Origin: an uncultured Pseudomonadales bacterium
GTDB taxonomy: Bacteria; Pseudomonadota; Gammaproteobacteria; Pseudomonadales; UBA7434
Assembly (NCBI GenBank): GCA_905478995.1
Contig: CAJQKT010000050.1
Span: 1 to 44,248, forward strand
DNA: 44,248 nucleotides
Direction of reading: 5' to 3'
Made by a program: the position numbers and the translations under genes. Shown piece by piece: positions 1 through 44,248 of the stretch; the first letter of the stretch is position 1; the number at the start of each line of letters is the position of its first letter. The notes under the pieces were generated by a model, which did not search any database, was not told the origin of the DNA, and saw only the letters and a list, made by a program, of their open reading frames with translations.

Positions 1-179
1 CAATCGAGGCTTCCCACAATGCAACACCGTTTGCAACAATGGTGCAGCAAACGGTTTTAGAATATTGCGCTGACGGTTTGCCACCTCGGGCACAGATTTT
101 TGCACTTGCCCTGCAAGATTTTTATCGCAGTGATTGTATGTTTGAGCTTGCTGTCGAAGTCCCTAAGGCGATGTCATAA
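1..179 (+). CDS. epmC: EF-P hydroxylase EpmC-like, 3' end only
   Basis: An open frame enters from the left edge (codons in phase from base 3) and stops at TAA 177-179, leaving about 58 C-terminal residues. They include the stretches VLEYCADGLPPRAQIFALAL and QDFYRSD. As I recall it, E. coli EpmC (YfcM) ends with a very similar pattern: V-x-x-Y-x-x-G-[IL]-P-x-R, then a phenylalanine, then ALQ-[ND]-[FY]-Y. EpmC hydroxylates the beta-lysylated lysine of elongation factor P, the last step of that modification. The next gene is pdxB, and I recall epmC lying next to or close to pdxB in Pseudomonas and E. coli, which supports the call. The metal-binding part of the enzyme is outside the window, so function cannot be confirmed here. 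Confidence 0.65.
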   Translation, partial: IEASHNATPFATMVQQTVLEYCADGLPPRAQIFALALQDFYRSDCMFELAVEVPKAMS

Positions 180-251
180 TAGGTGCAGCTTGGTTTTTTA
201 GTCAAGGTACAGAGCAATAATCAAAGCAAGAGAAACGAAGGGTAAAGCATT

Positions 252-1418
252 ATGAGTATCTTAACGCCGAAGTCGGCGGCGAAGGGCAGGCGGCTCTCTA
301 TTGTCGCTGATCAGGCAATGACGGGATTACTGCCTTTGGTCGATGGTTGGGCGGATGTGATAACGGTTGCCGGAAGAGAAATCAGCCGGCGCCACCTTTC
401 AGAGGCTGATGTATTGTTGGTGAGATCAATTACGCAGGTCAATCAACAGTTGCTGCGCGATGGCTGCGTGAGTTTCGTCGGTACGGCGACGATTGGCACG
501 GATCATATTGATTTGAACCTACTTGAGCATTCGGGCGTTGGCTTTGCCTATGCTCCCGGGTGTAATGCGAATGCAGTCGTTGATTATGTGATGTCGGTGA
601 TTCTTAGCTCGCGTTCTATAGCAGACTTGCGCGGGCAACGAATAGGAGTTGTCGGTTATGGCAACGTAGGGCGCCGGTTAGCCGCGTGCTTAAATTACTT
701 TGGTTTGCAGTGCTATGTTTACGACCCTTTACTCGATCTAGCCGAGCTTGATCAGATGGAGCATTGTCATAGTGTAAGCAACTTAGACGGCATCTTGGAT
801 TGCGACATTGTCAGTCTGCATGTACCGCTCACGCGCACTGGCAACGCTGCGACCGAACACATGCTTGATCTGGTGGCATTAAAAAAGCTAAGAAAAAACG
901 CCACACTCATTAATACTAGCCGCGGTGCGGTGATAAACAACCATGATCTTTTCGAGCTCTTGAGCAAGCGTAACGACTTGGTCGTGGCGCTAGATGTCTG
1001 GGAGTTTGAGCCGCAACCGCTGAAGAAGCTGGTCGAGCGTGTCAGTTATGCCACACCTCACATTGCCGGTTATAGCTCCGCGGGCAAGGTGCGCGGGACT
1101 CAAATGATTGTGTCGGCTATGCTGAAATATTATGCGGGTGCGAGCAGTTGCAAGAACTATTGTTTGCCAGAGCAAGTCACGCTAACGCCATTAGCGTGTG
1201 TTGGTATTCAAAACCACCCCCAGCTTGAAGCCTATGCAAAAAAATTAATGCTAATTTTTCCTCTCGAGCAAGAGACGCAATCGTTTAAGCGTGACATGAT
1301 GAATACACCGGCCGATCAAATACCTGAGGTATTCGATCGGTTGCGCAAGGACTACCAGTTGCGTGAAGAGTTTGATTACACCGCTCTTATTAATACGGTT
1401 GTAGAGCACTGCTCATGA
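252..1418 (+). CDS. pdxB: Erythronate-4-phosphate dehydrogenase PdxB
   Basis: This enzyme oxidises 4-phosphoerythronate with NAD+, the second step of the DXP-dependent route to pyridoxal 5'-phosphate; it is cytosolic. The 388-residue protein has the D-2-hydroxyacid dehydrogenase layout: a split N-terminal substrate domain, a Rossmann fold with GYGNVG (135-140), the catalytic arginine in NTSRG (R224), the acidic segment LDVWEFEP (247-254), the catalytic histidine in TPHIAGY (H270), and a C-terminal PdxB dimerisation region (about 300-388) absent from other family members. The usual N-terminus (x-I-V-A-D) begins only at residue 16. Here about 15 extra residues precede it with no internal ATG/GTG/TTG, so ATG 252 (with GAAGGG about 10 bases upstream) is taken as the start. 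The stop overlaps the tadA start by 4 bases (ATGA), implying translational coupling. Confidence 0.95.
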   Translation: MSILTPKSAAKGRRLSIVADQAMTGLLPLVDGWADVITVAGREISRRHLSEADVLLVRSITQVNQQLLRDGCVSFVGTATIGTDHIDLNLLEHSGVGFAYAPGCNANAVVDYVMSVILSSRSIADLRGQRIGVVGYGNVGRRLAACLNYFGLQCYVYDPLLDLAELDQMEHCHSVSNLDGILDCDIVSLHVPLTRTGNAATEHMLDLVALKKLRKNATLINTSRGAVINNHDLFELLSKRNDLVVALDVWEFEPQPLKKLVERVSYATPHIAGYSSAGKVRGTQMIVSAMLKYYAGASSCKNYCLPEQVTLTPLACVGIQNHPQLEAYAKKLMLIFPLEQETQSFKRDMMNTPADQIPEVFDRLRKDYQLREEFDYTALINTVVEHCS

Positions 1419-1912
1419 CGAATCAATTTGGTAAGGTGAATCAGTTGGCAGCTGCAGATAGCTCAAGTGAAGATGAGCATTGGATGCAGAGGGCGTTAGC
1501 AAGGGCCAAGCAGGCCGGCCAGCAGGGCGAGGTGCCTGTGGGCGCGATTGTAGTGATGGATGGGCAGTGTGTCGCTGAGGCGTTTAATCAGCCCATTGCT
1601 ACTTGTGATGCAACAGCTCATGCTGAAATGATTGCGCTGCGCACAGCGTGCTCAGTTGTTGCAAATTATAGACTTACGGGCGCGACGCTATACGTGACCA
1701 TTGAACCATGTACGATGTGTTTCGGCGCAATGTTACATGCCAGAATTAAGCGATTGGTTTATGGTGCTGCTGAGCCGCGAGCTGGCGTGGTGAGCTCGCA
1801 ATTACAGTTGGCCGGACGCGATTTTTATAATCATAAAATTGATGTTAGCTCTGGTGTTCTAGCTAATGAGTGCGGGCAACTAATGGCGGATTTCTTTAAG
1901 CAGCGACGCTAA
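1415..1912 (+). CDS. tadA: tRNA-specific adenosine deaminase TadA
   Basis: TadA deaminates adenosine 34 to inosine in the anticodon of tRNA-Arg(ACG), allowing wobble decoding of CGN codons. The 165-residue protein carries the cytidine/deoxycytidylate deaminase zinc signature: H69-A-E71 (zinc histidine and proton-shuttle glutamate) and P98-C99-x-x-C102 (zinc cysteines), followed by FGAMLHARI, which matches the TadA hallmark AGAMVHxRI with Phe for Ala. About 22 polar residues precede the conserved start of the domain (EHWMQRALARA). The ATG overlaps the pdxB stop by 4 bases, so the two genes form a coupled pair. The gene converges on mltF, with a 90-base gap in which I see no clear terminator. 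Confidence 0.95.
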   Translation: MTNQFGKVNQLAAADSSSEDEHWMQRALARAKQAGQQGEVPVGAIVVMDGQCVAEAFNQPIATCDATAHAEMIALRTACSVVANYRLTGATLYVTIEPCTMCFGAMLHARIKRLVYGAAEPRAGVVSSQLQLAGRDFYNHKIDVSSGVLANECGQLMADFFKQRR

Positions 1913-2002
1913 CGATTAGTTTTGTCATGAGTTGACGATCGGCTAGTGCTTGAGCTTGCAATCGTTGTAGGGGCACTTGGCTGGAGGGTTTCGGCTTAGC
2001 GG

Positions 2003-3670
2003 CTAGAGAGAGTTGGTCTGTTGAGCCAGTGAATCTGCGCCGATGAGATCTGCCGCGCTCGCAAGGGTGCTGGTGGCAGGATTGTTCATAGTAGCTTTGC
2101 TGCTGCTTAGCTGGGCATTCGCTAGAGGGTTATTTAAGGGCTGAGCCGCCACGGCCGTTGGCACGTTGTTGTTATCGGCAACCCAGTCGCTACCAAGCAG
2201 CTGAACCAAGGTGTCACCGGCTAAATTGAACTGATCTTTGGGTGCAAGATCTTGCCAGACCAAGACGCTGTAGTAATGACGAATTCGCTGAACGTAATGA
2301 ACCGATTCGTGGCCGCGCGCATAGCCATAGCGTGTTTTTTTATACCACTGGGGTTGCGTGAGTAGCGGAAGAGTTTCTTTTACATGGTACCAACTGTCAG
2401 GGTCTTGCCCTAGGCTTTGCGTTAAGCGGCGCGCATCTTCTAAGTGGCCCATGCCAATATTATAGGCGGCCAGCGCAAACCAGCTTCGATCTGGTTCGGT
2501 AATACGGCTTGGCAGGCGATCTTTTAATTGGTGATAATACTTGGCTCCGCCATTGAGGCTTTCATCAATGTCGAGTCGATTTGTTACGCCCACTTCTCTA
2601 GCCGTCGGTTGGGTAAGCATCATCATTCCGCGCACACCCGTTGGTGAAATGGCTCGCGGGTTCCATGTGGATTCTTGATAGCTGATGGCTGCTAGAAATC
2701 GCCAATCCATTGCATAGGAGTCGGCAACGCGCTGTATGTTATCTTTGTAGCGCGGCAGTCGCGCATAGATGTTTTTTGAAAACTCGTTGGCCGCAACTTG
2801 TCCCACTTCATCGGAGTGCGAAAAAAAACGTTCCTCTAGTTGCGCAAGTGTACCGTCGCTCTGGACCCGCTCTAAAAATTCATTCGCTGCAATGCGCATC
2901 GACTCGCTCGTCGCTGACTGAGTGAACATCCAGTTAAAAGTTTGCGTTGGGGCAAAGGTGAATGCACGTTTTAGGGTGGGGAAGTTGCCTTGATGCAGAA
3001 CGAATTCAGCGGAATCAAGAATCGTATAATCGACAAGCCCTTGCTCAAGCAAACTCAGGAGCTGAGTCGAATCAACTTTCTCAACCTCACGCCACTGCAA
3101 GTCTGGGCGCTGTTTTTGCGCCTTGCGCAGGGCTGCTGAATGACTACTATTGGCTACTACAACAAGTTTTTTCCCTACTAGGCCAGCTTGGTTGCGCGGC
3201 CTATGGTTGCCCACCTTGTAAACGACGATAGGCTCGCTCTCGAGGTAGGGCTCAGAGAAAAGAAATTCTTGTCGGCGCTGTCGTGTTGGCGTCAGTCCGG
3301 CTGAGGCTAGCGCTGCTTGCCCGCTGCTGATCGCTGCAAAAAGTTCTTCCACTGTCTCGGTGGTGTTGATCACTAGCTCAAGTCCGAGGTCTTGGGCAAA
3401 CAAAGAGAGCAGCGTGTATTCAAAACCGCTAGGTCCGGATTGGGTCTCGTAGTACGTGTGCGGGCTGACATGAGTGGCTACAGTGAGTGTTTTATCACTG
3501 GTGGTATGGGTTGGAGATGCCACTTGCCAAGGGGGGCCTGCATCAGAGAACTCGTAAACCAGCGCCATTAGACACAGACCAACCCCATACAAGCACACAC
3601 GCGCCATCTTGCGCCATGATTGCACTGGCACCCATTTTCGTGTGGCTTTATGGCGGTTTAGTTTAAACAA
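2003..3670 (-). CDS. mltF: Membrane-bound lytic transglycosylase MltF
   Basis: MltF cleaves the glycan strands of peptidoglycan between MurNAc and GlcNAc, leaving 1,6-anhydroMurNAc ends. The 555-residue product has a hydrophobic N-terminal segment (about 24-40), a periplasmic substrate-binding-protein-type domain (SBP_bac_3, about 60-285; PYLESEPIVVY typical), and an SLT family 1 catalytic domain (about 300-460) with the catalytic glutamate in SYQEST (E333) and the hallmark GVRGMMMLT. The C-terminal about 90 residues are Ser/Ala/Asn-rich and probably disordered. No lipobox cysteine follows the first hydrophobic segment, so an uncleaved anchor or signal peptide is likely. The start drawn is TTG 3670, with GGA about 9 bases ahead; the next in-frame ATG (3607) lacks a ribosome site. 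The gene is divergent from purL. Confidence 0.92.
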   Translation of the reverse strand: MFKLNRHKATRKWVPVQSWRKMARVCLYGVGLCLMALVYEFSDAGPPWQVASPTHTTSDKTLTVATHVSPHTYYETQSGPSGFEYTLLSLFAQDLGLELVINTTETVEELFAAISSGQAALASAGLTPTRQRRQEFLFSEPYLESEPIVVYKVGNHRPRNQAGLVGKKLVVVANSSHSAALRKAQKQRPDLQWREVEKVDSTQLLSLLEQGLVDYTILDSAEFVLHQGNFPTLKRAFTFAPTQTFNWMFTQSATSESMRIAANEFLERVQSDGTLAQLEERFFSHSDEVGQVAANEFSKNIYARLPRYKDNIQRVADSYAMDWRFLAAISYQESTWNPRAISPTGVRGMMMLTQPTAREVGVTNRLDIDESLNGGAKYYHQLKDRLPSRITEPDRSWFALAAYNIGMGHLEDARRLTQSLGQDPDSWYHVKETLPLLTQPQWYKKTRYGYARGHESVHYVQRIRHYYSVLVWQDLAPKDQFNLAGDTLVQLLGSDWVADNNNVPTAVAAQPLNNPLANAQLSSSKATMNNPATSTLASAADLIGADSLAQQTNSL

Positions 3671-4057
3671 CGTTTTGTCCGGTTGTGTACTTGATCAGCT
3701 GATAAGGCGCCCGCTCGAATCCTTGCCTTCATAAACATCTTAAAGGCTCGATCAGGGCGTGCAAAGGTTCTCGAGCGTTAGGTGCGATGCGAGACTTAAT
3801 CTCATACCTTGGAAACACGGCTATGTTTATGAATTTATGAGATAATATGAGAACGTGACCGGCCTTGATTGGTTACGTTATTTTTCACGGTTTGAAGATC
3901 GGTAATTGTTTTACTGACAGCCCCCATGCGTATCGAAGTGGCTGTAAAGCGCATACAATGCGTGCCGCATATCTGCTGTAACAACACCGCTGCCTACATT
4001 TAACGTCTGGCCGAACCAGTCGAGCGATCGAACTGATGGGCCGCTAGGAGATTAAAG
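3671..4057. other. Intergenic region between divergent mltF and purL
   Basis: This is 387 bases without a convincing gene. It must hold the promoters of mltF (leftward) and purL (rightward). I see a perfect 10-base palindrome, ATCAGCTGAT (3694-3703), just upstream of the mltF start. There are also two copies of TTTATGA in tandem with 8-base spacing near 3825-3840, inside an A/T-rich stretch that includes GATAATATG, and a TACAAT hexamer near 3954-3959. None has a good partner hexamer, so I assign no promoter. I found no good match to the PurR operator consensus. In-frame stop TGA 4034-4036 limits how far purL can extend upstream. Confidence 0.5.
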
Positions 4058-4060
4058 CTG
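4046..4060 (+). promoter_or_regulatory. Ribosome binding site and CTG start codon of purL
   Basis: AGGAG at 4046-4050 is followed by 7 bases and then CTG at 4058-4060, in frame with purL. The conserved PurL N-terminus is encoded between this CTG and the first in-frame ATG (4157). No ATG, GTG or TTG occurs in frame between the upstream stop (4034-4036) and 4157. Spacing and homology therefore point to CTG as the initiation codon. Confidence 0.7.
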
Positions 4061-7000
4061 TCTACATTCACCTATTTCCCGGGTGCCCAAGCGCTATCGC
4101 TGTTTAGGGCTAATCGACTTACTCGCAAGATCAACGAGCAGCTGCAGAGCGCTTCTATGCCTGAATTACTTCAGGTGCAGGCCCACTATCTGCATATCGT
4201 GCACTCGGATCAGTCGCTTTCAGCCAGTACGCTTGAGGTTCTCGAGCAGCTATTAGATTACGGCGCGCAACCAGCTTCAGAGGCTCCTGATCAAGCGAGC
4301 TCTACTAGTATGCCGTCCTTGGTAGTGAGTCCCCGCAGTGGCACTATTTCACCGTGGTCGAGCAAGGCAACTGATATTGCACACAATTGTAAACTCGACG
4401 AGGTGTTACGCATCGAGCGGGCGGTAGAGTATCGGTTTGTTGTTCAGCCCAATGCGCAGATGAGTCCAAAGTTTACTCAACAGTTGGGTGCTGCGGTGCA
4501 TGATCGGATGGTAGAGCAGGTGTTTTTAGATCGTGCAGGGTTGGAGCAGCTTTTTACCCAGCAGTCACCGGCGCCGATGCAATCGGTTGATATTTTGGGT
4601 GAAGGCCGTGCGGCATTAACTCAAGCCAATAGCGACCTAGGCTTGGCTTTGGCCGATGATGAGATGGACTATCTGTTTAGCAGTTTTAGTGAGCTGCAGC
4701 GCAATCCATCGGATGTTGAATTAATGATGTTTGCTCAGGCTAATTCTGAGCATTGCCGGCACAAGATTTTCAATGCGAGCTGGACGATTGACGGCCAAAA
4801 ACAAGACCAGACTTTGTTTGGCATGATAAAGAATACTTACAAGGCTAGCGTCAATCCAGTCCTAAGCGCGTATTCGGATAATGCTGCGGTCATTGCCGGT
4901 AACACAGGCGCTCGATTTTTCCCGCAGCAGCTTGAGGGTGCTAGGCAAAACTTTATCTATCGCTCGGTAGAGGAGCCCATACACTATCTATTGAAGGTCG
5001 AAACGCATAACCACCCAACAGCGATTGCACCGTTTGCTGGTGCGGCCACAGGTTCCGGTGGTGAGATTCGTGATGAGGGTGCTACTGGTGAAGGTGCTAC
5101 GCCGAAGGCGGGTATCACGGGTTTTTCTGTTTCGAATTTATGTATCCCGGACTTCATACAGCCTTGGGAGGCCGACTACGGCAAGCCCGAGCGCATTGTT
5201 TCGGCGCTCGACATCATGCTCGAGGGGCCTATAGGCGGCGCTGCTTTTAATAATGAATTTGGTCGACCCAACCTGGGTGGTTACTTTCGCAGTTTAGAAG
5301 TGCCTGTGCGTAATGAGCAGGGCGACGTTGAAGTACGGGGCTATCACAAGCCTATTATGATTGCGGGTGGCTTGGGTAATGTGCGCGATATGCATGTGCA
5401 AAAGCAATCGATCGAAGCGGGCGCCCAGTTAATCGTTTTGGGTGGGCCGGCTATGTTGATTGGATTAGGTGGCGGGGCAGCCTCGTCCGTCAGTTCTGGT
5501 CAGAGCAGTGCCCAATTAGATTTTGCTTCTGTGCAGCGCGAAAATCCAGAAATGGAGCGGCGTTGTCAAGAGGTGATTGACCGTTGTTGGCAGTTAGGCG
5601 ACGCGAATCCAATTGCATTTATTCACGATGTAGGCGCTGGCGGCTTGTCTAACGCTTTACCCGAGCTAGTTAAAGACGGCGGCGTAGGTGGCGTTTTTTC
5701 TTTGCGAAGTGTGCCCAGCGACGAGCCTGGCATGGCGCCACTTGAAATTTGGTGTAACGAATCGCAAGAGCGGTATGTACTGGCCGTGAGATCAATTGAT
5801 ATGCCTGTTTTTGAGCAGATGTGTCAGCGTGAGCGAGCACCTTTTGCGGTTGTTGGTGAAGCGATTAGCGCGCAGCATTTGACGCTGTCGGATAGCCATT
5901 TTAACAATGCGCCCGTTGATCTGCCCATGAGCGTGCTATTTGGCAAGGCGCCGAAAATGCACCGTGATGTTCGATCGACGCAGCCGCGGCTTGAGGTTTT
6001 TGCAAGCCAAACACTTTCGTTAGATGACGCGCTCGATCGAGTGCTGCAGTTACCTTGCGTTGCCAGTAAGAGTTTTTTAATAACTATTGGTGATAGAAGT
6101 GTGTCTGGGTTGGTTCACCGCGATCAAATGGTAGGGCCGTGGCAGGTTCCGGTCGCCGACGCGGCTGTGACCTTAACTGGCTACAGTGGTTACGGCGGTG
6201 AGGCGATGGCGATGGGTGAGCGCACCCCGGTAGCGCTCATTGATGCGGTGGCGTCAGCACGCTTAGCGGTTGGTGAGGCAATTACTAACATCGCCAGTGC
6301 CCCAATTGGCGCCATGGAGGATATTGTTTTATCGGCAAATTGGATGGCTGCAGCTGGGCATGAGGGTGAAGATGCGAATTTATTTGCTGCGGTTGAGGCT
6401 GTTGGAATGGAATTGTGTCCAGAGCTGGGCATAGCGATACCGGTTGGTAAAGACTCTTTGTCGATGCGCACGGCTTGGCAGGATCGAGACGGAGTGGATA
6501 AGAGCGTCACTGCACCCATGTCACTAATAATTACCGCAGCTGCGCAGTTGAAAGATGTGCGTGGCAGCCTGACTCCACAGTTGCGCGGTAAGCAGGGCGT
6601 AGGTGAAGACACGGTTTTAGTTTTGGCTGATATTAGTGCTGGGCAACAGCGCTTGGGTGCCAGTGCTCTGGCACAAGTTTATAGCGAGCTTGGTGATACT
6701 TGCCCAGATTTAGATAGTGCGGAAAATCTCAACGCATTTTTCACCGCCACAAGGCAACTGCAAGCTACACAAAAAATTGTGGCTTATCACGATCGATCTG
6801 ATGGCGGCTTGTTAACCAGTGTTGCAGAGATGTGTTTTGCCGGCCGTTTGGGTGTTGAGCTGGTTGTTCCGGCTGACACCGACGCCGTTGCATGGGCCTT
6901 CAACGAGGAGTTGGGCGCAATATTAGAAGTTCGGCAGAGCGATCTCGATACGGTGCTGGCCACGTTCGCCGCTTGCGGCTTGCAATCGGCCTTCTACATA

Positions 7001-8020
7001 GGTAAAACGTTAGATGATCGGAAGTTGTCGGTGGTTCAGGGTGGTAAAAGTTTATTAATCAAGTCTGTTGCGCAGCTTCACGCTCAATGGCATGAGACTA
7101 GCTACCGGATGCAAGCATTGCGTGATAATCCTGAGTGTGCCGACCAAGAGCGCGATGCCATTATTAGCGGCAAGCCCGCCGAGCTTTATGCGCAGCTCCC
7201 GTATGCTTTAGATGATGATGTTAGTGCGCCCTATATCGCCCGCGGAGTGCGGCCTTCGATAGCAATCTTGCGCGAGCAAGGCGTAAACAGTCAGTACGAA
7301 ATGGCGGCGGCTTTTGATCGTGCAGGTTTCGAAGCGCATGATATCCATATGAGCGATCTGCTGTCTGGTCGAGCTAATCTGGCAGACTATGCAGGTTTGG
7401 CCGCGTGCGGTGGTTTTTCATACGGTGATGTCTTGGGTGCTGGGCAAGGCTGGGCTAAAACTATTTTATTTAATGAGTCCTTGCGTGATCAATTTGCAAC
7501 GTTTTTTGCGCGGGAGTCTAGCTTCACTCTTGGTGTATGTAACGGTTGTCAAATGCTCTCGTCGTTGCGCAGTATTATTCCTGGCAGCGAACACTGGCCG
7601 AGCTTTCAGCGCAATACCTCAGAGCAGTTCGAGGCGCGATTAGTTATGGTTGAAGTTGCGCAGAGCGTTTCACCGCTACTGTCAGGCATGGTCGGCGCGA
7701 AGATGCCGATTGTGGTGTCGCATGGAGAGGGACGAGCCTCATTCCAAGGCGACCAATTTTCTCAGCTCCAGCAAAAGCAGGCTGTCGCTCTTAGTTACGT
7801 TGATGCCAGTGGCGCGCCGGCTGTAAATTATCCAGGCAATCCCAACGGCTCACCGCAGGGGCTTGCTGGCGTGTGCAGCGATGATGGCCGGGTGACAATA
7901 ATGATGCCACATCCGGAACGAGTATTTAGACCCGTGCAGCATTCGTGGGCACCGCCAGCATGGAACGAAGATGCCCCATGGCTGCGACTGTTTCGCAATG
8001 CGCGAGTCTTCGTTGATTAA
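4058..8020 (+). CDS. purL: Phosphoribosylformylglycinamidine synthase PurL (large, fused form)
   Basis: PurL makes FGAM from FGAR, glutamine and ATP, the fourth step of purine synthesis. Starting at CTG 4058 the protein has 1320 residues, close to the about 1295 of the single-chain proteobacterial enzyme. Order: N-terminal PurS-like domain ([15 protein letters not shown] aligns with the usual GAPALSAFRxNKL), linker with [17 protein letters not shown], first synthetase half with [14 protein letters not shown] and [14 protein letters not shown], second AIR-synthase-like half, and C-terminal class I glutaminase with nucleophile C1161 (GVCNGCQ), H1285 and E1287 (PHPERVF). Starting at ATG 4157 would remove the first 33 residues, including part of the PurS-like domain. 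The gene stands alone between divergent mltF and secD. Confidence 0.95.
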
Positions 8021-8391
8021 GAAGTGGTTTCGTTGAAAAGGTAAGGCTCACACCCAGCCACTGAGTGCTAGTTTAAGGCCTTTAACGGAGGCGTACTTTT
8101 CTACAGCATGTGCGCTACTCAGGGGTATGCTAACCCCCTATAATAATGGTTGTGATTGCTGCGGTATGGATTGGATGGTAGCGCCGGAGATCTATATTGG
8201 ACCTTGGCAGTTACTTAGCCAGTAGTTGTAACTACCATGCTGCGGCCGTAACCACCTAGGCAGGCTAGTGGCATTAGGTTCGCTGGTCAGTCTAAACAGC
8301 TTTAAATGTAAAAGATTTCGTCGGTGAAATGCAGGCAGGCGCCAATTTTTGCTGGGTATTTAAACTAACAAGGTGCTTCATTTTATCGCTT
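8021..8391. other. purL-secD intergenic region (no yajC)
   Basis: This is 371 bases without a supported gene. In most gammaproteobacteria secD follows tgt and yajC; neither is here. The gap contains a perfect TATAAT (8139-8144) beside an inverted repeat GGGGT-6-ACCCC (8122-8137), and a palindrome GTAGTT-GT-AACTAC (8222-8235). An ATG at 8329 is in frame with secD but would add 21 residues that SecD proteins lack. Confidence 0.5.
8139..8144 (+). promoter_or_regulatory. Candidate -10 box upstream of secD
   Basis: TATAAT, an exact sigma-70 -10 hexamer. The hexamer 17 bases upstream (TACTCA) is a poor -35, so activity would need an activator or a different -35. The 5-base inverted repeat GGGGT/ACCCC lies in the spacer, where a regulator could act. 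It is about 250 bases ahead of secD. Confidence 0.3.
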
Positions 8392-10239
8392 ATGAATCGT
8401 TACCCTCTTTGGAAACATTTAATCTTACTCTTTGCACTGGTGTTCGGGATTGTTTACGCAATGCCCAATATCTATGCCCCCGATCCGGCCATTCAGGTGT
8501 CGGGTCAAAGCAGTTCATTGCTAGTGTCGGAGTCTGAGCTGGCGCTGGTTGAGGAGGCGCTCAAAGCCAAAGGTATTGCGTATAAAAGTGCGGTGCTTAA
8601 AGACAACCGTTTGTTGGTGCGCTTGACTGATCGAAAGCTTCAAATGGTGGCCAAGCAGGTGGTGCAAAATCGCTTGGGCCTGGATAATTACATTGTTGCT
8701 TTGAATCTCGCGCCAACTACGCCGCAGTGGTTACGCTCAATCGGTGCCGGCCCGATGAAGTTAGGGCTGGATTTGAGTGGTGGTGTGCATTTTTTAATGG
8801 AGGTTGATACCGAGATAGCTATCGAGACTCGCTTACGTTCGATGGTATCTACTTACAAGAGTGATTTGCGAGCCGATAAGATTCGCGGTGTCGTCAAGCT
8901 TCAAGGTAATACAATTGAGGGGCGTTTTAATTCGGCTGAGTTGCGCGACAAGGCGTCAGCGCTGGCTTTTAAAAACATGCCCGAGATGCAGCGCCGAAAA
9001 GGTGAGGCCGGCGGCAAATATACGCTCGCTTTAGAGCTTGGAGATAATGCGATCGCTCAATTGGAAGATGATGCGGTGGCTCAAAACTTAGTTACTCTAC
9101 GTAATCGCGTAAACGAGCTGGGTGTTTCTGAACCGCTGGTGCAGCGACAGGGCCGCTCTCGTATTGTGATTGAATTGCCCGGTGTGCAAGACACGGCCGA
9201 GGCGAAACGTATTCTGGGTAAAACCGCTAATCTCGAGTTTCGCCTTGAGGCCAAAGTGGATAGTAGTTCGTTTGACCGCGAGTCTTTTAGCTATGAAGAT
9301 CGCTCAGCTTTTCTTGAGCGAGATATTATGGTCACCGGCGAGCAAGTGTCCGGCGCCCGAGCCAGCTTTGACGAGAATTCGCAGGCACAAGTTAATATTG
9401 AATTGAGTGCCGACGGCGGGCAGCTCATGCACAGGGTGACTCGCCATGCGGTTAAACGACGCATGGGCGTTTTGTTTATCGAGCGTAAAACGCGTAAAGC
9501 CGGAGAGCAAATTAATGAGGCGGGCGATGTAGAACCCATCTATGAAGATTACTATGATCGCCGTATCATCAGTTTAGCCACAATCCAATCGGCCCTCGGT
9601 GCGAGCTTTCGTATCACTGGCCTCGATAGTCAGGCAGAAGCCTCAGAGCTTGCATTGTTGTTGCGAGCAGGTGCTCTGGCCGCCCCCATGAAGTTCGTCG
9701 AGGAGCGCACGATTGGGCCGTCATTAGGCGCCGAGAATATTGCGCTAGGCGTCAAGTCTGTGGTCATTGGTCTGGCGCTAGTGGTTGTTTTTATGGTTCT
9801 CGTTTACAAGTTGTTCGGGTTGGCTGCGAATATTGCCTTGACGGTCAACTTGGTGCTAATTGTTGCGATCATGTCAATATTGGGCGCTACTTTGACCCTT
9901 CCGGGTATAGCGGGTATCGTCTTGACGGTGGGTATGGCCGTCGATGCCAACGTGTTAATCTTTTCGCGAATTCGTGAAGAAATAGGGGCGGGAAGCAAGC
10001 CGCAAACAGCTATAAACCTTGGCTTTGAGCGAGCGTTTGTGACTATTCGCGATGCGAATTTAACCACTTTACTGGCAGCGCTAATACTTTATGGCGTGGG
10101 TACAGGGCCGATTAAAGGGTTTGCGGTAACACTTTCAATCGGTATTCTCACCTCGGTCTTTACCGCCATTATGGGAACACGCGCATTGGTAAACTTGATG
10201 TATGGCGGCCAGCGCAAGACTAAACGGTTGATGGTTTAG
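8392..10239 (+). CDS. secD: Protein translocase subunit SecD
   Basis: SecD partners SecF in the inner membrane and uses the proton motive force to pull secreted proteins out of SecYEG on the periplasmic side. The 615-residue product opens with MNRYPLWKHL, the usual SecD N-terminus, and TM1 (about 9-24). A large periplasmic region follows with LGLDLSGGVHFLMEVD (124-139) and LRNRVNELGVSEPLVQ (236-251), then five TM segments in the last about 170 residues, including GIVLTVGMAVDANVLIF, conserved across SecD/RND transporters. The start was chosen at ATG 8392 because SecD proteins begin here; the frame is open back to ATG 8329. secF follows after 100 bases. Confidence 0.95.
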   Translation: MNRYPLWKHLILLFALVFGIVYAMPNIYAPDPAIQVSGQSSSLLVSESELALVEEALKAKGIAYKSAVLKDNRLLVRLTDRKLQMVAKQVVQNRLGLDNYIVALNLAPTTPQWLRSIGAGPMKLGLDLSGGVHFLMEVDTEIAIETRLRSMVSTYKSDLRADKIRGVVKLQGNTIEGRFNSAELRDKASALAFKNMPEMQRRKGEAGGKYTLALELGDNAIAQLEDDAVAQNLVTLRNRVNELGVSEPLVQRQGRSRIVIELPGVQDTAEAKRILGKTANLEFRLEAKVDSSSFDRESFSYEDRSAFLERDIMVTGEQVSGARASFDENSQAQVNIELSADGGQLMHRVTRHAVKRRMGVLFIERKTRKAGEQINEAGDVEPIYEDYYDRRIISLATIQSALGASFRITGLDSQAEASELALLLRAGALAAPMKFVEERTIGPSLGAENIALGVKSVVIGLALVVVFMVLVYKLFGLAANIALTVNLVLIVAIMSILGATLTLPGIAGIVLTVGMAVDANVLIFSRIREEIGAGSKPQTAINLGFERAFVTIRDANLTTLLAALILYGVGTGPIKGFAVTLSIGILTSVFTAIMGTRALVNLMYGGQRKTKRLMV

Positions 10240-10339
10240 ATCTTGAGCGCGGTGGCCCAAGGGGTTTTCAGCGCAACAAGCGAATTAGCAAGCGATAAAC
10301 AACAATTATTGAAAACAAATACTCATTGGGAAGCCCGCT

Positions 10340-11257
10340 GTGACACTAACCAAATTTGATTTTATGAGCTTACGCCGAATTTCACAGGGCCTGTCGGTCT
10401 GTTTAGTGGTTGCGGCTATTGTCTCACTTTCAACGCGAGGTCTGAATCTAGGTTTGGATTTTACCGGTGGTACATTGGTCGAGGTGTTGTATGAGCCAGC
10501 AGTTAATTTACAGGAAGTCAGAGAAACCTTAGATACCAATGGCTTTCAGGGCAGCCAGGTAGTTAATTTTGGTTCTGAGAATGATGTATTGGTGCGCTTG
10601 CCGCAGGATAACACCTCTGATTTGGGTGACCGTGTACTCGAGGTTCTTCGCGATGCCAGCGCGAGTGATATTTCACTCCAGCGCATTGAGTATGTTGGGC
10701 CTCAGGTTGGTGAAGAGTTGCGAGAGCAGGGCGGCCTGGGTTTGCTGGTAGCAATTTTAGGGGTGATGATTTATGTCACCGTGCAATTTCAGTTCAAGTT
10801 TTCTTTGGCAGCTGTAGCTGCGCTAATTCACGACGTAATACTGACGTTGGGCTTGTTTTCATTTCTCTATCTAGACTTTGATTTGACTGTGCTAGCTGCT
10901 TTGTTGGCGGTTATTGGCTATTCACTCAACGATACTATAGTGGTGGCCGATCGCATCCGTGAAAACTTTCGTTTATTAAGGAAGGTCAGTCCGCGCGACG
11001 TTATTAATCACTCACTCAATCAAACGCTGGGAAGAACGATCATGACATCGGCGACTACGCTGCTGGTGCTATCGTCATTATTTATTTTTGGTGGCGATAT
11101 TATTCACGGGTTTGCAACTGCGTTAATATTTGGTGTGATCATAGGTACTTACTCTTCCATCTTTGTCGCCGCGGGTTTACTGTTAACGTTTAATGTGACC
11201 AAAGAGGACTTAATTATTCCTCTACCTGAGAATGCTGACGTCGATAGCATGCCTTAG
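10340..11257 (+). CDS. secF: Protein translocase subunit SecF
   Basis: SecF is the smaller half of the SecDF proton-driven export motor. The 305 residues match the usual length. KFDFM near residue 5 and LNLGLDFTGGTLVEV (about 35-49) are typical, followed by a periplasmic domain and five more TM segments with the conserved VIGYSLNDTIVVADRIREN and the TIMTSATTLL region. The start is GTG 10340, preceded by GGGAAG with about 7-base spacing. An ATG at 10364 would cut off the conserved KFDF segment. The gene is co-directional with secD and probably transcribed with it. Confidence 0.95.
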   Translation: MTLTKFDFMSLRRISQGLSVCLVVAAIVSLSTRGLNLGLDFTGGTLVEVLYEPAVNLQEVRETLDTNGFQGSQVVNFGSENDVLVRLPQDNTSDLGDRVLEVLRDASASDISLQRIEYVGPQVGEELREQGGLGLLVAILGVMIYVTVQFQFKFSLAAVAALIHDVILTLGLFSFLYLDFDLTVLAALLAVIGYSLNDTIVVADRIRENFRLLRKVSPRDVINHSLNQTLGRTIMTSATTLLVLSSLFIFGGDIIHGFATALIFGVIIGTYSSIFVAAGLLLTFNVTKEDLIIPLPENADVDSMP

Positions 11258-11283
11258 GCATTACGGCTAGTTGGTGCGTCTCG

Positions 11284-11296
11284 GGCCGTATCGGCC
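11284..11296. terminator. Short GC hairpin after secF
   Basis: GGCCG-TAT-CGGCC is a perfect 5-base stem with a 3-base loop, 27 bases after the secF stop. Only TTCT follows rather than a real T-tract, so it is at best a weak intrinsic terminator. Confidence 0.25.
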
Positions 11297-11386
11297 TTCT
11301 AGGGTATTGAGGCATGCTATTTTATGGATGGAATAGGCCCACCGATTAGCCACGTAAACAACAATAATACTGCAGAGGTAGCAACC

Positions 11387-12781
11387 ATGGGTTCTTCTCT
11401 CCCAAGCGGCACCGAGCGGGTATCTACATCGGTTACCCCCGATTCAAGCTTAGAAATTCTCTCTCGTCGTGAAATCGAGCAACTTTACGATGCCAGTCAA
11501 GCCGAGCTTTACCAAATCTATCGGCAATGTTCTTTGGCGGTGTTGAATTGTGGTAGCAGCGAAGACGACACGAATAAGGTGTTAGAAGCATATGCCTCTT
11601 TCGATGTTCGAATTATTCAGCGAGAACGAGGCATTAAGCTCGAAATTTCTAATGCACCGGCACAAGCCTTTGTTGACGGTGTGATGATTAAAGGTATCAA
11701 AGAGCACCTTTTTGCCGTGCTGCGCGATATTATTTTCGTGCAAAATCAGCTGCGTTTTAATCCGTACTATGATTTAAGCACCTCGTCGGGCACAACCGAT
11801 GCTATTTTCAATATTTTGCGTAATGCCAAAGTGTTAATAGCCGAGAAAGATCCAAATTTGGTGGTTGTTTGGGGTGGTCACTCAATTAGTCGGGAAGAGT
11901 ATGACCACACAAAAGCCGTAGGGTATGAGCTTGGCTTGCGCGGGCTAGACGTTTGCACTGGGTGTGGCCCAGGAGCGATGAAGGGGCCGATGAAAGGCGC
12001 AGCTGTGGCTCATCGCAAGCAGCGCATTGGCAACGGTCGTTATTTAGGCATTTCGGAACCAGGCATTATTGCAGCTGAATCGCCTAATCCGGTCGTCAAT
12101 GACTTGGTCATCATGCCTGATATTGAAAAGCGGTTAGAGGCATTCGTGCGTGTTGGGCACGGTATTCTTGTGTTTCCAGGAGGCGTTGGAACGGCTGAGG
12201 AGATATTTTACTTGTTAGGCTTGATGCTGCATGAGGATAATCAGCAGCAGCGCATTCCCATAATTTTTTCAGCGCCTGAGACCTCCGCTGACTATTTTGA
12301 AAGCATCGATAGATTCATCGGACTGACGTTGGGTGCTGATGCGCAGACGATGTATGACATTATCATTGGCGAGCCGGACGCAGTGGCAGTTCGTATGCTA
12401 GAAAGTATGGACACCGTCCGCAATATTCGCTGTGATGCGCGCGATGCCTTTTATTTTAATTGGTCTTTGGTCGTGCCCAGAGAAATGCAATTACCGTTTT
12501 ATCCTTCGCATGAAAATATGCAAGCTTTACGCTTGAATACTCAACAGTCTGCATTTGAAACAGCGGTAAATTTGCGCGCCATGTTTTCAGGTCTGGTCGC
12601 CGGAAACGTAAAGGCCGAAGGTATTGCCGAGATCGCGCGGCATGGCAATTTTCAGATTACTGGTGAGCAATCTTTCATGCAGGCAATCGATGGGTTGTTG
12701 CAGTCCTTTGTGGAGCAAGGCAGGATGAAAATTAACGCTAGTGATTACAGGGCTTGTTACGATATTGTTAGTGAAGCGTAG
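11387..12781 (+). CDS. ppnN: Nucleotide 5'-monophosphate nucleosidase PpnN (LOG family)
   Basis: PpnN (YgdH) hydrolyses purine and pyrimidine mononucleotides to base and ribose 5-phosphate; the E. coli enzyme is stimulated by (p)ppGpp. The 464-residue product follows E. coli PpnN along its length: an N-terminal domain with CSLAVLNCGS and IIQRERGIKLE, a central lysine-decarboxylase-like (LOG) Rossmann domain with WGGHSIS (about 162-168), GCGPGAMKGPMKG (about 192-204) and the LOG signature PGGVGTAEE (about 264-272), and a C-terminal domain with SGLVAGNVK. ATG 11387 was chosen because AGAGG lies 8 bases upstream and the N-terminus then nears family length. ATG 11324 adds 21 residues and has TGAGG 11 bases ahead. 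The longer plant-like LOG architecture separates it from short cytokinin-activating LOG enzymes. Confidence 0.92.
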   Translation: MGSSLPSGTERVSTSVTPDSSLEILSRREIEQLYDASQAELYQIYRQCSLAVLNCGSSEDDTNKVLEAYASFDVRIIQRERGIKLEISNAPAQAFVDGVMIKGIKEHLFAVLRDIIFVQNQLRFNPYYDLSTSSGTTDAIFNILRNAKVLIAEKDPNLVVVWGGHSISREEYDHTKAVGYELGLRGLDVCTGCGPGAMKGPMKGAAVAHRKQRIGNGRYLGISEPGIIAAESPNPVVNDLVIMPDIEKRLEAFVRVGHGILVFPGGVGTAEEIFYLLGLMLHEDNQQQRIPIIFSAPETSADYFESIDRFIGLTLGADAQTMYDIIIGEPDAVAVRMLESMDTVRNIRCDARDAFYFNWSLVVPREMQLPFYPSHENMQALRLNTQQSAFETAVNLRAMFSGLVAGNVKAEGIAEIARHGNFQITGEQSFMQAIDGLLQSFVEQGRMKINASDYRACYDIVSEA

Positions 12782-12796
12782 TTTGGCCGGGGCGTC

Positions 12797-13135
12797 TTAT
12801 TCGTCGACCCAGACCCATCGCAGTGGTTCGCCGAAGTCATCATAAATCAATTTACGCTTGGGCTTTTTCGGCCGCACAGGGCGCTTACTGGCCACGGTGC
12901 TTGATTTGATTTGTTTGCGCTGCTCAAGGCTATCTACCACCTCGGTAAGATAGGTTCTTTGGGAGTCACTTTTCTCCATGTGCCAGCTGGTTTTGGGTAG
13001 TGGCCCGGCGGCTTCATCACGGCTACTAACCCCTTTAGGTATTTCTTTAACCTGCTGCCCATGCTTCAAAAATCTCTGCGTTTGTCGCTGAATCTCGTCG
13101 CGTTGCTCGGTTTTTGTGATCTGCTTTTTAATCAT
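12797..13135 (-). CDS. Small basic protein with a SutA-like motif
   Basis: This encodes 112 residues and I do not know its family with certainty. The segment RDEIQRQTQRFLKHGQQVKEI, followed by PKG, resembles the central motif of SutA, a small RNA-polymerase-binding protein of Pseudomonas (x-FL-x-x-G-x-x-V-x-x-I). SutA itself has acidic flanks, while this protein is lysine/arginine-rich (PVRPKKPKRKL), so the resemblance is only to the core. It ends in an aromatic tail, GEPLRWVWVDE. The longest frame starts at TTG 13204, but ATG 13135 is preferred because the extra residues look untranslated and TTG lacks a ribosome site. It converges on ppnN with a 15-base gap. A transcription-related role is a guess. 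Confidence 0.6.
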   Translation of the reverse strand: MIKKQITKTEQRDEIQRQTQRFLKHGQQVKEIPKGVSSRDEAAGPLPKTSWHMEKSDSQRTYLTEVVDSLEQRKQIKSSTVASKRPVRPKKPKRKLIYDDFGEPLRWVWVDE

Positions 13136-13373
13136 TGCCAGTATTATGAATTCTTTCTCTGCCCTATGAATTTGGCTAAACGCCGAGTATAACAAAACTT
13201 CCAAGCAGGTGGGTGTCGTTTGACTATAGGCGTGAATGCCAATTGGGGTGGGTGTTCAGCTCGCTCACTTGAGTGATCAATCTAAGCTTGAATGACTTTA
13301 CCCGACTGTGTTTTTCAATTTGAGAGCGTTATTGATCGGCTTGCTTATTAATATTTGCTGGCTGAGCAAGGAA

Positions 13374-13670
13374 TCAATCGAGGTTTTGTTTGCGGATGTT
13401 TGGCCATGGAACGACGTTGGCCGCTTGCTCTGGTTGGGCAGTAGGGGTGGGTTTTTCAGGCATGTGAGCAGGGGCTGCATCGTGATGAGCATGCTCAGCG
13501 ATGTACACTTGAACCCCAGTTTCCGCTCCGGCTTTGGTCTCATAAGGGCCTTGTAGGCCATGCTCTCGTGTCATAAAAAACCACTTGCCATTAAGCTCAA
13601 CGAAGCGTGAAGACTGTGTTGGGTCATTAAATGGTGAGTCGGTAGATCTTGTCTTAGTGGTGTCGCTCAT
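13374..13670 (-). CDS. DUF6316-like small protein
   Basis: A 98-residue soluble protein with no signal peptide. Its core (about 22-58: RFVELNGKWFFMTREHGLQG, then PYETKAGAETGV) has the pattern of short pseudomonad proteins grouped as DUF6316: R-x-F-x-x-x-x-x-W-[FY]-F-x-TRE, then G-P-[FY], then a helix. These have no known role. The C-terminal third is His/Pro/Ala-rich (EHAHHDAAPAHMPEKPTP) and probably disordered. The start is well supported: TAGGAAA lies about 5 bases ahead of the ATG on the minus strand. It lies in a minus-strand series with the SutA-like gene (239 bases downstream) and the TlpA-like gene (323 bases upstream); separate transcription seems likely. The family call is from memory. 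Confidence 0.65.
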   Translation of the reverse strand: MSDTTKTRSTDSPFNDPTQSSRFVELNGKWFFMTREHGLQGPYETKAGAETGVQVYIAEHAHHDAAPAHMPEKPTPTAQPEQAANVVPWPNIRKQNLD

Positions 13671-13993
13671 CGGAGTTTCCTACTGCAAAGTGCTGCCTGT
13701 GGGCCAGTCTTTAGCAGGCTTTGATAAAGATTAGTGACATAAGTCTAGTCGGTGAATGCGTGCTGTGCAGGATTTAAGCGTCCAAAGCCACAATATAGTG
13801 TGATTTCGGCCGCAGTTTACGTTTAAGTTGGGCGGCATATTTAGGACCGGATGGTTAAATGTTAGTTAAAACATTGCCCTAGGCACTCAATATCACGCGT
13901 TTTTTAGCACCGCTCAGCCTGCATGTGTAAGCCTCTTCAGCGGGCGGCCTCAAAGGATGTGGCTTTAGCAGCGCTTCACGATTGATTGAGGTG
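13671..13993. other. Intergenic region between tlpA-like and DUF6316-like genes
   Basis: This is 323 bases with no supported gene. An A/T-rich inverted repeat, AATGTT-6-AACATT (13858-13875), lies about 120 bases beyond the stop of the TlpA-like gene. It could end that transcript, but lacks a GC stem and T-tract. No frame on either strand resembles a protein I know. Confidence 0.4.
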
Positions 13994-14497
13994 TTACTCG
14001 GCAAGCGGCGTGGCTTTATTCGGCGCCAAAACCGTCTCGATTCTAGCCAGCAGTTCGGCACTAGTTTGCGGGCCAACCAGCTTCGCTGCCAATTTTCCGG
14101 TGGGATCAAAAATGTAGGTGGTCGGTAAGCTTACTGGGCGCGAGAGTCGCAGCGTATCGGCTGGGTCTGGATCAACTGAGCCAAATTGAATGCCCATTTT
14201 TTGCGCCAGCGTTATCAGCTCTGCGCCAGTCACCCGATCAAAATTGACGGCTAAAACCGCAATGTCGTCTTCGTGCTCGGCTTGTAATAGGTTTAACTCC
14301 GGAATTTCTTTGATGCACGGAGCGCACCATTCAGCCCAATAGTTTAAGACCACCCATTTGCCGGCGTAGGTCTTGAGTGAGAAGGGCTGGTCGGAGCGAT
14401 CACTAGCGCTGTGGTTGCAGGCAGCAAGCATAAAGAGAAAAAAGATTGCAACGCCTTTGCGTACTCGGCTTCGGGCTTGCGCCCAAAAAAAACTCAT
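13994..14497 (-). CDS. TlpA/ResA-type thioredoxin-like lipoprotein
   Basis: A periplasmic thiol-disulfide protein anchored as a lipoprotein. The 167 residues start with a lipoprotein signal peptide (basic start, hydrophobic 15-24, lipobox LAAC with lipidated C27, then Asn-His at +2/+3, not the inner-membrane Asp retention signal). A thioredoxin-fold domain follows with WCAPC (C58, C61) and the cis-proline loop SLPTTY. GAGGA lies 8 bases before the ATG. It is divergent from the arsC-like gene. I recall the neighbourhood TlpA, arsC-like, wrbA, DUF2069 from Pseudomonas. The substrate is unknown; it is distinct from the dedicated ccmG at 24044. Confidence 0.85.
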   Translation of the reverse strand: MSFFWAQARSRVRKGVAIFFLFMLAACNHSASDRSDQPFSLKTYAGKWVVLNYWAEWCAPCIKEIPELNLLQAEHEDDIAVLAVNFDRVTGAELITLAQKMGIQFGSVDPDPADTLRLSRPVSLPTTYIFDPTGKLAAKLVGPQTSAELLARIETVLAPNKATPLAE

Positions 14498-14712
14498 GGT
14501 TTATTTCCTCATTGATTGCCAGGTCAATGCCGCGATGATTCGGCTGTTAGGCATTATGACTGTTGATTGCAGAAACCTCATGTACCATAGTCACTGCGTT
14601 GCTGGTGTAAATCAAATGGCGGTAAGCCATCTAAGCTAATATACCACTCTATGGATTTTTCGGCCAAAATACGTTGGATAAAAGGCCGTTCAAAATAGGC
14701 TTTATCAACACT

Positions 14713-15060
14713 ATGGCATTAACTATTTACCACAACCCCCGCTGTTCAAAATCGCGACAAACGCTGGCCTTAATCGAGGCAAGTGGCGTACAAGTATTGG
14801 TTATCCTGTATTTGGAAACTCCACCAACTTGCGCAGAGCTTGCCAAGCTACTCAAAAAGCTTGGCATGGCGCCTCGCGATTTATTGCGCAGGGGCGAGGC
14901 AGACTATAAGACATTGAAGTTATCTGACATGACGCTTGATGACTCAAGCATCATTCAAGCAATGAGCGAGTATCCAAAGTTAATTGAGCGACCGATCGTA
15001 GTGTCTGGTTCTCGAGCGGTCATAGGTCGGCCCCCTGAAAACGTCAATGTACTGCTGTGA
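14713..15060 (+). CDS. arsC: ArsC-family glutaredoxin-type reductase
   Basis: The 115-residue protein belongs to the ArsC/Spx thioredoxin-fold family. HNPRCSKSR places the catalytic cysteine at C11. Arginines at R60, R93 (IERPIVV) and R106 match, within one position, the E. coli ArsC arginines R60, R94 and R107 that bind arsenate, so arsenate reduction with glutaredoxin is chemically plausible. No arsR, arsB or acr3 lies nearby, and the gene sits next to wrbA as in Pseudomonas, where this copy is housekeeping. It may therefore be the YfgD/ArsC-like paralogue rather than a resistance gene. ATG 14713 is chosen because ArsC proteins begin M-x-x-x-I-Y-H-N-P; the frame continues back to TTG 14674. 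No strong ribosome site is visible. Confidence 0.85.
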   Translation: MALTIYHNPRCSKSRQTLALIEASGVQVLVILYLETPPTCAELAKLLKKLGMAPRDLLRRGEADYKTLKLSDMTLDDSSIIQAMSEYPKLIERPIVVSGSRAVIGRPPENVNVLL

Positions 15061-15074
15061 ATGCGTGAGCAAAC

Positions 15075-15771
<697 letters not shown>

Positions 15772-15798
15772 TTTTATCTTTTACAAGTAATTCATATT

Positions 15799-16179
15799 AT
15801 GACGGATCACACTGCACAAAATAGTTCTTACTACGCACCGGCGCGGGTCGCTGTTCTGATTTGTTATTTTGGGCTATTGGCAACCATGTTGTTTGGGCTG
15901 TTGAACTTTGGACCACCAGATTTGGCTCCCGCCCTCGGGCTCTGGCTTTTAGTGTCGTCAGGTTTGTTTCTGGTCATGCCTGGTCTAGTAAAAGAAGCGA
16001 AGCGCAGCTATCAGTGGCTCTGTTTTATTTTTTTGATGTATTTTATTTGGTATGTCCAAGCGATTTTTGCTACAGCCGTAGGCGCCAGTCCGGCAGGCGC
16101 TGCTCATGAGTGGGTTGGTTTGGCGCTTATTGTTATTGGATTTTGTGCGGCAATGTTTGCGGCGCGTGGTAAAGCGTAG
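15799..16179 (+). CDS. DUF2069 family inner-membrane protein
   Basis: A 126-residue integral membrane protein with four predicted TM segments (about 15-36, 42-61, 71-92, 99-121), short loops and no catalytic motif. YQWLCFIFLMYFIWYVQAIF and HEWVGLALIVIGFCAAMFAA fit the DUF2069 family, usually encoded just after wrbA in pseudomonads. Function is unknown; the link to WrbA, a quinone reductase, is by position only. The stop lies 12 bases from the convergent FlhB-like gene. Confidence 0.85.
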   Translation: MTDHTAQNSSYYAPARVAVLICYFGLLATMLFGLLNFGPPDLAPALGLWLLVSSGLFLVMPGLVKEAKRSYQWLCFIFLMYFIWYVQAIFATAVGASPAGAAHEWVGLALIVIGFCAAMFAARGKA

Positions 16180-16191
16180 GTTGCTGTGCAT

Positions 16192-16530
16192 TTAGAGTCC
16201 TGCGGTAGGTACTGGAGGCTGTTTGCCTTGTAAGTTGTAAGCCAGAGCAATAATTTGCGCGATGATGACGTAGAGCTCGTGCGGTATGTGGTCGCCTAGT
16301 TCTAGGAGCCCAAGCATTTCGGTAAGCTCGGCGTTTTCATAAAGGGGTATGCCGTACTCGCGCGCCATTGCAATGATATCTTCGGCCAGCTGTCCGCCGC
16401 CTGTGGCCGTTATAGCGGGCGCATTTTTCCCATCGTATTGCAATGCTACCGCCTGCTGGTAGTGCTCAATGGCGTCGCGTTTTTTAGCACTATCGCTTGG
16501 CGATCTGGATGGCGGTTTTTTCTTATCCAT
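16192..16530 (-). CDS. FlhB C-terminal-domain-like protein (FlhB2/FlhX type)
   Basis: A 112-residue soluble protein equal to the cytoplasmic tail of the type III export switch protein FlhB/YscU, without the membrane part. The line ALQYDGKNAPAITATGGGQL and the IPLYENAELTEMLGLLELGD segment, then IPHELYVIIAQIIALAY, follow FlhB-C closely. The autocleavage motif NPTH, which precedes this region in FlhB, is missing; the equivalent segment here is EHYQQAVALQYDGK. Known proteins of this kind accompany a FliK-domain protein, as here (42 bases downstream of it). FlhB-C normally interacts with FliK to switch export from hook to filament subunits. Whether this solo version acts in flagellar export or elsewhere is unproven. 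Confidence 0.9.
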   Translation of the reverse strand: MDKKKPPSRSPSDSAKKRDAIEHYQQAVALQYDGKNAPAITATGGGQLAEDIIAMAREYGIPLYENAELTEMLGLLELGDHIPHELYVIIAQIIALAYNLQGKQPPVPTAGL

Positions 16531-16572
16531 GTTGATGCTTCACTGAGTTATCGGTTTGGAGCGTTGATGATG

Positions 16573-18414
16573 TTAACTTTGCGTATCGAGTAAATTCATT
16601 TGCAGTATGTTCGCGGCTTTGCTGTCAGTGGCTGCTGGCGGCTGCCCTGTGCGGCAATGTAAATGCTGAACATCAAGGCCAGACTGCTTGAGCTGGCTAG
16701 TGACCTCGGCGAGTTCAGCTTGAATTTTTTCGGTTAGCTGGGGTTGGCTCGACCATAAAACGGCGGCCATTCGCTTGCCTTGCAGCGTGGCTAAGGCCGT
16801 GAGTTCGCCCAGCTCCTCGAGATCAAAGCGCAGGCGAACATTCCAGGTGTCTATTTTTTCCCGTGCTCGTCGAGCGGCCTTTTCGCGCTCGAGCTTAATC
16901 TCTACCATGGATAAGCGCTGATCGAGCCACAGTGGTAGCTCTACGTTGAGTGATTGGTTTATTTGCGGGTCAACTTGACCAGCTAGCTGACTGCCCACGG
17001 CCAAGATTTGCTGTGTCTGAGTGCGGGCAGTTGCCCCGAGCGCTAAGCGAAGCAATTGGACCACAGAATCGGCACCGCCTCGTTGATTGTCGCCAGAGGA
17101 TTGGCTGCTTGAACTGGTTGATCCCAGCGTTTGCCAGAGGTTGGCTAAAGCTGATTCTGATTGAGCCGCGCTGTCTTTTTTTGTGGGTGATGTGCTCATA
17201 AGGGTGTCGGGCAGGAGTGTTTGCAGCGCTTTGGCTATTTGTAATAGGCCATGCTTCATATCACTTTGGAGCGGCACGGTAATGGCACTTCGGTGCTGTG
17301 GGTCAAGTTGCAGTAGTTTTCCCGCCGACCCTGTGGCAGCTGCTTGTGCGCGGTTTGTTTCGGCAGTATTGGCTTGAGCTGATTGCCTAGCTCGCATATT
17401 GGTTGCCGCGATTGCGAGCTTATGCTCGTAAAAGGCACCGCTGTTTAACAAGGCGTCGCGGATGCCCGTGGGCGTAACGGTGCTTTTAAATGTGGGGATG
17501 AGCGCAGATAGGATCTGGCGCGCGGCTTGAATTTCAGCATTTTGTAATAATGCATTGTTGGTGGCGCTCAGAGCCCCAGGTGAGTTTAATGGCTGCGACG
17601 CCCCGCTGATTGGCGGCGTTAGTTTTATGCCATCCGTACCCACTCCAGTTTGACCGGCTGTTTGCATAGTGGTCTTGCCGGTGGCTGAGTCTGTAGTGCT
17701 ACTGGCGCTTGCCTGAGGTGCGGATGACGCGGGTAGCGTGTTGCTAGCCAATTGTGCCAGTGCTTGGGGTAGCTGTGCGCGTGAGGCTTGTTTGGGCAGC
17801 GATGATCGTAGCGCTTGTTGGAGAATTGCATTGATACCGGCAGATTGTGATTGTGCTATTCGGTTGGCCTGTGCGCCGTCGTTTGGAGATATATTATTGG
17901 TAGCTTGTGCAGCGGCAGTTGAGGTGCCCCCGGCTGCTTGGGGTGTGGCAGCAGGTATACCTGCTTGCGCAGTGACGGGCGAGGTGGTGGCCATGATCTT
18001 GCTGGCGGCGCCAGGGTCAAGAATACGTAATTGCTGGTTATCTAACACCATCATTTGCAGTACTTGCCCCATGCGCGGGGCTAGTGGTGAGCTGACTTTA
18101 AGCGTGGTCGTGTTGTCAATTGATAGCAACACTTGATAGCGCTCAGCTCGGTTAGCCGAGGCATTCTTGTCACTGACGGGTGCAGCTCGCGCCGCATCGT
18201 TAGGTGTCACGAGCGTTGCTTTGCCGTCGGATGTTACGGACTTGCTTGCGTTGCCCGACGTGCTTGAGGTCACTTCGGTAAGCACCTGCACAACGCGTGC
18301 TTCTATAACGGCGCCGACTCGGCTGCCTAGGTACTGCAGTGTTTCAGTCGAGATCGCCTGAAGACCCAGGCTGCCACTTGTGTTGGATGACTGGCTGCCG
18401 GTAGGATTAACCAC
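16573..18414 (-). CDS. FliK-type hook-length control domain protein
   Basis: A 613-residue protein. The first about 430 residues are rich in Ser, Thr, Ala, Gln and Asn with little order (typical of FliK ruler regions). The last about 150 residues are the conserved Flg_hook (FliK C-terminal) domain: NVELPLWLDQRLSMVEIKLE, DTWNVRLRFDLEELGELTAL, then AAVLWSSQPQLTEKI. FliK measures the hook during export and binds FlhB-C. The start is GTG 18414; it overlaps the end of a 48-codon ORF. No flagellar structural gene is in the window, and the partner is the solo FlhB-C-like protein, so this may be a second FliK-like protein rather than the main fliK. I leave the symbol blank for that reason. Confidence 0.85.
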   Translation of the reverse strand: MVNPTGSQSSNTSGSLGLQAISTETLQYLGSRVGAVIEARVVQVLTEVTSSTSGNASKSVTSDGKATLVTPNDAARAAPVSDKNASANRAERYQVLLSIDNTTTLKVSSPLAPRMGQVLQMMVLDNQQLRILDPGAASKIMATTSPVTAQAGIPAATPQAAGGTSTAAAQATNNISPNDGAQANRIAQSQSAGINAILQQALRSSLPKQASRAQLPQALAQLASNTLPASSAPQASASSTTDSATGKTTMQTAGQTGVGTDGIKLTPPISGASQPLNSPGALSATNNALLQNAEIQAARQILSALIPTFKSTVTPTGIRDALLNSGAFYEHKLAIAATNMRARQSAQANTAETNRAQAAATGSAGKLLQLDPQHRSAITVPLQSDMKHGLLQIAKALQTLLPDTLMSTSPTKKDSAAQSESALANLWQTLGSTSSSSQSSGDNQRGGADSVVQLLRLALGATARTQTQQILAVGSQLAGQVDPQINQSLNVELPLWLDQRLSMVEIKLEREKAARRAREKIDTWNVRLRFDLEELGELTALATLQGKRMAAVLWSSQPQLTEKIQAELAEVTSQLKQSGLDVQHLHCRTGQPPAATDSKAANILQMNLLDTQS

Positions 18415-18553
18415 GGCGCGCTTTTTCCGCGGCTTGTGCTAACGCCATGGTGGATGTGTTGGTTGGCTTGGCGCTACCGTCGTTGTAAAAATGACCCTCG
18501 GCTGCAGCACTGCTAGGGCTTGTTGGCAATAAAATAGTGCGGTCATTTTTCAT
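18407..18553 (-). CDS. Possible 48-residue ORF coupled to the FliK-like gene
   Basis: ATG 18553 opens a frame that ends at TAA 18409-18407, overlapping the GTG start of the FliK-like gene by 8 bases. The product begins MKNDRTILLP and ends with an Ala/Lys/Arg-rich helix-like tail, ALAQAAEKARRG. It has no signal peptide or recognised domain. The ribosome site is weak (GGTAAG about 8 bases ahead). The overlap is what translational coupling would look like, but a chance ORF of 48 codons is not rare. I cannot link it to a family. Confidence 0.35.
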   Translation of the reverse strand: MKNDRTILLPTSPSSAAAEGHFYNDGSAKPTNTSTMALAQAAEKARRG

Positions 18554-18990
18554 AGCTGCTTACCGATACTGATACCCATACAGATTCTGATACTGCGAGC
18601 AATCCGCAGGGCTATTTTAAGCCTGCCATGTTAATGCATCACAACGGGCCGTGTCAGATTACTATAGTACATTGATCGGCTCAGGGCTCAGGGCTCAGGG
18701 CTCAGGGTTCAGGGTTCAGGGCTTAAAGCTCAGGGCTCAGTTGAGGTTGCCTAGAGCATACATTTGGCCATTCTGTTCGTAAGCTTGAGTCAACGACCTT
18801 GAACACGGGCCAGTACAGCCGTGGGCATCACTTCGTCGACATTCGAGGGGGCTTGGTTGGCCTGCAAGACTTGCGTTGTAAATGGTCTTTGTGTCGTGAG
18901 CATCGTACAATATACGTGTATAAGCTTGCCGCCTACTAATTGTTTGATCGGTTACCTATTTTCGCTGGCACCTCTTAAAATGGGCAGCGT
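18554..18990. other. Intergenic region between fliK-like and ccmA
   Basis: This is 437 bases with no supported gene, between the divergent FliK-like unit and the ccm operon. It contains the heptamer repeat array at 18678-18740, an interrupted palindrome TATAC-GT-GTATA (18911-18922 by my count), and TACAAT (18906-18911), a possible -10 for ccmA with a weak -35 (TGGTCT, 17 bases upstream). I see no FNR-type site (TTGAT-4-ATCAA). Confidence 0.45.
18678..18740 (+). repeat. Tandem heptamer array (GGCTCAG/GGTTCAG)
   Basis: Nine head-to-tail 7-base units: four GGCTCAG, two GGTTCAG, then GGCTTAA, AGCTCAG and GGCTCAG. It lies in a gene-free gap about 250 bases ahead of ccmA. The array lacks CRISPR features: units are too short and there are no spacers. 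Confidence 0.95.
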
Positions 18991-19719
18991 ATGGAATATA
19001 AACTACCTGTGTCTTCACTAGCTATCCAACTCGAGTTAAACGATCTGCATTGCGAGCGTGGCGAGCGCGTGCTCATGCAAAATGTCAATCATTGCTTAGA
19101 GGGCGGTCAAGGTCTGCGTATTGCAGGAGCCAATGGCAGCGGTAAAACCACACTGTTGCGTATGGTGAGCGGACTTACGACTGACTTCAGCGGCGATATT
19201 CGTTGGAATGGTCGCAGCACCCGCGAGTTGGGTGCTCTATTTCGCAGCCAACTTTGCTACTTAGGCCACGCTCCGGGAGTAAAGGCTGCACTGACGCCTA
19301 TTGAAAATTTGCAGTGGTGGCAGGCCACGAATGGATCCAGTGCGGCGACATCGGGCGGTGTAAAAATCGGCGACGCACAACAAGCCGACCACTTGTTGGA
19401 AAGAGCTCTGGCGACATTCGGTTTGGTGTCATACAGCCATACGCCGTGTGCACGACTTTCAGCCGGACAACAGCGCCGCGTTGCATTGGCTCGCCTGGTG
19501 CTGAGTCAGCATGCACTTTGGGTCCTTGACGAGCCGTTCACCGCCATCGACCAAGACGGTGTTGTTGTGTTAGAGGAAATGTTTGACCAGCATTTATTAC
19601 GCGGTGGCATGATCGTGCTGACAACCCATCAACCCTTGCGCAGTGAGCGAATGTTGACGCTCGATCTAGACGCGCACAGGGCGAAAGCGGGCGGTATGAA
19701 TGGGGCTCGATCACTATGA
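18991..19719 (+). CDS. ccmA: Heme exporter ATP-binding protein CcmA
   Basis: CcmA is the ATPase of the CcmABCD complex, which releases heme-loaded CcmE for cytochrome c assembly (System I). The 242 residues form a single ABC domain: Walker A GANGSGKTT (46-54), signature LSAGQQRR (156-163), Walker B LWVLDEP (176-182) and switch histidine H213. The family is usually 205-215 residues; the surplus is mainly an insertion near 113-132 (NGSSAATSGGVKIGDAQQAD) between the Q-loop region and the helical subdomain, and a slightly long N-terminus. It overlaps ccmB by 4 bases (ATGA). It is the first gene of the nine-gene operon. Confidence 0.95.
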   Translation: MEYKLPVSSLAIQLELNDLHCERGERVLMQNVNHCLEGGQGLRIAGANGSGKTTLLRMVSGLTTDFSGDIRWNGRSTRELGALFRSQLCYLGHAPGVKAALTPIENLQWWQATNGSSAATSGGVKIGDAQQADHLLERALATFGLVSYSHTPCARLSAGQQRRVALARLVLSQHALWVLDEPFTAIDQDGVVVLEEMFDQHLLRGGMIVLTTHQPLRSERMLTLDLDAHRAKAGGMNGARSL

Positions 19720-20426
19720 CTCACCCTGCTGCGATGCAAGCTGATAACGAATCGATGTTCAGGATACTTCACGCGATATTTAAGCGAGATCTTCGCGTGT
19801 ATTTCAGAACTCGCGGTGCTTGGCTAAATCCATTGATCTTTGTGTTGTTGGTGATAACTTTGTTTACCTTGGGAATCGGTCCCGATGCTAAGCAGTTAGC
19901 ATCGAATGCAACGGCCATTATATGGGTGGTGGCACTGTTGGGCATTATGCTGTCGCTCGATGCATTGTTTCGCAGTGACTATGAAGACGGAACACTCGAG
20001 CAACTGTTACTGTCACCTAGGCCGCTATATTTTGCGATCATGGGAAAAGTTGCTGCGCATTGGCTGGTCACTGGCTTGCCCATGCTATTGGCCTCGCCGC
20101 TGTTCGCATTGATGCTGGGCATTCCTATCTCAATCGTGCCGCTGCTGGCCTTAGGGCTTTTTTTGGGCAGTGGTATTTTGAGTTTTGTAGGAGCAATTGG
20201 CGCTGCAGTTACAGTGAGCTTACAAACAGGTGGCTTGTTAATTGCGTTAATTATTCTTCCGCTCTACGTACCGGTTATTATTTTTGGCGCAGGGTTACTG
20301 CAATACGCGCTAGAAGGCTGGTCAGTGGCGGCGCCGTTAATGATGTTATCGGGCTTACTTTGTGCGGCAGTGGTGCTGGCCCCACTGGCTATTGGCGCAG
20401 GCTTAAAAATTAGTATGGATAGTTAA
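19716..20426 (+). CDS. ccmB: Heme exporter membrane protein CcmB
   Basis: CcmB is the ABC-type membrane partner of CcmA. The 236-residue protein has six predicted TM segments. IFKRDLRVYFRTRGAWLNPL, FVLLVITLFTLGIG and DYEDGTLEQLLLSPRPLYF are characteristic of the family. The first 13 residues before MFRILHAIFKRD are extra, but the ATG at 19716 overlaps the ccmA stop and is favoured for coupling; ATG 19755 is the alternative. ccmC begins one base after the stop. Confidence 0.95.
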   Translation: MTHPAAMQADNESMFRILHAIFKRDLRVYFRTRGAWLNPLIFVLLVITLFTLGIGPDAKQLASNATAIIWVVALLGIMLSLDALFRSDYEDGTLEQLLLSPRPLYFAIMGKVAAHWLVTGLPMLLASPLFALMLGIPISIVPLLALGLFLGSGILSFVGAIGAAVTVSLQTGGLLIALIILPLYVPVIIFGAGLLQYALEGWSVAAPLMMLSGLLCAAVVLAPLAIGAGLKISMDS

Positions 20427-20427
20427 T

Positions 20428-21180
20428 ATGGCAAATTGGCAGTGGTTTCATCGCTTGGGTTCGCCTAAGTGGCTGTTGGCAACGCTCGATCGCTGGCTGC
20501 CTTGGCTTTTAAGTTTAGGGCTGTTGATGCTGGTGGGCGCGTTAGCATGGGGTTTGGCATTTGTGCCACCCGACTACAAGCAAGGCAACAGCTTTCGTAT
20601 TATGTATATTCATGTGCCTACGGCTGTGGTTGCGTTGGCGGCTTACTATGCGATGGCCATTGCCGGAGCAGTTGCCATGATCTGGCGCATGAAGGTGGCC
20701 GACATGGTCATGCGAGCGATTGCACCGGTGGGTGCGGCGCTCACATTTTTGGCTCTGGTGACAGGTGCTATTTGGGGCAAGCCTACGTGGGGCGCCTACT
20801 GGGTTTGGCAAGACGCACGCTTAACCTCCATGCTAATCCTGTTCTTTTTATATTTGGGAGTTATGGCGTTGTACGATGCTTACAGTGATCGTCGCAATGG
20901 CAATCGAGCGGCGGCTGTGGTGGCATTAGCAGGCACCGTCAATATTCCAATTATCTACAAGTCCGTCGATTGGTGGTCTAGCCTGCATCAGCCGGCATCG
21001 ATTAAATTTACCGAGCAGTCGGCCATTGCCAGTGAGATGCTGCAGCCGTTATTGCTCGCTATTATAGGCACCTATTTTGTATTTGCGGCCATGGTGATCT
21101 TGCAGCTTCGACTACAAATTGTATTGAGTGAAGGCCGCAGTAATTGGTTGGCCGAGTACGCTACAAATAAGCTTCGATGA
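20428..21180 (+). CDS. ccmC: Heme-handling membrane protein CcmC
   Basis: CcmC binds heme on the periplasmic face and attaches it to CcmE. The 250-residue protein has six TM segments and the tryptophan-rich WWD motif WGKPTWGAYWVWQDAR (116-131). The axial heme histidines of the E. coli protein (H60, H184) have counterparts at H62 (YIHVPTA) and H187 (WWSSLHQP). It follows ccmB with a one-base gap and precedes ccmD by 48 bases. Confidence 0.95.
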   Translation: MANWQWFHRLGSPKWLLATLDRWLPWLLSLGLLMLVGALAWGLAFVPPDYKQGNSFRIMYIHVPTAVVALAAYYAMAIAGAVAMIWRMKVADMVMRAIAPVGAALTFLALVTGAIWGKPTWGAYWVWQDARLTSMLILFFLYLGVMALYDAYSDRRNGNRAAAVVALAGTVNIPIIYKSVDWWSSLHQPASIKFTEQSAIASEMLQPLLLAIIGTYFVFAAMVILQLRLQIVLSEGRSNWLAEYATNKLR

Positions 21181-21228
21181 TGGGTCATCAGTTTACGTTA
21201 ACTATTTTTATCGACGGAGAGTTTGCGC

Positions 21229-21447
21229 GTGTATTTTGAATCTTTTGCCGCATTTTGGCACATGGCAGGTCATGGCAGCTTCGTATGGAGTGCTTATGGC
21301 ATGAGTTTTGTAGTGTTGGGCTTGCTAGTTTTGCAGCCTCTAGTGCGTTATCGCCGTGAGCTTGGGCGTATTAAAAACAGTGCTGTGGCTGTGCTGCAAC
21401 AAAATGCAACACCATCATCGGCTGATTCTGCACAGGTTGAAAAATAG
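21229..21447 (+). CDS. ccmD: Small membrane protein CcmD
   Basis: CcmD is a single-TM subunit that stabilises CcmC-CcmE and frees holo-CcmE. This 72-residue protein shows the family core FESFAAFWHMAGHGSFVWSA followed by a TM segment (about 22-40), a charged linker (RYRRELGRIKN) and a polar tail. GTG 21229 is chosen because GGAG (21216-21219) lies 9 bases ahead and the family start is reached; TTG 21223 has only 3 bases of spacing. Confidence 0.9.
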   Translation: MYFESFAAFWHMAGHGSFVWSAYGMSFVVLGLLVLQPLVRYRRELGRIKNSAVAVLQQNATPSSADSAQVEK

Positions 21448-21449
21448 TG

Positions 21450-21935
21450 ATGCACCCAGTTCGTAAGCAACGCTTAATGATTGTGGCGGTGATTGTGGTA
21501 GGCGCAAGTTTAGCCACAGCACTCGTTACCACGGCACTTAAAGACAACTTAAATCTGTTTTATGAGCCTGATCGCATTGCAGCGGGTGAGGCACCAGTGG
21601 GTCGTAAAATCAGAGTTGGCGGGATGGTGGTGCCTGGCAGCATTGTGCGCAATCCAGAGACTTTGGCGGTGACCTTTGTACTAACGGACTACAGCGCGGA
21701 CGTAGCGGTGCAGTACCAAGGTATATTGCCGGATCTGTTTGCCGAAGATGCCGGTGCAGTAGCCACCGGTGTGTTGAATGCCGAGGGTGTTTTTATGGCT
21801 GAGCAGGTATTGGCGAAACACGATGAAAAATATATGCCGCCCGAAGTGGCTAAGGCGCTTGAGGGTAAATCGGCAAGCGATTATAAAAACAGTTACTCAA
21901 ACGACAATGACAGCGACCCAGCAAGCGAATATTGA
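21450..21935 (+). CDS. ccmE: Heme chaperone CcmE
   Basis: CcmE carries heme covalently on a histidine and passes it to CcmF. The 161-residue protein has an N-terminal membrane anchor (about 8-28) and a periplasmic OB-fold domain with VQYQGILPDLF and the H-x-x-x-Y motif LAKHDEKY, giving H124 as heme ligand and Y128 (E. coli H130/Y134). The C-terminal tail is Asp/Asn/Ser-rich. ATG 21450 is used; GTG 21447 overlaps the ccmD stop one codon earlier. The TGA and the ccmF ATG overlap by one base. Confidence 0.95.
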   Translation: MHPVRKQRLMIVAVIVVGASLATALVTTALKDNLNLFYEPDRIAAGEAPVGRKIRVGGMVVPGSIVRNPETLAVTFVLTDYSADVAVQYQGILPDLFAEDAGAVATGVLNAEGVFMAEQVLAKHDEKYMPPEVAKALEGKSASDYKNSYSNDNDSDPASEY

Positions 21936-23983
21936 TGATAAGCGTTATACCCGAAATAGGTCACTTAGCCTTACTTTTATGTCTTCCCATAGCGACCGCG
22001 CTGGCCGTTTTGCCCATGGCGGGTGCAGCAGCGAGCTGGCATTTGCTGCAGCGCAGCGGCCCGCTGTTAAGTAGCGGCCTGTGGTTGTTTTTAGCCGTCG
22101 CATTTGCCTGCCTCACATACTCATTCCTGCACGATGACTTTAGTGTGGTGCTTGTTGCGCAACACTCCAATACAGCCTTGCCAAGTTATTATAAATTCAG
22201 TGCCGTGTGGGGCAATCATGAAGGTTCACTGTTGCTGTGGGTATTCATTCTAGCGAGTTGGACGCTTGCAGTCGCCTACCTCGGCAAAAGCTTACCGCCT
22301 GATATGCATGCTCGCGTGTTAGCTGTGCTTGGCGGTATTGCCGTTGGCTTTTTACTGTTCATTATATTCACCTCCAATCCGTTTGAGCGTAATCTCATTA
22401 GCCCGCCGTTAGAGGGCAATGATCTTAACCCTTTGCTGCAAGATATCGGTTTAATTTTGCATCCGCCGCTGCTGTACATAGGCTACGTTGGGTTTGCAGT
22501 GGCGTTTGCTTTTGCCATTGCCGCGTTGATCGGTGGCAAGCTCGACGCCGCTTGGGCGCGCTGGACGCGGCCTTGGACTACAGTGGCTTGGCTGTTTTTA
22601 ACAGTGGGAATCGCGTTAGGCAGTTGGTGGGCCTATTACGAGCTTGGCTGGGGCGGGTGGTGGTTCTGGGATCCAGTAGAAAACGCTTCATTCATGCCCT
22701 GGCTTGCAGGTACGGCCTTAATTCATTCGCTAGCGGCAACAGAAAAGCGCGGCGTTTTTCGCAGCTGGACAGTGCTGTTAGCCATTTTGGCTTTTTCGCT
22801 GAGTCTGCTTGGTACCTTTTTGGTTCGATCGGGAATACTGGTGTCGGTGCATGCGTTTGCCTCAGATCCTACGCGCGGTATGTTTATTTTATTGTTCTTG
22901 GCCGTCACCGTTGGAGGCTCGTTGTTACTCTATGCTCTGCGCGCGCCCACTATCAAGCCACTGGCCACCTTTAAGCTATTATCGCGGGAGAGTTGGCTGC
23001 TGATTAACAACAGCTTGCTAGCGGTTTCGTTGGCAGTGGTGCTCATTGGCACCTTGTTTCCTTTGGTGATGAGTGCTCTTGATCTTGGCAGTTACTCGGT
23101 TGGGCCACCGTATTTTAACAAGCTATTTTTGCCCTTAATGGTCTTGCTTATGCTGTTCATGGGTGTAGCGCCGTATCTTAATTGGAAACATAATCGGCTT
23201 ACACCTGTGCTGGTTCGGCCTTGGTATATGGTCTCGATCGTAGCGCTAGGTATTGCCATGCTTGCGGTAGCGCTTTTGTCGCAGCGTTATGTTACGCAGT
23301 GGCGCTTCGGTGCGTTTATCACGGTTGCATTAAGTAGCTGGCTGTTGTTAATGACGCTAACCCATGCAGGCTTAAAGGCGCGGCGGTTTGCTAGTGCGAA
23401 GAACTCCAGCGCCTGGCAGGGTTTAGCTTCGCTTTCACGCAGTTACTGGGGCATGGTAGTTGCACATAGCGGCATTGCGGTGATGGCGCTAGGGATTGGT
23501 TTGACGTCGAGCTACAGCGTGCAAAAAGAATTGGCTATGTCGCCTGGGGCGGTTGCCGATGTTGCAGGCTATCGTTTTGTGCTGGAAAAGTTAGAAGACG
23601 TTAAAGGCCCCAACTACTCCGCCACGATCGCTAGTTTTGGTGTCGGTAGGCTTAGTGACGGTACATTGGTTAAAGGTTTGCCGATTCGTTTACAGCCAGA
23701 AAAACGTTTTTATTATGCGGCAAAGAACGTCATGACCGAAGCGGGTATTCATGGCAGGTTGACGCGTGATTTGTACGTGTCGCTGGGCGATTCTTTGGAG
23801 GATGAGCGATGGGCAGTGCGCATCTACGTGAAGCCCTTCATTCGCTGTATTTGGCTGGGTGCATTGATGATGGCCGCTGGCGGTCTGTTGGTAGTGATCG
23901 ATAAGCGTTATATGCCTAGGCTGCCGGTTCGTACTGATGCGCCGTCTGACACGGTGGCCAGTAAAGAGCAGGCTGTGGTGTAG
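21935..23983 (+). CDS. ccmF: Cytochrome c heme lyase subunit CcmF
   Basis: CcmF takes heme from CcmE and, with CcmH/CcmI, ligates it to apocytochrome c. The 682-residue integral membrane protein has the WGNHEGS motif (about 92-98), the WWD domain WGGWWFWDPVENASFMPWL (about 239-257), an upstream conserved histidine in DIGLILHPPLLYIGY (H176), and a C-terminal periplasmic domain before the last TM. About 15 TM segments are expected. The start is ATG 21935 (TGATG with the ccmE stop). Confidence 0.95.
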   Translation: MISVIPEIGHLALLLCLPIATALAVLPMAGAAASWHLLQRSGPLLSSGLWLFLAVAFACLTYSFLHDDFSVVLVAQHSNTALPSYYKFSAVWGNHEGSLLLWVFILASWTLAVAYLGKSLPPDMHARVLAVLGGIAVGFLLFIIFTSNPFERNLISPPLEGNDLNPLLQDIGLILHPPLLYIGYVGFAVAFAFAIAALIGGKLDAAWARWTRPWTTVAWLFLTVGIALGSWWAYYELGWGGWWFWDPVENASFMPWLAGTALIHSLAATEKRGVFRSWTVLLAILAFSLSLLGTFLVRSGILVSVHAFASDPTRGMFILLFLAVTVGGSLLLYALRAPTIKPLATFKLLSRESWLLINNSLLAVSLAVVLIGTLFPLVMSALDLGSYSVGPPYFNKLFLPLMVLLMLFMGVAPYLNWKHNRLTPVLVRPWYMVSIVALGIAMLAVALLSQRYVTQWRFGAFITVALSSWLLLMTLTHAGLKARRFASAKNSSAWQGLASLSRSYWGMVVAHSGIAVMALGIGLTSSYSVQKELAMSPGAVADVAGYRFVLEKLEDVKGPNYSATIASFGVGRLSDGTLVKGLPIRLQPEKRFYYAAKNVMTEAGIHGRLTRDLYVSLGDSLEDERWAVRIYVKPFIRCIWLGALMMAAGGLLVVIDKRYMPRLPVRTDAPSDTVASKEQAVV

Positions 23984-24043
23984 CCGGATGATGCAAGCAA
24001 AAACCTATCTATTAACCAACCTAACTATAGTGATGTGCCGTCA

Positions 24044-24616
24044 ATGAATGCTCGTCTTCGACTTTTTATACCACTACTGATTTTTGCGGTGGTTGCCTTG
24101 GTTTTTTTGACCTTAGAAAAGCGTATTGGCAGTGGCGAATATGATCCGTCTAATTTACCGTCAGCGATGCTGGGGCAATCGGTCCCGGCGTTTAATTTGA
24201 GCCGTCTGATGGATGCCGAACAGGTCGTAGATGCTGAGGATATTGTTGGTCAAGCGGCGCTACTTAATGTGTGGGCAACATGGTGTATTGCATGCCGTGC
24301 TGAGCATGCTTACTTGAACGAACTGGCCAGTCAAGGCGTGCCCATTTTTGGCTTAAATTATAAAGATGAGCGAGCAGCGGCGGTGCAGTGGTTACAGCGC
24401 CTGGGCAATCCGTATCGTTTAAATATTTTTGATTTCAAGGGATCGTTAGGGCTTGATCTAGGTGTGTACGGGGCACCTGAAACCTACGTGATTGATGCGC
24501 AAGGCATCATTCGTTATCGACATGTGGGTATTCTTGATGCAAAGGTATGGCGTGAGAAAATTGAGCCGTTAGGGTTGCAATGGGCGGTCGCTCAAGCGCA
24601 GGGTGCGGCGCTGTGA
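24044..24616 (+). CDS. ccmG: Thiol:disulfide interchange protein CcmG/DsbE
   Basis: CcmG is a membrane-anchored periplasmic thioredoxin that keeps the apocytochrome CXXCH cysteines reduced. The 190-residue protein has an N-terminal TM (about 5-23), then GQSVPAFNLSRL and a thioredoxin domain with active site WCIAC (C81, C84), then GLNYKDE and the family's GAPETYVID cis-proline loop (about 143-151). The active site differs from the usual WCPTC/WCxPC of CcmG: no proline lies between the cysteines. ATG 24044 gives the family N-terminus; GTG 24035 is possible. The gap from ccmF is 60 bases. Confidence 0.92.
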   Translation: MNARLRLFIPLLIFAVVALVFLTLEKRIGSGEYDPSNLPSAMLGQSVPAFNLSRLMDAEQVVDAEDIVGQAALLNVWATWCIACRAEHAYLNELASQGVPIFGLNYKDERAAAVQWLQRLGNPYRLNIFDFKGSLGLDLGVYGAPETYVIDAQGIIRYRHVGILDAKVWREKIEPLGLQWAVAQAQGAAL

Positions 24617-25254
24617 GTGTCGTTGCAATGTCAAACGTGGGGTATCGGTTAATCGGGTGTCGGCCATCGATAAGCTTTAGCCAGTGCCTTAGATTCGCCA
24701 CAGTCTTTTTGGCAGGATGCATAGCGTTGGGTTTTTCGCTAAATGCCAATGCGCAAGTGGCTGCCCAGGGTGTGAGTAAGAGCGATGAGTTGCGGGCATT
24801 TGGCAGCACAACAATGCGTTCTCGCTATTATGCTCTTATCAATGAGTTGCGCTGCCCAAAGTGTCAAAATCAAAACTTGTCTGATTCCGATGCGCCCATT
24901 GCGGAGGATCTGCGTAATGAATTATTCAGTTTGTTGGACGAAGGCTATAGCGACCAAGAAATTAGAGATTTCATGACCGCGCGCTATGGTACTTTTGTTC
25001 TGTATCAGCCGCCATTAACGCGGTTCACTTTGGCATTGTGGCTTGTGCCATTGGGTTTGTTGTTGATTAGCGGTTTAATTATTTGGCGCATGACCGGTAA
25101 GCCCAGAGGCTTGACTGATCCCAACTTTGAGCATCACGCTAGTTTACAAAAGGTTGGCGCAGTTAATGCCGGCATCGAGCCTATCTCGATGAAGGTTGAT
25201 GCCCTTGATCGTCATATTGCCGAATTAGAGCGTACCCATGAACATGATAAATAG
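24613..25254 (+). CDS. ccmH: Cytochrome c maturation protein CcmH (N-terminal-type)
   Basis: CcmH is the periplasmic thioreductant of the heme ligation complex. The product (213 residues) has a signal peptide (hydrophobic about 29-45, ending near NANAQ), the motif ELRCPKCQNQNLSDSDAPIA with redox cysteines C81 and C84, the GYSDQEIRDFMTARYGTFVLY segment, and a single TM (about 139-159) before a polar tail. GTG 24613 was chosen because it overlaps the ccmG stop (GTGA) and has AGGG 9 bases ahead; the frame is open to ATG 24580 inside ccmG. The longer N-terminal region than in most CcmH proteins leaves room for ATG 24628. The TPR half of the E. coli fusion is the separate ccmI here. Confidence 0.92.
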   Translation: MSVVAMSNVGYRLIGCRPSISFSQCLRFATVFLAGCIALGFSLNANAQVAAQGVSKSDELRAFGSTTMRSRYYALINELRCPKCQNQNLSDSDAPIAEDLRNELFSLLDEGYSDQEIRDFMTARYGTFVLYQPPLTRFTLALWLVPLGLLLISGLIIWRMTGKPRGLTDPNFEHHASLQKVGAVNAGIEPISMKVDALDRHIAELERTHEHDK

Positions 25255-26677
25255 TTGGCTCGCATGGCCTGAATTTTTGGCCGCGGCGTCGGTGATGGTT
25301 TTGCTAGTCTTATTAGCGGTGGGTCGGTTTACTTGGCGCACACAGCCTGCTGAGCGCAGTTCAGAACCTGCGATCAACGCCGGTATTGATGCCCGGGAGC
25401 AAAGTAACCTAGCGCTTTTTCGCCATAAACGCAGTGAATGGCAGGCGCAGTTAGAAGAGGGGCTCATTGCAGCGGATGAGTATGAATCGCTGGTGCTCGA
25501 AGGCCAGCATCAGGTTATTTTAGAGCTTGAAAGTGGTGCGTCGTCACCTAACAAAAATACCGTCGATAGCGGTGCCGGTGCGCGCCAAACTGGCACCCGT
25601 CGAGGGCAACAATGGGTACTTTTAGTAGTCGGTTTGCTGGTGCCCGTCATAGCCTTGACTTTGTATATGCCCGGCGGGTTTTCACTGGGCGCGGCTGATC
25701 AACGAGCGGTGTTATTGCAACTCGAGAATGTCCAGCAAGCTGGCGATGTCCAAGGTCGTCAGCGCGAGGTTATGCGTTTAGCCTCGGTGCTAGCCACGCA
25801 AACACGTTCATTGGCACCCGACCCCCAGCTGTTGAGTTTGCAGGCCGATGTGCTGGCGGGGCTCAACCAATGGGATAACGCAGCTCAGGTTTATCAGCGC
25901 CTAATTGCCATAGCCCCCGATAACGCATCGATTATGGCGCAGCTAGCTGAGACCTATTACTTGCAGGCGCAGTCGCTAGGGCAGCGTTCGGAGCAAAGCT
26001 TTATTAATGAGGCGTCACAATGGCTAGACCGAGCATTGGAGATTGATCCAGCCGAACCGCGAGCTTTAGGCCTGGCGGGTATTCGCGCTTACCAAGCTCA
26101 GCAGTGGCAAAAGGCCATTGGATACTGGACTCAGGCGGCACAAGTGTACGGTCAGGGCAGTAATGAGCGCACCATGATTGAGAACGGGTTGAGGGCGGCG
26201 CGTCTGCAGCTAAGAGAGACAGAGGGCGCAGCGGGTGGTGAAATGGCGCAGGCTCTGCGGCAATCTCATTCCGAGGAGCCTAAGTCAGGCGCTGGGATCT
26301 CTGCGTTTGTTAAATTAACGATTAGTCTTGCCGCCGAGCATGTTCGGTCGACGGATGCGGCGTCTACCCCAGTATTCATTTATGCGCGTCCGGTCGACGG
26401 CACCCGTATGCCGCTTGCGGCAAAACGGGTCACGCTCGCGGACTTGCCGGTCACGTTGCTATTAACCGATCAGGACATGATGGCAGGGAGGTCGATCGCA
26501 CAGGCTGAGCAGGTGATTGTGGGCGCACGTCTTGCGCGATCAGGGCAGCCATTTGCGCAGCAAGGCGATGTTGATTCGCCGCAGGTAGTCGTAGACGTAA
26601 TGCGCGGTGAATCAGTCGAATCCGGCTCACTAGATGTTCAAACGACGTCATTGGTTATCGATACACTGCGTGATTGA
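25238..26677 (+). CDS. ccmI: Cytochrome c biogenesis TPR protein CcmI
   Basis: CcmI holds apocytochrome c for the heme lyase. The 479-residue protein has two TM segments (about 14-30 and 126-145) with a cytoplasmic leucine-rich loop between (EEGLIAADEYESLVLEGQHQ), then a periplasmic TPR region (about 150-310, for example GLNQWDNAAQVYQRLIAIAP), then a C-terminal beta-rich domain (about 345-479) as in pseudomonad CcmI, with VFIYARPVDGTRMPLAAKRV. It overlaps ccmH by 17 bases. It is the last gene of the ccm operon. Confidence 0.93.
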   Translation: MNMINSWLAWPEFLAAASVMVLLVLLAVGRFTWRTQPAERSSEPAINAGIDAREQSNLALFRHKRSEWQAQLEEGLIAADEYESLVLEGQHQVILELESGASSPNKNTVDSGAGARQTGTRRGQQWVLLVVGLLVPVIALTLYMPGGFSLGAADQRAVLLQLENVQQAGDVQGRQREVMRLASVLATQTRSLAPDPQLLSLQADVLAGLNQWDNAAQVYQRLIAIAPDNASIMAQLAETYYLQAQSLGQRSEQSFINEASQWLDRALEIDPAEPRALGLAGIRAYQAQQWQKAIGYWTQAAQVYGQGSNERTMIENGLRAARLQLRETEGAAGGEMAQALRQSHSEEPKSGAGISAFVKLTISLAAEHVRSTDAASTPVFIYARPVDGTRMPLAAKRVTLADLPVTLLLTDQDMMAGRSIAQAEQVIVGARLARSGQPFAQQGDVDSPQVVVDVMRGESVESGSLDVQTTSLVIDTLRD

Positions 26678-26736
26678 TCCGCAGCGTTGCTCGCCAGCGA
26701 CAAGTCCGCCTCACGCCCCTAATTTGTTGGGCCTTC

Positions 26737-26745
26737 TGTGGATAA
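26737..26745 (-). promoter_or_regulatory. DnaA box (exact consensus)
   Basis: TGTGGATAA, the reverse complement of the DnaA box TTATCCACA. It is 60 bases after the ccmI stop and about 230 bases ahead of the smc start. A single 9-mer can arise by chance; its near-consensus partner 19 bases downstream raises the odds. Confidence 0.45.
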
Positions 26746-26764
26746 GTAGTGAGCAAAAATCCTT

Positions 26765-26773
26765 TCATCCACA
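26765..26773 (+). promoter_or_regulatory. DnaA-box-like nonamer (8 of 9)
   Basis: TCATCCACA, one mismatch to TTATCCACA, in the opposite orientation to the exact box at 26737-26745. Confidence 0.35.
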
Positions 26774-26798
26774 ACCTGTAGATTAATTTGCGTTTATT

Positions 26799-26813
26799 AC
26801 CACAATATGTGGT
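26799..26813. promoter_or_regulatory. Perfect palindrome upstream of smc
   Basis: ACCACA-ATA-TGTGGT has six-base arms and a three-base centre, the form of a dimeric repressor or activator operator. It lies just upstream of the candidate promoter at 26821-26849. The binding protein is unknown. Confidence 0.35.
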
Positions 26814-26820
26814 TTCAGGA

Positions 26821-26849
26821 TTGTCTTCGTTTCCGCATCAGTGCATCAT
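26821..26849 (+). promoter_or_regulatory. Candidate sigma-70 promoter for smc
   Basis: TTGTCT (26821-26826), a 17-base spacer and CATCAT (26844-26849). Each hexamer matches four of six consensus bases, and the spacer is ideal. It would give a leader of about 115 bases before smc containing the inverted repeat at 26872-26900. Confidence 0.3.
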
Positions 26850-26871
26850 AAGCACGGCTTCGTGTGAGCCA

Positions 26872-26900
26872 CAATTTAAGCAAATAGAGGGCTTAAATTG
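26872..26900. promoter_or_regulatory. 10-base inverted repeat in the smc leader
   Basis: CAATTTAAGC, nine bases, GCTTAAATTG; the arms are perfect. It is A/T-rich with only two G:C pairs at the loop end and one at the base, so as RNA it is a modest hairpin. It could be a protein site in DNA or a weak stop for the ccm transcript (GATTTTTG follows). Confidence 0.4.
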
Positions 26901-26972
26901 GTTGATTTTTGTTCGCTCTTCAGGGAGGCGAGCAGATTGTGTTGCATAAACCTAATACTAGACATAAATGCT

Positions 26973-29900
26973 ATGCGCCTAAACAATATCAAACTCGCTG
27001 GTTTCAAATCTTTTGTCGATCCCACGAACGTCCAGCTCAACAAAAACCTGGTGGCCGTCGTTGGCCCTAACGGTTGTGGTAAATCGAATATCATCGATGC
27101 TGTGCGCTGGGTGATGGGCGAGTCTTCGGCTAAAAACCTTCGCGGTGAGTCGATGACCGACGTCATTTTTAACGGCTCAACCGCCCGCAAGCCGGTCGGC
27201 CAAGCCTCTATTGAGTTGGTCTTCGATAATAGCGATGGCACCCTCAAAGGCGAATATGGCGCCTTTAGTGAAATTTCCATCAAGCGCAAAGTGACTCGCG
27301 ATGGGCAGTCGCAGTATTTTCTCAACGGAGCCAAATGCCGGCGTCGTGATATTACCGATATATTTTTAGGCACCGGTCTTGGTCCGCGCAGCTATGCCAT
27401 CATAGAGCAGGGCATGATCTCTCGGCTAATAGAGTCTAAGCCTGAAGAGCTTAGGGTTTTTATTGAAGAAGCAGCCGGCATCTCTAAATACAAAGAGCGG
27501 CGCCGTGAAACGGAAACACGGATTCGCCATACCCGCGAAAACCTCGAACGTTTAACAGACTTACGTGAAGAGCTAGAAAGGCAACTGCAAAAACTAAAGC
27601 GCCAAGCAGCAGCCGCCGAAAAATATAAAGAATTTAAAGGCGAAGAGCGCGAGCTCAAGGCGCAAACTCTCAGCCTTAATTGGCAATTACTGCGTGATAA
27701 GTCCAGCGGCCAACGTGACCTTATAGCGCGTCTTGAAATTGATGTTGAAGCTGCCATTGCCGAACAGCTTGCCATTGATGCCAAATTAGAGCAGCTGCGT
27801 GAAGATCACATTGAAAAGACCGATACCTTCAATAATGTTCAGGCCAGCTATTACGGCTTAGGCGCAGATATTTCGCGTCTAGAGCAGTCTATTGAACACT
27901 GTGAGCAGCGCGCTAGGCAGCTGGCTACAGATATCGCAGAAACCGGACGCAATGCTATAGAGAGTAGCCAGCATCTTGTTGATGATCGCTCAAAGCTAGA
28001 GGCTTGGCGCACTGAGCTTGGGGTCATTGAACCTGAGTATGCGCATCTATCGCAGTCCGAGTCTCAGTCGAGTGCAGCATTGGCGACCGCCGAAGGTAAT
28101 ATGCAAGACTGGCAGCATCGTTGGGATGAATTTAATCAAAATGCTGCTGAACCGCAAAAAAATGCCGAGATACAGCGTACCCGCATCGACCAAATCGAAG
28201 AGTCGCTAACTGGCCTGTCGTCGCGTATGGAGCGCTTAACGAAGGAGCGTAGCGAGCTTGATGGGCAAGATCACACTGCGCCGCTGGCAGCGCAGCAGGC
28301 AGCGGTATTAACAGGTCAAAAGCGAGTAAGCGAGCTTGATGACGCAATTCAGCAATGCAATGCCCAGGTAGCGCAATCGCGCGCCCAGCTAAAAGATACC
28401 GGTTTTGAGCTCGATAGCTTGCGCGGCGATTTCCAACAGCAGCGCGGCAGGTATGCATCGTTAGAAGCGTTGCAAAAAGCTGCGCAAAGCGACGATAAAG
28501 GCGAGTCACAGCGTTGGCTGCAAACACATCAGCTAGCTGATGCACCGCGACTTCTTGACCAGCTTCGAGTCGATAGTGGCTGGGACACGGCGGTTGAAAC
28601 TATTTTGGGTAGTTCGCTGCAAGCCATAGCAGTTGAATCCATTGAGAACATTGCGGAGGCAATTGCGGGTCTGGGCAACGCTAATATGAGCTTTGTTGAG
28701 CTCCGCGCAACGCAAGATAACGCTATCAATAGCCGTGTTAACTTGCCAAAAATAATTACTAAAGTGCAAGGCGATAGCGTGCCGGCAATGCTAAGCAACG
28801 TTTATGCAGCCGACACTTTGGTGGCCGCTATGCAGGCAAAGCATGCGCTTGGTGCTAGCGAATCAATCGTCACGCGTGAGGGTATTTGGCTAGGTCTTGA
28901 CTGGTTGCGAGTCTATAAGAGTGCCGATGCCGGCCAGGGCGTCATTGCGCGCCAACAGCAGTTGAGCGAGCTCGAAACGACGATGAGCGCAACCGAAGCC
29001 AAGCTTTCGGCATGCCAAGCTGATCAAGAGCGGGGCGAGGCTGCGGTGTTAGAAGCTGAGCAAGAAAAAGACCGGTATGTGCAAGAGAAGTCGCAGGCAC
29101 AGGCTGAGTTGGGTCGTGCTCAGGCGGAAGTTAAATCGCTCCAGTCTAGTATTGAGCAAGTGGCAGCACGCAGTAAGCGAACCAACGAAGAGATTATGCT
29201 AGCCGAGGGGAATCAGCGGCAACAGCGTCAAGGTTTATCCGATGCTCGAGTGCAATTAGACACCGCGATTGAGGCCATGCAGATTGTTGAAGAGCAGCGT
29301 GAATCTCTGCTGCTCGAGCGAGATTCAGTGCGTGATGCACTAACGGCATCGCGCGAATCGGCACGAACCGATCGGGATGCCTTGCAATCGGTAGCGGTAA
29401 GAGTCGAAGGATTAAAAGCACAAATTGATTCAGTTGAAGGCGGTGTCGGTCGACTCGGTCGTCAAGTTGAGCAACTTGAGCAGCGCCAAGCAAGCTTGCG
29501 TGCCGCGCAAGCCGAAAACGATCTACCTATTGCTGGATACAAAGCGACGTTGGCCGAGCAGCTCGAGTCTCGCTTGCAGGTTGAAGAGCAGTTGGCTGCA
29601 GCCCGCACTAGCGTTGAGTCAATCGACCATGCCAAACGAACGGCTGAGCAAGATCGTCATAGGGTTGAGCAAAGCACTGCGCAGCTTCGCGATCAGCTTG
29701 AAAAAGCCCGCATCGACAGTCAAGAGATGCAAGTTCGAACTAAAACGATCGAAGAGCAATTAGTTGAGTCAGGCTTTGAGCTTGAGCGGGTCCTCGCCGA
29801 CATGCCGGCTGAGGCTGAGTTAGAAGCTTGGCAAGCCCGACTCGACGAAGTGGTGAGGCGTATTGAGCGTTTGGGTGCCATTAATCTTGCGGCTATCGAC

Positions 29901-30485
29901 GAGTACACTACTGAGTCTGAGCGCAAGCGTCATCTGGACTCTCAAAATGAAGAGCTCGAAACGGCGTTGACTACGCTGGAAAATGCGATTCACAAAATAG
30001 ACAAAGAAACGCGCAACTTGTTTAAAGAAACTTTTGATGAGTTAAATAGCAGTCTGCAAGAGTTGTTTCCGAAAGTCTTTGGTGGTGGCGCAGCTTATCT
30101 CGAAATGACAGGCGATGATCTGTTAGATACGGGCATTACCATCATGGCCCAGCCGCCAGGTAAGAAAAATAGTACAATTCATTTGCTGTCAGGTGGCGAG
30201 AAAGCGCTTACAGCGATCGCGCTGGTGTTCTCGATATTTCAGTTGAATCCAGCACCATTTTGTATGCTCGATGAAGTTGATGCGCCACTCGATGACGCAA
30301 ATACTGGGCGCTACGCTCGTCTCATAAAAGAGATGTCGAGCAAGGTGCAGTTTATATTTATTACGCATAATAAAATCACCATGGAAATGGCAGACCACTT
30401 AATGGGCGTGACCATGCACGAGCCAGGTTGTTCTCGCTTGGTGAGCGTGGATATCGATGAGGCTATGGAGCTGGCAACGGCATAG
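26973..30485 (+). CDS. smc: Chromosome segregation ATPase SMC
   Basis: SMC is the condensin ATPase that organises and helps segregate the chromosome with ScpA and ScpB. The 1170-residue protein shows the full layout: N-terminal head MRLNNIKLAGFKSFVDPT with Walker A GPNGCGKS (31-38), a long coiled coil, a hinge around 500-640, the return coiled coil (Glu/Gln/Arg-rich), and the C-terminal head with signature LSGGEKALTAIALV (about 1071) and Walker B/D-loop MLDEVDAPLDD (about 1096-1106). The family N-terminus sets the start at ATG 26973; the frame runs back 25 codons. It is followed by zipA and ligA, an order also seen in Pseudomonas. It is not the MukB type, which is absent as expected outside Enterobacterales-like lineages. 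Confidence 0.96.
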   Translation: MRLNNIKLAGFKSFVDPTNVQLNKNLVAVVGPNGCGKSNIIDAVRWVMGESSAKNLRGESMTDVIFNGSTARKPVGQASIELVFDNSDGTLKGEYGAFSEISIKRKVTRDGQSQYFLNGAKCRRRDITDIFLGTGLGPRSYAIIEQGMISRLIESKPEELRVFIEEAAGISKYKERRRETETRIRHTRENLERLTDLREELERQLQKLKRQAAAAEKYKEFKGEERELKAQTLSLNWQLLRDKSSGQRDLIARLEIDVEAAIAEQLAIDAKLEQLREDHIEKTDTFNNVQASYYGLGADISRLEQSIEHCEQRARQLATDIAETGRNAIESSQHLVDDRSKLEAWRTELGVIEPEYAHLSQSESQSSAALATAEGNMQDWQHRWDEFNQNAAEPQKNAEIQRTRIDQIEESLTGLSSRMERLTKERSELDGQDHTAPLAAQQAAVLTGQKRVSELDDAIQQCNAQVAQSRAQLKDTGFELDSLRGDFQQQRGRYASLEALQKAAQSDDKGESQRWLQTHQLADAPRLLDQLRVDSGWDTAVETILGSSLQAIAVESIENIAEAIAGLGNANMSFVELRATQDNAINSRVNLPKIITKVQGDSVPAMLSNVYAADTLVAAMQAKHALGASESIVTREGIWLGLDWLRVYKSADAGQGVIARQQQLSELETTMSATEAKLSACQADQERGEAAVLEAEQEKDRYVQEKSQAQAELGRAQAEVKSLQSSIEQVAARSKRTNEEIMLAEGNQRQQRQGLSDARVQLDTAIEAMQIVEEQRESLLLERDSVRDALTASRESARTDRDALQSVAVRVEGLKAQIDSVEGGVGRLGRQVEQLEQRQASLRAAQAENDLPIAGYKATLAEQLESRLQVEEQLAAARTSVESIDHAKRTAEQDRHRVEQSTAQLRDQLEKARIDSQEMQVRTKTIEEQLVESGFELERVLADMPAEAELEAWQARLDEVVRRIERLGAINLAAIDEYTTESERKRHLDSQNEELETALTTLENAIHKIDKETRNLFKETFDELNSSLQELFPKVFGGGAAYLEMTGDDLLDTGITIMAQPPGKKNSTIHLLSGGEKALTAIALVFSIFQLNPAPFCMLDEVDAPLDDANTGRYARLIKEMSSKVQFIFITHNKITMEMADHLMGVTMHEPGCSRLVSVDIDEAMELATA

Positions 30486-30581
30486 TTTTTGGCCGTAGTG
30501 TTGGGTCTTCGTGAATTTATTTTGGCGCTGTCTTAGAGTTGAAGTTGAGGCAGCTAGGTAAGAATGAGGTAGTTATAGATT

Positions 30582-31355
30582 ATGGAATGGTTATCCGGTT
30601 TTGGTATGCGTGAATGGCTAATTACTTGCGGCTTGGTGCTGGTAGTGGTCGTTTTAATTGATGGTTTTCGGCGCATGCGCAGCGAGCGTAAAAACGAAAT
30701 TAAGATGTCGCGAAAAATGGGTGGAGGCTTTCCGGAACTCACCGGTGCCGATGGCTTTACGGCGGAGTTACCTAACGGTGGCGCACGGGTAATTGAGCGT
30801 GCCGAACCTCATCTGTCATCAGAGCATCTAAAAGCTGATCAACCTGGGGACGCGGTGCGGCAATTTCATGATTCGCTGGATGAGCTGGAATCGGAGAATG
30901 GTTCAGGGGCACATCGGGCGTCTGAACAAGAATTCAATTTAGATCAGCAGATTTTAGTATTGCATGTCAAATCACGATTGACGGGAGGTTTTAATGGTAG
31001 TGACCTGCTACAAGTGCTATTAGCCTGTGACATGCGATATGGAGATCGAGATATCCTGCATCGACATGAGCGTGCTGGTGGCACTGGAAGCCTACAATTT
31101 AGCGTGGCAAACATGCTTGAGCCGGGCACCTTTGATCTTGAAGATATCAACACGTTTAAAACGCCCGGTGTTTCTTTTTTTATGACTTTGCCAGGGCCTC
31201 TAGAGCCTGGGCAGGCCTTTGACTGCATGGTTGAAACAGCTAACTGCGTGGTTAAAAACCTTGATGCAGATTTGCTTGATGAAGACCATCAACTGATGAC
31301 TGAGGAAGCTCTTCAAGCGCTGCGCGATCGCGTGAATGTGGCTTGTTTGAGCTGA
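30582..31355 (+). CDS. zipA: Cell division protein ZipA
   Basis: ZipA anchors FtsZ to the inner membrane early in divisome assembly. The 257-residue protein has a very short periplasmic N-terminus, one TM segment (about 12-28), a basic stop (FRRMRSERKNEIKMSRKMGG), a charged linker (about 50-120), and the globular FtsZ-binding domain (about 121-257) with QQILVLHVKSRLTGGFNGSD, FSVANMLEPGTFDLEDI and TPGVSFFMTLPGP. The 96-base gap from smc and a co-directional ligA 125 bases downstream suggest a shared operon. Confidence 0.95.
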   Translation: MEWLSGFGMREWLITCGLVLVVVVLIDGFRRMRSERKNEIKMSRKMGGGFPELTGADGFTAELPNGGARVIERAEPHLSSEHLKADQPGDAVRQFHDSLDELESENGSGAHRASEQEFNLDQQILVLHVKSRLTGGFNGSDLLQVLLACDMRYGDRDILHRHERAGGTGSLQFSVANMLEPGTFDLEDINTFKTPGVSFFMTLPGPLEPGQAFDCMVETANCVVKNLDADLLDEDHQLMTEEALQALRDRVNVACLS

Positions 31356-31477
31356 GGCTTTTGCAGATAGTTTCGAACAATTCTGCGCGGTTCTGAATAG
31401 CCTTGCGTAATAGGCAGAGCCCTACAGCTGTTGCGTTAGAACAATCTACCCGTGTTTTTCTCTCCCTATGTGGCTAA

Positions 31478-33664
<2,187 letters not shown>

Positions 33665-33668
33665 ACAG

Positions 33669-33971
33669 TTAGCGCGTTGGTTTGTGCTTCAACACCGTGT
33701 GCACAACGTGGGAGTACTCGAAGTAAACGTAAAACTCAGCATATTCCCAGCGGCTAATGGGAGGCTCGCCAACTGCTGGTGTTGTGTTGAGTGGCTCGCC
33801 GAAGCGCTCCAGTACTGCTTCTCCCGATAGACCTGTCTGCGGTCGATCAAGGGTGGCGTGAGCGCCGCCTTGGCTGGCAACGGGAATTTGTATGGTTTGC
33901 GCGATCCCAAAATGAGGAATGCAGCAAAGTGAAAGCAACATTAAACAGTTACAAATTTTTGTAGGGTTCAT
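33669..33971 (-). CDS. Small conserved secreted protein
   Basis: A 100-residue product with a signal peptide (hydrophobic 7-22, cleavage likely after GIAQ near residue 25). Its mature part (GLSGEAVLERFGEPLNTTPA, VGEPPISRWEYAEFYVYFEY, SHVVHTVLKH) matches a family of short periplasmic proteins in pseudomonads with the pattern M-x-x-V-x-x-x-[FY]-G-x-P, then G-x-PPI-[ST]-RW-x-Y. The opening turn resembles SmpA/OmlA (BamE-like) proteins, so a similar fold is possible. Some are annotated as phosphodiesterase; nothing here supports that. AAGG lies about 8 bases ahead of ATG 33971; the longer frame to 34037 lacks a site and masks the signal peptide. The 86-base gap to the PilZ gene suggests the two may be co-transcribed. 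Confidence 0.75.
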   Translation of the reverse strand: MNPTKICNCLMLLSLCCIPHFGIAQTIQIPVASQGGAHATLDRPQTGLSGEAVLERFGEPLNTTPAVGEPPISRWEYAEFYVYFEYSHVVHTVLKHKPTR

Positions 33972-34057
33972 GGCTAGACCTTCTCTGATCGTTGTAGCTT
34001 CAATAGTGCATTGGCCAAAAATATAAAGCAAGGACACCGGTCTCGGTGCCAGTTTTA

Positions 34058-34672
34058 TTAGCCGTGAGGCCTATCAGTTTTATCCTTTTTCAATCGCTGC
34101 TGCTCCGACTGTACTTGCATGATATGCCTGGCTATGACTTGGACATCTGCCTCGGGAATAGCGTGAAATGAGGCAGAGATATGATAGCCGCCGTCGATAG
34201 TTGGGCTGCAAGCCACGACACGGATGTAAACCGAGATCCCAATTAGGGCGCGGTGAAACCAAATTTTTAAAGCATAGAAACCGTCTTCGTTGAGTTTAGT
34301 GTTTTGCACAAACCCAATGCCGCCTTCGCTTAAATCAATTGATTGTAGTTTTTGGTCTTCGCCGAGTATGGCCTCTGCAGAAGCTTTGGCGATGATATCG
34401 ATCTTTTTGTTAATGGCGGCAAGATAGATCGCCAACTCATTACTCTGTTCTCCCAGCGCTCGAAGTACTGAGATATTGTCGGTGTCGATGGCTCGCATCT
34501 CTCGGATCAGGCTGAACAGTGGCGATGGCTTAAAAAAGTATTCGGCTGGCTTATCGATGCTTTGTGCAATATCAACTTCTGCCACCTCGAGAATAGCAAT
34601 GTCATCGATACGAAAGCGCTCGCGTCGCTCGCTCTCGTTTTCGCTATTTACGTCGTCATTTGAGGCTGTCAT
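34058..34672 (-). CDS. PilZ domain protein
   Basis: PilZ domains bind cyclic di-GMP. This 204-residue soluble protein has the R-x-x-x-R motif at its N-terminus (R17-ERF-R21, followed by IDD) and the D-x-S-x-x-G motif much later (D113, S115, G118, in SIDLSEGGIGF). The intervening about 90 residues look helical (LFSLIREMRAI, NELAIYLAAINKKIDIIAK). Canonical PilZ domains have 20-30 residues between the motifs, so this is an expanded PilZ. A PilZ gene next to lolC is also found in Pseudomonas. ATG 34672 is preferred (AGGA 5 bases ahead) over the ATG at 34708. Confidence 0.85.
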   Translation of the reverse strand: MTASNDDVNSENESERRERFRIDDIAILEVAEVDIAQSIDKPAEYFFKPSPLFSLIREMRAIDTDNISVLRALGEQSNELAIYLAAINKKIDIIAKASAEAILGEDQKLQSIDLSEGGIGFVQNTKLNEDGFYALKIWFHRALIGISVYIRVVACSPTIDGGYHISASFHAIPEADVQVIARHIMQVQSEQQRLKKDKTDRPHG

Positions 34673-34831
34673 GCAGGTCCTACCCATAATAGTTTGAAAA
34701 TTGTGCATTAGGTAACGTGGCCAAAACGAGTGCTAACACAGTTGTTTGAGTCTAGTATACTTGTCGCCAATCTTCCTACTACTGGCTCATGTTGATTATA
34801 GTTTTTGCAGCGGTTAGTTATTAGTTCGAGA

Positions 34832-34876
34832 TATTAGGTCGTAGGTCTAGGTATTAGGTCATGGCATCGGGCATCG
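34832..34876 (+). repeat. Short tandem and direct repeats (TATTAGGTC, GGCATCG)
   Basis: TATTAGGTC occurs at 34832-34840 and 34852-34860 with AGGT-type units between, then GGCATCG twice in tandem at 34863-34869 and 34870-34876. The period is about 7 bases. Confidence 0.8.
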
Positions 34877-34923
34877 CCAGTAAGATTCGATACTCGGTCT
34901 CTATCCACAGCCAAGGCGTTTAA

Positions 34924-34958
34924 GTTCAGGTCCTGGTGTTCAGGGCTCGGTGCCCAAC
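34924..34958 (+). repeat. Degenerate heptamer run with GTTCAGG
   Basis: Five successive 7-base blocks: GTTCAGG, TCCTGGT, GTTCAGG, GCTCGGT, GCCCAAC. Two are identical and the rest are related. The 10-mer GTTCAGGGCT here is also present in the array at 18678-18740. Confidence 0.6.
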
Positions 34959-34976
34959 AAAGTGCTATGGGTCAGT

Positions 34977-35028
34977 GCCCAGCCTAAGTGTCTAGTCTAA
35001 GTGCCTAGCCTAAGTGCCTAGTCTAAGT
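34977..35028 (+). repeat. Four tandem 13-base units
   Basis: GCCCAGCCTAAGT, GTCTAGTCTAAGT, GCCTAGCCTAAGT and GCCTAGTCTAAGT lie head to tail. Units differ at two to three positions. The alternation of AGCCTAAG and AGTCTAAG suggests the last pair arose by duplication of a 26-base dimer. Confidence 0.95.
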
Positions 35029-35103
35029 ATCAGGGGTTACACTGAGCAGCGGCTTAGTTTAGGTTGTTTTTTAGTCTTTTTAAACCGATTTGGGTCTTCT
35101 CAG

Positions 35104-36369
35104 GTGCCGAATTTACATTTTTCAAGAACGCTCGCCGCGCGGTACAGTTTGCCCTACCTCAATCGAGGTTTGACGGGCTTCTTAAGCTTTATTTCGCTAG
35201 CCGGTTTGGCGTTGGCGGTGTTTGCTCTTGTCTTAGTGATCAGTGTAATGAATGGCTTTGAGCGTGAATTGCAAAGCAGAATGCTGGCACTGCTGCCACA
35301 CGCCACGGTTGATCTGCCAGGCGGGCATCAGCAGTGGGGTAGTGTGCAGCAGGACCTTGCCAATCAGCCGGGCGTGGTCGCCAGTGCGCCCTATATAGAA
35401 GGCCAGGTGTTACTTACGGCCAATGGTAACTTAGCCAGTGTTGCATTGGTGGGTATTGATGTTGGGCAAGAAGCAGGTGTTTCTTCGCTGCCGGCCCATA
35501 TGCTAGCTGGCGATTTAAATCGCTTGGCAGACACGCGATATCAAATGGTATTGGGGCGTTATCTCGCTAGGCAGCTCGGCTTATCGATTGGGGATAAACT
35601 CAATATTATTTTGCCGCGTGTGCAAATCACTCCAATGGGGCCGGTTACGCGGCAGCGCCAGTTTACGGTAGCCGGTGTCTTTGAGGTGGGTGCGGAACTC
35701 GATCAAACATTGGCACTCACCGATTTATCTAGCGCCAATAAATTATTTGCAGGGGCTGCAACCGTAGATGGCCTGCGCTTGGCCGTCGACAACCAGTACG
35801 CTGCAGCTAGTATTACCGAGCTGGCCATTGCAGCATTGAGCGCCAAAGGATTATTGTCTGCCGACACCCCGTGGAGCGACTGGCGAGAAAAAAATGCCAC
35901 GCTGTATAGTGCAGTGGTCATGGAAAAGATTATGATTTTTGTGCTATTGATGGCTGTAGTTGCGGTCGCATCGTTTAATGTGATCTCTATTGTTCTTTTA
36001 ACGGTCACTGATAAAAAAACTGATATTGCCGTATTGCGAACCATGGGCGCCAGTGCACAGCAAATTATGCAGCTGTTTATGTTGCAGGGAGCGCTGATAG
36101 GCACGGCGGGCACGTTAGTGGGTGCCTTGCTTGGCATGGCCGTGGCGCCTAACATCGGTGCGATGCTTTTGTTTGTAGAAAAGCAAACGGGTTGGCAGCT
36201 GTTCGATCCTAGCGTCTATTTCATTCCTTATTTGCCTTCGCTACTGCGCTGGCAAGATGTGCTGTTGGTGGTGGTAGCGGGCATCTCTATTAGTCTGTTG
36301 GTTACATTATTTCCGGCTATGCGAGCAGCTAAAATCAACCCGGTTGTTGCGCTGGCTTCGGCGCATTAA
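35104..36369 (+). CDS. lolC: Lipoprotein-releasing system membrane protein LolC
   Basis: LolCDE extracts outer-membrane lipoproteins from the inner membrane and hands them to LolA. This 421-residue subunit has TM1 near the start (FISLAGLALAVFALVLVISV) followed by the family signature MNGFERELQSRML, a large periplasmic domain (about 60-280), then three C-terminal TM segments with the FtsX/MacB fold and VLRTMGASAQQIMQLF in the cytoplasmic coupling loop. GTG 35104 gives the family N-terminus; the frame is open to GTG 35014 in repeats. LolC rather than LolE is assigned because it is first in the C-D-E order. lolD follows after 46 bases. Confidence 0.88.
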   Translation: MPNLHFSRTLAARYSLPYLNRGLTGFLSFISLAGLALAVFALVLVISVMNGFERELQSRMLALLPHATVDLPGGHQQWGSVQQDLANQPGVVASAPYIEGQVLLTANGNLASVALVGIDVGQEAGVSSLPAHMLAGDLNRLADTRYQMVLGRYLARQLGLSIGDKLNIILPRVQITPMGPVTRQRQFTVAGVFEVGAELDQTLALTDLSSANKLFAGAATVDGLRLAVDNQYAAASITELAIAALSAKGLLSADTPWSDWREKNATLYSAVVMEKIMIFVLLMAVVAVASFNVISIVLLTVTDKKTDIAVLRTMGASAQQIMQLFMLQGALIGTAGTLVGALLGMAVAPNIGAMLLFVEKQTGWQLFDPSVYFIPYLPSLLRWQDVLLVVVAGISISLLVTLFPAMRAAKINPVVALASAH

Positions 36370-36415
36370 AGACATTTATCGATAAGCAAAAACACTCAAC
36401 GGAAAAATAAGCGAC

Positions 36416-37174
36416 GTGACTTTTACCCCAAGACAATCCGACCAGCCAGTTTTATGTTGCAGCAACCTTAGCAAATCGTACCGCCAGGGCAGTGAAAAAA
36501 TTGAGGTGCTCAAGGCCATCAATTTTGCCGTTTATCCTGGTCAAAGAGTCGCTATTGTGGGGGCCTCGGGCTCGGGTAAAAGCACGCTGTTGAGCTTGCT
36601 TGGTGGGCTAGATACGCCGAGCTCGGGTCGCATCGAACTGGCAGGCCTCGACCCTGCACAACTGGGCGACCCAGACCTGAGCCGTCTGCGTAACGCGGCG
36701 CTGGGTTTTGTCTATCAGTTTCATCACTTACTACCGGAATTTACTGCGCTAGAAAATGTGGCCATGCCGCTGATGATTGCTGGGCAGTCGCGCAAGGCCG
36801 CCATGCCCATTGCACAGGCTATGCTTGAACGCGTAGGGCTAGGGCATAGGGAGACACATTTACCATCAGAGCTATCAGGTGGCGAGCGTCAGCGAGTGGC
36901 AATTGGCCGAGCGCTTGTGAATTCGCCGGGTTGCGTGTTGATGGATGAGCCCACAGGTAATCTCGACCGTCAGGCTGCTGAAAATATTCAGCAGTTAATC
37001 GCTGAGCTTGCGCAAAATGGTAATACCGCTTTTGTTGTTGTCACGCATGACATGGGTGTGGCGAGCATGATGGACCATATAGTAGAGCTCCAAGATGGTG
37101 GCCTAGTTGTTAAAAGCCCTGCAGTAGAATTCGTTATGGATTCTGCTCAAGCCCACACTGATGAGCCAGGTTGA
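36416..37174 (+). CDS. lolD: Lipoprotein-releasing ATPase LolD
   Basis: LolD is the ABC ATPase that powers lipoprotein release. The 252-residue protein has Walker [10 protein letters not shown] (49-57), Q-loop [20 protein letters not shown] (the LolD-type motif that contacts LolC/E), signature LSGGERQR, Walker [13 protein letters not shown] and the H-loop VVTHD. The start is GTG 36416, with GGAAAAA upstream at long spacing. About 20 residues follow the usual C-terminus. The stop is followed by lolE, whose ATG lies 8 bases on. Confidence 0.95.
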
Positions 37175-37182
37175 AACTATTT

Positions 37183-38502
37183 ATGACCTCTCGTTCTCTC
37201 AACTCTTTGCGTAAAAAGATGCAATCTATGCGGCTTAACCAGCGCCTGGCTTGGCGTTTTTTTGGCGGCGGGCGGCAAGATGCATTGGTTTCAATGATCT
37301 CCACCATCTCTATCGTTGGCATGATGGTTGCGGTGTCGGTTCTAGTTTTGGTGCTCTCTGTCATGAATGGCTTTGAGCAGGAGTTTCGTGATCGTATTCT
37401 CGGGATGGTCCCACATGCGCGCGTTTGGTTTGAGCAGCCACAGCTCGAGGCTGACAACCTACTCGAACAGTTGGAGCAAGAGCCTGGTGTTATCAGTGTC
37501 TTACCTTTCAGTGATTTTAAGGCTTTGGCTACCGTCGGTACGCAGGCGCAACCGATTCTTGTACAAGGAACCGACTTTAAGCGATTTAAAAAAATAGGCC
37601 ATGATTATTTGGTGGCAGCGGTAGCGGATGCTAAGCGAGAGGAATTAGGCCCTGGCGATATGATTATGGGTGCGGCATTGGCCAAGAAGTTGGGTGTAGG
37701 TTATGGCGCAAACATTCGCTTGATGGTCGTTCAAGCTCAGGCGTCAACCACCGATCAGTATGCTCTGCACAGTGTTAAGCGACAGCGCTCTCAAACATCA
37801 ATTCATTCTTTGAGGGTGGCGGGGTTATTGCGCACCGGCACCGAGTTAGACCAGTCTATTGCGTTAATTAGTCTTAGTGAGGCCGCCCGTATACAGGGCA
37901 CGAACAACACTGTTCAAGGGGTGCAGCTACAATTTTCCGATGTTTTTGCTGCGCGCAGTGAGGCTAGGCGTGTTGCGCAAGAATATGGCCTAATGGGGCG
38001 CTTAAGTGATTGGACCCGAGAGTATGGCAACTTGTATACCGCTATTCAGTTGTCGCGCCAGCTAGTCGTTTTGCTTTTAACATCGATCATAGCGGTTGCA
38101 GTGTTCAACGTTTTTATTACGCTGGGAATGGTCGTGAGGCACAAGCGTCCTGAAATTGCTATCTTGCGTTCTATGGGTGTGTCGCAGCGGCATATTTTGC
38201 AGGTCTTTGTTTGGCAGGGTTTGCTGATATCGGTGTTGGGGTGTTGTTTGGGTCTTGCATTGGGTTGCACGCTAGCTTGGCTGGCTCCGGGTGTTGTCGA
38301 TTTACTACAACAATCCTTGGGGCATGAATTCCTTTCAACTGACATCTACCCGATTAATTATTTACCTTCGCAGATTCTTATTAGCGACTTACTGTTAATT
38401 AGTGGCACGGCGTTGTCGATGAGTCTGCTAGGTACCTTAATCCCTGCCTGGCGCGCGGCGCAGTTAAAGCCGGCGAGCGTGTTAAACGGTCAGGAGCGCT
38501 AG
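37183..38502 (+). CDS. lolE: Lipoprotein-releasing system membrane protein LolE
   Basis: This is the second membrane subunit of LolCDE. The 439 residues mirror lolC: NQRLAWRFF, TM1 with VAVSVLVLVLSVMNGFEQEF, periplasmic domain (about 65-290), three C-terminal TMs and ILRSMGVSQRHILQVF. It is clearly diverged from the first paralogue, so the organism has the two-subunit LolC/LolE form rather than a single LolF. ATG 37183 is used; TTG 37171 overlaps the lolD stop and gives four more residues. Confidence 0.88.
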   Translation: MTSRSLNSLRKKMQSMRLNQRLAWRFFGGGRQDALVSMISTISIVGMMVAVSVLVLVLSVMNGFEQEFRDRILGMVPHARVWFEQPQLEADNLLEQLEQEPGVISVLPFSDFKALATVGTQAQPILVQGTDFKRFKKIGHDYLVAAVADAKREELGPGDMIMGAALAKKLGVGYGANIRLMVVQAQASTTDQYALHSVKRQRSQTSIHSLRVAGLLRTGTELDQSIALISLSEAARIQGTNNTVQGVQLQFSDVFAARSEARRVAQEYGLMGRLSDWTREYGNLYTAIQLSRQLVVLLLTSIIAVAVFNVFITLGMVVRHKRPEIAILRSMGVSQRHILQVFVWQGLLISVLGCCLGLALGCTLAWLAPGVVDLLQQSLGHEFLSTDIYPINYLPSQILISDLLLISGTALSMSLLGTLIPAWRAAQLKPASVLNGQER

Positions 38503-38610
38503 GAGGCACTTTGTGGCATGTCCTGATCGCGGCTCAAACTATTTGCACCATGAGGGCTCCTTTCATTACACTGACTGCCAGTGCAAAGGTCGCTTCGGCA
38601 GATGTGAAAC

Positions 38611-38639
38611 TTGGCGTGTGAAAGATTATTGTATATAAA
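38611..38639 (+). promoter_or_regulatory. Candidate sigma-70 promoter for comEC
   Basis: TTGGCG (38611-38616), 17-base spacer, TATAAA (38634-38639): 4/6 and 5/6 consensus matches. It sits in an A/T-rich tract 40 bases ahead of the comEC ATG, which is unusual in this window. It suggests comEC has its own promoter rather than relying on the lol transcript. Confidence 0.45.
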
Positions 38640-38678
38640 ATAGATAGTTATAAATAATACATAAAGTAGATTATCAGT

Positions 38679-41468
38679 ATGGCATGGATGCTATTTTTCG
38701 CCCTCGGCGTGGTCACGCTGTGGTTTATCCCCAAGCTCATTATTAGCGGCAGCGCTCTGGCTCCTGTTTTTGGTGGCTCTATTGTGTTGGCAGATGTGTT
38801 TCTACTGTTCTTGCTGGGTACGGTGGGATGTCTGCTGCTTGCTGTCAAATGCTCAACTTATTTGAAATGTGCTAGCGCTTATCTAACGCAATTATTGAGT
38901 GGTTCGCAGCGGGTGCGGCGCTTAATTGCCTTGTTAGTGGTGTTTATGATCGGATGTTTGTATGCACAATGGCGTGCAGCACTTCAGTTGACATACCAAC
39001 TACCCGAATCGTTAGACAAAAAAGATATAGTGCTTGAGGGTCGAATTCAAGGCTTGGTCCGACATCAAGAGCGGATTAATTATGACGGTACGATCGGTTC
39101 CAAGGTCAGCTTTTATTTCAAGGTCGATTTTATAGAGCCGTTTAAAAATGAACAGTCTACTCATGCGCAGGCCAGAGCGCTAAGCGCGGTATCGGTGCGC
39201 AACCTGCGTCTGAGTAGCTATGACCCCGAGCCGGTTTTCTTGTCTGACCAGCGTTGGCGATTCACCGTTCGTTTGCGAAGCCCTCGAGGTTTTGCCAATC
39301 CTGGCAGTTTTGACTCGGTTCGTTATATGCTCAGTCAGCATGTCGACGCGCAGGGGTATATTCGCGCGGCGAAACGTATTGACTCAATTGAGCCGCTACC
39401 TTTCTCTAATCTGCGGCAGCTTCGGGAAGAGCGGCACTCGCTGTTGCAACCCATTTTTGCGCAGCTCCAATATTCTGGCGTGCACAACGCCTTGCTACTG
39501 GGCGATAAATCAGGATTGACGCAACGCATTAAGAGTCTTTTGCAGCAGTCTGGCACCGTACATTTAATGGCTATATCTGGCCTTCATATAGGCATTGCAG
39601 CGGGTCTTGGCATACTGCTGGGGCGAGCGGTGCTTTATTGGTTTCCGATGTTGATGTTGCATATGCCTAGGCCGGTGTTTCTGGCTATGTGCAGCTTTCC
39701 ATTGGCTTTTTTTTACGCGCTGTTGGCGGGCTTGTCTATCCCAACGCAGCGCGCCCTAGTAATGGTTGCCAGTATTTGTCTAACGACAGCTCTGAGGCGC
39801 AACGTTCACTATGTCAATCATTTGCTCGTTGCGCTAACAGCATTGCTTGTTTATGACCCGCTGGCTGTCCTTAGTAGTGGTTTATGGTTGTCTTTCGCTG
39901 CAGTGGGGTTGTTATTGTATAGCATGGCACCGCAAAACCAAGGTGCGCGCCTACCCGCAGCGAGTCGTTCGGCGGTTGACGAAGGCGCTGGCGTGTTGGT
40001 TAGGCGATCACTAGTGAAGCCATCGCTTTTGCAAGGTACGCAACAAAAGTTGCAAGCAGCCTTACGCGCTCAGCTAACCATCTTTATTGGCATGCCGGTA
40101 GTGCTATTGGCGTTTGGCCTGCCAATGCCATTGGTGGCACCGCTGGCGAATATGCTGGTGGTGCCCCTAGTCAGTCTGTTTGTTGTGCCGTTAGGGCTGC
40201 TGGCTTTACTGGTGTCTTATGTCAGCCTTGATGCTACAGCCATACTCTTGCAGTTAGCAGATAGATTTTTAGCTGCAGCAATGTGGTTATTGCAGTGGCT
40301 GGTTGGCGCGAGCCCGTCAAAAGCAAACCTCGTCAGCTCGCTTACGTTAATGCAAGCGGTAGCGGCATGTTGTGCTGTTATTGTTTTGATAGGGCGCTGG
40401 CATACACCCTTTTATCGGTTGGCAGCTCTAGTATGGTTACTATTATTCAATCCTTTTACCGATTCGGTAAAACCGTGGCAAGCCGAGCTCAATCAGGGTG
40501 ACTTTGTATTAACTCAATTGGACGTTGGACAGGGCAGTGCGGTACTGATTAGTACACGCCATCATCACTGGCTGTATGACACCGGTGGTCAATTTGGGCA
40601 AAACAGTGACGCGGCAAGGGTGGTTGTTTTGCCTGCGCTGCGCAAACTGGGTGTGAATAAACTCGATGGCGTGATTGTTAGTCACGGCGACAAAGATCAT
40701 GCCGGCGGCGTGCTATCGATGCATCGTGGCTTGCCGATCGAGCGATGGTGGCTGGGTGGCAAGGCAAAAGCCTGGCAATCTTTACTGGCGCCGAAGCAGC
40801 CGTCGGTGCAGCCTCTATTACAAAAACAGTTTGCAAGTAATCAGCGCGTAAAGGCGAGTGATTGTTTGAGCGGCAGCGGTTGGACTATTGACGGCGTGGC
40901 GTTTGAGTTTCTGCACCCGCCAGTATCTCAGGCCCTCTCGGTGAGCGAAAACGATCAGTCATGTGTATTGATGATCCGGTCGCAGCGCTCTGTTATTGAG
41001 GAGGGTATTGGGGACGGCTTTGAGGAAGGTGTGGTGAAAAATGTTGCTCAAGGCGAGGGTCGCGGAACTAGTCACGGAACGGCGCTACTCACGGGCGATA
41101 TTGGTCGGCGCATTGAGCAGCAGTTGCTTAGGCTGTATGACGACGATCTTTCAGCCGACATTTTAATGGTGCCGCACCATGGCAGCAAAAGTTCATCTAG
41201 CATAGCGTTTTTGGCAAAGGTGGCGCCTGTCTACGCACTGGTTTCTAGTGGCTTTAATAACCACTATAACCATCCGCATCCCGACGTGGTTAGGCGTTAC
41301 CTTGCCCAGAATATTGAGCTGTTGCGCAGTGACCAGCTAGGGGCAATCCAGCTGAAATTTATCAACCAACAATGGCAGCGACCGCGTTGTGCTCGTTATT
41401 TGAGCCGGCATTTCTGGCAAGGGTGGAATAACAGGGGCCAGTGCGGTGGCAATATGGGTGGTCCTTGA
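38679..41468 (+). CDS. comEC: ComEC/Rec2 DNA uptake channel protein
   Basis: ComEC is the inner-membrane channel that brings single-stranded DNA into naturally competent cells. The 929-residue protein contains N-terminal TMs and an OB-like DUF4131 domain, the Competence domain with QSGTVHLMAISGLHIGIAAG (about 290-309) and multiple TMs, and a C-terminal metallo-beta-lactamase-like domain with LDVGQGSAVLI (about 613), VSHGDKDHAGGV (about 667) and PHHGSKSS (about 831). It is longer than many (about 750-800), with hydrophilic inserts near 420-460 and 770-800. The N-terminal ATG at 38679 is followed by the first TM directly. Position between lolE and exbB matches comA in Pseudomonas. Confidence 0.93.
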   Translation: MAWMLFFALGVVTLWFIPKLIISGSALAPVFGGSIVLADVFLLFLLGTVGCLLLAVKCSTYLKCASAYLTQLLSGSQRVRRLIALLVVFMIGCLYAQWRAALQLTYQLPESLDKKDIVLEGRIQGLVRHQERINYDGTIGSKVSFYFKVDFIEPFKNEQSTHAQARALSAVSVRNLRLSSYDPEPVFLSDQRWRFTVRLRSPRGFANPGSFDSVRYMLSQHVDAQGYIRAAKRIDSIEPLPFSNLRQLREERHSLLQPIFAQLQYSGVHNALLLGDKSGLTQRIKSLLQQSGTVHLMAISGLHIGIAAGLGILLGRAVLYWFPMLMLHMPRPVFLAMCSFPLAFFYALLAGLSIPTQRALVMVASICLTTALRRNVHYVNHLLVALTALLVYDPLAVLSSGLWLSFAAVGLLLYSMAPQNQGARLPAASRSAVDEGAGVLVRRSLVKPSLLQGTQQKLQAALRAQLTIFIGMPVVLLAFGLPMPLVAPLANMLVVPLVSLFVVPLGLLALLVSYVSLDATAILLQLADRFLAAAMWLLQWLVGASPSKANLVSSLTLMQAVAACCAVIVLIGRWHTPFYRLAALVWLLLFNPFTDSVKPWQAELNQGDFVLTQLDVGQGSAVLISTRHHHWLYDTGGQFGQNSDAARVVVLPALRKLGVNKLDGVIVSHGDKDHAGGVLSMHRGLPIERWWLGGKAKAWQSLLAPKQPSVQPLLQKQFASNQRVKASDCLSGSGWTIDGVAFEFLHPPVSQALSVSENDQSCVLMIRSQRSVIEEGIGDGFEEGVVKNVAQGEGRGTSHGTALLTGDIGRRIEQQLLRLYDDDLSADILMVPHHGSKSSSSIAFLAKVAPVYALVSSGFNNHYNHPHPDVVRRYLAQNIELLRSDQLGAIQLKFINQQWQRPRCARYLSRHFWQGWNNRGQCGGNMGGP

Positions 41469-41642
41469 GGTTACAACGCGATCCATTTGCAGCGAGTTTT
41501 TCGCCTGGATTGTGTAAGAAGCCACTGTCGAAACGGCTGCTATTGCGGTAAGGTTTCAACACAATTAACCGGGTAAAAGACGCATTAGTTGCGAATGTCC
41601 AACTAGCGTGTTGCAGCGTTGTCACCGGTATAAATCGACAGT

Positions 41643-41659
41643 GAGGAATGGATAGCGTG
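41643..41659 (+). promoter_or_regulatory. Ribosome binding site deciding the exbB start
   Basis: GAGGA (41643-41647) abuts ATG 41648 with no spacing but lies 9 bases ahead of GTG 41657. The GTG therefore fits as the real start, and the protein then begins (M)LEFVKAGGW, aligning with pseudomonad homologues that begin M-x-E-L-V-K-A-G-G-W. Confidence 0.6.
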
Positions 41660-42292
41660 TTAGAGTTTGTAAAGGCAGGCGGATGGCTAATGATACCGAT
41701 ATTATCATTTTCGGTGATTGCGGTAGCGATATGCTTGGAGCGCCTTTGGGCCCTGAATAACCAGCGGCTAGTTCCCCAAGATTTATTGGCCGATGTTTGG
41801 AAGAAGCTTCAAGCCGGCCAGTTAAACAATGAAGCTATTACCCAATTGCGGCTCGAGTCGGCCTTGGGTTTGATTTTAGCAGCCGGTTTAAACAACGCGA
41901 ATGCCGGCCGTGAAATCATGAAAGAGAGCATTGGCGAGGCCGCCAGCTATGTGATTCATGATATGGAGCGCTACCTCAACACACTGGGTACGATAGCCGC
42001 GGTGTCACCCCTTGTGGGCCTATTGGGTACGGTTATCGGCATGATCACGGTTTTTTCCGAACTTATGCTCCACGGCACCGGTGATGTGTCTATTCTTGCC
42101 GGCGGCATTTCACAAGCCCTCATTACAACAGCCTCGGGTATCACTGTCGCTATTCCAGCGTTAATTATGCATCGCTACTTTCAACGAAAAATCGATACGG
42201 TGGTGGTTACTATGGAGCAAGAGGCTATTAAATTAGTCGATGCGCTTTATAGTCAGCGAGATGTTCGTGTGACCAGTGACCCAGCGCCTTAG
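41657..42292 (+). CDS. exbB: MotA/TolQ/ExbB proton channel family protein
   Basis: An inner-membrane proton-channel subunit of the ExbB/TolQ family (211 residues). It has three TM segments (about 9-27, 105-130, 145-170) and the family core EAASYVIHDMERYLNTLGTI, VSPLVGLLGTVIGMITVF. It pairs with the ExbD-like gene 41 bases downstream. No tonB is present in the window. The pair lies between comEC and lpxK as in Pseudomonas, at the place where E. coli has msbA. The energised partner is unknown; TonB, or lipid or envelope transport, are possibilities. Confidence 0.88.
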   Translation: MLEFVKAGGWLMIPILSFSVIAVAICLERLWALNNQRLVPQDLLADVWKKLQAGQLNNEAITQLRLESALGLILAAGLNNANAGREIMKESIGEAASYVIHDMERYLNTLGTIAAVSPLVGLLGTVIGMITVFSELMLHGTGDVSILAGGISQALITTASGITVAIPALIMHRYFQRKIDTVVVTMEQEAIKLVDALYSQRDVRVTSDPAP

Positions 42293-42333
42293 TAGCAAAA
42301 GTAGGCACTCAAGACCAACGCCGCATATGCGCA

Positions 42334-42780
42334 ATGAAATTAAACGGGCAAATGGCTTTGCAATTTAAACGTCAAAAAAAAGCTGAGATCGATATTAACT
42401 TAACACCCTTAATTGATGTGGTGTTTCTGCTGCTCATATTTTTTATGGTGTCAACGAGCTTTATTAAGGAGTCGCACCTGACGCTTAATTTGCCGCAGGC
42501 CATTAATGGTTTGAGCAGCGATGCCCAGCGTGGTGGTTTGGAAGTGATTGTTGATCAAAACGGGGCGTATCATATCAATGACAAGTCGTTAGTTGATACC
42601 CGCTCAGCTACGCTGCGCAGTGCCCTAAAAAACCTGTCGCAAGAAGATTACAGCCGCCCGCTGACGATAACAGCTGATGCTGCAGCCCCTTACCAGTCCA
42701 TTGTTCGTGTCATTGATGTCGGCGGTCAGTTGGGTTTTGCGCAGATTGACATCACCACCCAAGATGATGACTCCGAGTAG
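42334..42780 (+). CDS. exbD: ExbD/TolR family protein
   Basis: The partner of ExbB. The 148 residues include a single TM with the proton-carrying aspartate (D28 in INLTPLIDVVFLLLIFFMV) and a periplasmic ExbD/TolR domain (about 50-140) ending VIDVGGQLGFAQIDITT. Two starts are possible, ATG 42334 and ATG 42352; neither has a clear ribosome site, and homologues of this type often begin near the second. lpxK follows after 20 bases. Confidence 0.9.
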   Translation: MKLNGQMALQFKRQKKAEIDINLTPLIDVVFLLLIFFMVSTSFIKESHLTLNLPQAINGLSSDAQRGGLEVIVDQNGAYHINDKSLVDTRSATLRSALKNLSQEDYSRPLTITADAAAPYQSIVRVIDVGGQLGFAQIDITTQDDDSE

Positions 42781-42800
42781 GTCACAAAAAGGTGGAGTCG

Positions 42801-44201
42801 ATGCCTAGAAAAACAGTCATTAATGCGCCTCATGCGAGCAAGGCTGTGACACCTCAAGAGCACATTGCCACCCATAGTTGGTCGGCTAGGCTGGAAAGCA
42901 TTTTGCTCCAACATTGGTATCCCATTACGCCTCAGCTGACTGGCCTAATGCGCTTGCTACTCCCGTTGAGCCTTCTTTTTGGCCAAGTAACCCATCGCCG
43001 CCGGCGGCGTCTGCGCACGTTATTAAATTTTGATCCAAGCCGCTCAATTAATGCGTTAGTTGTGGTGGTAGGCAATATCACTACCGGTGGTACGGGCAAA
43101 ACGCCGCTACTGATACATCTAGCGATGCAATTGCGCGCCAAAGGTTTGCGGGTGGCCGTTTTAAGTAAGGGCTATGGGAGTCAGCACTTGCGGGATGAGG
43201 GCAAGCCTCGGCGGGTTACTGCTGGCGATGACCCTGGCGAAGTAGGTGATGAGCCGCTGCTGATTGCTCGGGCGTTGGCGGGTAACGGCCTCGGTGATGC
43301 GCCAGCAGGCGTGACGCCTTCAGAGCTCGCTGCCATCCCGGTTGTTGTCAGTAAAAATCGCTGCGAAGGTCTCGACTTTTTGTTGGCGGGTAATCCTCCT
43401 GTTAAAGAAAACCCGAGCCTAAACCAGAAGCTCGCAAATAATGGGGTGAATGCGATCGATGTAGTGCTGTGTGATGATGGCTTGCAACATTATCAGCTGC
43501 CTCGGGATATTGAGTATGTGGTGGTCGATGGTAAGCGTGGCTTTGGTAATGAATGCTTGTTACCAGCCGGGCCTTTACGTGAGCCTGTCTCGCGGCTAGC
43601 ATCGGTTCATCAAGTGGTGGTGAATGGCTCAAGTGAAGACCTGCTTGCACTGAATTTAAATGTTCGATGTGATAGCGCCAATCTCACGCAGAAAGATTCA
43701 CTTAGGCTGAGTCGGGCGCCGGCAACGATGCAGGTTTTACCGGTTGGCGCTACCCGCCTAGTGCCTGCGAGTAGCGCATTGGCGGCGCTCGATGTTACGG
43801 GCGTTGATTTAACGCAGGTGCTAAGCACCGTTAAGCAAGTGGTGGCCGTCACGGGTACAGGTAACCCGCAGCGATTTTTTTCCGGTATTGAGCCGTTCAT
43901 AAGCAGCAATAGCAGCCTGCACACCATCGCTTTTCCCGACCACCATCCGTTTACGCTGGAAGATTTTTTAGATTTGGTCAAGCAATTAAACTTGAGCGCT
44001 GAAACCGCGCAAAGTGTTTTTTTAGTGACCGAAAAAGATGCGGTAAAATGCCGAGCCTTCGCTGCCGAATTGCCAATAGCCATTTATTCAGTCGGTATTC
44101 AGGTGCATCTACCTGAGTCGGCGCTTGCGCCTATTTTACTTGGCATCGATCAACTGCAACAATGGCGTGACCCTATGGGTTCATCGTCAGCTGTCAATTG
44201 A
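42801..44201 (+). CDS. lpxK: Tetraacyldisaccharide 4'-kinase LpxK
   Basis: LpxK phosphorylates lipid A disaccharide to lipid IVA, an essential late step of lipid A synthesis at the inner membrane. The product has the N-terminal membrane helix (LLLPLSLLFGQV), P-loop GNITTGGTGKTP (about 91-102), SKGYG, GDEPLLIAR, DDGLQHYQLPRDIE, GFGNECLLPAGPLREP, FFSGIEPF, DHHPFT and TEKDAVKC. At 466 residues it is well above the about 330 of most LpxK proteins: it has about 50 extra N-terminal residues, a 15-20-residue insertion (LAGNPPVKENPSLNQKLANN) and a longer central part. ATG 42801 is preceded by AAGGTGGAG. Confidence 0.93.
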   Translation: MPRKTVINAPHASKAVTPQEHIATHSWSARLESILLQHWYPITPQLTGLMRLLLPLSLLFGQVTHRRRRRLRTLLNFDPSRSINALVVVVGNITTGGTGKTPLLIHLAMQLRAKGLRVAVLSKGYGSQHLRDEGKPRRVTAGDDPGEVGDEPLLIARALAGNGLGDAPAGVTPSELAAIPVVVSKNRCEGLDFLLAGNPPVKENPSLNQKLANNGVNAIDVVLCDDGLQHYQLPRDIEYVVVDGKRGFGNECLLPAGPLREPVSRLASVHQVVVNGSSEDLLALNLNVRCDSANLTQKDSLRLSRAPATMQVLPVGATRLVPASSALAALDVTGVDLTQVLSTVKQVVAVTGTGNPQRFFSGIEPFISSNSSLHTIAFPDHHPFTLEDFLDLVKQLNLSAETAQSVFLVTEKDAVKCRAFAAELPIAIYSVGIQVHLPESALAPILLGIDQLQQWRDPMGSSSAVN

Positions 44202-44209
44202 TCAGGCTG

Positions 44210-44248
44210 CTACTTCTTGGACCGAGCTACTACGTCGTTGATGGTGCT
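44210..44248 (-). CDS. Possible 3' end of a convergent gene
   Basis: On the minus strand a frame with no stop enters from the right edge and ends with TAG at 44212-44210, giving the C-terminal residues STINDVVARSKK. It would face lpxK with an 8-base gap. Twelve codons are too few to identify or to be confident of coding. Confidence 0.3.
   Translation of the reverse strand, partial: STINDVVARSKK

Follow-up and report, generated by a model that had tools for sequence, protein, structure and literature searches.

A CTG start codon on purL

The purL gene in the window (the whole stretch of DNA analyzed here, 44,248 bases read on the plus strand and corresponding to contig 50 of a 2.55-Mb assembly in 102 contigs) almost certainly begins at a CTG codon at 4058-4060 on the plus strand, as judged from the sequence and its relatives. 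The same codon was found in every genome of the genus in which the 5' end of purL could be read (11/11), and selection very probably maintains CTG itself, beyond the need for a start of some kind. Taken jointly, a CTG start that is kept by selection, with an expression cap as its likeliest purpose, is probable.

Counted from the CTG, the open reading frame (4058-8020, plus strand) encodes 1320 amino acids. Its translation matched two profiles nearly over their full length, PRK05297 with 2004.2 bits against a curated cut-off of 783 and TIGR01735 with 1860.5 bits against a curated cut-off of 1123.05, and the Pfam domains FGAR-AT_N, FGAR-AT_linker, PurM_N-like, AIRS_C (in two stretches), and GATase_5 were found within one chain. 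By both score and domain content, the product is assigned as a single-chain phosphoribosylformylglycinamidine synthase (FGAM synthase). The purL genes of other Gamma- and Betaproteobacteria likewise encode a full-length single chain with the expected domains; the difference lies in the start, for which a canonical codon is available in all 116 loci read outside the genus, whereas the genus carries CTG.

We examined the sequence around the start codon by codon. Upstream, an in-frame TGA stop (4034-4036, plus strand) closes the purL frame and is followed by TGG GCC GCT AGG AGA TTA AAG CTG (4058) TCT ACA TTC. A preliminary description of this DNA had stated that no ATG, GTG, or TTG lies in frame between this stop and position 4157, and our reading agrees, as none occurs in the purL frame from 4037 to 4156. 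The first in-frame ATG (4157-4159, plus strand) is codon 34 of the CTG-started protein and, from the list of open reading frames and the profile match, is not the start on present evidence. In the translation begun at 4037, the PRK05297 match sets in at residue 12, aligned to profile position 2, and the TIGR01735 match at residue 15, aligned to profile position 3; in a protein started at the CTG, these become residues 5 and 8. A start at ATG 4157 would lose 33 residues, mostly within the profile match. The earlier claim that the conserved N-terminus of PurL is encoded upstream of this ATG was thus borne out, and the window gene contains no ATG, GTG, or TTG able to encode that N-terminus. It had also been proposed that an AGGAG located 7 bases ahead of the CTG restores a full-length enzyme; this Shine-Dalgarno motif was located at 4046-4050 on the plus strand with a spacer of 7 nt, and the nearly full-length profile matches are in keeping with the proposal. 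Further in-frame CTG codons occur downstream at residues 15 and 29 of the CTG-started protein. Across the aligned genus sequences, residue 15 varies, and residue 29 is an invariant leucine encoded by differing codons.

These features have a practical consequence for annotation. ORF callers restricted to ATG, GTG, and TTG truncate PurL of the window species by 33 residues, as seen in the program-made list, which begins the gene at 4157. Among relatives in the genus, callers limited in this way would give other truncation lengths or a false extension of PurL.

Conservation of the CTG across the genus

The sample comprised 57 genomes, of which 12 belong to the genus and 45 to the rest of the order. 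The 5' end of purL was readable in 11 of the 12 genus genomes (G001 lacked it), and CTG was found at the homologous position in each (G000, G002, G003, G004, G005, G006, G007, G008, G009, G010, and G011). As the genus genomes are draft assemblies that include close pairs, these 11 do not represent 11 independent cases. Sequencing error is very unlikely because CTG recurs in independent assemblies, and we propose that fixation of the codon probably preceded the divergence of the species sampled. The number of genomes differed among the tests, with seven for the leucine columns described below, ten for the Shine-Dalgarno shuffles, and 11 for the final tally.

The surrounding sequence was also compared. 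The first residue of PurL was invariant in the protein alignment of nine genus genomes, while in the DNA alignment of ten the only invariant bases at the start were CTGT. All 11 readable genomes showed a Shine-Dalgarno motif, matching over 4-5 nt and spaced 6-9 nt from the CTG. Such a motif was observed in 10/10 genus genomes entered into the shuffling test, against a mean of 2.3/10 and a maximum of 8 in 2000 shuffles.

We consider it exceedingly improbable that translation begins elsewhere, whether downstream (at ATG 4157 or a different codon), upstream in certain species, or through a frameshift out of an upstream mini-ORF. ATG 4157 is present in the window, the mini-ORF (ATG GGC CGC TAG) lies at 4036-4047 in another frame, and two genomes carry in-frame canonical codons upstream of the CTG that could be used there, namely an ATG at 9 codons in G005 and a TTG at 14 codons in G009. 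However, a downstream start is disfavored because it would cut the conserved N-terminus, and the first in-frame ATG elsewhere in the genus (10 genomes) lies at residue 28 in G011, at residue 34 in G007, and otherwise at residue 49 or beyond, reaching residues 118, 152, and 169 in G004, G008, and G010. The upstream starts are not common to the genus either, with the stretch from stop to CTG lacking a canonical start in 9 of the 11 genomes, and the ATG of the mini-ORF is ATA in G007.

The start of purL outside the genus gave a different picture. The 5' ends were read in 36 of the 45 other genomes of the order; in the remaining nine (G013, G024, G026, G032, G034, G043, G049, G051, and G052) the match did not extend as far as the N-terminus or was located at the end of a contig. 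A canonical start was available in 36/36, scored as ATG in 35 and GTG in one. Among named loci outside the genus, the best 80 of 584 stretches, representing relatives at up to 56% identity, gave a canonical start in 80/80 (ATG 69, GTG 11), bringing the combined count to 116/116 (ATG 104, GTG 12) under a permissive test in which a canonical codon anywhere between 25 codons ahead of the match start and 4 codons past it was accepted, with preference for ATG. The preliminary description had asked whether relatives conserve CTG, ATG, or GTG at this position, and the answer follows lineage, with CTG throughout the readable genus genomes and ATG or GTG available at every locus read outside. In Paraburkholderia (e.g., L078), the tblastn match to the genus alignment starts at residue 1, on their own ATG, and this favors the view that the CTG marks the true N-terminus.

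Probable selection on the start codon

We sought to compare the conservation of the CTG with that of synonymous sites in the same gene. Among seven full-length purL genes of the genus, four-fold degenerate third positions agreed at 0.30-0.40 in 19 of the 21 pairs, with outliers of 0.47 (G011/G004) and 0.73 (G000/G007). PurL proteins from different main groups were 60-70% identical, and those belonging to the same one of two close groups 85-94%. Synonymous sites in purL are near saturation for most species pairs. Leucine was present in all seven genes at 67 columns, and only one of these, the start CTG, used one codon throughout.

Few codons can serve as a start, and we therefore took as a second yardstick how readily other weak starts change. 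From 246 gene pairs between G007 and G002, 72 pairs below 45% identity were dropped and 73 more had no shared canonical column, leaving 101 pairs with a common start column. The start was other than ATG in at least one genome in 35 of these, and the same codon was kept in both genomes in only 12 of the 35, which by this rough heuristic indicates that weak starts are labile in the genus. CTG in 11/11 genomes, with TTG one transition away, suggests selection for CTG itself, with the close pairs and the heuristic yardstick tempering the comparison. The purL CTG appears to be conserved beyond neutral expectation across the lineage.

A frozen accident is the main competing account of this persistence. 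Here the CTG start would be real and CUG would suffice thanks to a strong Shine-Dalgarno, while substitutions to ATG, GTG, or TTG would be neutral, or slightly harmful on unrelated grounds, and would never have been fixed. The small sample (12 genomes, with close pairs among them) leaves room for this account, as does the transversion required to move from CTG to ATG or GTG. Yet with synonymous sites near saturation in most pairs, TTG a single transition away, and so few non-ATG starts identical between G007 and G002 in the rough comparison above, we regard a frozen accident as unlikely and favor maintenance of the CTG by selection.

Start codon usage elsewhere in the genus

A further question is whether the genus is broadly permissive for CTG starts through altered initiation machinery, with purL merely the first case to be found. 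We first considered the initiator tRNA. In eight complete copies from seven genomes its anticodon is CAU, and the anticodon arm matches the E. coli reference exactly. Partial matches were obtained in G005, G006, and G008 and none in G004 and G011, and the verdict covers the other seven genomes. An altered initiator tRNA was rejected for these seven.

A survey of start codons compared 800 kb of G007 with 788 kb of G002, giving the 246 non-overlapping reciprocal best pairs used above. Nineteen of these, purL among them, were flagged because their alignment extended ahead of the first canonical codon. The other 18 were judged by eye from the alignments to be assembly-broken genes, short or poorly conserved upstream stretches, or paralogue matches. 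No second clear shared CTG start was found in the 246 pairs, and purL alone was judged to need CTG in both genomes. In a smaller first survey, 23 of 140 were flagged, many of them antisense shadow frames. We also found an ATG close to the conserved N-terminus of purH, and likewise of purM, in 5/6 genus genomes each, with G004 left out of both counts (its purH locus lies at a contig end).

A permissive genus draws some support from a G002 gene in which a CTG aligns with the ATG of the G007 counterpart, and from an unusual 5' end of infC. It is set against the normal initiator tRNA in seven genomes, the lack of a second clear shared CTG start in the 246 pairs, and the ATG codons of purH and purM, and we judge it very unlikely. 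The normal tRNA and the lack of a second shared case indicate a gene-specific CTG start instead of general laxity. The purL CTG is a genus-wide start of this one gene and is probably selected, reflecting neither error nor a general relaxation of start codon choice.

Several observations on other starts were made along the way. The G002 gene, a possible CTG start in that genome only, lies in contig C23 between 100 and 102 kb from the end in reverse reading (minus-strand frame 101212-102079 of a joined 180 kb), has a TTG 14 codons upstream of the aligned CTG, and is one which we take from its sequence to be a glutamate-racemase-like gene. The start of purF must directly precede the catalytic cysteine. 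In the genus, purF began with GTG in all eight located genes (nine tried; loci L270-L275, L297, and L301), a post hoc observation on one gene, while outside the genus 15 ATG and 2 GTG starts were recorded among 17 located genes (20 tried; loci L282-L304). In all, 4 of the 29 purF loci are missing from the count (G003, G015, G017, and G033).

The main frame of infC opens with GTG in 9/9 genus genomes (L060-L068, the window genome, G000:C82, being L062). In the same nine genomes, an 11-codon mini-ORF beginning ATT AAG CAA lies behind a GGAG, and its TGA overlaps the infC GTG (GTGA). In several genomes outside the genus (e.g., G030, G012, and G033), ATT is in frame with IF3. The arrangement in the genus resembles a leader peptide with an AUU start that is coupled to infC with its GTG start, or else a frameshift.

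Proposed role of the CTG start

We propose that purL of the genus would be translated from CUG (4058 in the window), chosen through a good Shine-Dalgarno at normal spacing. The CUG would be read by the normal initiator tRNA, so that the product would begin with fMet. A poor codon behind a good ribosome binding site would then hold the 1320-residue PurL at a modest level, and CUG would also make PurL synthesis sensitive to the stringency of initiation, perhaps through IF3. A role of the codon as an expression cap is favored slightly over its absence. The preliminary description had suggested that the CTG might hold translation of this enzyme low, an idea that fits a poor codon retained behind a good Shine-Dalgarno.

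Prior research on CUG initiation is consistent with a very poor start. According to PMC11497404, CUG initiation complexes are less stable than those on AUG, GUG, or UUG, and initiation on CUG by the wild-type initiator tRNA is not efficient. PMC4611024 describes discrimination, with IF3 involved, against start codons outside the set AUG, GUG, and UUG; this review does not single out CUG for IF3 and in one passage calls codons with a 3' G canonical. GUS reporters with a CUG start gave zero expression in chloroplasts or E. coli in PMC9845219. Since CUG is very poor in E. coli, its use to feed an essential-type enzyme is not obvious; the silence of the CUG reporters suggests that CUG can work in purL of the genus owing either to a strong Shine-Dalgarno and its context or to the host. 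The gene would offer a natural example of a very poor start that selection seems to favor, alongside a normal initiator tRNA.

A more dynamic role was also considered, and a function of the purL CTG as a dynamic regulator is rather unlikely. PurL output would follow the state of initiation because CUG initiation would require IF3 stringency to be low and formylated initiator tRNA to be abundant. In its most specific form, which appears distinctly unlikely, PurL output would follow the initiation machinery and hence the 10-formyl-tetrahydrofolate pool, as part of a wider change of start codons in the genus that would include the conserved GTG on purF and the AUU mini-ORF overlapping the GTG-started infC. 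A putative link to one-carbon status by way of initiator tRNA formylation can be conceived, because 10-formyl-tetrahydrofolate serves both purine synthesis and formylation (PMC7949028).

Comparison with known non-canonical starts

Annotation of 69 model bacterial genomes contains 20 CUG-start ORFs (0.024%), as quoted in PMC9845219. Switches to CUG are very rare in PMC5622118, with 2/61,358 from AUG, 1/5,080 from GUG, and 1/2,468 from UUG, and PMC4342826 reports CTG to be absent among the start codons of Bacillus methanolicus. In these sporadic annotated cases CUG opens an ordinary protein gene, as it does in purL of the genus; however, they are rare single events, whereas the purL CUG is common to all 11 readable genomes. 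No report of a CTG start on a bacterial purL was found in the literature searched, which lacks most subscription papers. Given the rarity of CUG as a bacterial start, a genus-wide CUG on a purine-synthesis gene represents an unusual variant of non-canonical starts.

The AUU start of infC, which encodes IF3, is autoregulated through IF3's own discrimination, and the non-canonical codon is apparently kept by selection. Of known systems, this is the one that the purL start most resembles, in being non-canonical, fixed in a lineage, apparently selected, and placed behind a good Shine-Dalgarno. The two differ in that infC combines AUU with an initiation factor and purL of the genus combines CUG with a metabolic enzyme. 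We did not class purL as an infC-type autoregulated gene because its product is PurL and not a discriminating initiation factor, so that direct feedback by its own product is not expected.

Other elements near the purL start

The region around the start was searched for additional elements. An Rfam search of 3600-4300 gave zero matches at E up to 1, no sigma-70-like promoter was found in 3600-4200, and no conserved fold was detected, with ten 80-nt start regions folding no more stably than shuffled sequences (z scores from -0.59 to 1.87). As the invariant bases in ten genomes are just CTGT and no conserved fold was seen, a wider operator or RNA element does not explain the codon. The upstream mini-ORF was separately rejected as a driver, on the same replacement of its ATG by ATA in G007. 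Finally, a terminator-like hairpin of 11 pairs followed by a T-rich tail was noted at 3852-3879, between the minus-strand ORF at 2003-3670 and purL; it may be a chance occurrence, as one was found against 0.7 expected in shuffles.
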